Origin: Algibacter sp.
GTDB taxonomy: Bacteria; Bacteroidota; Bacteroidia; Flavobacteriales; Flavobacteriaceae
Length of the DNA stretch: 64,000 bases
Reading direction: 5' to 3'
Assembly (NCBI RefSeq): GCF_029245835.1
Contig: NZ_JAQWOO010000037.1
Location: forward strand, 1 to 64,000
The translations under genes were made by a program, and so were the position numbers. Positions 1 through 64,000 of this stretch are shown one piece after another (the first letter of the stretch is position 1; each line of letters opens with the position of its first letter). Under the pieces are notes generated by a model. It worked only from the letters and a program-made list of their open reading frames with translations, did not search any database and was not told the DNA's origin.

Positions 1-77
1 TTATCACGATGTGCTTTAAAGTGAGCGATACAAGAAGCTTCACTATCAAAATTTGCTGTAAAACTGAAGATATTCAT
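1..77 (-). mobile_element. IS1595-family transposase, N-terminal fragment cut by the window edge
   Basis: On the minus strand an ATG at 77 opens a frame that reads MNIFSFTANFDSEASCIAHF and continues to the left edge without a stop. This opening, followed by H-F-K-x-H-R-D, is what I know from IS1595/ISXO2-type transposases of Bacteroidota, whose next part is a zinc-ribbon and then the DDE domain. Only about 25 codons are visible, so I cannot say whether the gene or its insertion sequence is intact. It is too short for the ORF track. The call rests on the N-terminal motif alone. Confidence 0.7.
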
Positions 78-157
78 ATGGTGGAATTTTTAGCTAATTT
101 ATGAATAAATTTTTAATTGTGATGTATTACGGATATTCAATTAATAATTAATATTTA

Positions 158-189
158 CAACTTTCATGATTACAATATCATGAAAGTTG
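158..189 (-). terminator. Perfect 13-bp hairpin downstream of the GH128-like lipoprotein gene
   Basis: The arms caactttcatgat and atcatgaaagttg are perfect reverse complements around a 6-base loop, 14 bases past the stop of the minus-strand gene ending at 203. The tract after it on the minus strand is AT-rich but not a pure T run, so termination is likely but not certain. It also separates the PUL from the IS1595 fragment. Confidence 0.5.
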
Positions 190-202
190 CATTTAGTAGT
201 TG

Positions 203-1564
203 TTATTTAAGTTTAAGAGAAACATCATCCAAGAAAAGTGGTGGATTGCCATTCGCTTTATAAAACACGATTCTTAAAGTTGAAACACCTGCTAGCACTG
301 TAAACTCATAGCTAGTTTCTTCCCACTCATCAGTAGTTGATAAGCCATCTAGTCTAAAAAGCACTCCGTCAGCACCACCAACAGCGTCGTCTCTTATAAT
401 TGGTGTTAACGCATTTGTAGCTCCTGCATCTCGCCATTTTGAGGAAAACTTTAATATATAGGTACTTCCTTCTTCAATAGCAACAGCCTGAAGTAATGAG
501 CCATCACCATTTTCAATTCTACCAGAGAAATTACCTGTAACAGGTTCTGTGGTAGCAATGCCTACTGCTCCACTTTTAAAACCACCCCAAGGTACTTTCC
601 CGTCTTCAAAACCGCCATTGAGTAATAATTCATCCAAATCAATAGCTGGTGTATATTCTGTTTCTTGACCAGGGCCAATTGCTGTATTAGGTTTAATACC
701 TGCATATACTTGTCCTAAGGCAGTAAGATTAGCATCTTCATCAAATAATGCAGAAGAAGCTAATGGTGGTCTTGTTCCTCCGTCAAACCAAGCATACCTG
801 TGAACCCAATCTATATCATTCATAGCTACCAAAGCGTCTTCCATAAACTCTATAACAGCAGCTTCACTATGCCTATTGTTTTCTGGAGAGGTAGCATTCC
901 AATCTGCAACTGCAAATTCAGTAACCCAAATAGGTCGCTCATAAGCCTGATACGTTTCTTTTAATTTATTTATAAAAGACAAAACATTAGGACCTCCATA
1001 GCTATGAACAGTTACAAAATCAATACGTAGATTTAAAGCTTCTGCTTTTTCCATAAAGTCTATCATCCATTCGTTATTTGGACTTACAGTAGCAGGAGAC
1101 CCTAATGGCACTCCTAAAGTTTCTAATTGTGGCCATAAAGCAATGGCTTCGTCAACAGTCATGTTTGCTTGAGAAGCACCATCAGGCTCATTAAAACCTA
1201 AAACATAGGTCACTTTACCCTCATCAATCTGTCCTTTTATTCGGGTTAGATTCTCTTCATTAACAGAACCTTTACCCCAAAACATGGGCACATATTCTAC
1301 ATTTTCAGGAATTTCTTCTCTTAGTGCATTTCCCCAGCTGTACATCCAATGCACCGCTAAGTCACTGGTTCTATAAGACCAAGCTTTAGCATTATTGGTA
1401 AAGGCTACACCTCTTTTACTAAGGCGCTGTTCCTCTGTTAATTCAATATTTTCTTGTTCCGGTATTACGGCTTCAGCAGCTTGCCCCTCAAAGTCGCCAA
1501 TTACATTTTTTTCACAACTAATCACTGTAATAAGTGTCAGCATTACTAATAGAATTCTTTTCAT
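203..1564 (-). CDS. GH128-like (Asl1-type) glycoside hydrolase lipoprotein with C-terminal carbohydrate-binding domain
   Basis: The 453-residue protein starts with a lipoprotein signal (VISC, lipid-modified Cys17). Residues about 50-290 match the Asl1-like TIM-barrel family containing GH128, whose characterised members are beta-1,3-glucanases. The likely acid/base is Glu126 in GFNEPDG and the likely nucleophile is Glu216 in WVTEFA. Residues about 315-453 look like a jelly-roll carbohydrate-binding module (start NGGFEDG, end LFLDDVSLKLK). The gene follows SusD closely in the same direction, so it is probably a surface-exposed enzyme or glycan-binding protein of the SusCD complex. In this sulfatase-rich locus the true substrate may be another beta-1,3-glycan, such as a galactan; that is inference. 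It shares its catalytic architecture with the enzyme at 12139-14436. Confidence 0.75.
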   Translation of the reverse strand: MKRILLVMLTLITVISCEKNVIGDFEGQAAEAVIPEQENIELTEEQRLSKRGVAFTNNAKAWSYRTSDLAVHWMYSWGNALREEIPENVEYVPMFWGKGSVNEENLTRIKGQIDEGKVTYVLGFNEPDGASQANMTVDEAIALWPQLETLGVPLGSPATVSPNNEWMIDFMEKAEALNLRIDFVTVHSYGGPNVLSFINKLKETYQAYERPIWVTEFAVADWNATSPENNRHSEAAVIEFMEDALVAMNDIDWVHRYAWFDGGTRPPLASSALFDEDANLTALGQVYAGIKPNTAIGPGQETEYTPAIDLDELLLNGGFEDGKVPWGGFKSGAVGIATTEPVTGNFSGRIENGDGSLLQAVAIEEGSTYILKFSSKWRDAGATNALTPIIRDDAVGGADGVLFRLDGLSTTDEWEETSYEFTVLAGVSTLRIVFYKANGNPPLFLDDVSLKLK

Positions 1565-1582
1565 AATATATTTTTTTATTTG

Positions 1583-3130
1583 TTAGATCCAATCTGGATG
1601 TTGGATTAATTTTGTGTTCACATCTATTTCGCTTTGCGGAATTGGAAATACTTCAGATTTTCCTCCTCTATATTGTGGATTGTAAGGTCCTACTGGATCT
1701 GCAATAGCTCTATTAAAAGCCTCTTCGATAGTTCCCCAACGTTTTAAATCCATAAAACGTAAGCCTTCCATAGCAAATTCTACACGTCTTTCATGCCTCA
1801 CAATGGCAATCATTTCGGGTTGATTTACATCACCTTCTACATCTTCTACACTTGGCATTCCAACACGATTTCTAACTTCTGTCACTAAAGCGCTAGCCCC
1901 AGATACATTTCCCGTTTCTGCCATAGCTTCGGCACGCATTAATAGAATATCTGCATAGCGTATCACATAAAAATCTTGTGAACCTTCACCAAAAACGGCA
2001 TTTCCTTCAGAGTCAGGGCCCGTTCTAATATATTTTTTAGTTCCAAATCTAGTTGGTCCGTTACCCTGGAATATTCTAAGCGGCTCGGTTAAATAAACCT
2101 CTCCGCCGTAATAAATAGTTGCAGTTGCCCTTGGGTCTCTATTTGCTCCTTTGTTCGATGCATTATATAAAGGAGAACTTGAAATAGGTAACCCATCAAT
2201 ACAATAATAATCATTTGCTAAATTAGGCATAGGTCGTAAATCTCCTTTTGGAAAACCATTGAACGTTCCTGAAAAAGTTTCACCATTGCTAGTGTCATCG
2301 CCTCTTAAAAAACGAATTGAGAATACAACCTCATTAGACTTTTCATTTTCTGGAGTAAATAATTCAGCATAATTTGGGTGTAACGAATAGCCTAATCCCA
2401 TGGCTTGTTCAGTTAATGCTAATACTCCAAATTCTCCATCATATTGTTTGTTATATAGTTGCACTCTAGCTAAAAGACCAAGAGCAGCTCCTTTAGTAGC
2501 ATAACCATACAAATCATTTGGTTGGCTTGGTGGTAAAAAATCTACTGCAAGTTTTAAATCTTCTCTAACTTGTTCTGTAATTTCAGCATAGGAATTCTTT
2601 GACACAAATGCTTCTTGTAATGTTTGGGGCGCCGTAATTAAGGGAGCATCTTCAAAATAAACAGATACATTAAAGTAAAGTAACGCTCTTAAAAAATAAG
2701 CTTGCCCTAATAATTCATTTTTAGTTTCTAAAGGGATTAATTCTTCCGAAATTTCATTCACATTTTTAATGACAGAATTTACGCGACTTATGCCTTGATA
2801 AAGGTTATTCCAAATATTTTCAATAGGTCCATTTGTAGGGTCTACATTACCTTCCATAAAGTTACCTGGCCCTTCCCATTTAAAGTTATTGAATGCATTA
2901 TCTCCTAATCCATCAAAACCAGGAAATCCTTGAAAACCATTTAAATTACCTCCATACATGGATCTTGACTGAAGCGTTGAATACACCGCATTTAATGCTA
3001 AAAAGGCATCTGATTCACTTGTCCAGAAATTATTTTCTGCTATTTGAGTTAATGAAGCTTTATCAATAAAGTCATTACTACAATTTGTTAGTGTTAGCGC
3101 AATACTTATTGCAAATATTATCTTTTTCAT
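1583..3130 (-). CDS. susD: SusD/RagB-family surface glycan-binding lipoprotein
   Basis: At 515 residues this is the usual SusD size. It has a lipoprotein signal (LTNC, Cys17), an N-terminal helical TPR-like region with the family pattern FWTSESDAFLALNAVY, and the typical C-terminus in which VRHERRVEFAMEGLRFMDLKRWG precedes FPIPQSEIDVN. SusD proteins cap the SusC channel and capture oligosaccharides at the cell surface. The start lies 6 bases past the SusC stop, so the two are co-transcribed. The glycan cannot be told from SusD; the neighbouring sulfatases suggest a sulfated one. Confidence 0.95.
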   Translation of the reverse strand: MKKIIFAISIALTLTNCSNDFIDKASLTQIAENNFWTSESDAFLALNAVYSTLQSRSMYGGNLNGFQGFPGFDGLGDNAFNNFKWEGPGNFMEGNVDPTNGPIENIWNNLYQGISRVNSVIKNVNEISEELIPLETKNELLGQAYFLRALLYFNVSVYFEDAPLITAPQTLQEAFVSKNSYAEITEQVREDLKLAVDFLPPSQPNDLYGYATKGAALGLLARVQLYNKQYDGEFGVLALTEQAMGLGYSLHPNYAELFTPENEKSNEVVFSIRFLRGDDTSNGETFSGTFNGFPKGDLRPMPNLANDYYCIDGLPISSSPLYNASNKGANRDPRATATIYYGGEVYLTEPLRIFQGNGPTRFGTKKYIRTGPDSEGNAVFGEGSQDFYVIRYADILLMRAEAMAETGNVSGASALVTEVRNRVGMPSVEDVEGDVNQPEMIAIVRHERRVEFAMEGLRFMDLKRWGTIEEAFNRAIADPVGPYNPQYRGGKSEVFPIPQSEIDVNTKLIQHPDWI

Positions 3131-3136
3131 AGTTTT

Positions 3137-6100
3137 TTATAATTTTACGTTCATACCAAATGTTACTGTTTTGTATAGTGGGGCACCTCTGTTACTCTGA
3201 TTACCATTAGCTCTTTCAGGATCAAAAAATTCTAAACCAGTAAACGTGAGTAAGTTTTGGGCTCCAACAAAAACACGGAGTTTATTTATATTTATTTTTT
3301 TGAGAACATCTTTTGGAAGCGAATAACCTAATTCAATATTTTTTAATCTTAGGTAAGACACATCTTGAACATAAAATGAAGACACAACCGTGTTATTTTG
3401 TCCTCCAACTCTTGGTAAATTAACACCTGGATTTTCTGGAGTCCATCTATTAATCCAATATGTTAAAACGTTACTTCTATTATCTGATATTGGTAAATTA
3501 CCGTTACCCATAATGAGTCTGTCTACACCATTAACACCTTGTAGCAAGAAATTAAAATCGAACCCTCCATATTCAATAGATCCGTTAAAGTTATAAAGTA
3601 AATCTGGATTTGGATTTCCAATAATGGTTCTATCATCAGCATCTACAACTCCATCTGGCAGACCATTTGGGCCTGAAACATCAGCATATCTTAAATCTCC
3701 TGGGGCTGTGTTGACATTACCAAATTGAGTTGGTGCATTGGCAATTTCCTCTATTGTTTGAAAAACACCTATGGCTTTATATCCAAAATAAGATCTGAAC
3801 GGTTCACCTACTCTAATAATATTGGTATTAGTAATAGTTTCTTCACCACCATCACCCAATCCGGTTACTTGATTCTTTAAAAGTTTTGTAAAATTAGCAC
3901 CTAAACTAAATTTAGCATTTCCTAAGTTACCTCTATAGTTTATACCTAACTCAGCACCTTTATTAATCATAGCTGCCGCATTTTGAGCTGCCAGATTACT
4001 AATTCCTAAGGTATTAGGAACTGGAAAATTTGTGTACAAAATATCTTTACTATCTCTATTAAAATATTCTGCTACAACTTCTACCTTATTCTTAAACAAA
4101 CTTAAATCTAAACCTAAGTTATATTGTTCGGTCTCTTCCCATCTAATTGTTGGATTTGCGAGGCTTGTAACGGCTACACCTACAACAGTGCTCTCATCAC
4201 CGAGTACGTAATCAATACCAGGGTTGTAAGTTTGATTAAAAATATAGTTACCAATTCTGTCATTACCTGAAATACCCCAACTAGCTCTTAATTTCAAATT
4301 GCTTATGGCATTTAGGTTTTGCATAAATTTTTCTTCAGAAATTCGCCATCCTATGGAACCTGATGGGAAATTACCATATTTGTTACCTAAACCAAATTTA
4401 GAAGACCCATCGCGTCTTAACGTAAATTGAGCCAGATATTTACCTTTATAATCATAATTAACTTTTCCGAAAAATGATTGATAAGCTTCTTCTGAAGCCC
4501 CACCAGTAACTGCTGGATCTACAACACCACCACCATTAAATTCCTCTAAATTATCAGTAGGAAAGCCACTTAACTGACCTGCAAAACCATCACTTTTAAA
4601 ATAGGATGCTGAATGCCCTAATAAGACACCAAATGTGTGCGTATCATCTATAGTTCTTGAGTATCTAAGAATATTTTCGTTTAATAATCTATATTGTAAA
4701 TTACTAGAGTTATTTAGGTTATTTAATGTGTTTATTATTACTGGATTCCCAAAAGAATCGTTAATAGTTTGTCTAGGGCTAAAATCTGACGTATTTGAAT
4801 AAATCACGTTGGCTGCTCCACTAGTTTCTAAAGTTAAGTGTTTTGAAAACTGAAATGTTAAACCAATTCTTTGACTTAAGTTAATGTTGTCGCTTTCAAA
4901 ATTCCCTAAAAAACCTCTTCGTATGGGGTTTTGTGTTAAGAAGGATGCATTACCGTTTTCAAAAGCTCCATCAACAATACCATACTCTCCATTACTGTAA
5001 TAGGATGGAATTGTAGGTGCAGTTCTTTGAAATGAGTATATAATGCCATTATCCCCACTAAATGCGTTTTGCCCACCAGTTGGTCCAACATTACTTCTCC
5101 AGAACGCATTGGTAACACTACTTAAAGTAAACCAATCCTTTAATTTAGAATTAATATTAAAACTTAAATTATAACGTTCACTTTTAAATTTACTTCTAAT
5201 AATAGCATCTTGTCCTAAATAGCCCAAAGAAACACGGTAAGTAGATTTTTTACTACCACCTGAAAAAGAGATATTATGATTTTGAATAGACGCATCCCTA
5301 AGTACCTCATCAACCCAATTGGTGTCAGCAAATAAATCAGGAGAAGACCCCGTTCTTATCGCTTCAATTTGATCTGGTGTATATCTGGGTAAAAACCCAG
5401 GGCCATCTTCATTTCTAAATTTTTCATTAATTAAAGTGGCATAGTCTAAAGATCCGAGGAATTCTGGTTTAACCGTGGCATTTTGAACACCATAAAAACC
5501 ATTATAACTTATTTCGAATTTATCACCCTCGCCTTTTCTGGTAGTCACCAATACAACACCGTTGGCACCTCTAGCCCCATAAATAGCTCCTGCTGAAGCA
5601 TCTTTTAAAACCGAAATACTTTCAATATCTGAAGGCGCAAGGTTGTTAAACGCAGCCAAATTATCGTACTGAATATTATCTATTACTATTAAAGGTGTAC
5701 TGTTTCCAAAGGTACCAATACCCCTTATAACAATGGATGAGCCATCAGCCCCGGGACTACCGGATGACTGGGTTAACTGAACACCAGAAAACCGACCGTA
5801 TAACAATTGTCCTGAATTTGTAACAGGTTGGTTAATTTCTTCTTTAAAGGTTACGGTTTGTAATGCATCAGTTACTTTAACCTTTTTCTGTGTACCATAA
5901 CCTACAACAACAACCTCTTCTAGTTGGGCTGCATCTTCTTGTAAAGTTATGTTGTAAGTTCTGTTAGAACCAATCGTGACATTTGCTTTCTTAAAACCTA
6001 CATAAGAGATTTCTAAAACATCACCTTGCTTAGCCTCAATTGAAAACCCGCCGTCAAAATCTGTAGTGGTTCCTGTTTTGGTGTTAGCAATAATAATTGT

Positions 6101-6217
6101 AGCGCCTGGTAATGGCTGCGAATTGCCATCTGAGACTGTCCCAGTTATAACGTTTTGGGAAAACGCTACTTGCCCGATAGATGAGAAAAGTAGAAAATAA
6201 AAAATGAATACTTTCAT
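3137..6217 (-). CDS. susC: SusC-type TonB-dependent outer-membrane transporter
   Basis: The ORF track opens at 6325, but the signal peptide begins at the internal Met37 (MKVFIFYFLLFSSIGQVAFS), so I place the start at 6217, giving 1026 residues. The order is signal peptide, a carboxypeptidase-regulatory-like domain (ITGTVSD...GATI), the SusC marker VVVGYGTQKK, a plug domain (VIRGIGTFGNSTPLIVID), and a beta-barrel ending in VTFGMNVKL. SusC imports the oligosaccharides bound by SusD using TonB energy. It is first in a minus-strand operon with SusD and the GH128-like lipoprotein, and lies just downstream of the HTCS gene that probably controls it. Confidence 0.95.
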   Translation of the reverse strand: MKVFIFYFLLFSSIGQVAFSQNVITGTVSDGNSQPLPGATIIIANTKTGTTTDFDGGFSIEAKQGDVLEISYVGFKKANVTIGSNRTYNITLQEDAAQLEEVVVVGYGTQKKVKVTDALQTVTFKEEINQPVTNSGQLLYGRFSGVQLTQSSGSPGADGSSIVIRGIGTFGNSTPLIVIDNIQYDNLAAFNNLAPSDIESISVLKDASAGAIYGARGANGVVLVTTRKGEGDKFEISYNGFYGVQNATVKPEFLGSLDYATLINEKFRNEDGPGFLPRYTPDQIEAIRTGSSPDLFADTNWVDEVLRDASIQNHNISFSGGSKKSTYRVSLGYLGQDAIIRSKFKSERYNLSFNINSKLKDWFTLSSVTNAFWRSNVGPTGGQNAFSGDNGIIYSFQRTAPTIPSYYSNGEYGIVDGAFENGNASFLTQNPIRRGFLGNFESDNINLSQRIGLTFQFSKHLTLETSGAANVIYSNTSDFSPRQTINDSFGNPVIINTLNNLNNSSNLQYRLLNENILRYSRTIDDTHTFGVLLGHSASYFKSDGFAGQLSGFPTDNLEEFNGGGVVDPAVTGGASEEAYQSFFGKVNYDYKGKYLAQFTLRRDGSSKFGLGNKYGNFPSGSIGWRISEEKFMQNLNAISNLKLRASWGISGNDRIGNYIFNQTYNPGIDYVLGDESTVVGVAVTSLANPTIRWEETEQYNLGLDLSLFKNKVEVVAEYFNRDSKDILYTNFPVPNTLGISNLAAQNAAAMINKGAELGINYRGNLGNAKFSLGANFTKLLKNQVTGLGDGGEETITNTNIIRVGEPFRSYFGYKAIGVFQTIEEIANAPTQFGNVNTAPGDLRYADVSGPNGLPDGVVDADDRTIIGNPNPDLLYNFNGSIEYGGFDFNFLLQGVNGVDRLIMGNGNLPISDNRSNVLTYWINRWTPENPGVNLPRVGGQNNTVVSSFYVQDVSYLRLKNIELGYSLPKDVLKKININKLRVFVGAQNLLTFTGLEFFDPERANGNQSNRGAPLYKTVTFGMNVKL

Positions 6218-6349
6218 AGAGTTTTGTTTAGTTATTTGTATATATTTAGTTAACATCACAAATATCTTAACAATAAGAAAAATGGAATAGGTCAAATAGA
6301 CCAACAAGGGGTTTAAATAACCCAATTAGAATAAAATTAGGGGTTTCGG

Positions 6350-9300
6350 CTACTTTTTATTAATAAGCTCCTTATATTTTGAAGGCAAGCAATTATATTG
6401 CTTTTTGAAAGAAGTTTTAAAATATTTATAATCATTAAACCCAACCTCGTAAGCAACTTGATTAAAATTTAAATCAGTTGAAAGAATAATATGAGCTGCC
6501 TTTTTTAAACGTATGGATCTAATAAATGCTGTTAAAGAGAGTCCTGTTAAAGATTTTACCTTACGATATAACGTAGATTGGCTCATGCATAATTCGTCAA
6601 CCATATTCTCTATTCCAAATGAAGGATTGTCTAAATTATTTTCAACTAGTAGAATGGCTTTATGTATAAAAGTGTTCTCAGCATCAGCGTCGTTTTCTAT
6701 TCTAGCTGCTGTAGGCTCAAAACGAACTTTATTCAAGAAATGGGCTCGTAGCTTTTCTCTATTCGCGAGCAAGCTAGAAATCCTAGCTTTTATTACTTTT
6801 GAATTAAAAGGTTTTGTAATATAATCATCCGCTCCAGTTTTTAGACCTTCAATTTCAAAAACAGTTGATGTCCTAGCTGTTAATAAAATAATTGGGATGT
6901 GAGATGTTGTAATTTGCGATTTTAATTCTTTACATAAAGTGATACCGTCTTTTCCGGGCATCATCACATCGCTTATAATTAAGTCAGGAATCTCATTTGA
7001 AGCTTTTTCAAAACCAGAAACCCCATTGTCGGCCTGTATGACATTATGGTCTTCTGATAGCATGTCGTTTAGGTAACTTAAAATTTCCGGATTATCATCT
7101 ATAACAAGTATAGCATGTTCTTTTGCTTCAATATTTAAACTGTCAATAGGAACAGAAATGTCTTTAGTATTATACCCGACAATATTATCTGAAGTAATAA
7201 AATTTTCATCTATATTCCCTTCAAAGAGGTTAGAATCCATAGCTAATTTTACAATAAACTCCGTACCAAGATTTAATTCGCTTTTTACCTCAATAGTGCC
7301 ATGATGTAATTCTACAATTTTTTTAGTAAATGAAAGACCTATTCCACTGCCTATCATACGTGCCGTATTTGCAGATTTAATTTGAAAAAACCTATCAAAT
7401 ATTTTATCAAGATCCTCTTCATTCATGCCTATTCCTGTATCTTTAATCGAAATGGTGCAAAACTCTGAATCGCTATCTAATCTCATGGTGATTTCGTCAC
7501 CAGACTTAGTATATTTAATGGCGTTAGAGATTAAATTACACAACACAATTTCCATTTTATTTCTATCAAAGGGGAAAACAATTTCTTCTTTAGCCGGTTT
7601 AAATTTATAGTCGATATTTTTAGCCTTTATGGCTTCATTAAAATATAGATAAACCTCTTTAGAGAACCTAACAAAATTACCTTGAGAAACATTAAGTTTA
7701 AGTAATCCATGATCTGCTTTTCTGAAATCTAATAATTGATTAATAAGATTTAGAAGTCTACTGGTATTTTTATCTATATAATTTAAGTTTTTATAAATTT
7801 TTTGAGAAACATTCTCACTTTCTAAAAGCTCCTTTAATGGACTAATAATTAAGGTTAAAGGCGATCTAAATTCGTGAGAAATATTGGTAAAAAAGTTTAA
7901 TTTAGCCTCTGTTAATTCTACTTCTTTCTCCTTGTCTATTCTAGCAATTTCGAGCTTGTTTTTAAGTTTTAATTTGTAGTTATTAGATTTAATTAAGTAA
8001 ATAATAGCAGATAATAAAAACAATAAATATAGTGCTATGGCCCATGGACTTTTCCAAGGAGAACCTAATAAATTAATAGCAATTAATTTGGGATCACTCC
8101 AATTTTGATTGTCTCGAGACCCTTGTACTTTAAGCACATAATCACCAGGAGATAATCCAGCAAAATTTATTTCGTTTCTATTTTGCAAATCAATCCATTG
8201 GTCTTGATATCCATCTAATAAATAGCGGTATTTTATATTTAATTGCCCTAAGTAATCATTAGCAATAAATCGTGTAGAAAAAAAATTGTCGTTATGGGTT
8301 AGTTTTATTTTATCAGTATAGTTGAAATTTTTATCTAAGATGCTATTACCAGGTTTGTATTCAATTAATTCATTATTAACTCGAAGAGCTGTGAAAATAA
8401 TTTCTGGTATAGCGTTAAAGTCTTTTACCTGAGAGGGACTAAAAAAAGTGATGTTATCAAAACCACCAAAACAAATAAACTCATTATTATAATTAAAAAA
8501 ACTTCTGTTATTAAATGATGTTGATTTTACACCATTTATATCTCCATAACTGATAATGGATTTCTTTACATCATCATATTTAACAATTTCAGTGTGCGTA
8601 GTTAACCATAAATTCGATTTGTCATCAAAAGTAATCGCACATATAAAATCACTATTAAGACCATCATCTTGAGTAATGGTTTCTTCTATTATTAATTTAT
8701 TATTTAAATAATTCAGTTTGATTAATCCACTTGGTGTAGCTAACCATAAATGATTATCCTTTAGAGCAATTGAGTTGATTATTACACTCGGTAATTTTTC
8801 TTCTAAAAGTTTTGATTGATGTATGAAGACTTCTTCTTTTCTATCAAACAAGTGCAACCCATTGTAAGTACCAATCCATATATTCTTATTTTGGTCTTCT
8901 ACAATAGCAGTAATTCTGTTACTCTCTATTTTATGACCATTTTTTAAATTTTCGGAATAAACTTTATATCGCTTTATTTTGCCAATATTTTCTAAACTAA
9001 CAATAGCAAGTCCAAGTTGTTGTGTACCAATATAAAGATTGTTATTATTAACAAGGAAAGAGGTAACCTTACCAAGCTTTTTTGAAGAGAAAACTATTTT
9101 TTCTAATTTTAGATCATAAATATAAAATGCAATAGCCGTACCTATAAAAAGTTTTTGATCATTCTCATATAAAGCATTAACTTTTACATTGCCAATATCC
9201 TTTATTTGCCTTAAATTTGAAAAATCTTTACCATGCCAGAGCCCCAAAAACAAAGTACCAACAAATACTTTTTTTTCATTTTTATACAGGCTGGTGCAAT

Positions 9301-10351
9301 TTAAGAACCCTTTTAATTCTTCATTCTTTATTAGGCTTTCTGCATTTTTAAAACCATTTCCTTCTAATAATTTTACAACACCACCGCTTGCTGTTGCTAA
9401 CCAAGTAACGTTATTTTTATCATGATGTATATTGAGAATGGTATTATAATTACCACTGATTTTTCCAGAACTTCCGTAAACTAAATCAATTTTACTAAAC
9501 ATGGAAAGATTCTCATTACTTCGATAAATCCCCTGCCCCCATGTACCAATCCAAAGTCTATTATATTTATCTAAGGAAAGTTTTTTGGAAAAATTACTAG
9601 CAACACCTGTTTCTAATTCTTCAATAGATTCTGTATAAAAATTAAAATTATATATTTTGGTATCCTTCCCTGTTGTTGTTATCCAAATTTTATTACGACT
9701 AGGATCAGAAAGGATATCTGTTATTTGCCCATTTAAATTGTAAGTGCTTAGTTTCTCATTCGCTGGGTTATAAGCTTGTAATTTATTGCCATTACAGAAC
9801 CACATATTACCCTTAAAATCTTTTGTTATACTATATATTTGTTGCCAATAATTATAATGCTTTATAAGTTTTTCATTTTTAAAATCGATTACAAACACCC
9901 CACCTTTCCAGGTACCAATCCAAATATTTCCATACTCGTCTTGAGAAAGGGCAGTGATTCTTAAATCGCCTTCTTTAGCCAGATCAATTAAATAATTAAA
10001 ATTCTTTACATGATTGGTTTTAACATCTAAATATGATAAACCCCCACTTTTTGTTCCAATCCATATATTAGATTCACTATCTTTAAATAACACTTCAATA
10101 TTCTCATTTAATAAATTCTCATATTTCTTTTCTGGTTTAATATACTCAAAGTCATAGCCGTTATACTTTGTTATACCATTTTCCGTACCTATCCATTTAA
10201 CATTCAAATCATCACTTAAAATACTAGTTGTATAATTATGGGATAATCCTTGTTGGGTAGTTATAAAATCAACAACATAATTGATTTCATTTTCTTGTGA
10301 ATGATTTATAAGAAATAACAAGAAACATATAAATGTTATTAATTTTTTCAT
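6350..10351 (-). CDS. Hybrid two-component system (HTCS) sensor-regulator of the PUL
   Basis: The track opens at 10429, but the signal-like MKKLITFICFLLFLINHSQE begins at 10351, giving 1333 residues. The order is a long periplasmic beta-propeller of repeats of the type IWIGT..GL (two-component propeller), a Y_Y_Y domain, one membrane helix (AIALYLLFLLSAIIYLI), HisKA with the phospho-His in NISHEFRSPL, a HATPase domain (GSGIGLSFTKKIVELH), a receiver domain (VIDDNPEI, phospho-Asp in SDVMMPGKDG), and a C-terminal AraC-type HTH. HTCS proteins bind an oligosaccharide in the periplasm and activate the PUL. It sits between susCD and the divergent enzyme operon, a typical position. Confidence 0.95.
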   Translation of the reverse strand: MKKLITFICFLLFLINHSQENEINYVVDFITTQQGLSHNYTTSILSDDLNVKWIGTENGITKYNGYDFEYIKPEKKYENLLNENIEVLFKDSESNIWIGTKSGGLSYLDVKTNHVKNFNYLIDLAKEGDLRITALSQDEYGNIWIGTWKGGVFVIDFKNEKLIKHYNYWQQIYSITKDFKGNMWFCNGNKLQAYNPANEKLSTYNLNGQITDILSDPSRNKIWITTTGKDTKIYNFNFYTESIEELETGVASNFSKKLSLDKYNRLWIGTWGQGIYRSNENLSMFSKIDLVYGSSGKISGNYNTILNIHHDKNNVTWLATASGGVVKLLEGNGFKNAESLIKNEELKGFLNCTSLYKNEKKVFVGTLFLGLWHGKDFSNLRQIKDIGNVKVNALYENDQKLFIGTAIAFYIYDLKLEKIVFSSKKLGKVTSFLVNNNNLYIGTQQLGLAIVSLENIGKIKRYKVYSENLKNGHKIESNRITAIVEDQNKNIWIGTYNGLHLFDRKEEVFIHQSKLLEEKLPSVIINSIALKDNHLWLATPSGLIKLNYLNNKLIIEETITQDDGLNSDFICAITFDDKSNLWLTTHTEIVKYDDVKKSIISYGDINGVKSTSFNNRSFFNYNNEFICFGGFDNITFFSPSQVKDFNAIPEIIFTALRVNNELIEYKPGNSILDKNFNYTDKIKLTHNDNFFSTRFIANDYLGQLNIKYRYLLDGYQDQWIDLQNRNEINFAGLSPGDYVLKVQGSRDNQNWSDPKLIAINLLGSPWKSPWAIALYLLFLLSAIIYLIKSNNYKLKLKNKLEIARIDKEKEVELTEAKLNFFTNISHEFRSPLTLIISPLKELLESENVSQKIYKNLNYIDKNTSRLLNLINQLLDFRKADHGLLKLNVSQGNFVRFSKEVYLYFNEAIKAKNIDYKFKPAKEEIVFPFDRNKMEIVLCNLISNAIKYTKSGDEITMRLDSDSEFCTISIKDTGIGMNEEDLDKIFDRFFQIKSANTARMIGSGIGLSFTKKIVELHHGTIEVKSELNLGTEFIVKLAMDSNLFEGNIDENFITSDNIVGYNTKDISVPIDSLNIEAKEHAILVIDDNPEILSYLNDMLSEDHNVIQADNGVSGFEKASNEIPDLIISDVMMPGKDGITLCKELKSQITTSHIPIILLTARTSTVFEIEGLKTGADDYITKPFNSKVIKARISSLLANREKLRAHFLNKVRFEPTAARIENDADAENTFIHKAILLVENNLDNPSFGIENMVDELCMSQSTLYRKVKSLTGLSLTAFIRSIRLKKAAHIILSTDLNFNQVAYEVGFNDYKYFKTSFKKQYNCLPSKYKELINKK

Positions 10352-10508
10352 AGGGGGGAGGTATAATAGACAAGCTATACTACTAACAGTGTTGCTTTTT
10401 AGTAAATGTATAAAAATAATCTTTGTCATTTTAGTCCAATTTACTCTATTGATTGTTTCAACCCCCTTAATTGATTTATTTAACCCTCTAGCTCTGCCTT
10501 TGTAATTC

Positions 10509-10516
10509 TAATTTTG
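10509..10516 (+). promoter_or_regulatory. Candidate -7 element for the PUL enzyme operon
   Basis: TAATTTTG fits the Bacteroidota -7 consensus TAnnTTTG and lies 46 bases before the first sulfatase start in the divergent spacer. No TTG sits at the proper distance upstream, which would suit a promoter that needs an activator such as the HTCS. This is motif reading only. Confidence 0.35.
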
Positions 10517-10562
10517 AGAAAAGATTCAGAAAATTGAATTTTTAAAAAATATTTACTGCAAA

Positions 10563-12125
10563 ATGAAAAAAGCCACTTGTATATTCTTCATCTTATTAAT
10601 AGCATTCGCTTCATGTAAAAAAGGTAATAAACTACAAAAAGAACAAACAAATGCACAAGACATTAAAAAACAGCCCAACATCATTTTTATATATGCAGAC
10701 GATTTAGGCTATGGCGATGTTAGTGCGTATGGCGCTACCGAATTAAGCACTCCCAATATTGATAAATTAGCAAACGGAGGGCTTAAATTTACAAATGGAT
10801 ATGCTTCGTCAGCTACCTGCACACCAAGTAGGTTCGCCCTACTTACAGGTACATATCCATGGCGAAACAAAGATGCCAAAATATTACCAGGTACAGCACC
10901 ACTTTTAATAGATACCACTCAAGTTACAATTCCCAAAATGTTGAAAACAAAAGGCTATCAAACAGGTATTGTAGGTAAATGGCATTTAGGTTTGGGCACT
11001 GGCAATGTAAATTGGAATGCACGTATTTCACCCGGACCGAATGAAGTTGGGTTTGATTATAGCTACATTATGGCAGCCACACAAGATAGAGTGCCCACTG
11101 TTTATATTAAAAATGGCTATGTTGATAATTTAGACCCAACAGACCCTATTGAAATAGATTATAATAAAAATTTTGAGGGTGAACCTACAGGAACTGATAA
11201 TCCTGAGCTTTTAAAAATGGTTGGCGACCCCCAACATAGCAACAGTATAAATAATGGAGTGCCACGCATTGGCTATATGAAAGGAGGAACATCAGCTAAA
11301 TGGATAGATGAAGATATGGCTGACCATTTTTTAGCTGAAGCCCAAAATTATATAGAGCAGCAAAAAAACAATCCCTTCTTCCTATATTACGCATTGCAAC
11401 AACCTCATGTTCCGCGTACACCAAACCCAAGATTTGTTGGGTCATCTAGTATGGGACCCCGAGGCGATGTTATTATAGAAGCCGATTGGTGCATTGGTGA
11501 ATTACTAAAAACACTTGAAGAACAAGGCTTGTTAGAAAATACCCTTATTGTATTATCAAGTGATAATGGCCCTGTGCTGAACGATGGATATGCAGACGAA
11601 GCCGTCGAAACACTTGGAAATCACAAACCTGGAGGACCACTTAGAGGAGGCAAATACAGTCTGTTAGAAGCAGGAACTCGCGTGCCATTTATAACCTATT
11701 GGAAAGGAACTATAAAACCAAGCGTTTCTGAAGCCTTAGTGTCGCAAGTAGATTTATTAGCATCATTATCTTCACTTTTAGATACTGATGTTGTTAAAGG
11801 AGATAGCCAAAACTTACTAAGCACATTTTTAGGCAAAACTGATAAGGGAAGAGAAAACTTAATTATTGAGGCCACTACGCGTACCGCTTTCAGACAAGGT
11901 GATTGGATATTAATTCCACCTTACAAGGGGTCTGTAATAAATAAAATTAAAAATATTGAAACGGGCAATTCAAAAGAATTTCAACTTTATAATCTAAAAG
12001 AAGATATCGGTCAAAAAAACAATTTAGCAAAAGCCAAACCCGAAATATTAAAAGAATTGATAAAAAACTTTGAAGCTATAAGAGGAGGCTCTTATAGCGA
12101 AATCGAACAACCAGTTTTTAAATAA
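10563..12125 (+). CDS. Type I (S1) formylglycine-dependent sulfatase, lipoprotein
   Basis: The 520-residue protein has a lipoprotein signal (FASC, Cys18), then the S1 metal-binding start NIIFIYADDLGYGD and the FGly motif CTPSR with the modified Cys86, followed by LLTGTYPWR. IVGKWHLG and SSDNGPV supply further conserved residues of the alkaline-phosphatase-like fold. S1 enzymes release sulfate from glycans in the periplasm or at the membrane; the Cys must be converted by a maturase that is not in this window. It is first in the plus-strand enzyme operon, 13 bases before the next gene. The S1 subfamily, and so the sulfate position removed, cannot be fixed without an alignment. Confidence 0.93.
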   Translation: MKKATCIFFILLIAFASCKKGNKLQKEQTNAQDIKKQPNIIFIYADDLGYGDVSAYGATELSTPNIDKLANGGLKFTNGYASSATCTPSRFALLTGTYPWRNKDAKILPGTAPLLIDTTQVTIPKMLKTKGYQTGIVGKWHLGLGTGNVNWNARISPGPNEVGFDYSYIMAATQDRVPTVYIKNGYVDNLDPTDPIEIDYNKNFEGEPTGTDNPELLKMVGDPQHSNSINNGVPRIGYMKGGTSAKWIDEDMADHFLAEAQNYIEQQKNNPFFLYYALQQPHVPRTPNPRFVGSSSMGPRGDVIIEADWCIGELLKTLEEQGLLENTLIVLSSDNGPVLNDGYADEAVETLGNHKPGGPLRGGKYSLLEAGTRVPFITYWKGTIKPSVSEALVSQVDLLASLSSLLDTDVVKGDSQNLLSTFLGKTDKGRENLIIEATTRTAFRQGDWILIPPYKGSVINKIKNIETGNSKEFQLYNLKEDIGQKNNLAKAKPEILKELIKNFEAIRGGSYSEIEQPVFK

Positions 12126-12138
12126 TCATTAAATAGAT

Positions 12139-14436
12139 ATGGAAAAGAACCTTTTGTTATTTAGTATTTTAATAACTTCTATTTGGAGTTATTCGCAACA
12201 AATAATCTGGACAGGAAATGGTGACAATAATGATTTTTTTGATGAAACCAATTGGGAAGACTCAAATACAAATCTAGCTCCCGCATCTGGAACCATTGAT
12301 GGAGGTCAACCAATAAATCTAAATCTACAATTACAAAATGCTAGTTCAAAGGTAATAGCTAATGGGGTCATTGATTTAGGAACCGGGAGTTTATATGTTA
12401 TGAATTCAAGCCTGCAAGCAATTGCTTTTTCATCTGGAAGTATTACAATAGATAATGATGGTTATGTAGATTTAATATCAGCTAATCCTTTTCAAAATAG
12501 CGTAAGTATAAACTTTACTTCTGGAATAGGTTGGATAAAAACCTTAAGCAAAAAAGGAGTTGCCATTAATGCTGATAATCTAGGACAGATTGCAGTAAAT
12601 AATGCAGCAGCAGTATATCCAACTAATTTAAGATTAGATAATTATTATCTTGAAGGAACGGTAATAAGAAGTAATAATCTTTTAGAAACGCCTTTAACGC
12701 TTTATGATAATACAAACTTACAAGGCGCATCAGCCAATTTAAGCTTAGATATTATTCACAGTGGCTCTGAAATTCCAAATACTCTTGATAACAAAGCGGA
12801 ATCTTTTATTCTTAAAAGAGGTTATATGGCAACTTTTGCCACAACAGAAGATGGTACAGGGAAAAGTAAAAATTATATAGCTTCAGAAGGAGATTTGATT
12901 GTTAGTGAACTTCCTTCCTATTTATTAAATGATATTTCGTTTATCCGAATTATTCCATGGAATTGGGTAAATAAAAAGGGAAGAACAGGTCCAGATACCG
13001 AATTAAATAACACCTGGAATTACCAATGGAATAATACGGGAACTTCTGTGATAGAACGAGAATATGCGCCAATGGCTTGGGGTTATGGAGGCGCTAATGA
13101 TGACGGAGATATAACACTATATAAATCAAAATATAAAGCAACCCATATTATGGCATTTAATGAAGCGGATAACTGCAATGATCAATCGGGGCAATACAAT
13201 AACTTATGCGATACAGATGTTGCTTTAAGTACATATAAAAATTTAATGAAAACTGGCCTGAGATTGGTTTCACCAAGTTGTAGAGAGAATGCGCCTTTTG
13301 GTTGGTTAAAAGAGTTTCATGACAAGGCAAATACTCAGGATATAAGAATAGATGTCATTGCTGTACATTGGTACGATTGGGGGTCAAACCCAACAAATAG
13401 CCCAAACGCAACACCACAATCTGTATTCAATAGATTTAAAACCTACCTACAAAATGTTCATGATTTATATGGCTTACCAATATGGATTACTGAGTTTAAT
13501 GCAAATCCCAACAGAACGAATGCAACAAACTATGGTTTTATGCAATTGGCATTACCTTATTTAGAAACTTTAGATTACGTTGAGCGTTATGTATGGTATC
13601 AACCAAATTCTGATGTAGCTGATTATTATGATCCATCGGGAACGACATTAACCAATGTTGGTACTTTTTACAGAGATCAAATATCTAATGCTTCTATACC
13701 TCAAGATATACTTTTAGTCGACAGTAACTTAGACATCTATTATGAGTTGCAAGAACCAGCAATGAATAATTTATTTAATAATGGTGATTTTGAGTTAGGC
13801 GATCTAACCTCTTGGAATGGCTCAAATATTGGGACTTTATCAAATTCAAATGTATATCAAGGCACCACTTCAGGAAGAATACTTGCAAATGCAGGAAACA
13901 TTTCTCAAACCTTAATGGTTGAACCTCAAGTTGAATATGGTTTATCGTTTTACACGAAATGGTTTGTTTCACCAACATCAGCAATAGAGGTCAAGATATT
14001 AGATGCCAACGATGACACTGTAATAGCAAATAAATTAATGACAACAAGTACGGGTTGGAATTTAGTAGAACTTTTATTTACTGTACTGTCTGGTGTAAAT
14101 TCAATTAAATTTCAAGTCGAAAAAGGTACAGAACCAGCTTGGTTTATAGATAATGCTGTTTTAACAAAAACAGAGTCACTCAGTATTAATACTAAAGATT
14201 TAACTTTAACCGATATATATCCAAATCCATCTTCAGGAATTTATACACTAAAAAGTCAATCCGAGATCCTATCTTATTCAATTTATAATATACAAGGGCA
14301 ACTCATAAAGCAGGAAATAAATTTAAAGGCCACTAAAATAGATCTTAATTTAACAAAAAACAGTAAAGGCATTTATTATATAATCATCAAAGATAGTTTA
14401 GGAAATAAATCGTCTAGAAAGTTGATTTTGCGTTAA
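12139..14436 (+). CDS. Secreted GH128-like glycoside hydrolase with CBM and T9SS sorting tag
   Basis: This 765-residue protein has a Sec signal peptide, an N-terminal beta-rich region (about 20-270) that I do not recognise, an Asl1/GH128-like catalytic domain (about 275-520) with Glu342 in AFNEADN and Glu452 in WITEFN as the likely catalytic pair, a jelly-roll CBM-like domain (about 545-685, NNGDFELGDL) and a C-terminal T9SS type A domain (IYPNPSSGIYTL...SSRKLILR). The tag predicts export by type IX secretion to the cell surface or medium, so this is the best candidate for the endo-acting enzyme that starts depolymerisation. It is the second GH128-like enzyme of the locus, with a different architecture and export route from the one at 203-1564. 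Confidence 0.78.
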   Translation: MEKNLLLFSILITSIWSYSQQIIWTGNGDNNDFFDETNWEDSNTNLAPASGTIDGGQPINLNLQLQNASSKVIANGVIDLGTGSLYVMNSSLQAIAFSSGSITIDNDGYVDLISANPFQNSVSINFTSGIGWIKTLSKKGVAINADNLGQIAVNNAAAVYPTNLRLDNYYLEGTVIRSNNLLETPLTLYDNTNLQGASANLSLDIIHSGSEIPNTLDNKAESFILKRGYMATFATTEDGTGKSKNYIASEGDLIVSELPSYLLNDISFIRIIPWNWVNKKGRTGPDTELNNTWNYQWNNTGTSVIEREYAPMAWGYGGANDDGDITLYKSKYKATHIMAFNEADNCNDQSGQYNNLCDTDVALSTYKNLMKTGLRLVSPSCRENAPFGWLKEFHDKANTQDIRIDVIAVHWYDWGSNPTNSPNATPQSVFNRFKTYLQNVHDLYGLPIWITEFNANPNRTNATNYGFMQLALPYLETLDYVERYVWYQPNSDVADYYDPSGTTLTNVGTFYRDQISNASIPQDILLVDSNLDIYYELQEPAMNNLFNNGDFELGDLTSWNGSNIGTLSNSNVYQGTTSGRILANAGNISQTLMVEPQVEYGLSFYTKWFVSPTSAIEVKILDANDDTVIANKLMTTSTGWNLVELLFTVLSGVNSIKFQVEKGTEPAWFIDNAVLTKTESLSINTKDLTLTDIYPNPSSGIYTLKSQSEILSYSIYNIQGQLIKQEINLKATKIDLNLTKNSKGIYYIIIKDSLGNKSSRKLILR

Positions 14437-14510
14437 AAAAACATAAAATAAAGGGCGATAACAAACCATTATTTTATATTTTGCGTTGTCATGCGAAATC
14501 TTAAAAACTT

Positions 14511-16112
14511 ATGAAATACAAATCAATAATTTTCATTTTAATATTGTTTATTGTCTCTTGTAAAGACCAAAAAAAAGTAATAACATCTGATGTTTTACAA
14601 GTGCCTAAAAAACCAAATATTCTTTTTGTATTAGTTGATGATTTAGGACTGACTGATTTAGGATTTACAGGAAGTTCGTATTATGAAACACCTAACATAG
14701 ATAAACTAGCATCAAAAAGTACAATTTTCACGCAAGGTTATGCAGGGAGCAGAGTTTGTAGTCCATCCAGAGCAACAATCATGACAGGTAAATTTACGGC
14801 AAGACATGGTATAACCGATTGGATTGGTGCAAAAACAGGAACCCATTGGAGAGAACATAAAAGACAAGATAAATTGTTACCTGCCGACTACGTTTACAAT
14901 TTACCAAAAGAAGATATTACACTTGCAGAAACCATGCAAGCCCATGGCTATAATACTTTTTTTGCAGGAAAATGGCATTTAGGAAAAGAAGGCTCATATC
15001 CTGAAGATCATGGTTTTGATATTAATGTTGGGGGTTGGGATAAAGGCAGTCCTGCCGGCGGTTATTTTTCACCATATAAAAACCCGAAATTAGAAAACAA
15101 AACGAATGGCGAGAACCTTTCTATGAGACTAGCAAAAGAGACTACAACTTTTATAAAACAAAATACATCTGAACCCTTTTTTGTATTTCTTTCTTTTTAT
15201 GCGGTACATGGACCCATTCAAACTACCGAGACAAAATGGAAAAAATATAGAGATAAAGCTGAAGTTAACGGCACTAAATCCAACGGATTTGTGATGGAGC
15301 AAAAATTACCTATTCGTCAAACACAAGATAATCCCATTTATGGGGGTTTAGTTGAAAGTATGGACGATGCTGTTGGTCATGTTTTAAATGAACTAAAAAC
15401 TTATGGCCTTGATAAAAACACCATCGTCATTTTTACCTCAGATAATGGCGGTGTGTCTTCCGGAGATGCATTTTCAACTTCCAATCTTCCTTTTCGAGGA
15501 GGAAAGGGATACCAATGGGAAGGGGGTATTAGAGAACCTTATCTGGTTTATGTACCTTGGAATACATCTACAGAAAAAACAATTGATTATCCCGTAACAG
15601 GTGCCGATTTTTATCCTACAATTTTAGATTATGCGCACATTGAGTTATTGCATAACCAACATATTGATGGCATCAGTTTAAAACCCATTATTGAAGCGGG
15701 CAAAATTCCTGAAGAGCGTCCTTTATACTGGCATTACCCACATTACGGTAATCAAGGAGGAGACCCCTCATCTATAATCAGAGAAGGCGATTGGAAGTTA
15801 ATTCATTATTACGAAGATGGAAGTAATGCATTATACAATATAAAAGATGATGCTTTTGAGCAAAATAATGTAGCTACTCAATTCCCAGAAATAGCAACAA
15901 AACTAAGTACTAACTTAAAAAATTGGCTTATTAGTGTTGATGCTAAATATCCTGAAACAGATACAGAATTTAATCCTGTTAAAAGAGCTAATTATGAAAA
16001 AATGATTCGCGAAAAACGTTGGCCTAATCTTGAGAATCAACGAAGGAAGATGCTCTCAAAAGATTTTACACCTAACAAAGATTGGTGGGGAAGCAAACTA
16101 ACACATGATTGA
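14511..16112 (+). CDS. Type I (S1) sulfatase, arylsulfatase-A-like lipoprotein
   Basis: The 533-residue protein has a lipobox (IVSC, Cys17), NILFVLVDDLGLTDLG, and the FGly motif CSPSR with Cys83 followed by ATIMTGKFTARHG. FAGKWHLGKEG and FTSDNGGV add conserved metal and sulfate ligands. The sequence differs greatly from the other two sulfatases here, so the three probably remove sulfates at different positions or linkages. It lies 74 bases after the secreted GH128-like gene. The exact S1 subfamily is not assignable by eye. Confidence 0.92.
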   Translation: MKYKSIIFILILFIVSCKDQKKVITSDVLQVPKKPNILFVLVDDLGLTDLGFTGSSYYETPNIDKLASKSTIFTQGYAGSRVCSPSRATIMTGKFTARHGITDWIGAKTGTHWREHKRQDKLLPADYVYNLPKEDITLAETMQAHGYNTFFAGKWHLGKEGSYPEDHGFDINVGGWDKGSPAGGYFSPYKNPKLENKTNGENLSMRLAKETTTFIKQNTSEPFFVFLSFYAVHGPIQTTETKWKKYRDKAEVNGTKSNGFVMEQKLPIRQTQDNPIYGGLVESMDDAVGHVLNELKTYGLDKNTIVIFTSDNGGVSSGDAFSTSNLPFRGGKGYQWEGGIREPYLVYVPWNTSTEKTIDYPVTGADFYPTILDYAHIELLHNQHIDGISLKPIIEAGKIPEERPLYWHYPHYGNQGGDPSSIIREGDWKLIHYYEDGSNALYNIKDDAFEQNNVATQFPEIATKLSTNLKNWLISVDAKYPETDTEFNPVKRANYEKMIREKRWPNLENQRRKMLSKDFTPNKDWWGSKLTHD

Positions 16113-16236
16113 TTGGTATTAGACTCAAAAAACATAAAAAATATGCGCTTCAAATATAAATTACGAAGGTGCGCTTATAAATAAATCGAAATAACAGAAC
16201 TATTTTTAAATTGGTACATATAAACAACAAAATTAA

Positions 16237-20959
<4,723 letters not shown>

Positions 20960-20962
20960 AAA

Positions 20963-22096
20963 ATGATAAAAAGAACCTTTAATTTATTATTAATAGTAGG
21001 TTTATTGTCTTGCAAACAAGACAATGTGCTGACCAATTCTTTCAATCCAGGAAAATTATGGTTAGATACTAATGGAGAGCACATTAATGCACACGGTGGT
21101 GGTTTTTTAATTTATAATAACACTTATTATTGGTTTGGTGAGCATAAAATTACAGGTAAAGAAGGCAACAGAGCCATGGTTGGTGTTGGCGTGTATTCGT
21201 CTAAAGATTTATATAACTGGAAAAATGAAGGTATTGCTTTAGAAGTAAGTAATGATTCAAATTCCAAACTTATAAAAGGCTGTACCTTGGAGCGCCCAAA
21301 AGTTATTTATAACAAAAAGACAAAAAAATTCGTTATGTGGTTTCATCACGAATTGAAAGGTCAAGGCTATGATGCTGCATTAACAGGAGTTGCCATTTCA
21401 GACAACATCACGGGTCCATACAATTATATAGATAGTTTTAGGATTCATCCTGGTGTTTTACCACTCAATTTTTCTCAAGATGATTTTGATAATGCATCAA
21501 TAATAGAAAGTAGAAAAGATGAAAACTGGAAAGAGAAGGTTATAAAAGGTGGTTTCTTAAAACGAGATTTTAAAGGGGGTCAAATGTCTAGAGATATGAC
21601 CTTATTTGTAGATGACGATCAAACCGCATATCATATTACGGCTTCAGAGCAGAATCAAACCTTATTAATATCTAAACTATCTGATGATTACCAATCATTA
21701 TCCAATGAATACGTTAGAGTATTTCCGGGTCAGAGAAATGAAGCACCAGCTATCTTTAAAAAAGAAGGAACGTATTTTATGGTTAGTTCTGGGTTAACAG
21801 GATGGAAGCCTAATCCTGGAAAGCTAGCAGTTGCAAACAATATCATGGGTGATTGGGAGTTTTTAGGAAATCCATGTAGAGGGACAGATGAAGAAAACAA
21901 AACCACCTTCTGGTCTCAAAGCACCTATGTTATTCCTGTATTAGGAAAAAAAGATGCATTTATTTTTGCCGCAGATAGATGGCGACCAGAAAACCCTATT
22001 GATGGGCGTTATGTTTGGTTACCCATTAAATTTGAAAATAACATACCATATTTAGAATGGGAAAATTCTTGGGATTTAACGATTTTTAATGATTAA
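20963..22096 (+). CDS. GH43-family glycoside hydrolase lipoprotein, exo-galactanase/galactosidase-like
   Basis: The 377-residue protein has a lipobox (LLSC, Cys17) and one five-bladed propeller domain. The opening INAHGGGFLIYNNTYYWFGE and LERPKVIYN are patterns I associate with the GH43 subfamilies that contain exo-beta-1,3-galactanases and beta-galactosidases (24/34-like), not with the xylosidase or arabinanase groups. If so, it and the GH2 enzyme would attack the galactan backbone from the end. The subfamily call is from memory of motifs, so moderate. The gene sits between the third sulfatase and the esterase, overlapping the latter by 8 bases. Confidence 0.75.
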   Translation: MIKRTFNLLLIVGLLSCKQDNVLTNSFNPGKLWLDTNGEHINAHGGGFLIYNNTYYWFGEHKITGKEGNRAMVGVGVYSSKDLYNWKNEGIALEVSNDSNSKLIKGCTLERPKVIYNKKTKKFVMWFHHELKGQGYDAALTGVAISDNITGPYNYIDSFRIHPGVLPLNFSQDDFDNASIIESRKDENWKEKVIKGGFLKRDFKGGQMSRDMTLFVDDDQTAYHITASEQNQTLLISKLSDDYQSLSNEYVRVFPGQRNEAPAIFKKEGTYFMVSSGLTGWKPNPGKLAVANNIMGDWEFLGNPCRGTDEENKTTFWSQSTYVIPVLGKKDAFIFAADRWRPENPIDGRYVWLPIKFENNIPYLEWENSWDLTIFND

Positions 22097-22811
22097 TAAG
22101 AAAAACATAAAACTACTTTTAATAAGTGTACCTCTAGTACTCTTCGTTTTCTCCTGTAAACCCATGCATCAAGGTAAACACCTTTTTATTTTGTCTGGTC
22201 AGTCCAATATGGTTCGTTTAGACACAGATGCATCCTTTAGACCTTTAATTGAAGCTGAATTTGGAACCGACCATACTATTGTTGTAAAAGATGCTATGGG
22301 CTCACAATCTATTAGCAGATGGTATAAATATTGGAAAGCGCCTAATGGCAGTATTCCTGAAAGTAGAGGCGATCAATATGATAGACTGATGCTGAAAGTG
22401 AATGACGCTATTAAAAATCAAAACATTGCCTCAATAACTTTTATTTGGATGCAAGGCGAACGCGATGCCCGCATGGCATTTGGTGCAGTCTATGAAAAAA
22501 GTTTATTAGGCTTGTATAACCAAATAGGTGACGATTTGAAAAGAACAGATGTTAACTTTATTATAGGAAGACTAAGCGATTTTGATATGAAAAATGAAAA
22601 ATGGCCACATTGGACCATGATAAGGGATATTCAAATGAAAGTTGGAGCATCTCACCCACGTTTTGGTTGGGTTAATACAGATGACCTCAATGATGGTTTT
22701 AACGCTCTAGGCAAATCCATTCAAAACGATTTACACATGTCTGTAGAAGGCTATAAAACTTTGGGTAAACGATTTGCTGAAAAAGCCATTCAGATTATTA
22801 ATGATAATTGA
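22089..22811 (+). CDS. SGNH/SASA-family carbohydrate acetylesterase lipoprotein
   Basis: The 240-residue protein has a lipobox (FSCK, Cys23), the block I motif SGQSNM with the likely catalytic Ser39, the block WMQGERD and a C-terminal DLHMSVEGY that supplies the Asp-His pair. These define the sialate-O-acetylesterase-like (SASA) family, which in PULs usually removes acetyl groups from many sugars. It overlaps the GH43 gene and closes the plus-strand operon. It suggests that the target glycan is O-acetylated, or carries another small ester, in addition to sulfate. Confidence 0.8.
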   Translation: MINKKNIKLLLISVPLVLFVFSCKPMHQGKHLFILSGQSNMVRLDTDASFRPLIEAEFGTDHTIVVKDAMGSQSISRWYKYWKAPNGSIPESRGDQYDRLMLKVNDAIKNQNIASITFIWMQGERDARMAFGAVYEKSLLGLYNQIGDDLKRTDVNFIIGRLSDFDMKNEKWPHWTMIRDIQMKVGASHPRFGWVNTDDLNDGFNALGKSIQNDLHMSVEGYKTLGKRFAEKAIQIINDN

Positions 22812-22877
22812 TATTTCAATTCCTTAAAATTATAGGCCAGACTTCAGAACACGAGCTAGAACTAGAAAAAGAGCAAC

Positions 22878-23138
22878 TTAATTAATTTCAGATGCACCTA
22901 AATCCTCCAAAGCGTTTAATTGTTTTAGGAGATCGAACGTTTTTTTTGCTTCTTCATCATCAACTATACTAATAGCAACTCCTGCATGTACCAATACATA
23001 GTCAGTTATTTTGGCTTCGGGAACCAGAGCAAGACTAACTTCTTTTTTAACACCATCAAAAGACACTTTTCCTGTTCTAAACGTTTCGTCGAGTTGATTC
23101 GTTATTTCTACTAATTTTCCTGGTATTGAAAGGCACAT
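22878..23138 (-). CDS. hypC: Hydrogenase maturation chaperone HypC
   Basis: The 86-residue protein begins MCLSIPGK, with the essential Cys2 that HypC uses to carry the Fe(CN)2CO unit with HypD and to dock on the large subunit. LVHAGVAISIVDDEEA is the conserved second segment. It is the last gene of the minus-strand hydrogenase operon, 20 bases after hypB, and ends close to the convergent PUL. Confidence 0.95.
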   Translation of the reverse strand: MCLSIPGKLVEITNQLDETFRTGKVSFDGVKKEVSLALVPEAKITDYVLVHAGVAISIVDDEEAKKTFDLLKQLNALEDLGASEIN

Positions 23139-23158
23139 AAGAATTATTATTTATAATA

Positions 23159-24004
23159 TTAAGAAGGAATATTTGATTTCAACCATTCGTACCATGTCGA
23201 CATACCTTCTCCTGTAGTGGCCGAAACTTCGAAAAATTGTAATTTCGGATTCACTTGTAATGCATATTCCTTTAATTTATCAATATTGATATTTACATAG
23301 GGTAACAAATCCATTTTATTAATGATACAAATATCAGAGGTATGAAACATATCCGGATATTTTATAGGTTTGTCTTCGCCTTCCGTTGTACTAATAATTA
23401 CAACACGTTTAGATTCTCCTAAATCAAACATGGAAGGACAGACTAAGTTCCCAACGTTTTCAATCATTAAAACACTGTTATCCTTAATATTCAGTTTTTT
23501 AACCGCATCATAAACCATATCACTTTCTAAATGACACCCTTTTCCTGTATTAATTTGAATTACTGGAATATCTAAAGCATCAATACGGTTAGCATCATTT
23601 AAGGTTTGCTGATCGCCTTCAATAACGTAAAACGACACCTCTTTTTTTAAACTTTTTAAAGTTTGTTCTAAAATTGATGTTTTACCTGAACCTGGAGAAC
23701 TTACCAAATTTATAGCAAAAATATTTTTTGCGTCAAAATACCCTTTGTTTCTGGCAGCCATAACATCATTATGTTGCAAAATATCCTGTTCTAGATGCAG
23801 TACCGTTTTATGGTGATGATTATGACCATGTGAATGCTCATGATGCTGGTGATCGTGATGGTGATTATGGTCATGAGAATGGTCATGACTATGTGAATGT
23901 CCATCGTGATGATGGTGATGACTATGTTCGTGAGCTTTTACCTCTTTCGGATTTTGAATAGTAACACCATTCTCACCTGTTCCGCAACCACATGTTCCAC
24001 ACAT
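23159..24004 (-). CDS. hypB: Hydrogenase nickel-incorporation GTPase HypB with histidine-rich nickel-storage region
   Basis: The 281-residue protein starts MCGTCGCG, the high-affinity N-terminal nickel motif, followed by an His/Asp/Ser-rich stretch at about residues 24-66 that can store many Ni ions. The G domain has the P-loop SSPGSGKT, the metal-site CHLESDMV, ENVGNLVCP and the guanine motif NKMD. HypB works with HypA to insert nickel into HoxH. It lies 12 bases after the protease gene. The long His tract fits an organism that must store scarce nickel; that is inference. Confidence 0.97.
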   Translation of the reverse strand: MCGTCGCGTGENGVTIQNPKEVKAHEHSHHHHHDGHSHSHDHSHDHNHHHDHQHHEHSHGHNHHHKTVLHLEQDILQHNDVMAARNKGYFDAKNIFAINLVSSPGSGKTSILEQTLKSLKKEVSFYVIEGDQQTLNDANRIDALDIPVIQINTGKGCHLESDMVYDAVKKLNIKDNSVLMIENVGNLVCPSMFDLGESKRVVIISTTEGEDKPIKYPDMFHTSDICIINKMDLLPYVNINIDKLKEYALQVNPKLQFFEVSATTGEGMSTWYEWLKSNIPS

Positions 24005-24015
24005 AATTATTTTTT

Positions 24016-24483
24016 TTAATTTACTAAAATACTATTCGTTAGAATATTCTTTTTAAAATAGTCTTTAGCCTGATTCATATTTAATTTGGCCTTTTTGCTC
24101 ATTCCAATTTCTAATTCCCATTGATAGCCTTGTATTCCTAAAATAGAAGCTTTAGGATTATGATGATACAAGGTGTTAGCTAAATACAAAATGGTCTCTG
24201 GTTTTAATGCATGTGTACTAAAGCTATAGATTTCTGAAGGTTTACATGTTTTAAAATAAAATCCTTGTTCTGTATCTTCTTTTGTAGCATCAACAAATAT
24301 GACCGTTTCATAATTGGAAATTAATTCGGCATCTTCAATTTGAAGTTGGTATCTGTATTCCAAATCCATATCCATGTTTTGGGTTTCAAGAAAGTCTAAA
24401 AACAACCATCCTAAACCATCATCTTGTCTTCCGGTATTACCAATACCTAAAACTATTGTTTTATGTTTACCTTCTTTTTTCAT
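24016..24483 (-). CDS. [NiFe]-hydrogenase maturation endopeptidase (HoxW/HyaD type)
   Basis: The 155-residue protein begins VLGIGNTGRQDDGLG, the family start GxGN...DDG that contains an acidic nickel-sensing residue, and has FVDATKED and FSTHALKPE downstream. These proteases remove the C-terminal tail of the large subunit once nickel is in place. The gene overlaps the end of hoxH by 17 bases, the normal order for a dedicated protease. It would play the HoxW role for this enzyme. Confidence 0.88.
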   Translation of the reverse strand: MKKEGKHKTIVLGIGNTGRQDDGLGWLFLDFLETQNMDMDLEYRYQLQIEDAELISNYETVIFVDATKEDTEQGFYFKTCKPSEIYSFSTHALKPETILYLANTLYHHNPKASILGIQGYQWELEIGMSKKAKLNMNQAKDYFKKNILTNSILVN

Positions 24484-25915
24484 GTATTAATTCTCCAGCA
24501 TGATTGTAAAGTGAAACCTCTAAAGGCATTTGTCCTAGCGCATGTGTTGCACAACTCAAACAGGGATCATAAGCCCTAATTGCCACTTCTACTTGATTTA
24601 ACATGCCTTCGGTAATTTTAGTTTCACCACTAATAACATTATTTGCTACCCATTTTACAGCTTGGTTCATAGGCTCATTATTATGCGTGGTTGAAACTAT
24701 CAAATTGCAACGGGTAATACGATCTTTATCATCAACTTCATAATGATGAATCAAAGTACCACGTGGTGCTTCAATAATTCCGATACCTTCATTTCGTCGC
24801 GTACCTTTTCTTAAAAGATCATTGCTCAATATATCTACATCATTTAATAAAATTTTCATCATTTCAGCACAATACAGCATTTCGATTAAACGTGCCCAAT
24901 GCGAGTACATCGTTTTATTGTTTATTTTGTTATTTGTTGCCAATTTGAATATAATGCGTTCTTCTTCTGCTAAAGGTGTTTCTATACCGCTACAAATATT
25001 TATTCTAGCCAATGGACCAACTCTATTCCATCCTTTTTCTTTTCCAAGTTCTTTTAAATATGGAAATTTTAAATAAGACCATTTTTCTACACCTTCATTA
25101 AAATACTGTATATAATCATCGTTTGGAACATCATTTAAAGTCACCTTTCCGTTAGCATCGAGAGCTCGTAAATGACCATCATATAATTCTAAAAATCCAT
25201 TTTCCTTATTAACCAATCCTAAATGTCCGGAAGGATAATCTGCAAAACTATTTAACCATTTGTGGTTTGCATCATGATAGTTTTTAATAAAATCTATGAT
25301 TTCATGTGACCAATGAATCATAGCATCAACAGATGGAATTTCCTTACCATTCAAAAAGTAATCCCTATCTTTTAAGGAGACTTTTTTATGAACACCACCG
25401 GGAATTGCTGAGATTCCGTGAATACGTTTTCCTGCTATGGCTTTAATGATTTCCTGACCAAACTTTCGCATTAATATCCCTTTTTTAGCCAAATCGAGAT
25501 GTTTTATTGCCACTTCAGCAACATTACGCTTAGATGGGTCTGCATCTACACCAAACAATAAATCTGGGGATGCCAAATAGAAAAAATGCAAAGCATGAGA
25601 TTGAAATACTTGACCAAAATGTAATAATTTCCTGATTTTTTGGGCTGGCAATGATAAATCTTTTGGCTCTAACCCTACAATCTGATCGATGGCCTTAGCT
25701 GCTGCTAAATGATGACTTACGGGACAAATACCGCATAAACGTTGCACTAAAGCTGGAGCTTCCCAGTATGGATGCCCTTGAATAAAGCGTTCAAAACCAC
25801 GAAATTCAACAATATGAAAAAAGGAGTCTTTCACCTTATTGTCTTCATCTAAATGAATGGTTACTTTACCATGACCTTCAACTCTTGTTACTGGATCTAT
25901 GACTAGTTTTTTCAT
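24467..25915 (-). CDS. hoxH: [NiFe]-hydrogenase large subunit HoxH (group 3d-like)
   Basis: The 482-residue protein carries both metal-binding motifs: RLCGICPVSHH (L1) and DPCLSCATHA (L2), which supply the four Cys ligands of the Ni-Fe centre. About 23 residues after the L2 His (ALGQMPLEV...EKRR) form the tail removed by the protease. The overall pattern, together with the diaphorase partner genes, fits the bidirectional NAD-linked group 3d; exact grouping needs a phylogeny. It starts 2 bases past the stop of the HoxUY gene. The enzyme is cytoplasmic, without a signal peptide. Confidence 0.93.
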   Translation of the reverse strand: MKKLVIDPVTRVEGHGKVTIHLDEDNKVKDSFFHIVEFRGFERFIQGHPYWEAPALVQRLCGICPVSHHLAAAKAIDQIVGLEPKDLSLPAQKIRKLLHFGQVFQSHALHFFYLASPDLLFGVDADPSKRNVAEVAIKHLDLAKKGILMRKFGQEIIKAIAGKRIHGISAIPGGVHKKVSLKDRDYFLNGKEIPSVDAMIHWSHEIIDFIKNYHDANHKWLNSFADYPSGHLGLVNKENGFLELYDGHLRALDANGKVTLNDVPNDDYIQYFNEGVEKWSYLKFPYLKELGKEKGWNRVGPLARINICSGIETPLAEEERIIFKLATNNKINNKTMYSHWARLIEMLYCAEMMKILLNDVDILSNDLLRKGTRRNEGIGIIEAPRGTLIHHYEVDDKDRITRCNLIVSTTHNNEPMNQAVKWVANNVISGETKITEGMLNQVEVAIRAYDPCLSCATHALGQMPLEVSLYNHAGELIHEKRR

Positions 25916-25917
25916 TT

Positions 25918-27186
25918 TTAATCGTATTTAAATTCTTCGTGAGTAATGGAGTAGTCTTCATTTAACAAAATGTTTTTTACAACTTTCCAAATATGATTGG
26001 CATCTGGAGGACAACCAGGAATGTAATAGTCAATTTTCACTATTTCATTACATGGATACACCTTGTTAAGTAGCTTAGGAATATCTTCATGATTAGGGAT
26101 AACATTGGCGCCTATTTCGCTGGTAAGACCATTAATATAGGCTTCTTCTAAACATTCTTTAAGTGGCACAAAATTTCTCATTGCTGGAATGCCACCCATA
26201 ATAGCACACTCACCAAAGGCAATAAGGATATCGCATTTTTTCCTAAATTCTTTTAAGACTTCAACGTTTTCTGAGTTTGCGCAGCCACCTTCAATTAGTC
26301 CAACATCACAACGCTTACTAAACTTTTTAATATCTGTTAAAGGTGATTTATTGAATTCCACAATTTCTAAAACATCAACAATATCAGTATCTATATCTAA
26401 AAGTGACATGTGGCAACCAAAACAACCTGCCAAAGATGTGGTAGCAACAATAAATTTATTATTTGCATCTTTTTTAACAAATCTTTCTTTAGGTTTTGCT
26501 TCTTTATCTTTACCAACTAAATCATATTTTCTATCCCCAAAAGGTTCATTATAAATCATGCCTTTAACCAAAATAGCTCCAACAGGACACAAATCCATAG
26601 CATGCATGGCTTCTGATTGAGATAGTTTTGCTTCTTCTTCATAATCAATTTGAACCCGTGTATTAATACCTCTTTTCACAAATGAAAAAACATCTTTTCC
26701 TTCATCTGTTTTAATGTCTTCAACACAACGCTTACAAAGAATACAGCGATTAGATTCCATAATCATACGATCTGAATTAAAATCCACAACCTTTTTGCTA
26801 TAAACATGGGGGAATCTGGTAACTGTTATGTTCATATCATAGGCCAGGTTTTGCAAATCGCAATTGCCACTTTTTTCGCAGGAAGGACAAAAATGATTAC
26901 CCTCAGCAAATAACATTTCTATTATAGCTTTTCTAGTATCTATAAGTTCTGGTGTATTAATTTCAACCTCAATCCCTTCATTAACTTTTGTGGTACAACT
27001 TGTTGTGGTTTTACCGTTTACAACTACGGTACAGATTCTACATGTTCCTAAAGCATGTTCTTGATTATGAAAATGACACAAGGTTGGTATATAGATTCCA
27101 TTTTCTTTTGCGGCATCTACCAAATTTTTACCTGCTTCCACTTGGTAATTATGGCCATCAATCTTAATATTGACTAGATTATTCAT
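25918..27186 (-). CDS. hoxUY: Fused HoxU (diaphorase Fe-S subunit) - HoxY (hydrogenase small subunit)
   Basis: One uninterrupted 422-residue frame holds two proteins that are normally separate. Residues 1 to about 236 are HoxU: a plant-type [2Fe-2S] site (CHFHN...GTCRICTV...SC), the HFCPSCEKSGNC cluster site, and NRCILCKRC with CPVGAI for [4Fe-4S]. Residues about 245-422 are HoxY: LAGCFGCHMSLLDID, GECAIMGG and IPGCPPDANHIW carry the four Cys of the proximal [4Fe-4S] cluster. The join is a short Lys-rich linker (DKEAKPKERFVKKD). It overlaps hoxF by 8 bases. In the well-known NAD-reducing hydrogenases these are two polypeptides, so this is an unusual fusion. Confidence 0.92.
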   Translation of the reverse strand: MNNLVNIKIDGHNYQVEAGKNLVDAAKENGIYIPTLCHFHNQEHALGTCRICTVVVNGKTTTSCTTKVNEGIEVEINTPELIDTRKAIIEMLFAEGNHFCPSCEKSGNCDLQNLAYDMNITVTRFPHVYSKKVVDFNSDRMIMESNRCILCKRCVEDIKTDEGKDVFSFVKRGINTRVQIDYEEEAKLSQSEAMHAMDLCPVGAILVKGMIYNEPFGDRKYDLVGKDKEAKPKERFVKKDANNKFIVATTSLAGCFGCHMSLLDIDTDIVDVLEIVEFNKSPLTDIKKFSKRCDVGLIEGGCANSENVEVLKEFRKKCDILIAFGECAIMGGIPAMRNFVPLKECLEEAYINGLTSEIGANVIPNHEDIPKLLNKVYPCNEIVKIDYYIPGCPPDANHIWKVVKNILLNEDYSITHEEFKYD

Positions 27187-29002
27187 AGGTAGTTTCTATT
27201 TCGTGAATTATTTTGTCATAATCATCAACCGCTTTTTCTAAATTAAAAGCTTTGTTAATATCGCTTTCTGCTAACAGACACTTATTAAATTCTTCAGGAA
27301 ATTTTAACATCGCCGTCAATAAACAGTTTGTTGATGTTTTTCCTAGTCCGCACCTACTGGATTGTTTAATAATATTACTCCATTCTTTTATTTCATCTAA
27401 ATCATTTTTATCGGCATTACAGAGTTTTATTTTATGAAGTTTCCTGTTTAATAAGAAGTTGCCTGTTCTACAGGGTACGCATATGCCACATGATTCTGCT
27501 ACAAAAAAGTCTGTAATATTTTGTAGAATAGGCAAGAGGTCTCTTGTTTTATCAAAAACCATAAAAGCACCACCACTTCTTAATCCTACCGCGCTCATTT
27601 TACGTGCATATTCAATAGGGTCATTTATTTGAAATTGGATATGTTCTGCTAACAAATTTTCACCAGATATTTCCCTGTCGAAATCATGAGATGATAAACA
27701 CTCTCCTGAAAAACCATTATATAAAATGAAATGAGGATCTTTAGCTTCTATCAAGTCTAAAAAATCTTTTAACTTCATGCCCCATTCTATTTCATAAATA
27801 CCGGGTTTATTACAGTCGCCAGAAACACTCATGAGTTTTGTACCGGGTGTTGCTTTAGTACCAATTGCCAAATATTTATCTACTCCCATTTCTAGAATTC
27901 TTGGAACCGCACAAAGGGTTTCAACATTATTTACAACGGTAGGTTTTCCTAAATATCCTTTTTCTACAGGGAAATACTCTTTTGTAGTGGGCTCGCCCCT
28001 TTTACCTTCCATAGATGCGATAAGTGCGGTTTCTTCACCACATACATAAGCTCCTGCACCCATGTAAATATTCAAATTGAAATTAAATCCCTCAATACCA
28101 AGAATATTTTCCCCTAGTAATCCTTTTTTAAGGAACTCCTTAATAGTTTTTTCTAGCTTATCTTTTAAATAAAAATACTCTGCCCTTAAATAAATAGTAC
28201 CTTCTGTAGCTCCAACAGCATAACCAGCAATAGCCATACCCTCAATCAGCAAGCCTGGGAGTATATTCATTAAAACACGGTCTTTAAAAGTGCCTGGTTC
28301 GCCTTCATCAGCATTACAAATAATATATTTTTGGTCCGCTTTATTATCTCTACAAAATTCCCATTTTAAACCTGTTGGAAAAAAGGCGCCTCCTCTTCCA
28401 GATAGTTTGGATGCTTTTACCAAATCGATAACACCATCTGGTTCAATGCCTATTATTTTTTTTAATGCATCCCCTTGTTTATATGGCTTAAAAAACACTG
28501 TTTTGTTTTCTTCAGGTGTATATTGAATATTATTTTCGGGAAAATCACTTAAGGATTCTAAAGATTCACCTTGCCGTAATTTTAAGATTAAGATTTTTAC
28601 TTTTTCTGGGGTAAGATTTGTAAAAGCTTTAAAATTAATTAATGCAGATGTTTCTTGGTCGCTCAACCCGATACAAGACGTTTCAAATAAGCCAAACAAC
28701 TCATCTTTTGTAACATGCCCTGTTTTTACACCAATTTCAGTTTCAAATGATTTTTTCACCCGATCGAAATCTTTGTGTTTTGAAACAATGGAATTGTTCA
28801 AATAAATGGTGTATTTACCCGCATGTTTACGATGATAGAAATGATAAAAGGAAATAACACCTTCTAATTCCATTCTTGAGATGTTAAATACTTTTGAAAT
28901 TTTAGTCATGTCATCATGACTTATGTACCTTCTTTTTTTTTGAATATCCCACAAGATATTCATCAGCGAGGATTTTTGTAGAGTGCTTTCTTTAGTATCC
29001 AT
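27179..29002 (-). CDS. hoxF: NAD-reducing hydrogenase diaphorase subunit HoxF with NuoE-like N-terminal domain
   Basis: The track opens at 29062, but that start lies inside the regulatory palindrome at 29056-29069; Met at 29002 (MDTKESTLQ) gives 607 residues, near the size of HoxF with an N-terminal extension. Residues about 1-150 are a NuoE-like thioredoxin fold, then the NuoF-like part with the FMN/NAD sites (GRGGAFFPTGLKWEF, GAGAYVCGEETALI) and the [4Fe-4S] ligands ESCGICVPCRTG with a downstream Cys in SSRCGLGKTS. The NuoE-like part keeps only one of the usual four cluster cysteines (ETSCIGLSDQ), so its [2Fe-2S] is probably absent. HoxF passes electrons between NAD and HoxUY. Confidence 0.93.
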   Translation of the reverse strand: MDTKESTLQKSSLMNILWDIQKKRRYISHDDMTKISKVFNISRMELEGVISFYHFYHRKHAGKYTIYLNNSIVSKHKDFDRVKKSFETEIGVKTGHVTKDELFGLFETSCIGLSDQETSALINFKAFTNLTPEKVKILILKLRQGESLESLSDFPENNIQYTPEENKTVFFKPYKQGDALKKIIGIEPDGVIDLVKASKLSGRGGAFFPTGLKWEFCRDNKADQKYIICNADEGEPGTFKDRVLMNILPGLLIEGMAIAGYAVGATEGTIYLRAEYFYLKDKLEKTIKEFLKKGLLGENILGIEGFNFNLNIYMGAGAYVCGEETALIASMEGKRGEPTTKEYFPVEKGYLGKPTVVNNVETLCAVPRILEMGVDKYLAIGTKATPGTKLMSVSGDCNKPGIYEIEWGMKLKDFLDLIEAKDPHFILYNGFSGECLSSHDFDREISGENLLAEHIQFQINDPIEYARKMSAVGLRSGGAFMVFDKTRDLLPILQNITDFFVAESCGICVPCRTGNFLLNRKLHKIKLCNADKNDLDEIKEWSNIIKQSSRCGLGKTSTNCLLTAMLKFPEEFNKCLLAESDINKAFNLEKAVDDYDKIIHEIETTYE

Positions 29003-29055
29003 AGTAAAGAAAAAATGATTTGCAACTAAATTAACACTCTTATAGCACTTAAAAA

Positions 29056-29069
29056 ATGACATTTATCAT
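29056..29069. promoter_or_regulatory. CRP/FNR-like palindrome upstream of hoxF
   Basis: ATGAC-ATTT-ATCAT is a 5-4-5 inverted repeat (one mismatched pair) centred about 60 bases before the hoxF start. The same ATGAC-N4-RTCAT form recurs at 29558-29571 and 34767-34780, each time at a promoter of the hydrogenase island. The spacing and TGA/TCA halves resemble CRP/FNR-family sites. The regulator itself is not in the window. Confidence 0.55.
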
Positions 29070-29159
29070 TTACAGCCTGATTATTAGATCTTTATCTTTT
29101 GTTTAAATTCACAGGGTTATTGAAGATAAAAATGCTGATTTTTTAGTCATTTAATAACG

Positions 29160-29504
29160 TTACTGCAAAACCTCTAATGCTTTTACTATCAACTCTTTGC
29201 CTTTTATAATAGCCTTTAAAAAGCTATTGCAGTTTGGACACGCATCATAAACTTGTTTTAATTCAAAAATGGTATTACAACCACTACATTTTGCCTCTCC
29301 TTTTATTATATGTATTTTTTTAGATGCATGCTCCAAAACAGTGCCTTCAACGGCCAAAGTCCAAACAAATTCTAAAGCGTCCACCTCTATCCCTGATAAA
29401 GTACCTATTTCAAGTTCTATGGACTCCACTTTATTGGCCTTTGCCTTAGCTGTTTCTTTTTCAGCTATATCAACTATTCCCATTGCTATACTCAGCTCAT
29501 GCAT
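29160..29504 (-). CDS. hypA: Hydrogenase nickel metallochaperone HypA
   Basis: The 114-residue protein starts MHELSIAMG, with the invariant MHE nickel-binding N-terminus, and has the zinc site CSGC...CPNC at about residues 73-93. HypA hands nickel to the large subunit with HypB. It stands first in the minus-strand direction, 157 bases before hoxF, and diverges from hypF with the palindrome at 29558 between them. Confidence 0.95.
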   Translation of the reverse strand: MHELSIAMGIVDIAEKETAKAKANKVESIELEIGTLSGIEVDALEFVWTLAVEGTVLEHASKKIHIIKGEAKCSGCNTIFELKQVYDACPNCNSFLKAIIKGKELIVKALEVLQ

Positions 29505-29557
29505 AGTGATTTCATTTTTAATTATAACAATAATAAATAAATATTAAAGATTTTCTT

Positions 29558-29571
29558 ATGACCTAAATCAT
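29558..29571. promoter_or_regulatory. CRP/FNR-like palindrome in the hypA-hypF divergent spacer
   Basis: ATGAC-CTAA-ATCAT lies 53 bases from the hypA start and 55 from the hypF start, so one bound dimer could serve both genes. The bases after it, GTTTATA, are shared exactly with the site at 34767. A -7-like TAACTTTA follows at 29594-29601 in the hypF direction, at a distance that would suit activation by a CRP/FNR-type protein. Confidence 0.55.
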
Positions 29572-29626
29572 GTTTATATTTTAAAAAGTCAGGTAACTTT
29601 ATAAGGTGTATTAAGCAGTATTTTTG

Positions 29627-31888
29627 ATGCAAAAAACCTATAGAATTTCTTTTTCAGGACAAGTACAAGGTGTTGGCTTTCGCCCGTATGTTTATGCATT
29701 AGCTTTAGATTTTTTATTAACCGGAACGGTTTCCAATAACGAAGAAGGTGTTATTATTTTTGTGTCTGGTTTTGAAAAAGACATCTTTCATTTTTTTAAA
29801 AAAATAATCCAATCTCCGCCTCCTGTTTCCAGAATTAAAGACAGTCATATCCATCAAATTGAATATCGCATTTTTGATGAATTTAAAATCATTCCATCTA
29901 AAAAAAGTGGTCGATTAAATTTACCCTTAACACCAGATTTCGCCATTTGTGAAGAATGTAAGAACGACATACAAAACCCTAAAAACAGACGTTATAATTA
30001 CCCGTTTACAACCTGTGTGAATTGTGGTCCACGTTGGGCAATTACAGAAACATTTCCATTTGAAAGAAACCATACAAGTATAGATAAATTTCCTATGTGC
30101 GAAGCATGCTTTAAGGAATACACCAATCTTTCAGACAGACGGTTTCATTCTCAAACAAATACTTGTGAAACTTGTGGAATTGACTTGGTTTTAGTTGATC
30201 ATTCAGGAAAGAAATTAAAAACATCAAAGCATACATTATTTAAGAAAGTTGCCAATCTTTTATCTAAAGGAAAGATTATTGCTATAAAAAATACCAGTGG
30301 CTATCTATTATGTTGCAATGCGGAAAACGGAAAGGTTGTTCAGCAATTAAGAGATAAAAAAAACAGACCGAATAAGCCGTTTGCGATTTTATATCCTTCG
30401 TTGAATCATTTAAATAAGGAGTTACAAGTAGAAAAGGTTCACGTTAAATCTTTAACTTCAACGGAAAGACCCATCACTATCATGTCTTTAAATGATTATA
30501 AAGGACATATTGATTTAGACAAAGTGGCACCAGAACTCAATCAGTTAGGGGTCATGTTACCCTATTCTGGAATTTTACAATTGTTAGCCAACGCATTGAG
30601 CTTTCCAATAGTTGCTACCAGTGGAAACATCCATGGTTCTCCAATTATTAGTGAGAATGATGAGGCATTTGATAAATTAAAAAATGTAGCTGACTATTTT
30701 CTTCAACATCATTTAAAAATTACGCATCCTCAAGACGATTCGGTTGTTAAGTTCAGTACGAAATTTCAAGAGAAAGTATTATTCCGTCGCTCACGAGGTT
30801 ATGCACCAAATTATTTTAATGCCTCCATAAAATCAGAAAAGAAAATAATGACTCTTGGAGCACATTTAAAAAGCAATATTGCATACTATCCTAATGCGTT
30901 TTTATATATCAGTCAATATTTAGGTAACCTCGACAACTTTCATGTTTACGAGCGTTTTACTAAAACAATTCAAAATTTCATTACGCTTTTCGAGCAACAA
31001 CCAAATGTGCTGTTAGTAGATAGTCATCCAACCTATCAGAGTACTTTATATGGAACTGAATTAGCACAGAAATATAAAACAGAATTACATAAAATTCAGC
31101 ATCACAAAGCACATTTTGCATCGGTTTTAGGTGAACATGATTTATTTGATTCAAATGAAAAAATATTAGGAGTTATTTGGGACGGCACTGGTTATGGAGA
31201 TGATGGACAAATATGGGGAGGCGAATTTTTTGATTATCAAGCCCATAAAATGGAAAGGGTTTCACATTTTGATTATTTTAATTGGATAGCTTCTGATAAA
31301 ATGTCAAAAGAACCAAGATTATCTTTACTATCATTAGTCAATGACGACATGCAATCTGTATTGGAAGATAAATTCTCATCCAAAGAATTGAAAATCTACC
31401 AATCATTAAAACAAAAAAACAAACTAAAAACATCATCTATTGGAAGGTTGTTTGATGCAGTCGCGTCATTATTAAATATTTGCGATATCAATACCTATGA
31501 AGGAGAAGCAGCGATATTGCTAGAAAATTACTTAACCGACTATAATTTAGATGATTGTAAATTATACAGTTCCGTTTTATATGATAATTCAGTTCCTACT
31601 GAAACATTGCTTTTCAATTTATATTCTGATTTTAAGAATGGAAATTCTAAAACGCAAGTGATTGCCAATTTTCTATTCACTTTAGCATCCATAATATTTC
31701 AAATGGCAAAGAATCAGAATATCAAACATATTGCTTTTAGTGGTGGCGTATTTCAAAACACGACCTTAATAGATATGATAAATGTCTTGTCTCAAAACCA
31801 ATATAAGTTGTATTTTAACAAAGATTTACCACCTAACGACGAAAACATTTCGTTTGGACAAATCATGTATTACACAAATTGTAAATGA
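29627..31888 (+). CDS. hypF: Carbamoyltransferase HypF
   Basis: The track uses TTG at 29624; the next codon is ATG, so I place the start at 29627 (753 residues). The order is an acylphosphatase domain ([16 protein letters not shown]), two zinc-finger motifs (CEEC...CVNCGP and CEAC...CETCG), a YrdC-like domain, and a Kae1-like domain with [13 protein letters not shown] and [16 protein letters not shown]. HypF makes the carbamoyl group that becomes the cyanide ligands of the Ni-Fe centre. It starts a plus-strand operon with hypD and hypE and overlaps hypD by 4 bases. Confidence 0.96.
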
Positions 31889-32973
31889 AGTATTTAACCG
31901 AATATAGAAATTTAGAAGCCACCAAAAAGTATTTGAAACTTATTGATAAAACCATTACAAAAAAATGGAATATCATGGAGGTTTGTGGTGGACAAACACA
32001 TGGATTGGTTAAGAACGGGATTCTTGAATTGTTGCCAGACAAAGTCCAAATGATTCATGGTCCAGGTTGTCCTGTTTGTGTCACACCATTAAATTTAATT
32101 GATAAAGCTATTGAGCTTCTTGAAAACGGCGTTATTATTTGTTCATTTGGAGACATGATTCGTGTTCCAGGAAGCACAAAAAGCTTGTTGGAAGCTAAAG
32201 CAGAAGGCGGTGATTTACGCATTTTATATTCACCAATTGAAGCGGTGAAAATCGCTAGAAATAATCCAGATAAGGAAGTCGTTTTTTTTGCAGTTGGTTT
32301 TGAAACCACGGCGCCAGCTAATGCATTGTCTGTGTTGCATGCTCAAAAAGAAGGCTTAAAAAATTACTCTATTTTAGTCTCCCATGTATTGGTGCCTCCA
32401 GCAATGGAAGCTATTTTAGATGATGAATTTTGTAATATTGATGCTTTTTTAGGAGCTGGACACGTATGTGCCATAATGGGTTATAAAGCATATTATCCGT
32501 TAGCCGAAAAATATAAAATCCCAATTGTTATCACAGGCTTTGAACCCGTGGATTTAGCACAAGGTATTTACATGGCAGTTAAACAGTTAGAAGAAGGTCT
32601 TCATGTTGTTGAAAATCAATATTCCAGAGCTGTTAAGGAAGAAGGCAATGTTGCTGCAATTAATGTGATAAATCAAGTTTTTGAAGTTGGCAACAGAGAG
32701 TGGCGAGGTATTGGAGAAATACCTAATAGTGGTTATGTTTTAACACCAGAATTTAAGGCCTTTGATGCGGAGTTAAAGTTCGGAATCAGTTATATAAAGG
32801 TTCTAGAAAACCCCGATTGTATTGCAGGTGAGATTTTACGGGGCATTAAAAAACCCAATGAATGCAGTCAGTTTGGTAAAGTTTGTAATCCTTCAAATCC
32901 TTTGGGAGCGCCAATGGTATCTTCAGAGGGAGCTTGTGCCGCTTATTATCACTTTTCAAATAATTTAGAATAA
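31885..32973 (+). CDS. hypD: Hydrogenase maturation scaffold HypD
   Basis: The 362-residue protein has the family motifs [28 protein letters not shown] and a C-terminal set of cysteines (CSQFGKVC...SEGACAAYY) around the [4Fe-4S] cluster. HypD with HypC assembles the Fe(CN)2CO unit. It is coupled to hypF through an ATGA overlap, and hypE follows directly after its stop. Confidence 0.97.
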
Positions 32974-33999
32974 ATGAATAAAGAAGAACTAGGTTTTGAT
33001 ACTATTAATTTGGGACATGGCAGTGGGGGTTTAATGACTAGAGACTTGTTGGATAAAATTATTTTCAAAACATTCAGCAATCCATTTTTAGACCAAAAAC
33101 ACGATGGTTCTATTGTTAAATTCAATGGACCGACAGCGATTTCAACAGATAGCTTTGTGGTGTCTCCAGTATTCTTTAAAGGCGGAAACATAGGTAGCTT
33201 AGCAGTGCATGGAACGGTTAACGATGTTGCTATGTGTGGCGCTATTCCAAAGTATTTAACATTAGCATTTATAGTTGAAGAAGGATTAAAAATTGAAGAC
33301 TTTATTGCCATTGTAGCATCTATAAAAGAAGCTGCAGACAAATGTGGTGTTCAAATAATAACAGGTGACACTAAAGTTGTGGAACGTGGAAAAGGTGATA
33401 AAATTTTCATTAACACAACAGGTTTTGGGGAAGTGAATCCAAAAGCGAATATTTCAACTGATAATATTAAAGTAGGTGATAAGATTATTGTAAACGGATT
33501 TGTTGCACAACACGGAATGGCCATCATGTCTCAACGAGAAGGCTTGGAGTTTGAATCGACTATAGAAAGTGATTCAACTAATTTAAACTTCCTAGTGAAT
33601 GATTTGATTGACGCATTCGGAGATAAAATTCATTTGTTTAGAGACCCTACTAGAGGAGGCATAGCTAGTGTATTGTCTGAAATTTCTAAGGACATAAATA
33701 AAGGCATCACTATTCACGAAGATAAAATTCCATTGGAAAAACAAGTTGCAGCAGCATGCGAAATTCTTGGATTGGATCCGTTATATGTTGCTAACGAAGG
33801 GCTGTTTATAGCAATTATTGACTCGGAAATTGCAGATGCGGTTTTGGAACAAATGATAAAAGATGAAAAAGGCATAAATTCAGCATGTATTGGTGAAATT
33901 ACAGAAGTGCATCCCTCTAAAGTTGTAATGCATAGTTCAGTAGGTGGTAAGCGAATTATAAGTCCATTAATTGGCGAGCAATTACCGAGGATTTGCTAA
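32974..33999 (+). CDS. hypE: Carbamoyl dehydratase HypE
   Basis: The 341-residue protein has the nucleotide-binding start LGHGSGGLMTRDLL, the PurM-like folds, and the diagnostic C-terminus LPRIC whose last Cys carries the thiocarboxamide that becomes thiocyanate. It begins at the base after the hypD stop. Its end overlaps the stop of the convergent permease gene by 4 bases. Confidence 0.97.
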   Translation: MNKEELGFDTINLGHGSGGLMTRDLLDKIIFKTFSNPFLDQKHDGSIVKFNGPTAISTDSFVVSPVFFKGGNIGSLAVHGTVNDVAMCGAIPKYLTLAFIVEEGLKIEDFIAIVASIKEAADKCGVQIITGDTKVVERGKGDKIFINTTGFGEVNPKANISTDNIKVGDKIIVNGFVAQHGMAIMSQREGLEFESTIESDSTNLNFLVNDLIDAFGDKIHLFRDPTRGGIASVLSEISKDINKGITIHEDKIPLEKQVAAACEILGLDPLYVANEGLFIAIIDSEIADAVLEQMIKDEKGINSACIGEITEVHPSKVVMHSSVGGKRIISPLIGEQLPRIC

Positions 34000-34700
34000 G
34001 TACTAAACATCCAGTAAATACCAATAATTATTGCAAAAAGTCCGCCTGATAAACGAATGCCTTTAAATAACGCATCATTATGTTCGTTCCTGCTATATGA
34101 TGAGATTTTGCCAATTACCAATGTAAAAGTGGTCATAGCGATTATGATTCCTAAACTAAATCCGAATATATATAAAACAGAATCTATTTGACTAGCAAAA
34201 CTTGCGACAGGTATAAATAATAAAAAGTGTGCAATTCCTGCTAAACCATGCAAAAAACCAATAGAAAGTGAAGCCAAATTGCTTTGTTTTAAATCTTTAG
34301 GATGCTTATGATGATGACTGCTTTCATGGGAATGATCATGTTTATGTTTGTGAATTATTGGTGAATTTTCATTGTGAACATGTAGATGTTTATGCGTTCT
34401 TTCCTGACTAAACAACTTATAAAAAGACCAAACACCTATAAATATCAATACTAATCCAACTAATTGTTCGCTGTAATTTGATATTTCTTCAACAGGAATT
34501 ACTTCTCTGAAAATCAAAAATAAAACGCCTATTAAAACCATTCCCAACAAATGACCAATACCCCAAAAGAGTCCAATTTTCCATGCACTTTTTTTAGATT
34601 CAATAGCAAAGGGAATAACTGCAGCTAAATGATCTGGCCCCGTAATTACGTGTAATATAGACGCCATTAGAGCTGCAATAAACGGAAATGAAATACCCAA
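33996..34700 (-). CDS. NicO/UreH-type membrane permease, probable nickel transporter
   Basis: The 234-residue protein has about six membrane helices, an early ITGPDHLAAVIPF motif resembling the nickel/cobalt transporter signature, and a His-rich cytoplasmic loop (HKHLHVH...HKHKHDHSHESSHHHKH). These fit nickel permeases of the UreH/NicO kind. Its position, convergent with hypE and behind the third shared palindrome, supports nickel supply for the hydrogenase. The substrate is inferred, not shown. Confidence 0.7.
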   Translation of the reverse strand: MGISFPFIAALMASILHVITGPDHLAAVIPFAIESKKSAWKIGLFWGIGHLLGMVLIGVLFLIFREVIPVEEISNYSEQLVGLVLIFIGVWSFYKLFSQERTHKHLHVHNENSPIIHKHKHDHSHESSHHHKHPKDLKQSNLASLSIGFLHGLAGIAHFLLFIPVASFASQIDSVLYIFGFSLGIIIAMTTFTLVIGKISSYSRNEHNDALFKGIRLSGGLFAIIIGIYWMFST

Positions 34701-34981
34701 AATTTTTAAATTAAAATGGCAATAATATTTAAAGTACTAATTTATTTATTATGAAGTCATTATTTGATGACTTCAGTCATGTTTATAAAAGCTATAGTTA
34801 TTTCTTTTAAGACTTATTAGCTTAATCAAGCGTTTAAATATCTATATAAGCTTGATACTTAACAGAAGATATTCAAAATAAAATAGTAGTGATTTATCAG
34901 GAAATAATGGACTAAAAAAAATAATGTCGGGCTCTGACACGCAATTCAACTAGTTAATAAAACTTTTAAATAAGTTTCCGT
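34701..34981. other. Non-coding spacer upstream of the permease
   Basis: No credible gene is seen in these 281 bases. They hold the inverted repeat GAAGTCAT-N6-ATGACTTC at 34753-34774, the palindrome at 34767-34780, a loose ATCAAGC/GCTTGAT pair near 34826-34857, and at 34926-34981 a stretch following the truncated hydrolase that does not continue any frame of it. Confidence 0.6.
34767..34780. promoter_or_regulatory. CRP/FNR-like palindrome upstream of the nickel-type permease
   Basis: ATGAC-TTCA-GTCAT is a perfect 5-4-5 inverted repeat about 67 bases before the permease start, followed by GTTTATA exactly as at the hypF site. It overlaps a second inverted repeat, GAAGTCAT-TATTTG-ATGACTTC. Presence at this gene ties nickel uptake to the hydrogenase genes. 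Confidence 0.55.
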
Positions 34982-35377
34982 TTACCCAAAATCAACTGCA
35001 ATAACCTTTGCTTGTGTAGCTTCCCTTAATAATCCCGCCATTTTATTATAGGTATAGCTATTCGCTAAAGTCCCATGTAACAATAACACTTTTTTATTAG
35101 AGTCATACTGATATTTTTGTCCATGAATTTGAATCCCATCTCTCTTTTTAAACTTTAAAACAGCTGATGTATTAGGTTGCTCAAAACCCATATCTGCAAT
35201 GGTTTTGTTATCCATATTTGGAACAAATGCAGATTTAAATTCTGGATTGGAAAAATCAATCATTTTTATGGCTTCATTAACTACTCGAATGCTATCGGTA
35301 TTTTGTTGAGCATAAATAGTCGAATTGAAAATAATTAAAATAATAAGTAATACTATTAATCTTGTTAGATGTATCAT
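34982..35377 (-). pseudogene. Truncated alpha/beta hydrolase
   Basis: The 131-residue frame has a signal peptide (IFNSTIYAQQ) and the start of an alpha/beta hydrolase core: LLLHGTLANSYTYNKMAGLL is the oxyanion-hole segment, and VIAVDFG is where the next strand normally leads to GHGxS. It stops right there, before the nucleophile Ser, so it lacks the whole catalytic triad. None of the three frames after the stop continues the fold. I read it as the 5' end of a gene cut by a deletion or insertion, although a short secreted protein cannot be excluded. Confidence 0.65.
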
Positions 35378-35406
35378 AACATTCGTTTTTGATTGATGAC
35401 ATTTTA

Positions 35407-36249
35407 TTAAGCTAAAACCTTAGGATTCCAAACTCCTGTTGCAGCGGTTTCTTTAACATAGTCTGAAAAATCTTTTGGCTTCCTGCCTAATACAAGCTCT
35501 ATATCATTAGTAATTTCAGAATTGGTTGGATTACCTAGAACTTCAGAGAATAAATATTCAATTAACCAAACAAAATCATCCGGTACGCCCTGTTGCTTCA
35601 TTACGTTTACGTAAGCTGGTAAAGCAATTGGAGTGAAAGCGATATCTCTGCTAGTAACCTCAGATATTTCTTCAACAACGTCTTTAAAAGTGAGTGATCT
35701 TGGTCCTGTTAGTTGATAGGTTTTTCCGTTGTGTTCATCATTTAATAAGGTGACAACAGCAACGTCGGCAATATCATCTGTATCCACATAAGGGACTTTG
35801 ACACCTGCCTGTGGTAAGGCGACAAATCCTTCTAGTATGGGCTCTAGGAAAAAGCTCTCACTAAAATTTTGATTAAACCAACTGGCACGAACAATCGTAT
35901 AGTCTAATCCTGAATGCATAACCACTTGCTCACAAAGCTCAGCTTCTCTTTCTCCTTTTCCTGATAGCAATACCATTTTTTTTACATCACATCGTTTTGC
36001 TTGCTTCGTAAGCTCTTCTATGGCTTCTAAGGCTCCTGGCACTGCTAAATCGGGTTGGAAAGTGATGTATACTTTATCCATACCTTGCATAGCTTCCGTC
36101 CATGTTTCTGGGTTATCCCAATCAAATGCTGGTGATGCGGATCTAGAACCAATTCTAACGTTGTGTCCTAATGCTATTAATTTACTTGCTACTTTGCGAC
36201 CCGTTTTTCCCGTTCCGCCAATGACTAAAATGTTACTTTTGTTTTTCAT
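35407..36249 (-). CDS. NmrA-like NAD(P)-binding protein
   Basis: The 280-residue protein starts with the Rossmann motif ILVIGGTGKTGRKVA and continues with VRASWFNQNFSESFF and VDTDDIADVAV, typical of NmrA-like atypical short-chain dehydrogenases used as redox sensors or quinone/azo reductases. The substrate is unknown. It lies in a minus-strand group of small membrane proteins downstream of the AraC-type regulator, which suggests a stress-responsive unit. Confidence 0.85.
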   Translation of the reverse strand: MKNKSNILVIGGTGKTGRKVASKLIALGHNVRIGSRSASPAFDWDNPETWTEAMQGMDKVYITFQPDLAVPGALEAIEELTKQAKRCDVKKMVLLSGKGEREAELCEQVVMHSGLDYTIVRASWFNQNFSESFFLEPILEGFVALPQAGVKVPYVDTDDIADVAVVTLLNDEHNGKTYQLTGPRSLTFKDVVEEISEVTSRDIAFTPIALPAYVNVMKQQGVPDDFVWLIEYLFSEVLGNPTNSEITNDIELVLGRKPKDFSDYVKETAATGVWNPKVLA

Positions 36250-36286
36250 GATTTATATATTTATATGATTTGATTATGTTATGTTA

Positions 36287-36784
36287 TTATTTTGTGTTTT
36301 GAACTAAGCTTATTATGAGTATTATAAATGAAGTAATTGCAGTAACTGTTCTGATTAAATGCAAACGATTCCATTTATCTTCAAACTGCTCTCGAAGTAT
36401 TCTCAAGTCCTCTAAACTAGCGTTGCTTAAATCCGTTTTATCTAAAAGCTCATTAAGTGGAACATTTCCAAAAATGGTAACCAATAGCACTCCAAAAAAG
36501 TAGAGAGCAATGGCAAAAATCAATAACCAAATTATTGCACTTGATGCATTTTTAAACAGGTATAGATTGATGATACCTAAGAAGAATGGACCAAAGAATA
36601 CGATGATAAACAATGGGCTTATAATGCTTCTATTCATCTGTTGAAATGCTCTTAAATAAACGAAGTCATCTAGTCTACCAATTCCTGGTGTTATTGCATT
36701 AGACCATGTAAAACACAAACCTGCTGATAGACCTGTTAACAAGACGAGAACAATTGATGCGATATGTTGATTCATAGAGTCCAT
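36287..36784 (-). CDS. DUF1772 (anthrone-oxygenase-like) membrane protein
   Basis: The 165-residue protein has four predicted membrane helices and the DUF1772 features FTWSNAITPGIGRLDD near the start and NVPLNELL before a helical segment with W-x-R-x-H. The family is often found beside NmrA-like reductases and AraC or TetR regulators. Function is unknown in bacteria. It starts 7 bases past the stop of the upstream membrane gene, so the two are co-transcribed. Confidence 0.75.
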   Translation of the reverse strand: MDSMNQHIASIVLVLLTGLSAGLCFTWSNAITPGIGRLDDFVYLRAFQQMNRSIISPLFIIVFFGPFFLGIINLYLFKNASSAIIWLLIFAIALYFFGVLLVTIFGNVPLNELLDKTDLSNASLEDLRILREQFEDKWNRLHLIRTVTAITSFIILIISLVQNTK

Positions 36785-36791
36785 AATGCTA

Positions 36792-37190
36792 TTATTTTGA
36801 AATTAAGTTTTTAGAATACACTCGAGCATACCAGTATAAACTGGCTACAAGTAGAAATTCAAAAGCAATAATCCAGAATCCTACAGATGTAAAAAAGCTA
36901 TAATGACTTCCACCATTAGGCATCACAAAAAGGGGCACTGTAATAAGTGCATCTAAAGCAACAGCAGTGAGTAAGAATGTTTGTCCCACTTTAAGACCAT
37001 GGGTTTTGTTATCCTTTTTATAATAGAAATAACATCCGAACCAAACTAATGGCATCACAACAACAAACAAAACAACATTGGCTTGTGTGTCTAGATTTTC
37101 TAAAATGGGTATGGCATAGGAAATTGAATAAAATAGTATAGCGATTATCCAAATGGCTATACCTAATAAAATGGCGCGTTGAGTTTTCAT
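36792..37190 (-). CDS. DUF5367-like small membrane protein
   Basis: The 132-residue protein has four hydrophobic helices and a central PLVWFGCYFYYKKD. I associate this layout with DUF5367, a Bacteroidota family without known function. It is next to the DUF1772 gene and downstream of the AraC-type regulator, and probably belongs to its unit. Confidence 0.6.
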   Translation of the reverse strand: MKTQRAILLGIAIWIIAILFYSISYAIPILENLDTQANVVLFVVVMPLVWFGCYFYYKKDNKTHGLKVGQTFLLTAVALDALITVPLFVMPNGGSHYSFFTSVGFWIIAFEFLLVASLYWYARVYSKNLISK

Positions 37191-37280
37191 GTCTATATAA
37201 GTTTTAATTACAAGACAAAATTATAAGGAAGACAAAAGAATGGTTTGTCGTAAAGGGATTATGATTTGTTCGAAAAGTTG

Positions 37281-38135
37281 CTACTTAATCTGGCTTGGAC
37301 GATAACCAAACTTTTTTTCGAAAGCATTAGAAAATGAACTGAGGCTATCGTAACCCACATGCCATGAGGCTTCTTGAACAGTCATCTGTTGATTTCTAAT
37401 CATTTTATGAGCTAATGTAAGGCGCTCATTTTGAAGATATTTAAATACAGGAACGCCAAAATAAGCTTTAAATTCTTTTTTTAGTTTGAAGGTGTTTAGG
37501 CCTATTTGCTTTGAGATTTCGGTTAAAGACGGCGGATTTTCAATATTTTGAAGTAATATATCTTTAACTTGATTCAACTTTTCTCGCTCATTAGTCTTTA
37601 TTTTTTCGGTTTTTAATAACGCTAATTGACCAAAAAAATGAGACAGTAAAGCTGTAATCTGACTTCTAAAAAACATCATTTTAGTTTTTCCTTCATATTC
37701 AATATTAAATAAAGAATCTACGATAGACTGCATTTCTGGAGTCATAAAAAAACTGGGGCCTTCAACATAATGATCGGATGGATTTACCAACTCATTCATT
37801 AAGGTTGCAAAAATCTCTCCTTCTTCATTGGGAAGTTTATCTAAATTTCTTAAAGATGTGGCAATTAAAATACACTGTAGTGGTTTTTCTCGAGACACCG
37901 TATGCATAAACTCAACTTCAGTATCACCATAAAAAGATAATGCTAATCCTCTTGTATACTGAAATTCTTTTTGTTTCTTACCGTATTTAACGGTCAAATC
38001 AACATCCCCTGAACCATAAAAAGCAACCGCTATAACAGGCTCATCAAAACGGCAAGAATCTACAGAAACGCTTTCGGATGAAGCTTCTTCAACAAGTATT
38101 GTAAAATCATTAATGTGTATAAAGTCTCTGGTCAT
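37281..38135 (-). CDS. AraC-family transcriptional regulator
   Basis: The 284-residue protein has an N-terminal cupin-like sensing domain (about 1-180) and a C-terminal double HTH (about 190-284) with LTEISKQIGLNTFKLKKEFK and VQEASWHVGYDSLSSFSNAFEKKFGYRPS. The arrangement resembles PchR-type regulators. Its start codon lies inside a 23-bp perfect inverted repeat, so autoregulation by binding or by mRNA folding is likely. It heads the group of NmrA, DUF1772 and DUF5367 genes. Confidence 0.9.
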   Translation of the reverse strand: MTRDFIHINDFTILVEEASSESVSVDSCRFDEPVIAVAFYGSGDVDLTVKYGKKQKEFQYTRGLALSFYGDTEVEFMHTVSREKPLQCILIATSLRNLDKLPNEEGEIFATLMNELVNPSDHYVEGPSFFMTPEMQSIVDSLFNIEYEGKTKMMFFRSQITALLSHFFGQLALLKTEKIKTNEREKLNQVKDILLQNIENPPSLTEISKQIGLNTFKLKKEFKAYFGVPVFKYLQNERLTLAHKMIRNQQMTVQEASWHVGYDSLSSFSNAFEKKFGYRPSQIK

Positions 38136-38181
38136 GTTTCAAATTTAAACAATATTCTGTTTAAATTTGAAACATGACCAG
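38128..38181. promoter_or_regulatory. 23-bp perfect inverted repeat spanning the AraC-type start codon
   Basis: The left arm 38128-38150 (starts ctggtcatgtttc) and right arm 38159-38181 (ends gaaacatgaccag) are perfect reverse complements with an 8-base spacer. The minus-strand start ATG at 38133-38135 lies in the left arm. Each arm also contains TAAATTTG, a match to the -7 consensus, on opposite strands. It could be an operator for the regulator or a hairpin hiding the start codon. Confidence 0.75.
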
Positions 38182-38398
38182 TTTGACTAACTTTATAACA
38201 TTATAAAATTATACTCGAATATATGCACTATCTCTCACCTAATTTATAGGCATTTCAATAAAAATGATCCACATGTTCATTATGCAGTTTAGTGCTCAAT
38301 TATAAATATATCTTTTCTGCTAAAAGGTCTTAAACTTAATTTGACTTTTTGCAATTAAAAAATACTATGTATCTTTTTTATCAAAAACAATCTTATCA

Positions 38399-39067
38399 TT
38401 ATCCTCTAACGGATTTGATAATATCTAAGGCATTTTTAACATCCTGTTCAAGTTTTGCATAATCTTTATTAGCAACAATGCTTTTAGATATTAATTTTGA
38501 TCCCATACCCACACAAGTAACCCCAGCATCAAACCATCCTTTTAGATTTTCTTGTGTTGGAGAAACACCTCCTGTTGGCATAATACTAGTCCAAGGTTGC
38601 GGCCCTTTTATACCTTTAACAAACTGTGGTCCATAAATATCTCCAGGAAATAATTTAACAATTTCGCATCCTAATTCTTCTGCTCTTGCTATTTCTGTTA
38701 ACGTACCACAACCAGGAGACCATAATACTTTTCGCCTATTACACACTATGGCAATATCTTCTCTTAATACAGGAGTCACAATAAAGTTAGCTCCTAATTG
38801 CATATATAAGGAAGCTGCTGCTGCATCAGTCACCGAACCTACGCCCATTATCATTCCTGGTAATTCTTTAATGGCGTATTTGGTAAGCTCTCCAAAAACT
38901 TCATGAGCAAAATCACCACGAGCGGTAAACTCCATTAAACGTGCCCCGCCATCATAGCAAGCTTTTAAAATATGTTTGCTTAATTCTAAATCATTACTAA
39001 AGAACAAAGGAATCATTCCTGTGTCTTTCATTGCTTGCGCTACTTCTAATCTTGAAAATTGTGCCAT
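38399..39067 (-). CDS. kdgA: KDPG/KHG aldolase
   Basis: The 222-residue TIM-barrel protein matches the Eda family: RLMEFTARG carries the catalytic Glu, ANFIVTPVLRED and SPGCGTLTE bind substrate, and EIVKLFPGDIYGP contains the Schiff-base Lys. It splits 2-keto-3-deoxy-6-phosphogluconate to pyruvate and glyceraldehyde-3-phosphate, the last step of uronate catabolism. It follows kdgK in the same direction with a 91-base gap. Confidence 0.93.
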   Translation of the reverse strand: MAQFSRLEVAQAMKDTGMIPLFFSNDLELSKHILKACYDGGARLMEFTARGDFAHEVFGELTKYAIKELPGMIMGVGSVTDAAAASLYMQLGANFIVTPVLREDIAIVCNRRKVLWSPGCGTLTEIARAEELGCEIVKLFPGDIYGPQFVKGIKGPQPWTSIMPTGGVSPTQENLKGWFDAGVTCVGMGSKLISKSIVANKDYAKLEQDVKNALDIIKSVRG

Positions 39068-39158
39068 TTTTTCTAAATGTTTATTTTTTTTATTTGTGTA
39101 GTTGTCAAACAGTCAAATCAAATAATTAATTTTATTGTTTGATTATTAAACACTTATA

Positions 39159-40205
39159 CTATCTTGCTACTCTACCAGATGAATCTCCTCCCATAAGTTT
39201 TTTAACTTCATCTATTGAAGATAAGTTAGCATCTCCTTTAATGGTATGTTTAAGACATGATGCAGCTACCGCAAAGTTTAGTGCTTTTTGATCGTCTCCT
39301 TGATACTCTATCAAACCATAAATAAGGCCTCCCATAAAGGAATCTCCTCCACCTACTCTATCTACAATATCGGTGATTTGATATTGGGGAGATTCAAATA
39401 ATGTTTTACCATCATATAAAACACCTGCCCAAGTGTTATGAGATGCAGAGATTGAACCTCTTAACGTTGTAATTACCTTTTTAGCTCTTGGAAATTTTTT
39501 AAGCATTTGATCACAAACTGATAGGAAAGCAGCTCCTTTAACATGCTCACCTTGCGTAGTAATATCCAAACCTTCTGGTTTGATTCCAAAATGCTTTTCA
39601 GCATCTTCTTCGTTACCTAGTATAATGTCACAATAAGATGTTAATTCAGTCATCACAGTTTCCCTATGCGCATCATCACAATATCCCCATAATTTTTGAC
39701 GGTAATTTAAATCTGTAGAAATAGTTAAACCTTTGGCACTCGCCACTTTTACAGCTTCTAAACACGCATCAGCAGCACCTTGAGAAATAGCTGGTGTAAT
39801 ACCCGTCCAGTGAAACCAGTCAGCACCTTCAAATGCAGCATCCCAATCTACCATACCCGCTTCAATTTCTGCCATAGCAGAATGTGCACGATCATATACA
39901 ACCTTACTTCCACGATTTACAGCTCCAGTTTCTAAGAAATAAATTCCTAAACGGTCTCCTCCGTAAATAATCTTATCTGTTCCTACTCCTCTTTTTCGCA
40001 TTTCCATTAAAGCACATTCTCCAATATCATTTTTTGGTAAACGTGTTACAAAATCTACAGGAACGCCATAGTTTGCTAAAGATACTGCTACATTGCTTTC
40101 TCCGCCTCCATATATAACATCAAAAGATGTGGATTGAGAAAATCTTAAAAATCCGTGCGGAGCTAATCTTAACATGATTTCTCCAAATGTTACTACTTTA
40201 CTCAT
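39159..40205 (-). CDS. kdgK: 2-keto-3-deoxygluconate kinase (PfkB family)
   Basis: The 348-residue PfkB kinase begins VVTFGEIMLRLAPHGFLRF and has GGGESNVAVSLA for sugar binding and DRVGGGDSFMGGLIYGL with the catalytic Asp. With the adjacent aldolase it makes the KDG-to-KDPG-to-pyruvate route used for alginate, pectin or ulvan monomers. No lyase or transporter for those glycans is in the window, so the source of KDG is elsewhere. A LacI-type operator lies 33 bases before the start. Confidence 0.92.
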   Translation of the reverse strand: MSKVVTFGEIMLRLAPHGFLRFSQSTSFDVIYGGGESNVAVSLANYGVPVDFVTRLPKNDIGECALMEMRKRGVGTDKIIYGGDRLGIYFLETGAVNRGSKVVYDRAHSAMAEIEAGMVDWDAAFEGADWFHWTGITPAISQGAADACLEAVKVASAKGLTISTDLNYRQKLWGYCDDAHRETVMTELTSYCDIILGNEEDAEKHFGIKPEGLDITTQGEHVKGAAFLSVCDQMLKKFPRAKKVITTLRGSISASHNTWAGVLYDGKTLFESPQYQITDIVDRVGGGDSFMGGLIYGLIEYQGDDQKALNFAVAASCLKHTIKGDANLSSIDEVKKLMGGDSSGRVAR

Positions 40206-40237
40206 TTTAATAGGTCTTATTTAAAATTAATTAGTTT

Positions 40238-40255
40238 TGCTTAATCGTTTAAGCA
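40238..40255. promoter_or_regulatory. LacI-type operator before kdgK
   Basis: TGCTTAATCGTTTAAGCA is an 18-bp palindrome with one mismatched central pair and the central CG usual for LacI-family operators. It copies the core of the palindrome at 40323-40354, 92 bases away, so one LacI tetramer or two dimers could silence both divergent genes. Confidence 0.75.
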
Positions 40256-40301
40256 TTTTTTAAAAAAATAAATCAAAACTCAAATAATTAAAAGGAGAGT
40301 T

Positions 40302-40331
40302 TTGATTACATAAACTAAAACAATATATTTG
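40302..40331 (+). promoter_or_regulatory. Promoter of the lacI-type gene
   Basis: TTG at 40302-40304, a 19-base spacer and TATATTTG at 40324-40331 match the Bacteroidota consensus exactly. The -7 element is buried in the operator at 40323-40354, which predicts tight autorepression. It also shows that the track start at 40329 is too early. Confidence 0.7.
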
Positions 40332-40354
40332 CTTAAACGTTTAAGCAAATATAT
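40323..40354. promoter_or_regulatory. 32-bp perfect palindromic operator, LacI family
   Basis: The sequence around TTTGCTTAAACGTTTAAGCA reads the same on both strands for 32 bases, centred between 40338 and 40339. The core GCTTAAACGTTTAAGC is a textbook LacI-type site. It overlaps the -7 box of the regulator's own promoter. Confidence 0.85.
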
Positions 40355-40361
40355 AAAAAAA

Positions 40362-41405
40362 TTGAATAAAAAAAAGAAAACTACTATAAAAGATATTGCA
40401 AACGTGCTAAATATTTCTCCAGCTGCCGTATCAAAAGCTTTACATGACGATTCTAGGATTAGTAAAAAAACAAAAATAGCAGTAAGACAAGTTGCTAAAA
40501 ACTTAAATTATCAACCTAATCATCTAGCAAGTGCATTGCGTAAAGGAAAAAGTAACTTAGTTGGGGTTATTGTCCCGAAAACAAATAGTAATTTTTTTTC
40601 ATCAGTTATTCAAAATATTGAAGAAGTTTTAAATAAAGAAGGATATAATATTATAATAACTCAGTCAAATGAATCTTTTAGAAAGGAGTGCAATAACATT
40701 GATACCCTATTGTTTACTCAAGTTGATGGTATTATCGCTTCTATGGCAAATGAGACCACAGACTTAGAATATTACGAAAAAATTAAATCTAAAGGGATTC
40801 CTTTAATTTTATTTGACCGTGGTGAAAATGATCTCAATGTAGATTATATTGGCATTAATGATTATGATAGCAGTCATATGATTATTAACCATTTAGTAGA
40901 GCAAGACTGTAAACGTATTGCACACATTGGTGGTTATAAACACACTCGAATATTTAATAATAGAATTAGAGGTTATATCGATGCTTTGAAAAAAAACAAA
41001 TTACCTTTAGATGAAGAACTTCTTTTAGAAAGTAGTCTTACAACCGAAGATGGCAGAGAAAAAATGATCCATTTATTATCTCTTAAAAACAGACCTGATG
41101 CGGTTTATGTTGCAGGTGATTATGCGGCATTAGGTGCTTTACAAGTTTTAAATGAGCAAAATATTAAGGTTCCACAAGACATCGCCTTAGTTGGTTTTGG
41201 AAACGAACCTTTTACGTCTATGGTAACTCCCACCATATCAAGTATAAAGCAACATAGTGGAGAAATAGGAAAGCAAGCCGCTAAAACATTTCTAGAACAT
41301 GCGAAAACAACGGATATGAAACAGACTTTAAATAAAATTATTTTAGATGCCGAATTGATTATTCGAGATTCTTCCAATAAAAAATCACCTGTTAAATCTA
41401 CATGA
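40362..41405 (+). CDS. LacI-family transcriptional regulator of the KDG genes
   Basis: The track opens at a TTG inside the operator; no ATG precedes the HTH, so TTG at 40362 (NKKKKTTIKDIANVLNISPA) is the likely start, giving 347 residues. The HTH (TIKDIANVLNISPAAVSKAL) is followed by the hinge (NHLASALRKGKSNLVGVIVP) and a periplasmic-binding-protein-like sensor domain. It probably represses kdgK-kdgA and itself until a KDG-type inducer appears. Its last 21 bases overlap the kdgK pseudogene on the other strand. Confidence 0.9.
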   Translation: MNKKKKTTIKDIANVLNISPAAVSKALHDDSRISKKTKIAVRQVAKNLNYQPNHLASALRKGKSNLVGVIVPKTNSNFFSSVIQNIEEVLNKEGYNIIITQSNESFRKECNNIDTLLFTQVDGIIASMANETTDLEYYEKIKSKGIPLILFDRGENDLNVDYIGINDYDSSHMIINHLVEQDCKRIAHIGGYKHTRIFNNRIRGYIDALKKNKLPLDEELLLESSLTTEDGREKMIHLLSLKNRPDAVYVAGDYAALGALQVLNEQNIKVPQDIALVGFGNEPFTSMVTPTISSIKQHSGEIGKQAAKTFLEHAKTTDMKQTLNKIILDAELIIRDSSNKKSPVKST

Positions 41406-41852
41406 GGTATTACCTTCTAAAATGCTCATCACTTCATTTACGGAAGAAAAGTTTACATCCCCTTCATATGTGTGTTTTAATGCGCTTGCTGCAGCTCCAA
41501 ACTCCATGGCTTTATAATCCTCAAAATATTGCAAACCATAAATCAATCCAGCAGCGTAAGCGTCTCCTGTTCCAATTCTGTCCACTATGTGAGTAATATC
41601 TAAATCCATAGTTTCTCTAAATTCATAACCATTCCACATTCGAGAACGTATTTTATGCCAAGACGCATTAATGGGCGTTCTAATTTTATCAAATATTTTT
41701 TTAATGGTAGGAAACTCTTTTATTAAATGTTTACTGGCCTCTATAAAATCCTCATTAGAATTATTATAATCGCTTCCTAAAACTTCATTTATCTCATTAA
41801 CACCACCAATAAAAATGGTTGAATACTGTAATAAATCTGAATTTAATGCTTT
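41385..41852 (-). pseudogene. kdgK: Decayed second kdgK, C-terminal half only
   Basis: The track lists 84 residues from 41639, but the frame is open back to a stop at 41853-41855, adding 71 residues (from KALNSDLLQYSTIFIGG). The whole 155 residues align with the second half of KdgK at 39159-40205: DRIGTGDAYAAGLIYGL matches DRVGGGDSFMGGLIYGL and ALKHTYEGDVNFSSVNEV matches CLKHTIKGDANLSSIDEV. The first roughly 190 residues, including the sugar-binding part, are gone. It is a paralog left behind after loss of a duplicate kdg operon. Confidence 0.85.
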
Positions 41853-42053
41853 TTATGCCTTGTTTTAATAAAATCGTGTACGAAAGTGTGTACTCTGATT
41901 TATAATTATTTTGATATCAAATATAGAAATAACTATGAATATATTACATGCTAAAATTTGTAATACATTATTCTTCTTGACATAAAACCTAGCACTTTTT
42001 TAACTGGTTATTATTTAAAAACAAAGTCATTGAAAATCTGTAATTTTAATTTT

Positions 42054-42080
42054 GGGCTATAAAAACACTCTTTATAGCTC
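42054..42080. promoter_or_regulatory. Operator-like inverted repeat 1 upstream of the Fic gene
   Basis: gggctataaa and tttatagctc form a 10-bp inverted repeat with one mismatch and a 7-base spacer. It lies just upstream of the -7 element at 42091 and repeats the form of the second palindrome. Confidence 0.7.
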
Positions 42081-42090
42081 AAAAAATACT

Positions 42091-42098
42091 TATATTTG
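42091..42098 (+). promoter_or_regulatory. -7 element of the Fic gene promoter
   Basis: TATATTTG matches TAnnTTTG exactly and sits between the two palindromes, 26 bases before the ATG. No clear TTG lies at the right distance upstream, where palindrome 1 is placed instead. Confidence 0.6.
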
Positions 42099-42124
42099 AG
42101 CTATAAAAATAATATTTATAGCTC
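42098..42124. promoter_or_regulatory. Operator-like inverted repeat 2, ending at the Fic start codon
   Basis: gagctataaa-aataata-tttatagctc is a perfect 10-7-10 inverted repeat whose last base touches the ATG at 42125. With palindrome 1 it brackets the -7 box, so a dimer on either would block transcription. Confidence 0.75.
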
Positions 42125-43240
42125 ATGGCACGCAATATTTGGAATTGGCAACAGATCGAATGGCCTCATTTTTCTTATAACGAAGATGCACTTAATGACT
42201 TAGAATTAAAATTCTCTAAAAATACAGGAACTGTTTTAGGCACTTTTAAACACGTCAATGAAAATGCAAAGGAACAATTGATTATTGAGATATTATCTAA
42301 CGAAGCGCTAAAGACTTCTGAAATTGAAGGGGAGTATCTCGATAGAGACAGTATACAATCGTCTATTAAAAAAAATTTAGGATTAAAAGTTGATAAAAAA
42401 CGAATAGCTCCTGCCGAATTTGGTATTTCAGAAATGATGGTTGATTTACATAAAAATTTTAACAAACAGCTAACGCAGCAACAGCTATTTAATTGGCATA
42501 AAATGCTTACCAACGGTAGACAAGATCTAACCGATATTGGTACATACCGAACACATGTAGATCCTATGCAAGTAGTCTCTGGACGCTTAGATAAACCAAC
42601 AGTCCATTTTGAAGCGCCACCATCAAAAAATATGCGAGTAGCAATGAAGCAGTTTATATCTTGGTTTAATACTTCAAATTCTAAGACAGGAAAAAACGTA
42701 TTACCACTTGCAAAGGCAGGTATTACACATCTCTATTTTGTATGTATACACCCATTTGAAGATGGTAACGGACGAATTGCACGTGCACTCACCGAAAAAT
42801 CTATAGCACAAAGTATAGGACAACCTGCGCTTATATCACTATCAAAAACTATAGAACGCAATAAAAAAGCATACTATAACGCATTAGAGAACAATAATAA
42901 GGATCTAGAGATTACAGAATGGCTGCTATACTTCGGACAAACCATATTAGATGCACAAGAGGACACTCTAAAACTTATTGATTTTTTAATTGAAAAAGCA
43001 AAATTCTTTGATCGCTATAATACGCTTATGAACGAACGACAACTAAAAGTTGTTACACGTATTTTTGATGCAGGCCATCAAGGATTTGATGGTGGTTTAA
43101 GTGCTGATAACTATACCAAAATAGCTAAAACCTCTGCTTCTACTGCTACACGTGATTTAAAAGACATGGTGGACAAAAAAATATTTGTTAAAACTGGTGA
43201 ATTAAAGAGTACTCGGTACTGGCTGAATATTAAACATTAA
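42125..43240 (+). CDS. Self-inhibited Fic-domain AMP-transferase with C-terminal winged helix
   Basis: The 371-residue protein has a DUF4172-like N-terminal region containing the inhibitory helix motif TSEIEG, which matches [S/T]xxxE[G/N] of class II Fic proteins, then the Fic core HPFEDGNGRIAR (HxFx[D/E]GNGRxxR), and a winged helix near residues 300-371 (TKIAKTSASTATRDLKDMVDK). Such proteins transfer AMP or related groups to target proteins and are held off by the inhibitory Glu. The HTH and the two palindromes at its promoter suggest it controls its own expression. No separate antitoxin is adjacent. It lies outside the attachment site at 43299. Confidence 0.9.
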   Translation: MARNIWNWQQIEWPHFSYNEDALNDLELKFSKNTGTVLGTFKHVNENAKEQLIIEILSNEALKTSEIEGEYLDRDSIQSSIKKNLGLKVDKKRIAPAEFGISEMMVDLHKNFNKQLTQQQLFNWHKMLTNGRQDLTDIGTYRTHVDPMQVVSGRLDKPTVHFEAPPSKNMRVAMKQFISWFNTSNSKTGKNVLPLAKAGITHLYFVCIHPFEDGNGRIARALTEKSIAQSIGQPALISLSKTIERNKKAYYNALENNNKDLEITEWLLYFGQTILDAQEDTLKLIDFLIEKAKFFDRYNTLMNERQLKVVTRIFDAGHQGFDGGLSADNYTKIAKTSASTATRDLKDMVDKKIFVKTGELKSTRYWLNIKH

Positions 43241-43260
43241 TTTACAAATTAATATAAAAA

Positions 43261-43286
43261 AAGCCTTCACATTTCTGCGAAGGCTT
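43261..43286 (-). terminator. Rho-independent terminator of the tRNA-Met fragment
   Basis: AAGCCTTC-N10-GAAGGCTT is a perfect 8-bp stem followed on the minus strand by seven T residues. It lies 13 bases beyond the tRNA 3' end and is oriented for that gene, so it marks the original downstream end of a chromosomal tRNA. Confidence 0.8.
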
Positions 43287-43298
43287 GATTTTACTTTG

Positions 43299-43340
43299 TA
43301 GCGGGAACTGGACTCGAACCAGTGACCTTCGGGTTATGAG
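43299..43340 (-). tRNA. tRNA-Met(CAT) 3' fragment, integrase attachment site
   Basis: The minus strand reads CTCATAACCCGA, the anticodon loop with CAT and the 3' anticodon stem, then a variable loop, the T arm with GGTTCGAGTCC, and the acceptor end TTCCCGCTA. The 5' half (acceptor, D arm, 5' anticodon stem) is missing: directly before CTCATAA stands AACA. The break at the anticodon loop and the integrase 160 bases away mark it as one end of an integrated element, the usual product of tyrosine recombinases that target tRNA genes. The rebuilt tRNA is not in this window. Confidence 0.85.
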
Positions 43341-43445
43341 TGTTTGATACTTGTATGCTAAACTAGTGCAAATACACTGAAATACAACGTATTAAGTAAT
43401 GATTAATATTATTTAATATCAAATAATAGTAAACAAAACCAACAA

Positions 43446-43467
43446 ATGTTGCACCTATGTTGTACCT
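43446..43467 (+). repeat. Tandem 11-bp repeats, candidate integrase arm sites
   Basis: ATGTTGCACCT is followed directly by ATGTTGTACCT, a tandem direct repeat with one mismatch, between the tRNA fragment and the integrase gene. Integrase arm-binding sites are short direct repeats in just this place. Confidence 0.45.
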
Positions 43468-43501
43468 GAAATGATTATCTTTATAATCTAATAGTTTTAA
43501 T

Positions 43502-44707
43502 ATGGCAACGGTAAGAGTAGTTTTGAGAAAAAAGAAGAATAAAGCTGGACGGTTCCCTATTGCTATACGGATAACTAAAGACCGTAAAAGTTCTTTCCTA
43601 AATACTGGACAATATATTGATGAAAAATTTTGGGACGAAAAAAATCGTAACGTTCGGAAGTCCCATCCAAACTCAAAGGTGCTCAATAATTTTATTGTCA
43701 GTAAAGTTGCAGAAGCTAATGATAAGGTTTTAAAATCTGAAATGAAACCGGAGTACGAATCAGTTGCAGAAATTAGAAACAAGATATTAGAAAACAAGGG
43801 ATTTGATTTCTTTGTTGTTGCCAATATGCACCTTAAAAATCTTAAAAATAGAAATAAACATCATCAATATGATACTGAGTTTGGCCGTTTAAAAAAGTTT
43901 AAGGAATTTTTAGGTAAGGATGTGCTTCCTTTTAACAAGTTAAATGTTGTCTTACTAAAGAAATTTGAAACCTATTTAATACATAGCAAAAAGCTTTCCC
44001 CAAGAACGGTTGTAAACTACCATATTTTAATCAGAACAATTTATAATCTTGCTATTGCAGAATCTATTACGGACAGAGGGCTATATCCTTTTGGTAAAGG
44101 CAAAATGACAATTAGAATTCCTGAATCTCAAAAAATAGGCTTTACTTCTGATGAAATACAAAAGTTAGAAAATGCTCAAGATATTACAGAAGCTCAACAA
44201 AAAGCAATTCATATTTGGCTAATCAGTTTTTATTTTGCTGGTATTCGGGTTGGTGATGTCCTTCAATTAAAGTGGACGGATTTTAATGATGGCAGACTGC
44301 TTTATAGAATGAATAAAAATAGTAAACTGGTTTCACTTAAAGTTCCTGAGAAGGCAACTGAAATATTCAATAACTATAAGGATGAATCAGAAAGCAATGG
44401 ACTAGTGTTTCCTCAATTGAGGGATATAGACCTTAATAATACTGAGGAAATTTCGAAAAGAACACAATCAATCACTCGAAATGTAAACAGAAGGTTAAAG
44501 ATTGCTGCTAAGCAATTGGGAATTAAAAAGAATATCAGTATGCACATCGCAAGACATAGTTTCGGTAATATATCTGGGGATAAAATCCCTATTCAGATGC
44601 TGCAAAAATTATATCGTCATTCTTCAGTAACAACTACCATTCGCTATCAAGCAAACTTTATTCACAAAGATGCCGATGATGCTTTGGATAGTGTAATTAA
44701 TTTTTAA
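43502..44707 (+). CDS. int: Tyrosine recombinase (integrase) of a tRNA-Met-targeting element
   Basis: The 401-residue protein has an N-terminal Arm-DNA-binding domain of the Bacteroidota type (VRVVLRKKKNKAGRFPIAIR), a SAM-like core-binding domain (about 105-205), and a catalytic domain with Arg in AGIRVGD, HIARHSFGN (HxxR), and HSSVTTTIRYQ ending in the nucleophile Tyr. The tRNA fragment just upstream is its likely target. No excisionase, relaxase or conjugation genes follow, so the element is either a remnant or has its remaining genes elsewhere. Confidence 0.93.
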   Translation: MATVRVVLRKKKNKAGRFPIAIRITKDRKSSFLNTGQYIDEKFWDEKNRNVRKSHPNSKVLNNFIVSKVAEANDKVLKSEMKPEYESVAEIRNKILENKGFDFFVVANMHLKNLKNRNKHHQYDTEFGRLKKFKEFLGKDVLPFNKLNVVLLKKFETYLIHSKKLSPRTVVNYHILIRTIYNLAIAESITDRGLYPFGKGKMTIRIPESQKIGFTSDEIQKLENAQDITEAQQKAIHIWLISFYFAGIRVGDVLQLKWTDFNDGRLLYRMNKNSKLVSLKVPEKATEIFNNYKDESESNGLVFPQLRDIDLNNTEEISKRTQSITRNVNRRLKIAAKQLGIKKNISMHIARHSFGNISGDKIPIQMLQKLYRHSSVTTTIRYQANFIHKDADDALDSVINF

Positions 44708-44720
44708 TGAGCAAATTTTT

Positions 44721-45923
44721 AGTACATGACAAAAATATAATTCATTGATTTTCAATAAATTAAGCATTGATTAATTAGGTTAAAGCATTGATTTTCAGTA
44801 TATTAGATGAATAATTCCACTTATTTTTCTAATGAAGAAAACCAATGCTGTCACTAAAAATAGTGAATTAACTTCTATTCTGAATACTCATTTTCAAGGA
44901 AAGCTGAATTTAGCTAGGGTAAAGCTCATTTCCCACTTTATCGTTGCCCTTTGTAAAGTACAGACCGTTACTTTTGAGAAATTAGCCAATGCCTTTGATA
45001 CTCAGGCAAGTCCCGAGTCTTCTTTAAGGCGCATACAGCGGTTTATTGCAAACTACAGTTTAGATCCCGACCTTATAGCACGTCTTGTTTTTAACCTGCT
45101 CCCTAAGCAGGGCAAATTAATCCTGAGCATAGATAGGACCAACTGGAAGTTTGGGCAGACCAACATTAATATCTTTATGCTCGGTATTGTTTATAAGGGT
45201 GTTGCTTTTCCCTTGTTGTTTACCATGCTCGACAAGCGAGGCAACTCCAACAGTGGTGAACGTATTGAACTGGTCAATAAGTTTATCCGCCTTTTTGGTA
45301 AGGATGTCATTGAGTCTATCGTCGCCGACAGGGAATTTGTAGGCGAACAATGGCTAGGGTTTCTTAACCGAAACAATATTAGGTACTACATCCGTATCCG
45401 TAATAACTTTAAAGTATTCATACCTCACAAGAACAAAGAAATTAAGGCTTCCCATTTGTTTGATAGGTTTAAACCTAATGAGTTTGTGTATTACAACAAA
45501 ATTGTACGGGTCAATGGACAACTCTGTTACTTATCGGGTTGCAGGCTCAATAATAGAAATGGGAAACAAGGTTTCTTGATCATTATATCGTTTAACAAAC
45601 CTGAAAAAGCTCAACAGCATTATAAACAGCGGTGGCAGATTGAAATGTCTTTTAAAGCTATGAAATCCAGTGGGTTTGATATAGAAAAAACACACTTGAA
45701 AGATATTGATAGAATTGAAAAGTTAATCTTGTTGGTAATCATTGCTTTTGTTTGGTGTTATAAAATTGGAATACACCTACATCAAATTAACCCTATTACA
45801 ATCAAAAAACATGGCAGAAAAGCTAAAAGTATTTTTAAACATGGGCTCTCTTTCTTAGCTAGTGTATTGTTAAACACTGAAAATCAAATGAATACTAATA
45901 TATTCCATTTTTTGTCATGTACT
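44721..45923 (+). mobile_element. IS4-family insertion sequence
   Basis: The ends are 15-base inverted repeats, agtacatgacaaaaa at 44721-44735 and its exact complement at 45909-45923, giving 1203 bases. Inside each end a further attgattttcagt-like repeat occurs. I found no target duplication next to the repeats (attttt on the left, tagaag on the right), so the boundary or the history of the copy is uncertain. It sits just behind the integrase gene. Confidence 0.8.
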
Positions 45924-45926
45924 TAG
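44832..45926 (+). CDS. IS4-family transposase
   Basis: The 364-residue protein has the DDE residues in LSIDRTNW and VADREFVG and the IS4 signature Y-x2-R-x3-E-x6-K in YKQRWQIEMSFKAMK. It appears full length. The inverted repeat ends at 45923 with the last sense codon ACT, and the stop TAG is supplied by 45924-45926, outside the repeat as I define it. This is an odd overlap and may mean the true IS end lies a few bases further. Confidence 0.9.
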   Translation: MKKTNAVTKNSELTSILNTHFQGKLNLARVKLISHFIVALCKVQTVTFEKLANAFDTQASPESSLRRIQRFIANYSLDPDLIARLVFNLLPKQGKLILSIDRTNWKFGQTNINIFMLGIVYKGVAFPLLFTMLDKRGNSNSGERIELVNKFIRLFGKDVIESIVADREFVGEQWLGFLNRNNIRYYIRIRNNFKVFIPHKNKEIKASHLFDRFKPNEFVYYNKIVRVNGQLCYLSGCRLNNRNGKQGFLIIISFNKPEKAQQHYKQRWQIEMSFKAMKSSGFDIEKTHLKDIDRIEKLILLVIIAFVWCYKIGIHLHQINPITIKKHGRKAKSIFKHGLSFLASVLLNTENQMNTNIFHFLSCT

Positions 45927-46033
45927 AAGTATTTTATAATTTTAACTCATTTTTAATAAAAGTAATTATCATATCCCGTTTTTTTGAATAATGCTTTATA
46001 ACTCATAACAATCTACCCAAAAATATATATTAT

Positions 46034-46062
46034 TTGAAAATCACATTTATTTTCATACTTTG
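46034..46062 (+). promoter_or_regulatory. Promoter of the acyl-CoA ligase gene
   Basis: TTG at 46034-46036, a 19-base spacer and TACTTTG at 46056-46062 approximate TTG-N19-TAnnTTTG with the last element one T short. The start codon is 27 bases on. Confidence 0.5.
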
Positions 46063-46089
46063 CAATAACTGGACTTTATAGTACAATTT

Positions 46090-47859
46090 ATGATAGAAGT
46101 AACAAGATTATTCGATTTTCCTTATTATCAAATGGAAAATGCTCCATTAGAAGCTGCCTTAGTAACTAAATATAATGGAAAATGGATTGAAACAAATACT
46201 AAAGACTATTTAAATAAAGCAAATGCTTTAAGTAGAGCTTTACTAAAACTTGGTGTTAAAAAGGATGACAAAATAGCTATAATCTCTTCAAGTAATAGAA
46301 CAGAATGGAATATTACCGACATTGGTGTTTTACAAACTGGAGCTCAAACCGTGCCTATTTACCCAACAATTAGTCCAGAAGATTACGAATATATTTTAAA
46401 CCATAGCGAATCTATTTATTGCTTTGTTTCTGATGATGACGTTTTAGAAAAAATAAATAAGATTAAATCTAAAACAGGATTAAAAGATGTTTTTTCTTTT
46501 GATACGATTAAGGGATGCAAAAATTATTCTGAATTATTTGAACTTGGAAAAGACAACTCTAATCAAAATGAATTAGATACACGAAAAGACGAAGTAAAAT
46601 CAATAGATTTAGCTACCATTATTTATACTTCGGGCACTACAGGAAAACCCAAAGGCGTTATGCTTTCTCATTGGAATATTGTTTCTAATGTATTTGCGGT
46701 ATCAAAAAGATTTCCTTTAAAACCTAATGATAAAACACTCAGCTTTCTTCCTGTTTGCCACATCTTTGAGCGGGTATTTTTATATGTATGCCAATATTGT
46801 AGTATATCTATCTATTTTGCAGAAAGTATAGATAAAATTGGCGACAATTTAAAAGAAGTAAAACCAAATGTTATAACCGTTGTTCCCAGATTGATAGAAA
46901 AAGTATATGACAAAATTATGGCTAAAGCCGAAGAATTAACTGGGATAAAAAGAAAACTGTTTTTTTGGGCTGTAGATCTCGGGGCAACATTCCAACCCTA
47001 TAAACAAAATGGCTGGTGGTATGAATTAAAACTAGCTATTGCTAGAAAATTAATTTTTAGCAAATGGCAAGAAGCTATGGGAGGCAATATCGTTTTTATG
47101 GCCTCTGGTAGTGCTGCATTACAACCTAGACTAGGACATTTATTTGGAGCTGCAAATATGCCAATAATGGAATGTTATGGCCTTACTGAAACATCCCCTG
47201 GTGTTACAGTTAGTGATAGAAGAAATAGAGGTTGGAAAATAGGTTCTGTAGGGAGAGTACTTGATAAATGTGAAGTAAAAATAGCTGACGACGGCGAAAT
47301 ACTTTGTAAAGGGCCAAACATAATGATGGGGTACTACAAAGACCCAGAAAAAACTGCCAGCGTGATGACTGGCGATTATTTTCATACTGGTGATAAAGGT
47401 GAAATTGATACGGATGGTTTTTTAAAAATTACAGGACGTAAAAAAGAAATGTTTAAAACTTCGGGAGGTAAATATATTGTGCCTACACTTCTTGAAAACG
47501 ATCTAAAACAATCTCGTTTCATAGAACAAATTATGATTATTGGTGAGGGAGAAAAAATGCCCGCAGCACTAATTCAACCAAATTTTGAATTTGTAAAAGA
47601 ATGGATTGAGCATAAAAAATATCCTATCGGCAATTCTTTTGAAGACATTGCTAATTCTGATGTTATCCAAAAAAGAATCCAAAAAGAAGTTAATAAATGC
47701 AACCAAAAATTTGGTAAATGGGAGCAAATAAAAGTTTTTAAATTAACTCCCGAAGTTTGGTCTATTGATGGCGGACATCTGACGCCTACTTTGAAAATGA
47801 AAAGAGATGTTATAAAAAACATGTATCATAATTTGATTGAAAATATTTATCGCCCATAA
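46090..47859 (+). CDS. fadD: Long-chain fatty acid-CoA ligase
   Basis: The 589-residue adenylate-forming enzyme has the AMP-binding loop YTSGTTGKPKGV, the motif MECYGLTETSPGV, the hinge TGDKGEIDTDGFLKITGRKKE and a C-terminal lid ending near LTPTLKMKRD. The size and the long linker fit the long-chain (FAA1/FadD15-like) group. It activates fatty acids for the beta-oxidation genes that follow in the same direction after the MarR gene. Chain-length preference cannot be read from the sequence. Confidence 0.9.
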   Translation: MIEVTRLFDFPYYQMENAPLEAALVTKYNGKWIETNTKDYLNKANALSRALLKLGVKKDDKIAIISSSNRTEWNITDIGVLQTGAQTVPIYPTISPEDYEYILNHSESIYCFVSDDDVLEKINKIKSKTGLKDVFSFDTIKGCKNYSELFELGKDNSNQNELDTRKDEVKSIDLATIIYTSGTTGKPKGVMLSHWNIVSNVFAVSKRFPLKPNDKTLSFLPVCHIFERVFLYVCQYCSISIYFAESIDKIGDNLKEVKPNVITVVPRLIEKVYDKIMAKAEELTGIKRKLFFWAVDLGATFQPYKQNGWWYELKLAIARKLIFSKWQEAMGGNIVFMASGSAALQPRLGHLFGAANMPIMECYGLTETSPGVTVSDRRNRGWKIGSVGRVLDKCEVKIADDGEILCKGPNIMMGYYKDPEKTASVMTGDYFHTGDKGEIDTDGFLKITGRKKEMFKTSGGKYIVPTLLENDLKQSRFIEQIMIIGEGEKMPAALIQPNFEFVKEWIEHKKYPIGNSFEDIANSDVIQKRIQKEVNKCNQKFGKWEQIKVFKLTPEVWSIDGGHLTPTLKMKRDVIKNMYHNLIENIYRP

Positions 47860-48336
47860 CCACTTAAAAACAGTGGCAAAATAAAACACTATTTATTAGC
47901 AGATACTGAATAGTATATAACGAAATAAAGCTAGCCCTAATAATAGTCTAAAATGTAATTTATTATTTTTAAAGATACATTTCCACAACCTGAAGAAAAC
48001 CCCAATACGTTGTTATTCATATTTTTAGGTTGCTTAATTTTTGGACTATTCTTGGCATATATTTACACTAATCAGTCAAAAACTACAACCACTATTTCTG
48101 GAGTCAGAGCTGGTGGCATATTTGGATGATTTGCCCGATTATTTTTTTAATTTAGCGATGTACATTTATTCAAAAATGGAATTAGTAGCCTTGTACCTTC
48201 GTCTCCCTATTGTTATGACAACAATAAAAAGCGGATTGATTGGAGCAGTTAACAGAAAATTAGGGTCGTAATATGTTTCGAAAATTTCTCATTTTTCAAT
48301 CGATATTCTCTTATTTGAAAAAACAATTATAATTTT

Positions 48337-48370
48337 ATAAAAAATACTATGCACGCATAGTATTTTTTAT
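48337..48370. promoter_or_regulatory. 34-bp palindromic operator upstream of the MarR gene
   Basis: Two 16-base arms, ataaaaaatactatgc and its exact complement gcatagtattttttat, are separated by only two bases (ac). The site ends 1 base before the -7 box TATATTTG and replaces any -33 element, so a MarR dimer here would block the promoter. Confidence 0.8.
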
Positions 48371-48378
48371 TATATTTG
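48371..48378 (+). promoter_or_regulatory. -7 element of the MarR/beta-oxidation promoter
   Basis: TATATTTG fits TAnnTTTG exactly, 19 bases before the ATG and directly after the palindrome at 48337-48370. Confidence 0.6.
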
Positions 48379-48397
48379 AGCTCACCAATCTAAAAAA

Positions 48398-48844
48398 ATG
48401 AAAGAAAAAACCATCGACTATGTTCTCAGAACTACTTGGTTAACAGTACAAAAAATGTATAATGAGGAAGCCTCAAAATTTGATAGCACTATGGCAACAG
48501 GATTTACTTTATTGAGTATCGACCCTGAAAAAGGAACACCCTCAACTGCCTTAGGGCCAAAAATGGGGATGGAAGCCACTAGTCTTTCTAGATTATTAAA
48601 AACAATGGAAAAAAAGGGTTTAATTATAAGAAAACCTAATCCTAATGATGGTCGTGGCGTTATTATATCGCTAACCGACTTTGGTATAGAAAAAAGAGAT
48701 TATTCAAAAGACAAAGTTCTGTTATTTAATGAAGCCATAAAAAACAATGTCTCCGAAGAGCAATTAATGCATTTTTACGAAGTATCCGAAGTTATTAATG
48801 ACCTGGTTTGTAATAAAAAAATATACAATCAATCTGATAGTTAA
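48398..48844 (+). CDS. MarR-family regulator of the beta-oxidation operon
   Basis: The 148-residue protein has the MarR winged helix: LGPKMGMEATSLSRLLKTMEKKGLI is the recognition part and RKPNPNDGRGVIISLTDFG the wing. It begins the operon, 9 bases before the multifunctional enzyme gene, and the perfect palindrome upstream is its probable binding site. By analogy it would release DNA on binding a fatty acid or acyl-CoA; that is inference. Confidence 0.92.
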   Translation: MKEKTIDYVLRTTWLTVQKMYNEEASKFDSTMATGFTLLSIDPEKGTPSTALGPKMGMEATSLSRLLKTMEKKGLIIRKPNPNDGRGVIISLTDFGIEKRDYSKDKVLLFNEAIKNNVSEEQLMHFYEVSEVINDLVCNKKIYNQSDS

Positions 48845-48853
48845 AATATTAAA

Positions 48854-51262
48854 ATGAGCAAACGAAGAATAAAAAAAATAGCCATTATTGGCTCTGGAAT
48901 TATGGGAAGTGGCATTGCATGTCATTTCGCAAATATTGGCGTCGATGTATTATTATTAGATATCGTTCCTAGAGAACTAAATGATAAAGAAAAAGCAAAA
49001 GGCTTAACTTTAGAAGATAAAGGAGTTAGAAACAGACTAGTAAATGATGCTCTGACTGCGTCATTAAAATCTAAACCCTCTCCTATTTATCATCAAGATT
49101 TTGCAAGCAGAATTACTACGGGAAATCTTGAAGATGATATTGCTAAAGTTTCAGGGGTTGATTGGATAATGGAAGTTGTTGTTGAGCGTTTAGATATTAA
49201 ACAACAGGTTTTTGAAAATCTAGAAAAATATAGAACAACCGGAACTTTAATTACAAGTAACACCTCTGGTATTCCTATTAAATTTATGAGTGAAGGGCGA
49301 TCTGAAGATTTTCAGAAGCATTTCTGCGGGACTCACTTTTTTAACCCAGCACGTTATTTAAAATTATTCGAAATCATTCCAGGACCAAAAACCGATGCTT
49401 CCGTTTTAGAATTCTTAAATGGTTATGGTGAGCAATTCCTTGGAAAAACTTCTGTAGTTGCCAAAGACACGCCAGCATTTATTGGAAACCGTATCGGAAT
49501 TTTTAGTATTCAAAGTTTATTCCACGCCGTTAAAGAATTAGATTTAACGGTTGAAGAAGTTGACAAATTATCAGGTCCAGTAATTGGTCGTCCAAAATCG
49601 GCCACTTTTAGAACTGTTGATGTTGTTGGATTAGATACTTTAGTTCACGTTGCCAATGGCATTAGAGAGAACTGTTTAAACGACGAACGTTTAGAATTGT
49701 TTAAATTGCCTGATTTCATCAATAGTATGATGGAAAATAAATGGTTAGGAAGTAAAACTGGGCAAGGATTTTATAAAAAACAAGTGTCAGCTGATGGTAA
49801 AAAGGAAATTTTAACGCTCGACTTAAACACATTAGAGTATCGTTCAGCTAAACGCGCAAAATTTGCCACCTTAGAGTTAACAAAATCTATAGATAAAGTT
49901 GTTGACCGTTTCAAAGTACTAGTGAACGGAAAAGATAAAGCTGGTGAATTCTACAGAAAAAGTTTTGCAGCCTTATTTGCTTATGTTTCAAATAGAATTC
50001 CTGAAATTACGGATGACTTATATAAGATTGATGATGCTATGAAAGCTGGGTTTGGATGGGAACATGGTCCTTTTCAAATTTGGGATGCTATTGGTGTTGA
50101 AGCTGGAATAGAAATCATGAAAGCTGAAGGTTTAGAACCTAATGCATGGGTAAGCGATATGCTTGCTTCAGGAAGTTCTTCTTTCTATACCGTAAAAAAC
50201 GGAGCAACATATGCTTATGATATTCCTAAGAAAACACAAGAAAAAATTCCTAGACAAGATAGCTTCATAATATTAGATAATATTAGAAAATCTAACGAAG
50301 TATTCAAAAACTCTGGAGTTGTTGTTGAAGATTTAGGAGATGGTATTCTCAACCTAGAATTCCAATCTAAAATGAATACCATTGGTGGCGATGTGCTTGC
50401 TGGATTAAATAAGGCGATTGATATTGCTGAAAAAGATTTCGCAGGTTTAGTAGTTGGTAATCAAGGTGCAAACTTCTCTGTTGGTGCAAATATAGGTATG
50501 ATTTTTATGATGGCTGCAGAACAGGAGTATGATGAACTTAATGGCGCCATTAAATATTTCCAAGATAGCATGATGCGTATGCGTTATTCATCAATACCAA
50601 CAATTTCTGCCCCACACGGCATGTCTTTGGGTGGTGCTTGTGAATTATCAATGCACGCCGATAAAGTTGTTGCAGCAGCAGAAACCTATATGGGACTTGT
50701 AGAGTTTGGAGTTGGAGTGATTCCTGGAGGTGCTGGATCAAAAGAAATGGCATTAAGAGCGTCTGATACTTTTAGAAAAGGTGATGTGCAATTAAATACA
50801 TTACAGGAGTACTTTCTAACTATTGGAATGGCCAAAGTATCGACTTCTGCTTATGAAGCTTTCGATTTAGGTGTGCTTCAAAAAGGAAAAGATATTGTGG
50901 TGGTTAATAAAGACCGACAAATTGCAGTAGCCAAACAACATGCCAAATTGATGGCAGAAATGGGCTATACGCAACCTATTCGCAGAAAAGATGTTCTTGT
51001 TCTTGGCAAACAAGCCTTAGGTATGTTTCTAGTAGGAACCGATGCTATGAAAGACTCGAATTATATTAGCGAACACGATATGAAAATTGCTAACAAATTA
51101 GCTTACGTTATGGCCGGTGGAGATTTATCTGAACCAACTTTAGTTAGCGAGCAATATTTATTAGACTTAGAACGTGAAGCTTTCCTTTCGCTTTGCACAG
51201 AGCGCAAGACTTTAGAAAGAATTCAGCACATGTTAACCAAAGGAAAACCTTTAAGAAACTAA
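48854..51262 (+). CDS. 3-hydroxyacyl-CoA dehydrogenase / enoyl-CoA hydratase (FadN-like)
   Basis: The 802-residue protein begins with the NAD site IAIIGSGIMGSGIACHFA, followed by the 3-hydroxyacyl-CoA dehydrogenase N- and C-terminal domains (THFFNPARYLKLFEIIPG, residues to about 410), and ends with a crotonase domain (about 480-700) with the oxyanion-type SAPHGMSLGGACELSMHAD and EFGVGVIPGGAGSKEMALR. The dehydrogenase-first order is that of FadN, not of FadB. It performs the two middle steps of beta-oxidation and is followed by the thiolase after 4 bases. Confidence 0.93.
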   Translation: MSKRRIKKIAIIGSGIMGSGIACHFANIGVDVLLLDIVPRELNDKEKAKGLTLEDKGVRNRLVNDALTASLKSKPSPIYHQDFASRITTGNLEDDIAKVSGVDWIMEVVVERLDIKQQVFENLEKYRTTGTLITSNTSGIPIKFMSEGRSEDFQKHFCGTHFFNPARYLKLFEIIPGPKTDASVLEFLNGYGEQFLGKTSVVAKDTPAFIGNRIGIFSIQSLFHAVKELDLTVEEVDKLSGPVIGRPKSATFRTVDVVGLDTLVHVANGIRENCLNDERLELFKLPDFINSMMENKWLGSKTGQGFYKKQVSADGKKEILTLDLNTLEYRSAKRAKFATLELTKSIDKVVDRFKVLVNGKDKAGEFYRKSFAALFAYVSNRIPEITDDLYKIDDAMKAGFGWEHGPFQIWDAIGVEAGIEIMKAEGLEPNAWVSDMLASGSSSFYTVKNGATYAYDIPKKTQEKIPRQDSFIILDNIRKSNEVFKNSGVVVEDLGDGILNLEFQSKMNTIGGDVLAGLNKAIDIAEKDFAGLVVGNQGANFSVGANIGMIFMMAAEQEYDELNGAIKYFQDSMMRMRYSSIPTISAPHGMSLGGACELSMHADKVVAAAETYMGLVEFGVGVIPGGAGSKEMALRASDTFRKGDVQLNTLQEYFLTIGMAKVSTSAYEAFDLGVLQKGKDIVVVNKDRQIAVAKQHAKLMAEMGYTQPIRRKDVLVLGKQALGMFLVGTDAMKDSNYISEHDMKIANKLAYVMAGGDLSEPTLVSEQYLLDLEREAFLSLCTERKTLERIQHMLTKGKPLRN

Positions 51263-51266
51263 GAAA

Positions 51267-52460
51267 ATGAAAACAGCATATATAGTAAAAGCATATAGAA
51301 CCGCAGTTGGTAAGGCACCAAAAGGCGTGTTCCGTTTTAAAAGAACAGATGAATTGGCAGCCGAAACCATCAAATATATGATGAAAGAGTTACCCAATTT
51401 AGATCCAAAACGTATTGATGATGTTATTGTTGGTAATGCGATGCCTGAAGGGTCTCAAGGACTAAATATGGCACGATTAATCTCTTTAATGGGACTAGAA
51501 GTTATTGATGTTCCTGGAGTAACCGTTAATCGATTTTGTTCTTCCGGTGTAGAAACGATTGCTATGGCAACTGCAAAAATCCAAGCTGGAATGGCAGAAT
51601 GTATTATCGCAGGTGGTGCAGAAAGCATGAGCAGCGTACCAATGACAGGGTTTAAACCAGAATTAAATTATGATGCCATTGTTAAAGCTGGTCACGAAGA
51701 TTATTATTGGGGCATGGGAAATACTGCCGAAGCAGTCGCTAACCAATTTAAAGTATCTCGTGAGGACCAAGACGAATTTGCTTTTAATTCTCATATGAAA
51801 GCTTTAAAAGCACAAGCAGAAAATCGTTTTCAAGATCAAATTGTACCTATTGAAGTAGAACAAACTTATATAGATGCTAACGGAAAAAAGGCAATAAAAA
51901 AGTATACAGTTACAAAGGATGAAGGCCCTCGTGCCGGAACCAGTAAAGAAGCTTTAGCAAAACTAAGAGCCGTATTTGCCGCTGGCGGAAGTGTTACTGC
52001 TGGTAACTCATCTCAAATGAGTGATGGCGCAGCATTTGTTATGGTAATGAGTGAAGATATGGTTAAAGAGTTAAATCTTGAACCCGTAGCAAGAATGGTA
52101 AATTATGCAGCTGCAGGTGTTGAACCGCGCATTATGGGAATAGGTCCTGTAAAGGCTATTCCAAAAGCATTAAAATTAGCTGGTCTAAAACAAAGTGATT
52201 TAGATTTAATCGAATTGAATGAAGCATTTGCATCGCAATCTTTAGCAGTAATTAGAGAGTTAGATTTAAATCCAGACATAATAAATGTTAATGGAGGAGC
52301 CATTGCTCTTGGTCATCCACTGGGGTGTACAGGAGCAAAACTTTCTGTACAGTTATTTGATGAAATGCGTAAACGTGATATGAAAGGTAAATATGGAGCA
52401 GTTACCATGTGTGTAGGTACAGGACAAGGTGCATGTGGCATCTTTGAATTTTTAAATTAA
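51267..52460 (+). CDS. Acetyl-CoA C-acyltransferase (beta-oxidation thiolase)
   Basis: The 397-residue thiolase has the acyl-enzyme Cys in VNRFCSSGVETIAMA, the NEAF block ELNEAFASQ, the His in GGAIALGHPLGCTGA and the second Cys in TMCVGTGQG. It cleaves 3-ketoacyl-CoA to acetyl-CoA and a shortened acyl-CoA. The tight spacing with the preceding multifunctional enzyme (4 bases) points to a FadA/FadI-type pair and one transcript. Confidence 0.93.
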   Translation: MKTAYIVKAYRTAVGKAPKGVFRFKRTDELAAETIKYMMKELPNLDPKRIDDVIVGNAMPEGSQGLNMARLISLMGLEVIDVPGVTVNRFCSSGVETIAMATAKIQAGMAECIIAGGAESMSSVPMTGFKPELNYDAIVKAGHEDYYWGMGNTAEAVANQFKVSREDQDEFAFNSHMKALKAQAENRFQDQIVPIEVEQTYIDANGKKAIKKYTVTKDEGPRAGTSKEALAKLRAVFAAGGSVTAGNSSQMSDGAAFVMVMSEDMVKELNLEPVARMVNYAAAGVEPRIMGIGPVKAIPKALKLAGLKQSDLDLIELNEAFASQSLAVIRELDLNPDIINVNGGAIALGHPLGCTGAKLSVQLFDEMRKRDMKGKYGAVTMCVGTGQGACGIFEFLN

Positions 52461-52462
52461 AT

Positions 52463-52642
52463 GAGGCCCTCCTAACCTCCCCAAAGGGAAGGAAAACTCA
52501 TAACCAGTAAAAATATCCGTGCAAACACGCAATAGATTTCTCTCCTTCGTAGAGAGTTAAAAAGTAAAAAGATAAAAACAAAGTATAACTTAAAAAACAC
52601 CCCGTAACAGATCTCCCCCTTTAGGGGGAGTTAGAGGGGGCT
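52463..52642. repeat. Cluster of three REP-like palindromic repeats between thiolase and acyl-CoA dehydrogenase
   Basis: Three G/C-rich palindromic units stand out in an AT-rich genome: cctccccaaagggaagg (about 52477-52493), ctctccttcgtagagag (52540-52556) and ctccccctttagggggag with ttagaggggg after it (52613-52640). Units of this look recur as dispersed intergenic repeats in Flavobacteriaceae. The last ends just before the acyl-CoA dehydrogenase start and may shape mRNA ends inside the operon. Confidence 0.6.
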
Positions 52643-52646
52643 TATT

Positions 52647-54449
52647 ATGGAAAAAGACATTTTACGTGGCGGTCAATTCTTAGTTAAAGAAATCGATTGT
52701 GAAGATATTTTTACACCTGAAGATTTCAATGAAGATCAGCTTATGATGAAAGAAGCTGTAACCGAATTTGTAGACAGAGAAATTTGGTCTAAAAAGGCAC
52801 AATTTGAAAAGAAAGATTATGCCTTAACGGAGTCGTGCATGAGACAAGCTGGAGACTTAGGTTTTTTAAGTGTTTCAGTTCCTGAAGAGTATGGTGGCAT
52901 GGGTATGGGCTTTGTCGATACCGTTTTAGTTTGTGATTTCATTTCTGGTGCAACGGGTTCTTTTAGCACAGCTTTTGGAGCACATACTGGTATTGGAACA
53001 ATGCCTATTACTTTATACGGTAATGAAGAACAAAAACAAAAGTATGTCCCTAAATTGGCTTCTGGCGAATGGTTTGGTTCTTATTGTTTAACTGAACCTA
53101 GTGCAGGTAGTGACGCTAATTCTGGAAAAACGAAAGCGGTACTTTCTGATGATGGTAAAACATATAAGATTACCGGTCAGAAAATGTGGATTTCCAATGC
53201 TGGTTTTTGCAGCTTGATGATTGTTTTTGCTAGAATTGAAGATGATAAAAACATCACGGGTTTTATCGTTGAGTACGACCCAGAAAATCCGAACGGAATA
53301 ACCATGGGTGAAGAAGAGCATAAGCTTGGTATTCGTGCCTCTTCTACGCGACAAGTATTCTTTAACGACACTGTGGTTCCTGTTGAAAATATGTTGTCTA
53401 CAAGAGGAAATGGCTTTAAAATTGCCATGAATGCACTTAATGTAGGAAGAATAAAATTAGCCGCTGCTTGTTTAGATGCACAACGTCGTGTGATTTCAGA
53501 ATCTGTAAATTATGCCAATGAAAGGGTTCAATTTAAAGTTCCAATTTCAAGCTTTGGCGCTATTCGCCAAAAAATCGCAGAAATGGCTACTAATTGTTGG
53601 GTTGGTGAAGCTGCAACTTATCGTGCATCCAAAAATATTGAAGACCGCATTACTATTCGTCAAAATAACGAAAAAGACACACATCAAGAAGCTGAACTAA
53701 AAGGTGTTGAAGAATATGCCATTGAATGTTCTATTCTAAAAGTAGCTGTTTCAGAATTTATTCAAAAATGTTCTGATGAAGGTATCCAAATTTATGGTGG
53801 TATGGGCTTCTCTGAAGAAACACCGATAGAATCTGCTTGGAGGGATGCTAGAATTGCAAGAATTTATGAAGGGACTAATGAAATTAACAGAATGCTTTCT
53901 ATTGGTATGTTAATTAAAAAAGCCATGAAAGGTCATGTTGATTTATTAGGCCCTGCTCAAGATGTAGCAAAAGAACTTACCGGAATTCCTTCTTTTGAAG
54001 TACCAGATTTTTCAGAGTTATTTTCTGAAGAAAAAAGTATTGTTAAAAACCTTAAAAAATTATTTTTAATGGTAGCTGGTGCTGCCCTTCAGAAATATGG
54101 AGAAAAAATTGAAGAGCAACAACAACTTATGTTAGCCGCTTCAGATATATTAATTCAAGTATATTTAGCAGAATCTGCTATTCTTCGTGCTGAAAAAATG
54201 GCAAAGAAAGAAGGTGAAGACAATGTGAAAGAACAAATAGCCATGGCAAAATTAAACTTATTCCATGCTATTGATGTTATTGAAACTGCGGGAAAACATT
54301 CTATAATTTCGTTCTCTACGGGTGATGAACAACGAATGATGCTTATGGGCTTGAAGCGTTACATCAAATATGTAAACATGCCAAATATTATAGAATTAAG
54401 ACATATTATTGCTGAAAAAGTAATTAAAGAAAATAAATATTGTTTTTAA
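52647..54449 (+). CDS. Acyl-CoA dehydrogenase, long form with C-terminal extension
   Basis: The 600-residue protein has the acyl-CoA dehydrogenase core (about 25-420) with YCLTEPSAGSDANS, KMWISNAGFC for FAD contact and the motif IYEGTNEINR that carries the usual catalytic Glu, plus an extra roughly 170-residue helical tail as in very-long-chain enzymes. It makes the first oxidation of beta-oxidation. It is separated from the thiolase by the REP-like repeats, and a strong terminator follows. Confidence 0.93.
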   Translation: MEKDILRGGQFLVKEIDCEDIFTPEDFNEDQLMMKEAVTEFVDREIWSKKAQFEKKDYALTESCMRQAGDLGFLSVSVPEEYGGMGMGFVDTVLVCDFISGATGSFSTAFGAHTGIGTMPITLYGNEEQKQKYVPKLASGEWFGSYCLTEPSAGSDANSGKTKAVLSDDGKTYKITGQKMWISNAGFCSLMIVFARIEDDKNITGFIVEYDPENPNGITMGEEEHKLGIRASSTRQVFFNDTVVPVENMLSTRGNGFKIAMNALNVGRIKLAAACLDAQRRVISESVNYANERVQFKVPISSFGAIRQKIAEMATNCWVGEAATYRASKNIEDRITIRQNNEKDTHQEAELKGVEEYAIECSILKVAVSEFIQKCSDEGIQIYGGMGFSEETPIESAWRDARIARIYEGTNEINRMLSIGMLIKKAMKGHVDLLGPAQDVAKELTGIPSFEVPDFSELFSEEKSIVKNLKKLFLMVAGAALQKYGEKIEEQQQLMLAASDILIQVYLAESAILRAEKMAKKEGEDNVKEQIAMAKLNLFHAIDVIETAGKHSIISFSTGDEQRMMLMGLKRYIKYVNMPNIIELRHIIAEKVIKENKYCF

Positions 54450-54488
54450 TCTTAAACACAAAATTTATAGAGTGACTAACTCAATTTT

Positions 54489-54524
54489 AAAAAACGCTTC
54501 GAATTAATTTTCGAAGCGTTTTTT
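54489..54524 (+). terminator. Rho-independent terminator of the beta-oxidation operon
   Basis: AAAAAACGCTTCGAA and TTCGAAGCGTTTTTT are perfect 15-base arms around a 6-base loop, with the T run built in, 40 bases after the acyl-CoA dehydrogenase stop. The A/T symmetry makes it able to act on both strands. Confidence 0.9.
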
Positions 54525-54554
54525 ATTTCAGTATTTTTAGATAAATTTTTAAAT

Positions 54555-55889
54555 ATGAAAACGTTAATTTCTGCAGCTTTCCTTTTATCTGTTCATTTTA
54601 TTATTGCACAAACTAACACACAGGTATACGATATTATTTCTGATATATCAGCAAATAGAATTCAAAAGGATGTTCAAACTCTTGTAGATTTTGGAACTAG
54701 AAACACATTTAGTGACACCATTTCAAATACACGGGGTATAGGTGCTGCAAGAAGATGGATTAAATCTGAGTTTTCAACCATTTCGAAAAATTGTGATAAT
54801 TGCTTAAATGTATTTTACCAAAAAGATTTTGTTTCAAAACAAGGCAATAGTCGTGTACCTCATGATGCTTGGGTTGTTAATGTAGTTGCTATTCAAAAAG
54901 GCACAAAATACCCTAACCGCTATATTATTATGAGCGGTGATATTGACTCTAGAGCAAGTGACACTATGGATTTTACAACAGATGCTCCTGGAGCCAACGA
55001 TAATGCATCAGGTATGGCAGGCACTATTGAAGCAGCTCGTGTACTTTCAAAATATACATTTGAAAGTAGTATTGTTTATGTTGGTTTATCTGGCGAAGAA
55101 CAAGGTTTATTTGGTGGCGCTGGATTAGCAAAATATGCTAAAGATAATAGTTGGGATATTATTGGTGTTTTAAATAATGATATGATTGGAAATATTAAAG
55201 GGGTTGATGGCATTATTGACAATAGAACCTTTAGAATTTTTTCTGAACCTGTTCCTCCAACCGAAACTGATAGAGAAAGAAAAATGCGCAGGTTTTATGG
55301 TGGTGAAGTAGATGGTATTTCGAGGCAATTAGCACGTTACATCTATAAAACTACTAAAACATACATGCCAGAAATGAATCCCATGATGGTTTACAGGTTA
55401 GACCGTTTTGGTCGTGGCGGTCATCATCGTCCTTTTAACGACTTAGGGTACGCTGGTATTAGAATAATGGAGGCACACGAAAATTACACACAGCAGCATC
55501 AAGACATTAGAGTTGAAAATGGTATTAAATATGGGGATGTCATTGAGCATGTCAATTTTGAATATGCAAAAAAACTAACTGCCGTAAATGCTATTAATTT
55601 AGCAAGTTTAGCGTCCTCTCCTCCTGCCCCAAAAAGTGTTTCGATTGGGGGTATTGTAGAACCTTCAGTTAAATTTAAATGGAATAAAGTTGATGGCGCA
55701 AAAGGTTATAAAATTTACTGGAGAGAAACCACCTCCCCAACTTGGGATCACAGTCGTTATGTGGGTGATGTTTCAGAATTCTTATTAGATGGTATTGTTA
55801 TTGATAATTACTTTTTTGGAATAGCTTCAGTTGGAGAGAATGGTTTTGAAAGTGTTGTTGTGTTTCCTAATAACGTTTTTAGGGATTAA
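54555..55889 (+). CDS. Secreted M28-family metallopeptidase with C-terminal FN3 domain
   Basis: The 444-residue protein has a Sec signal (LLSVHFIIAQ), the M28 di-zinc core at about 105-350 with PGANDNASG and SGEEQGLFGG, and a fibronectin-III-like tail (about 360-444). At the place of the usual first ligand motif HxD it reads SGDIDSR, so the His is an Asp. The remaining ligands appear present. It may be an aminopeptidase or carboxypeptidase in the periplasm or outside the cell. Confidence 0.85.
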   Translation: MKTLISAAFLLSVHFIIAQTNTQVYDIISDISANRIQKDVQTLVDFGTRNTFSDTISNTRGIGAARRWIKSEFSTISKNCDNCLNVFYQKDFVSKQGNSRVPHDAWVVNVVAIQKGTKYPNRYIIMSGDIDSRASDTMDFTTDAPGANDNASGMAGTIEAARVLSKYTFESSIVYVGLSGEEQGLFGGAGLAKYAKDNSWDIIGVLNNDMIGNIKGVDGIIDNRTFRIFSEPVPPTETDRERKMRRFYGGEVDGISRQLARYIYKTTKTYMPEMNPMMVYRLDRFGRGGHHRPFNDLGYAGIRIMEAHENYTQQHQDIRVENGIKYGDVIEHVNFEYAKKLTAVNAINLASLASSPPAPKSVSIGGIVEPSVKFKWNKVDGAKGYKIYWRETTSPTWDHSRYVGDVSEFLLDGIVIDNYFFGIASVGENGFESVVVFPNNVFRD

Positions 55890-55942
55890 ATATGAACGTA
55901 CTCTTAATAACATTTTTGCTTAAATTTAAATAAAACTAGTCA

Positions 55943-57589
55943 ATGAAATATTGTTACAGCTTATTAATAGTGGTTTTACTATCTCCGCTAGCTTTTTTAA
56001 ATGCACAAGGTTTGCTTTTAGAAAAAAATAATTTCACAAGGCAAGATACATTAAGAGGAAGTATTACCCCTGAACGTGCTTGGTGGGATTTAACCTATTA
56101 TCATTTAGATATAAAAGTTGATCCAGATAATAAATTCATATCTGGCAAAAACACCATTCAATATAAGGTTTTAGAACAAGATTCTGTCTTACAAATTGAT
56201 TTACAATCGCCTATGAAACTTCTAAAAGCTGTTCAAAATGGAAAAGCATTAAAGATTAAACATGATGGTAATGCACATTTCATATCACTATTTGAAAACC
56301 AAAACATTGATGACATCAATAATTTAACAGTCTATTATGAAGGTCACCCTAAAGAGGCAGCTAATGCACCATGGGACGGTGGTATTTCTTGGAAAAAAGA
56401 TAAAAACGGAAATCATTTTATAGCCTCATCTTGTCAAGGGTTGGGGGCTAGTGTTTGGTGGCCATGTAAAGACCACATGTATGACGAAGTAGATAGTATG
56501 CAAATTAGCGTAAACGTACCAAGTAAATTAATCAATGTTTCTAATGGTAGGTTAAGACGCGTCGAGCAAATAGGTGATACAAAAACATACACTTGGGTGG
56601 TAAAAAACCCTATAAATAATTATGGCGTTAATATTAATATTGGAGATTATGTAAATTTTTCTGAAGTCTATGATGGAATGGCGGGGAATCTTGATATGGA
56701 TTACTATGTTTTAAGTTACAATCTTGAAAAAGCCAAAGCGCAATTTAAACAAGCGCCAATGATGATAAAAGCTTTTGAGCATTGGTTTGGGCAATATCCA
56801 TTTTATAGAGATAGTTTTAAACTTGTTGAAGTCCCTTATTTAGGCATGGAACACCAAAGCTCTGTGACTTATGGTAATGGGTATCAAAATGGGTATCTAG
56901 GAAATGATTTGTCAGGAACTGGTTGGGGTCTAAAATTTGATTTCATTATTATTCATGAATCAGGACACGAGTGGTTTGCTAATAATATTACATATAAAGA
57001 CGTAGCAGATATGTGGATTCATGAAGGATTTACCGCCTATTCTGAAAATTTATATTTGGATTATCACTTTGGGAAAGAAGCTTCAGCGGAATATGTTATT
57101 GGTACTCGAAAAAACATTCAAAACGATAGACCGATAATTGGATTTTACAATGTGAACAAAGAAGGTTCTGGAGATATGTACTATAAAGGCGCCAATATGC
57201 TTCATACGCTAAGACAACTTCTTGAAGATGATGAAAAATGGCGAAAAATTTTGCGTAAAATGAACGTTGAGTTTTATCATCAAACGGTAACTACTCAACA
57301 AATTGAAAGTTTTCTATCTAAAGAAACTGGTATTGACTTAACTGCATTTTTTAATCAGTATCTGAGAACTACTAAAATACCAACTTTAGAATTTTCAATT
57401 AAGAAGAAGGATTTAAAATATAGATGGACAAACATTGTTGAAAACTTCGATATGCCCATTCAAGTTAAAATAAATAACGAAGAAAAATGGTTATTTCCTA
57501 AAGCTGAATGGAACACGATGTCATCAGATTCTAAAATCAATACTTTTGAAATTGATCCTGATTTTTATATAGAATCAAAAACCCTGTAA
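55943..57589 (+). CDS. Secreted M1-family metallopeptidase
   Basis: The 548-residue protein has a signal peptide (LLSPLAFLNAQG), an M1-type beta-saddle N-terminal domain, the exopeptidase-like segment YLGMEHQS in the GAMEN position, and the zinc site HESGHEWF followed by WIHEGFTAYSE (HExxH-18-E). It resembles the aminopeptidase-N group, which trims peptides from the N-terminus. It follows the M28 peptidase in the same direction, a pair suited to using extracellular peptides. Confidence 0.9.
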   Translation: MKYCYSLLIVVLLSPLAFLNAQGLLLEKNNFTRQDTLRGSITPERAWWDLTYYHLDIKVDPDNKFISGKNTIQYKVLEQDSVLQIDLQSPMKLLKAVQNGKALKIKHDGNAHFISLFENQNIDDINNLTVYYEGHPKEAANAPWDGGISWKKDKNGNHFIASSCQGLGASVWWPCKDHMYDEVDSMQISVNVPSKLINVSNGRLRRVEQIGDTKTYTWVVKNPINNYGVNINIGDYVNFSEVYDGMAGNLDMDYYVLSYNLEKAKAQFKQAPMMIKAFEHWFGQYPFYRDSFKLVEVPYLGMEHQSSVTYGNGYQNGYLGNDLSGTGWGLKFDFIIIHESGHEWFANNITYKDVADMWIHEGFTAYSENLYLDYHFGKEASAEYVIGTRKNIQNDRPIIGFYNVNKEGSGDMYYKGANMLHTLRQLLEDDEKWRKILRKMNVEFYHQTVTTQQIESFLSKETGIDLTAFFNQYLRTTKIPTLEFSIKKKDLKYRWTNIVENFDMPIQVKINNEEKWLFPKAEWNTMSSDSKINTFEIDPDFYIESKTL

Positions 57590-57592
57590 GTT

Positions 57593-58183
57593 TTGGAAGA
57601 TTATCCCGAAATTCACTTTGAGCGCGATACCGATTGGTATGATTGGTTACTAAACAATTACAATAAAGCTAATGGTGTCTATCTTATTTTTTACAAATTA
57701 GAACTAAATATTCCAACTATGCGATGGGAGGAGGCCGTAAAAGTTGCCCTTTGTTTTGGATGGATAGACTCTAAAGTACAAAGTTTAGGAAACGGGAAAA
57801 GGTGTCAATATTTTTCTCCAAGAAACCCAAAAGGGAATTGGAGTGCTTTAAACAAAAAATATGTTAAAGATTTAATTACAAATGGATTGATGCATGAAGC
57901 AGGCTATAAAATGATTGATTTAGCTAAACAAACTGGAACTTGGACTGCCATGGATGATGTTGAAAATGGTGTTATCCCAATTGATTTACAACAAGCTTTC
58001 GATAAAAATAAAAGTGCTTTTAAAAACTATCAAAATTTTGCACGAGGCTATAGAAAAGGCTACTTATCATGGTTACACAGTGCAAAACGTGAGGAGACAA
58101 GAAAAAGTCGCATCATTCAAATTATTGAATTATGTGCTAATAATATTAAAAGTAGAAATACTAAATCATCCAATAAAAAATAA
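57593..58183 (+). CDS. YdeI/OmpD-associated-family protein
   Basis: The 196-residue protein starts at TTG (MEDYPEIHF), 3 bases after the peptidase stop, with no ATG at a better place. WEEAVKVALCFGWIDSKVQSL and YFSPRNPKGNWSALNKKYV are the hallmarks of the YdeI/OmdA-like family (sometimes called bacteriocin-protection). The C-terminus is rich in Lys/Arg. The biochemical role is unknown. Confidence 0.8.
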   Translation: MEDYPEIHFERDTDWYDWLLNNYNKANGVYLIFYKLELNIPTMRWEEAVKVALCFGWIDSKVQSLGNGKRCQYFSPRNPKGNWSALNKKYVKDLITNGLMHEAGYKMIDLAKQTGTWTAMDDVENGVIPIDLQQAFDKNKSAFKNYQNFARGYRKGYLSWLHSAKREETRKSRIIQIIELCANNIKSRNTKSSNKK

Positions 58184-58190
58184 AAAAACA

Positions 58191-59072
58191 TTATGGGTTT
58201 ATAAAAGCATTAATCTCAGAAGTATTTATTTTTGGATTAGCACCTTCTTGCTGCGCTACTAAAGCTCCCACTCCACAAGCAAAATCAATAGCTTTTTGTG
58301 GGTTTATATTATTTAATAGTTGGCTAATTAGAGACCCTAAAAAAGAATCTCCAGCACCAACAGTATCAACTACTTTTATTTTATATCCACTATTATAGAA
58401 AAGTGTGTTTTTATATAGCAACACAGCGCCATGTTCGCCTTTTGTAACACATATATGTTTTGTATTTGTTTTTTCACTTATAAAATATAAATTCTGCTCT
58501 AAAGAATTGTATTTTGAACCCATAAATGCACTTACCTCATAGAGCTCATCATCATTAAATTTTATAAAATCTGACACGTTCATGAGGTAAATTAATACTT
58601 CCTTAGAATAGTAAGGCGGCCTTAAATTAAGGTCGAATATTTTATAGCTTGCTAATTCTATCAGTTCAAAAAGTGTTTCTCTAGAAACAACATCTCTAGT
58701 AATTAAACTACCAAATACAAAAGCATCTGAATATTTTACAGCATCTTTAGAGGGCTCTGTTAAAACAATTTTGTCCCAAGCCCTAGGATACATAATGTCA
58801 TAACTTGCAGATCCTTTATCATTTAAAGTCACATGAACTTCGCCAGTAGCATAGTTTTCAAGCTTTTGTATGCAATTGGTGTTAAGATTCTTTTTTTCTA
58901 AAAAATCAATTATACCCTTACCGTTATCGTCACTTCCGATAGCACTAATCATGGTTACGCAGTGCTTAAAAGATGCTAGACGCCACGCGACATTTAACGG
59001 TGCACCTCCAATTTTTTTATGAGAAGTAAAGACGTCCCAAAGTACTTCTCCAAAACAAACGATATTAGCCAT
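58191..59072 (-). CDS. Fructokinase (PfkB family)
   Basis: The 293-residue PfkB kinase begins IVCFGEVLWDVF, with KKIGGAPLNVAWRLA for sugar binding and VDTVGAGDSFLGSL with the catalytic Asp. The pattern GGAPLNVAWRL is close to fructokinases. It is last in a minus-strand set with the sucrose-synthase-type genes, so it probably phosphorylates the fructose freed by the invertase-like domain. Confidence 0.82.
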   Translation of the reverse strand: MANIVCFGEVLWDVFTSHKKIGGAPLNVAWRLASFKHCVTMISAIGSDDNGKGIIDFLEKKNLNTNCIQKLENYATGEVHVTLNDKGSASYDIMYPRAWDKIVLTEPSKDAVKYSDAFVFGSLITRDVVSRETLFELIELASYKIFDLNLRPPYYSKEVLIYLMNVSDFIKFNDDELYEVSAFMGSKYNSLEQNLYFISEKTNTKHICVTKGEHGAVLLYKNTLFYNSGYKIKVVDTVGAGDSFLGSLISQLLNNINPQKAIDFACGVGALVAQQEGANPKINTSEINAFINP

Positions 59073-59119
59073 AGAATCTATTTAAATGAAAATCGATAAA
59101 TAATCAACACAAGGTTTTA

Positions 59120-60400
59120 TTAATAAAATAGATTAGATTCCATGGTACGTTGGTTTATAGAGCTTTTAAAAACTTCTATCATACGTTTTGCTATTCCTGT
59201 CCATCCAAAGTTTCGTCTTGCAAAACGAGCACCTTCTACAGAAAGCTCATTACGCATTTTAGGATACAATAAAGGCATAGCCATCATAGCTCCAAATTCT
59301 GTAGGTCTGTGTGGGTCTGCAAATAAAGCTTGATTTCCAAAATCAATTAAGTCGTAAAGTCCACCATGAACGGTTATCACACTTGGTGTTCCGCAAGCCA
59401 TTGCTTCAATAGCTACCATACCAAAAGGTTCATACCTAGAAGGCATTACAAAAATATTTGCAGAACGATATACATTCGCTAAATCTTCATCTGCAATATA
59501 ACTTTTCCATTTAATTTTATCCATAACTCCTAGTTCGGTTGCTAATTCTTTAAGTTTTGCAACACCCTGATCGTCTTGATCGGATTGATCACTACCTATA
59601 GCAGCAACTAATCTTGCTTCAGGACAAAGTTCAAAAACGGTTGGTAACGCTCTTATTAAAAGATCATAGCCTTTATTATGAGCCATTCTGCCTAAAGTTA
59701 AAATATCTGTTGGTTGAATATCGTATTTAGAACGAATTCTATCATTTTCTTTTGAAGGTACCGGAAAAAATCGATTTTCATCAATCCCTGGTGGAATCAT
59801 AGAACAGTTTTTTGGTAATACATCATACTGTTTGGTTAATAAATCAACCTGAGGTAAGGTTGTCGCAATAACATGATTACACATTTGGTAAACAAAATAT
59901 TCTTTCTGAATACGCTCCTTAAAGCGATAGGTTTTCTCCATGTCCTTTTCATCCATATCACTTCCCATGGTATGCTGTTTCCACCAACCTACTGAATGTG
60001 GTGTATGAACATGCGAAACACCTAATTCTTCTGCTATTTTTTGACCTGCCCAACCTGCATCCCAATAATGAGAATAGACAACATCATATTTTTTACCTTC
60101 TTTTTTAATGGCCGCTAAACAATTAGTAACAAACTTTTTTAAGTGGTCGTGCATATCCTCTTTTCTGATGAATTTTTTACCACCAAAAGGAATACGCCAC
60201 ACACTATTATTTTCGTTAACGTAATCATACTCGGGCTGATTTTCGAATTGCCTAGTTACTAAATCAACTTTTTTTCCAAGTCTGCTAAAACGCTCTGCGA
60301 GCTCTAAAACATAAACAACTTGACCACCTGTATCTGGTTTTCCGAATTCTGCATCTGCCCCTACATATCCATGTAGAGAAATCATTAATATTGACTTCAT
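59120..60400 (-). CDS. GT4 glycosyltransferase, sucrose-phosphate-synthase-like
   Basis: The 426-residue GT-B enzyme has the sucrose-phosphate/sucrose synthase start DTGGQVVYVLELA, then HTPHSVGWWK, and the nucleotide-sugar site PSRYEPFGMVAIEAMACGTP. It most likely couples a UDP- or ADP-sugar to fructose-6-phosphate. The neighbouring phosphatase-hydrolase fusion (6 bases apart) and fructokinase support sucrose. A related disaccharide is possible, since this motif also occurs in other GT4 enzymes. Confidence 0.82.
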   Translation of the reverse strand: MKSILMISLHGYVGADAEFGKPDTGGQVVYVLELAERFSRLGKKVDLVTRQFENQPEYDYVNENNSVWRIPFGGKKFIRKEDMHDHLKKFVTNCLAAIKKEGKKYDVVYSHYWDAGWAGQKIAEELGVSHVHTPHSVGWWKQHTMGSDMDEKDMEKTYRFKERIQKEYFVYQMCNHVIATTLPQVDLLTKQYDVLPKNCSMIPPGIDENRFFPVPSKENDRIRSKYDIQPTDILTLGRMAHNKGYDLLIRALPTVFELCPEARLVAAIGSDQSDQDDQGVAKLKELATELGVMDKIKWKSYIADEDLANVYRSANIFVMPSRYEPFGMVAIEAMACGTPSVITVHGGLYDLIDFGNQALFADPHRPTEFGAMMAMPLLYPKMRNELSVEGARFARRNFGWTGIAKRMIEVFKSSINQRTMESNLFY

Positions 60401-60406
60401 AGTTTT

Positions 60407-62491
60407 CTATTTTATAATTTTTAAATCATGACAAGCAGAAATATATTGTGCTGCCGACCATGCTTGATATGCTTTACCCATAGCTTTTCCTGTAATACCG
60501 TGAGCCCATTCTGTAAATTCCCATTCCTCTGTTAAACCTTCTTTATTGATTAAAGCTAATTTGTGTAATTCTGATATGGCTACATCTCTAAGCCCTAGTT
60601 TACTTATAAACTTAACCCAAAAGCCACCTACAAATGGCCAAATACCACCATTATGATAATGGTTTGGTAAATTCAATAAATTAACCGTATAATAAGGTTT
60701 CCAATCTGGATCTCCTGGCGTAACCACCGGATATACATTTGAAACTGGGAAAGGATCATTAACACCAACACCCAACATAAACTTAAAAGTTTGGTGTGCT
60801 TTTTCGGCATCAACAGCGCCGTGTAGAAATGCTAAAACATTACCAAAAACATCACAACGCCAACTAAAATCAAATGGTGTAGTTTGCGCAATTAAATAAG
60901 GTGTATCACCAAGCGTAAATTGGCGTTCTGCAAACGAAACGGATTGAAATAGTTTTTGCTGTGTTGAGGGCCAAAAATTTTGTAAAATCTCTTTTTTGAT
61001 AACTTGAGACCATCTAATATATTCTCCAGCTTCTTCATAATTTCCAAGCATTTCCAACATTCTACCAAAACTCACATTGGCACGATACCATAATATTTCA
61101 TCATAAAGAATATTATAACTTCCCCCGAATAAATCGGTCCAATCTCCAGCTTCTGGTATTTCTAATAAAGCATCATTATTACTATCATGAGCCCCTAGCC
61201 ATCGCATGGTTTCTTTTATGTCTGAAATATATTGACGAAGAAATTTAATATCCTTGGTTACATTAACATACTCATAAAATGCAATAACAACCCAAATACC
61301 ACTATCTATTGAGCAAATTCCTCCCACTCCTGAATAATCTGCTACATTGTCTTTAATACGAACATTTGAAGGAATTTGTCCGTTACGAGAAATGTGGTCA
61401 AACAAGGTTACTAATGTTTGTCGTTGGCATTTATGAATTTCCTCATCATGAATAAGTGGCAATGACCCAATAACGGTTATAGCCCCATCTCTTGCCCAAA
61501 CACTATGGTAGTTTTCATCTGTACCATTGGGTATATTATCTTTTATAGAACACGCTGAAAAACCAAGCGGTGTAATATTCTTTTTTAATGCTTCAATAGC
61601 TTTATAATAGCCTTCGCGGATTAACGCTATTTTTTCATCTTCATCTTCCTCTGCGATATTATTTAATTCTTGTTGAATTATATAATCATCCGTGTGGTCT
61701 TTATTGTTTTCTACTAGAGCTTCTTCGGGTAAAATACCATAATAAATAAGTCCCTCAATAACTCCATCCCCGTATATACCTTCAGCATGATAAATTTGAC
61801 GGTATTTTGTATATTTATATAACTCTTCATGTGCATTGGCTACAACGATACCTTTTATATCTTCCATATCAAACATAGCTGAATCATTTCCGCTATCTCC
61901 AGCAACTAATGCGTTGGTTGGGTTTAAATCAAGTTTCTTTAATAGCCATTGTAATGCGTTGCCTTTATTTGCCCATTTAGGAAGAATATCAAGATACTGC
62001 TCGCCAGAATAAACCACATTTATGTGCATATTCGCTTCCGCAAAATCTTTTTCTATACTTTCAATAAGTTCAGCGGTTGCATTATGGAAAAAGTAACTTC
62101 GTTTGTATGCATGTTGAAATTTTGAGGGCTGATCACTAATTGGGTGGTCTATATTTTGTATAATAGTTTCAACGGAATTTAAATCCCAACCCTCTTCTAA
62201 TACATCATTAAACTCTTTTACTACCTCTTTTTTATTATAGTCATAAATATGAGTTCCCACACCAGAAATAATATAATCTGGTTTTGGCAATGTGCCTTTA
62301 TTTATCAAATTGAGAACATCATCAATGAGGCGTCCTGTATTATAGGCAAGCTGAATATTATTATTTGGTTTGTAGGTCTTCCATATTTTTGGGAAGCTAC
62401 TTTTATGGGTATTAAAATCTATTAGGGTGTTGTCAATGTCGAAAGAAAGAAGTTTTATATCTAATTGAATACTGTCCTTTGTTTTGCTCAT
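60407..62491 (-). CDS. Fusion: sucrose-phosphatase-like HAD domain + GH100-like glycoside hydrolase
   Basis: The 694-residue protein has two parts. Residues about 10-250 are a HAD-IIB phosphatase like sucrose-phosphate phosphatase: SFDIDNTLIDFN (nucleophile Asp), NTGRLIDDV and VAGDSGNDSAMF. Residues about 290-690 are an (alpha/alpha)6 hydrolase like GH100 neutral invertases or glycogen-debranching-type domains: HSVWARDGAITV, SIDSGIWVVIAFYEY and HYHNGGIWPFVGG. One protein thus could make a disaccharide from its phosphate and split it again. It starts the operon, ahead of the SPS-like GT. Substrates are inferred; I see no frameshift at the join. Confidence 0.82.
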   Translation of the reverse strand: MSKTKDSIQLDIKLLSFDIDNTLIDFNTHKSSFPKIWKTYKPNNNIQLAYNTGRLIDDVLNLINKGTLPKPDYIISGVGTHIYDYNKKEVVKEFNDVLEEGWDLNSVETIIQNIDHPISDQPSKFQHAYKRSYFFHNATAELIESIEKDFAEANMHINVVYSGEQYLDILPKWANKGNALQWLLKKLDLNPTNALVAGDSGNDSAMFDMEDIKGIVVANAHEELYKYTKYRQIYHAEGIYGDGVIEGLIYYGILPEEALVENNKDHTDDYIIQQELNNIAEEDEDEKIALIREGYYKAIEALKKNITPLGFSACSIKDNIPNGTDENYHSVWARDGAITVIGSLPLIHDEEIHKCQRQTLVTLFDHISRNGQIPSNVRIKDNVADYSGVGGICSIDSGIWVVIAFYEYVNVTKDIKFLRQYISDIKETMRWLGAHDSNNDALLEIPEAGDWTDLFGGSYNILYDEILWYRANVSFGRMLEMLGNYEEAGEYIRWSQVIKKEILQNFWPSTQQKLFQSVSFAERQFTLGDTPYLIAQTTPFDFSWRCDVFGNVLAFLHGAVDAEKAHQTFKFMLGVGVNDPFPVSNVYPVVTPGDPDWKPYYTVNLLNLPNHYHNGGIWPFVGGFWVKFISKLGLRDVAISELHKLALINKEGLTEEWEFTEWAHGITGKAMGKAYQAWSAAQYISACHDLKIIK

Positions 62492-62795
62492 AAACGATTA
62501 TAATTTTAAGGTTTTTTTCAGAATTAATGCCTGAATTACCGAGAAATTAAGCGTTTAAAATTTAACATCCAAGAAACAAAACGCAATTCTTAGAGGTATT
62601 TACAATGTGATAAATTGAAACTAATAGAATAAGAAATCAGAAAATATTAGCTTATATTTTAGGTATTTAATAATCTTCAAAAAACATGTTTTAGTTAATT
62701 TTTGTGTTATTTAGAAAATACTTTTTTTTATAATGTATGATTATTTGACAAAAAAAGGGAGGCTACTAGCTTCCCTTTTTCACATATACACTTAT
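62492..62795. other. Spacer of 304 bases with one terminator
   Basis: No gene is seen. The right part holds the terminator of the AAA+ ATPase gene at 62752-62780. Near 62547-62558 TTAAGCGTTTAA is a weak LacI-like core about 60 bases before the sucrose operon start; it has a mismatched pair and I do not call it an operator. Confidence 0.6.
62752..62780 (-). terminator. Rho-independent terminator of the AAA+ ATPase gene
   Basis: Arms aaaaagggaggct and agcttcccttttt pair over 13 positions with one G-T wobble around a 3-base loop. It lies 16 bases after the minus-strand stop at 62796. Confidence 0.85.
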
Positions 62796-64000
62796 TTATA
62801 TACCACTTATAAAACTACCATAAGGGTCTTTAAATTGAATCCCTTCAGTAAATCTATGTTTACTTAATTGTTTATATTCTACTAATGCCCAAAGTACAAA
62901 CTCTTTAACAAAATAACTATCCATTTTTTCTAAATTGGGTTGGAATTCTGCCAATAAATCATCTAAAGGCAAAATAGCATCTAACAAGGTTTTATATTCT
63001 TTATCTCGTAAATCATCTAATAGTTCAAACCCGTCTTTCTGATTAAAAAACCACGATATTACATCATCATAAGGTCCTTCTTCTTCTTGCTTTTGTAGTT
63101 TCCCAATCTTTGGGAAGAACTCTTCAAATAATTTTTTAACAGCTTCTCCTATTAAATTATAAGCGACAACTGCGGCGCCTTCTTGTTCGCCTTCATAAAC
63201 CAACTCAACCTTTCCTGTTATGGCAGGAACAATCCCTACAAAATCAGATAACCTTAGTGTTGTTAAGGCATCTCCACTTATCAATGCACGTCGCTCAGCA
63301 GTGCTTAATAAATTTTCTAAGGCAGAAATACTTAAACGCGCACTTACGCCACTTTTAGCATCAATAAACTCACTTTCACGCGCTTCAAAAACAATTTGCT
63401 CTAATAAATCTCTGGCTAAATCGGGTACTATTACAGATGCTTTTTGGCTTTCAACTAACTTTGCTTCTTGTTCTGTGATTCTTCTAGCCGTTTCAATATC
63501 CTCAGGATAATGTGTTAGAATTTGAGAACCAATTCTATCTTTTAATGGTGTTACTATACTTCCTCTGTTAGTATAATCCTCTGGATTTGCAGTAAATAAA
63601 AACTGAATATCTAAAGGCAACCTCAACTTAAAACCTCGAATTTGAATATCGCCTTCTTGTAAAATATTAAACAGTGCAACCTGAATTCTAGCTTGCAAGT
63701 CTGGCAATTCGTTAATTACAAAAATACAGCGATTCGCTCTTGGAATCATGCCGTAATGAATCACACGATCATCAGCATAACTCAATTTCAAATTAGCCGC
63801 TTTAATGGGGTCTACATCTCCAATAATATCAGCAACCGTAACATCTGGTGTTGCTAGTTTTTCAGCAAAACGTTCACTTCTATGTATCCAAGAAATTGGA
63901 GTGTCATCACCTTTATCATTAATTAATTCTAAGGCATATCTAGAAATAGGTTGAAACGGGTCGTCGTTAATTTCAGAACCTTCAACAACTGGAATGTATT
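62796..64000 (-). CDS. MoxR/ChlI-type AAA+ ATPase, partial (start outside the window)
   Basis: The track begins at 63791 on a TTG read as Met, but the frame is open to the window edge: before KLSYADD it reads GDVDPIKAANL and, further up, ISRYALELINDKGD, so the real gene starts beyond 64000. Visible are the Walker-B-like NRCIFVINELPDLQ, sensor-1 FLFTANPEDYTN and sensor-2-type RIGSQILTHYP, then a helical lid and a tail (about residues 330 to the end) of unknown role. This fits the magnesium-chelatase-like/MoxR ATPases that partner with a VWA protein. The Walker A is off the edge. Confidence 0.85.
   Translation of the reverse strand, partial: YIPVVEGSEINDDPFQPISRYALELINDKGDDTPISWIHRSERFAEKLATPDVTVADIIGDVDPIKAANLKLSYADDRVIHYGMIPRANRCIFVINELPDLQARIQVALFNILQEGDIQIRGFKLRLPLDIQFLFTANPEDYTNRGSIVTPLKDRIGSQILTHYPEDIETARRITEQEAKLVESQKASVIVPDLARDLLEQIVFEARESEFIDAKSGVSARLSISALENLLSTAERRALISGDALTTLRLSDFVGIVPAITGKVELVYEGEQEGAAVVAYNLIGEAVKKLFEEFFPKIGKLQKQEEEGPYDDVISWFFNQKDGFELLDDLRDKEYKTLLDAILPLDDLLAEFQPNLEKMDSYFVKEFVLWALVEYKQLSKHRFTEGIQFKDPYGSFISGI

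Follow-up and report, generated by a model that had tools for sequence, protein, structure and literature searches.

Palindromes at the promoters of the [NiFe] hydrogenase island in this Algibacter genome are very likely sites for activators of the CRP/FNR superfamily, which would drive the hydrogenase genes at low oxygen along with genes for cbb3 oxidase, fermentation and stress; here, we infer the binding, the activation and the oxygen signal. What distinguishes these sites is a Bacteroidetes -7 box located at exactly 22 nt from the palindrome, while the bare palindrome is only moderately enriched. In the proposed mechanism, an activator dimer bound to ATGAY-N4-RTCAT, centred at -41.5, would lie next to an RNA polymerase that uses the housekeeping sigma factor of the Bacteroidetes. 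Low oxygen would then turn on transcription of the hox operon, of hypA and hypFDE and of the permease gene, and the cbb3 oxidase, fermentation and stress genes would be activated together with them.

Organization of the Hydrogenase Island

The window, i.e., the whole 64-kb stretch of DNA analysed, carries a putative group 3d NAD-linked bidirectional [NiFe] hydrogenase, as judged by its subunits. Domain matches were present for the HoxF diaphorase, HoxU, HoxY and HoxH, as expected for an NAD-linked bidirectional Hox enzyme. On the minus strand, hoxF (27179..29002) encodes the NAD-linked diaphorase subunit with NuoE and NuoF domains (Pfam, NCBIfam), and hoxU and hoxY are fused in one frame (25918..27186; Pfam, and an NCBIfam HoxU match of 175.9 bits, below the cut-off of 333). 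The same strand carries hoxH (24467..25915, PF00374), whose product was the sole [NiFe] large subunit detected genome-wide, a hydrogenase maturation protease gene (24016..24483, TIGR00072 above the cut-off), hypB (23159..24004, PF02492), encoding for a nickel-insertion GTPase with a His-rich stretch, and hypA (29160..29504, PF01155). The genes hypF (29624..31888, Pfam), hypD (31885..32973, PF01924) and hypE (32974..33999, identified by AIRS domains and by its position adjoining hypD) are on the plus strand.

A membrane permease with a His-rich loop is encoded on the minus strand (33996..34700); its gene adjoins hypE in relatives. No match to nickel importer families was obtained for this protein, only DsbD_2 and weak efflux-type matches below the cut-off, including nickel/cobalt efflux (RcnA, 31 bits vs. 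a cut-off of 195). Nickel uptake is a putative role, guessed from where the gene lies.

Palindromes in the Window

All three ATGAC-N4-RTCAT palindromes of 5-4-5 form reported in the first-pass annotation were recovered: ATGACATTTATCAT at 29056-29069, upstream of hoxF (minus-strand reading, ATGATAAATGTCAT), ATGACCTAAATCAT at 29558-29571, between hypA and hypF, and ATGACTTCAGTCAT at 34767-34780, before the permease gene. They are two-fold symmetric and have the CRP/FNR half-site form with a TGA core. The mechanical ORF call gave ATG 29062, overlapped by the palindrome 29056-29069, as the first ATG of hoxF. This start was rejected, since HoxF of relatives aligns from ATG 29002, and the palindrome therefore lies upstream of the gene.

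In the window, ATGAC-N4-RTCAT occupies four distinct places vs. 0.26 expected from dinucleotide shuffles. The fourth place, 40864, is located within a LacI-type coding region and has a weight-matrix score of 12.9 vs. 18.4–24.6 at the hydrogenase promoters, so it is probably due to chance and was dropped. The sequence GTTTATA, pointed out earlier as following two of the sites, is indeed present (29572-29578 and 34781-34787), but it does not belong to the conserved element, because the copy at the permease site is on the side away from the permease gene.

Composite Element and Its Frequency

Genome-wide counts were obtained by pattern searches of the 3.36 Mb genome (100 contigs). ATGAC-N4-RTCAT was found in 29 distinct places, with 42 strand hits vs. 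16 for the reversed pattern. Without the -7 box, the genome-wide enrichment of the palindrome was only 2–3 fold, too weak to be used alone, and the bare palindrome was set aside as evidence. Alignment of all the sites revealed a composite element consisting of ATGAY-N4-RTCAT, a spacer of exactly 22 nt and the Bacteroidetes -7 box TAnnTTTR. Perfect composites numbered 31 in the genome vs. 0 for the reversed pattern, and 1054 in 151 genomes of the family vs. 8 in the reversed-pattern control; the composite is thus far above the chance frequency against which the motif was to be checked.

The spacing is fixed. When spacers of 10–36 nt were allowed, 12 of the 13 TAnnTTTG matches lay at 22 nt. The 25 sites outside the window provided 50 site-directions, of which 17 showed a -7 box without mismatch 22 nt away; each of the other spacings from 8 to 40 nt had one such box at most. 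In the F. psychrophilum transcription map (PMC9723704), the flavobacterial housekeeping -7 box has the form TAnnTTTG and spans -12 to -5 relative to the start site. Given this published position and the fixed 22-nt spacing, the palindrome centre would fall at -41.5, which is where CRP/FNR activators bind at class-II promoters, with start sites predicted for the host organism.

Promoters of the Hydrogenase Genes

A weight matrix of 44 positions, trained on the 17 composites outside the window, was applied to both strands of the window (~128,000 positions). The four best hits were the hoxF, hypF, hypA and permease promoters, and the next-best score, 17.6, fell within hypF. The hoxF promoter (29026-29069, minus strand; score 24.6, rank 1) includes the -7 box TAATTTAG at 29026-29033, and its predicted start is at ~29021. 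The hypF promoter (29558-29601, plus strand; score 23.8, rank 2) comprises ATGACCTAAATCAT, 22 nt and the -7 box TAACTTTA at 29594-29601, with the start predicted at ~29606. The hypA promoter (29528-29571, minus strand; score 19.1, rank 3) uses the same palindrome 29558-29571, followed by the -7 box TATTATTG at 29528-29535 and a predicted start at ~29523. The permease promoter (34737-34780, minus strand; score 18.4, rank 4) consists of ATGACTGAAGTCAT, 22 nt and the -7 box TAAATTAG at 34737-34744. Perfect TAnnTTTR was found only at hypF, and the boxes of hoxF, hypA and the permease gene are each one base off. The predicted leaders of hoxF, hypA and hypF (~19–21 nt) are within the range of other targets.

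From its position, the palindrome at 29558-29571 could act on hypA and on hypF, which are divergent. The three palindromes would therefore serve four promoters, not the three that were proposed.

Conservation of the Sites in Related Islands

The conservation set included 80 named HoxH loci, and hoxF was scored in 36 flavobacterial and 28 other loci. The hoxF site was counted as conserved if any of the three highest-scoring matrix hits in a locus lay just upstream of hoxF. This was the case in 26 of the 36 flavobacterial loci (0.8 expected from column-shuffled matrices) and in 16 of the 28 others, nearly all of which were from other Bacteroidota (0.57 expected from column-shuffled matrices). 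In the islands of other genera, the box precedes hoxF and hypA, and the exact spacing is kept in several of them.

The exact palindrome was present at most 350 bp upstream of hypA in 21/30 flavobacterial loci and of hypB in 3/30; at the same distance, it was found upstream of hypF in none of 28 flavobacterial loci and upstream of the permease gene in none of nine relatives. The hypA -7 variant TAnnATTG, 22 nt from the palindrome, recurs in the loci L131, L132, L133 and L175. Flavivirga rizhaonensis (L130), the closest sequenced relative by HoxH, keeps the hoxF site and has no exact hypA/hypF palindrome. Hence, the site conservation asked for in related islands was borne out for hoxF and hypA but failed for the permease gene, whose site is the least supported of the four because of its absence from these relatives. 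Conservation of the hypA site is partial, and a box placed before hypF is peculiar to the Algibacter genome and to a small number of relatives.

Several relatives have hypA and hypF separated by an operon for a membrane-bound uptake hydrogenase (in locus L098, the small and large subunits, a b-type cytochrome and a protease), with the box located between this operon and hypA. Most simply read, the hypA–hypF box of the window would be a promoter left after the loss of the uptake operon and now standing before hypF.

Other Targets of the Composite Element

The same composite precedes about 27 further genes of the genome, mostly unrelated to nickel. Among them are ccoS followed by ccoNO for the cbb3 oxidase; genes for pyruvate formate-lyase (PflB), phosphate acetyltransferase (Pta) and pyruvate phosphate dikinase; two pyruvate/2-oxoacid:ferredoxin oxidoreductase (PFOR) genes and a ferredoxin gene; and genes for a HemN-like radical SAM protein, a molybdopterin oxidoreductase, universal stress proteins (Usp), CBS-domain proteins and a peroxiredoxin. 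Such a set of genes is typical of a low-oxygen regulon. Oxygen limitation strongly up-regulated the cbb3 oxidase in F. psychrophilum (PMC9723704). Since the same box with its fixed spacing precedes genes of low-oxygen respiration and fermentation, it is very probable that hydrogen metabolism is part of a low-oxygen programme common to the family. The earlier idea of a CRP/FNR-type regulator, possibly responsive to oxygen, fits both the -41.5 position and the regulon content.

It could be argued that AT-rich intergenic DNA throws up such palindromes by chance, as the modest enrichment of the bare palindrome and the non-conserved permease site might suggest. However, the excess over the window expectation, the fixed spacing, the independent matrix ranking and a hoxF conservation far above that of shuffled matrices leave this explanation with almost no probability; chance is refuted for the hoxF and hypA/hypF sites, but not for the permease site. 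Hardly more probable is a regulator specific to nickel or to the hydrogenase, either NikR-like or local, controlling the island only. Such a regulator would account for the fact that each island site lies before a hydrogenase gene, a maturation gene or the gene of a putative metal permease, but it was rejected because most of the composite targets are unrelated to nickel. The composite also occurs in many genomes of the family that have no true HypF match and therefore no evident [NiFe] hydrogenase. In addition, NikR half sites are spaced much further apart than 4 nt.

Candidate Regulators

A scan for CRP/FNR genes yielded seven HTH_Crp_2 matches in the genome. Of the candidates, the one most likely to bind in an oxygen-linked manner is an FNR-like protein whose gene (G000:C4:65513-66187) lies ~31 kb further on from the permease promoter and is transcribed divergently from the gene of a cbb3 assembly ATPase. 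The same palindrome is found in front of the FNR-like gene and upstream of 19/30 of its orthologues. The protein has a CRP fold with PF00027 and PF13545 (cNMP-binding-like domain and Crp-type HTH), and its alignment with a solved FNR covers 220 residues, beginning at residue 3. C4, C7 and C106 are in register with three FNR ligand cysteines, while the third ligand cysteine of FNR is replaced by Asn13. C29, C53 and C59 likewise hardly vary among 30 orthologues, and one of them might be the source of a fourth ligand. The AlphaFold model (mean pLDDT 71, ~50 at the N-terminus) was too uncertain to place a cluster. Among curated models, PRK11161 (Fnr) was the best, with 93 bits, below its cut-off of 228. 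The recognition helix ATESAIR, compared with VETISR in FNR, keeps E and R of the E..SR pattern but has Ile in place of Ser, and the box ATGAY-N4-RTCAT differs from TTGAT-N4-ATCAA. Thus, the protein is FNR-like in its predicted working, yet it is not classed as FNR.

Two receiver-CRP fusions (C61:75166-76227 and C27:32772-33821) were also found, each adjoining a histidine kinase gene. They retain the CDIMMP phospho-acceptor motif, and sites are clustered on the contigs that carry the two fusion genes. In raw counts over the 151 genomes of the family, uncorrected for phylogeny or genome size, the mean number of composites per genome was 14.5 with both regulator types, 5.3 with the FNR-like gene only (54 genomes, 5 with zero), 6.9 with a fusion only (31 genomes, 30 non-zero) and 1.1 with neither (22/30 with zero). 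The FNR-like gene was rejected as the sole regulator because 30 of the 31 genomes with a fusion and without this gene carry the motif. The hoxF site is kept both in G145, which has a fusion and lacks an FNR-like orthologue, and in G063, an incomplete genome with the FNR-like gene only; therefore, the box probably serves more than one regulator, and the receiver-CRP fusions probably share it. Of the single CRP/FNR-like regulator initially proposed, the CRP/FNR type is supported, but a single protein is too specific, as the FNR-like gene and the fusions both track the motif number.

It is possible, though rather unlikely, that the receiver-CRP fusions are the main binders of the hydrogenase boxes, in which case a phosphorelay, and not an Fe-S cluster of the activator, would be the input. 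A phosphorelay as the direct input is suggested by the kinase gene next to each fusion gene, and this reading draws further on the retained phospho-acceptor motif, the clustering of sites on the fusion contigs, the motif in fusion-only genomes and the hoxF site of G145. However, genomes with the FNR-like gene only also carry the motif, G063 keeps its hoxF site, and it is the FNR-like gene that has the palindrome in front and adjoins the cbb3 genes.

Comparison with Known Systems and Significance

The activator and low-oxygen regulon proposed here resemble the FNR regulon of E. coli and Aliivibrio fischeri in the 5-4-5 palindrome, its centre at -41.5, the low-oxygen targets and the CRP fold. 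They differ in the box (TTGAT there and ATGAY here), in the Bacteroidetes -7 box and in that the box is apparently common to receiver-CRP fusions too. Class-II FNR-type control of hydrogenase genes is of a known kind; in proteobacteria, FNR and FixK/FnrN control hyp genes. The F. psychrophilum map provides the position of the TAnnTTTG box and the cbb3 induction under oxygen limitation, and its main text makes no mention of CRP, FNR or a palindrome (PMC9723704). MalR-like CRP/FNR homologues were predicted for Flavobacteriales of an anammox community using a Bacteroides motif and were given a carbon-sensing role (PMC8510549); such homologues occur here as well, but a low-oxygen regulon or hydrogenase was not reported there. 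In the searchable literature, whose coverage leaves out most subscription journals, we found no description of the box sequence, its pairing with the -7 element or the two regulator types.

There is perhaps an even chance that, throughout the Flavobacteriaceae and probably in much of Bacteroidota, two kinds of activator, an FNR-like protein rich in cysteine and receiver-CRP fusions driven by kinases, are integrated at one box at -41.5, making up a low-oxygen regulon, as yet undescribed, which includes hydrogen metabolism. Oxygen regulation is poorly charted in the Flavobacteriaceae, a major marine and freshwater group, and the fixed-spacing box makes it possible to list a probable low-oxygen regulon directly from any flavobacterial genome. 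As the motif number rises with either regulator type, a division of labour between them is testable. For the hydrogenase, the box predicts that the enzyme would be made at low oxygen, alongside fermentation and high-affinity respiration.

Sites near the regulator genes

A box (ATGAY-N4-RTCAT palindrome) at C4:66225-66238 of the Algibacter sp. genome (G000), and at loci L211-L239, separates the FNR-like gene from the gene for the cbb3 assembly ATPase. On the ATPase side it is followed at 22 nt by a -7-like sequence, while the start codon of the FNR-like gene lies only about 37–50 nt away, which suggests activation of the one gene and possibly self-repression of the other.

Contig C61 (52571-88132) carries six perfect ATGAC-N4-GTCAT palindromes, and in five the core has GG/CC ends. 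They are grouped about C61:75166-76227, which is a receiver-CRP gene, and the gene for its kinase, precede universal stress, peroxiredoxin and other genes, and possibly form a sub-regulon with its own preference. A second cluster, chiefly ATGAT-N4-ATCAT, was found at C27:6515-21108 and 33850, close to C27:32772-33821, the other receiver-CRP gene. Its palindrome 6545-6558 is flanked on both sides by perfect -7 boxes, forming a divergent promoter pair that resembles hypA/hypF.

An additional CRP/FNR gene (C5:9846-10556), with an N-terminal CxxC-x4-C, adjoins a molybdopterin oxidoreductase operon, which likewise bears a composite box (box, 22 nt, TAnnTTTR; C5:12786).

Hydrogenase locus

The permease palindrome (34767-34780) is overlapped by an additional inverted repeat, GAAGTCAT-N6-ATGACTTC (34753-34774). 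HoxU and HoxY are fused in a single 422-residue frame (25918-27186), and the 422-position fusion was also found in every relative examined.

In several relatives, the hypA-hypF interval holds an operon for a membrane-bound uptake [NiFe] hydrogenase (L098:8650-12892; equivalents in L100, L101, L103, L105 and L110-L112). This operon is missing in the Algibacter sp. genome, suggesting that its loss brought hypF under the hypA box.
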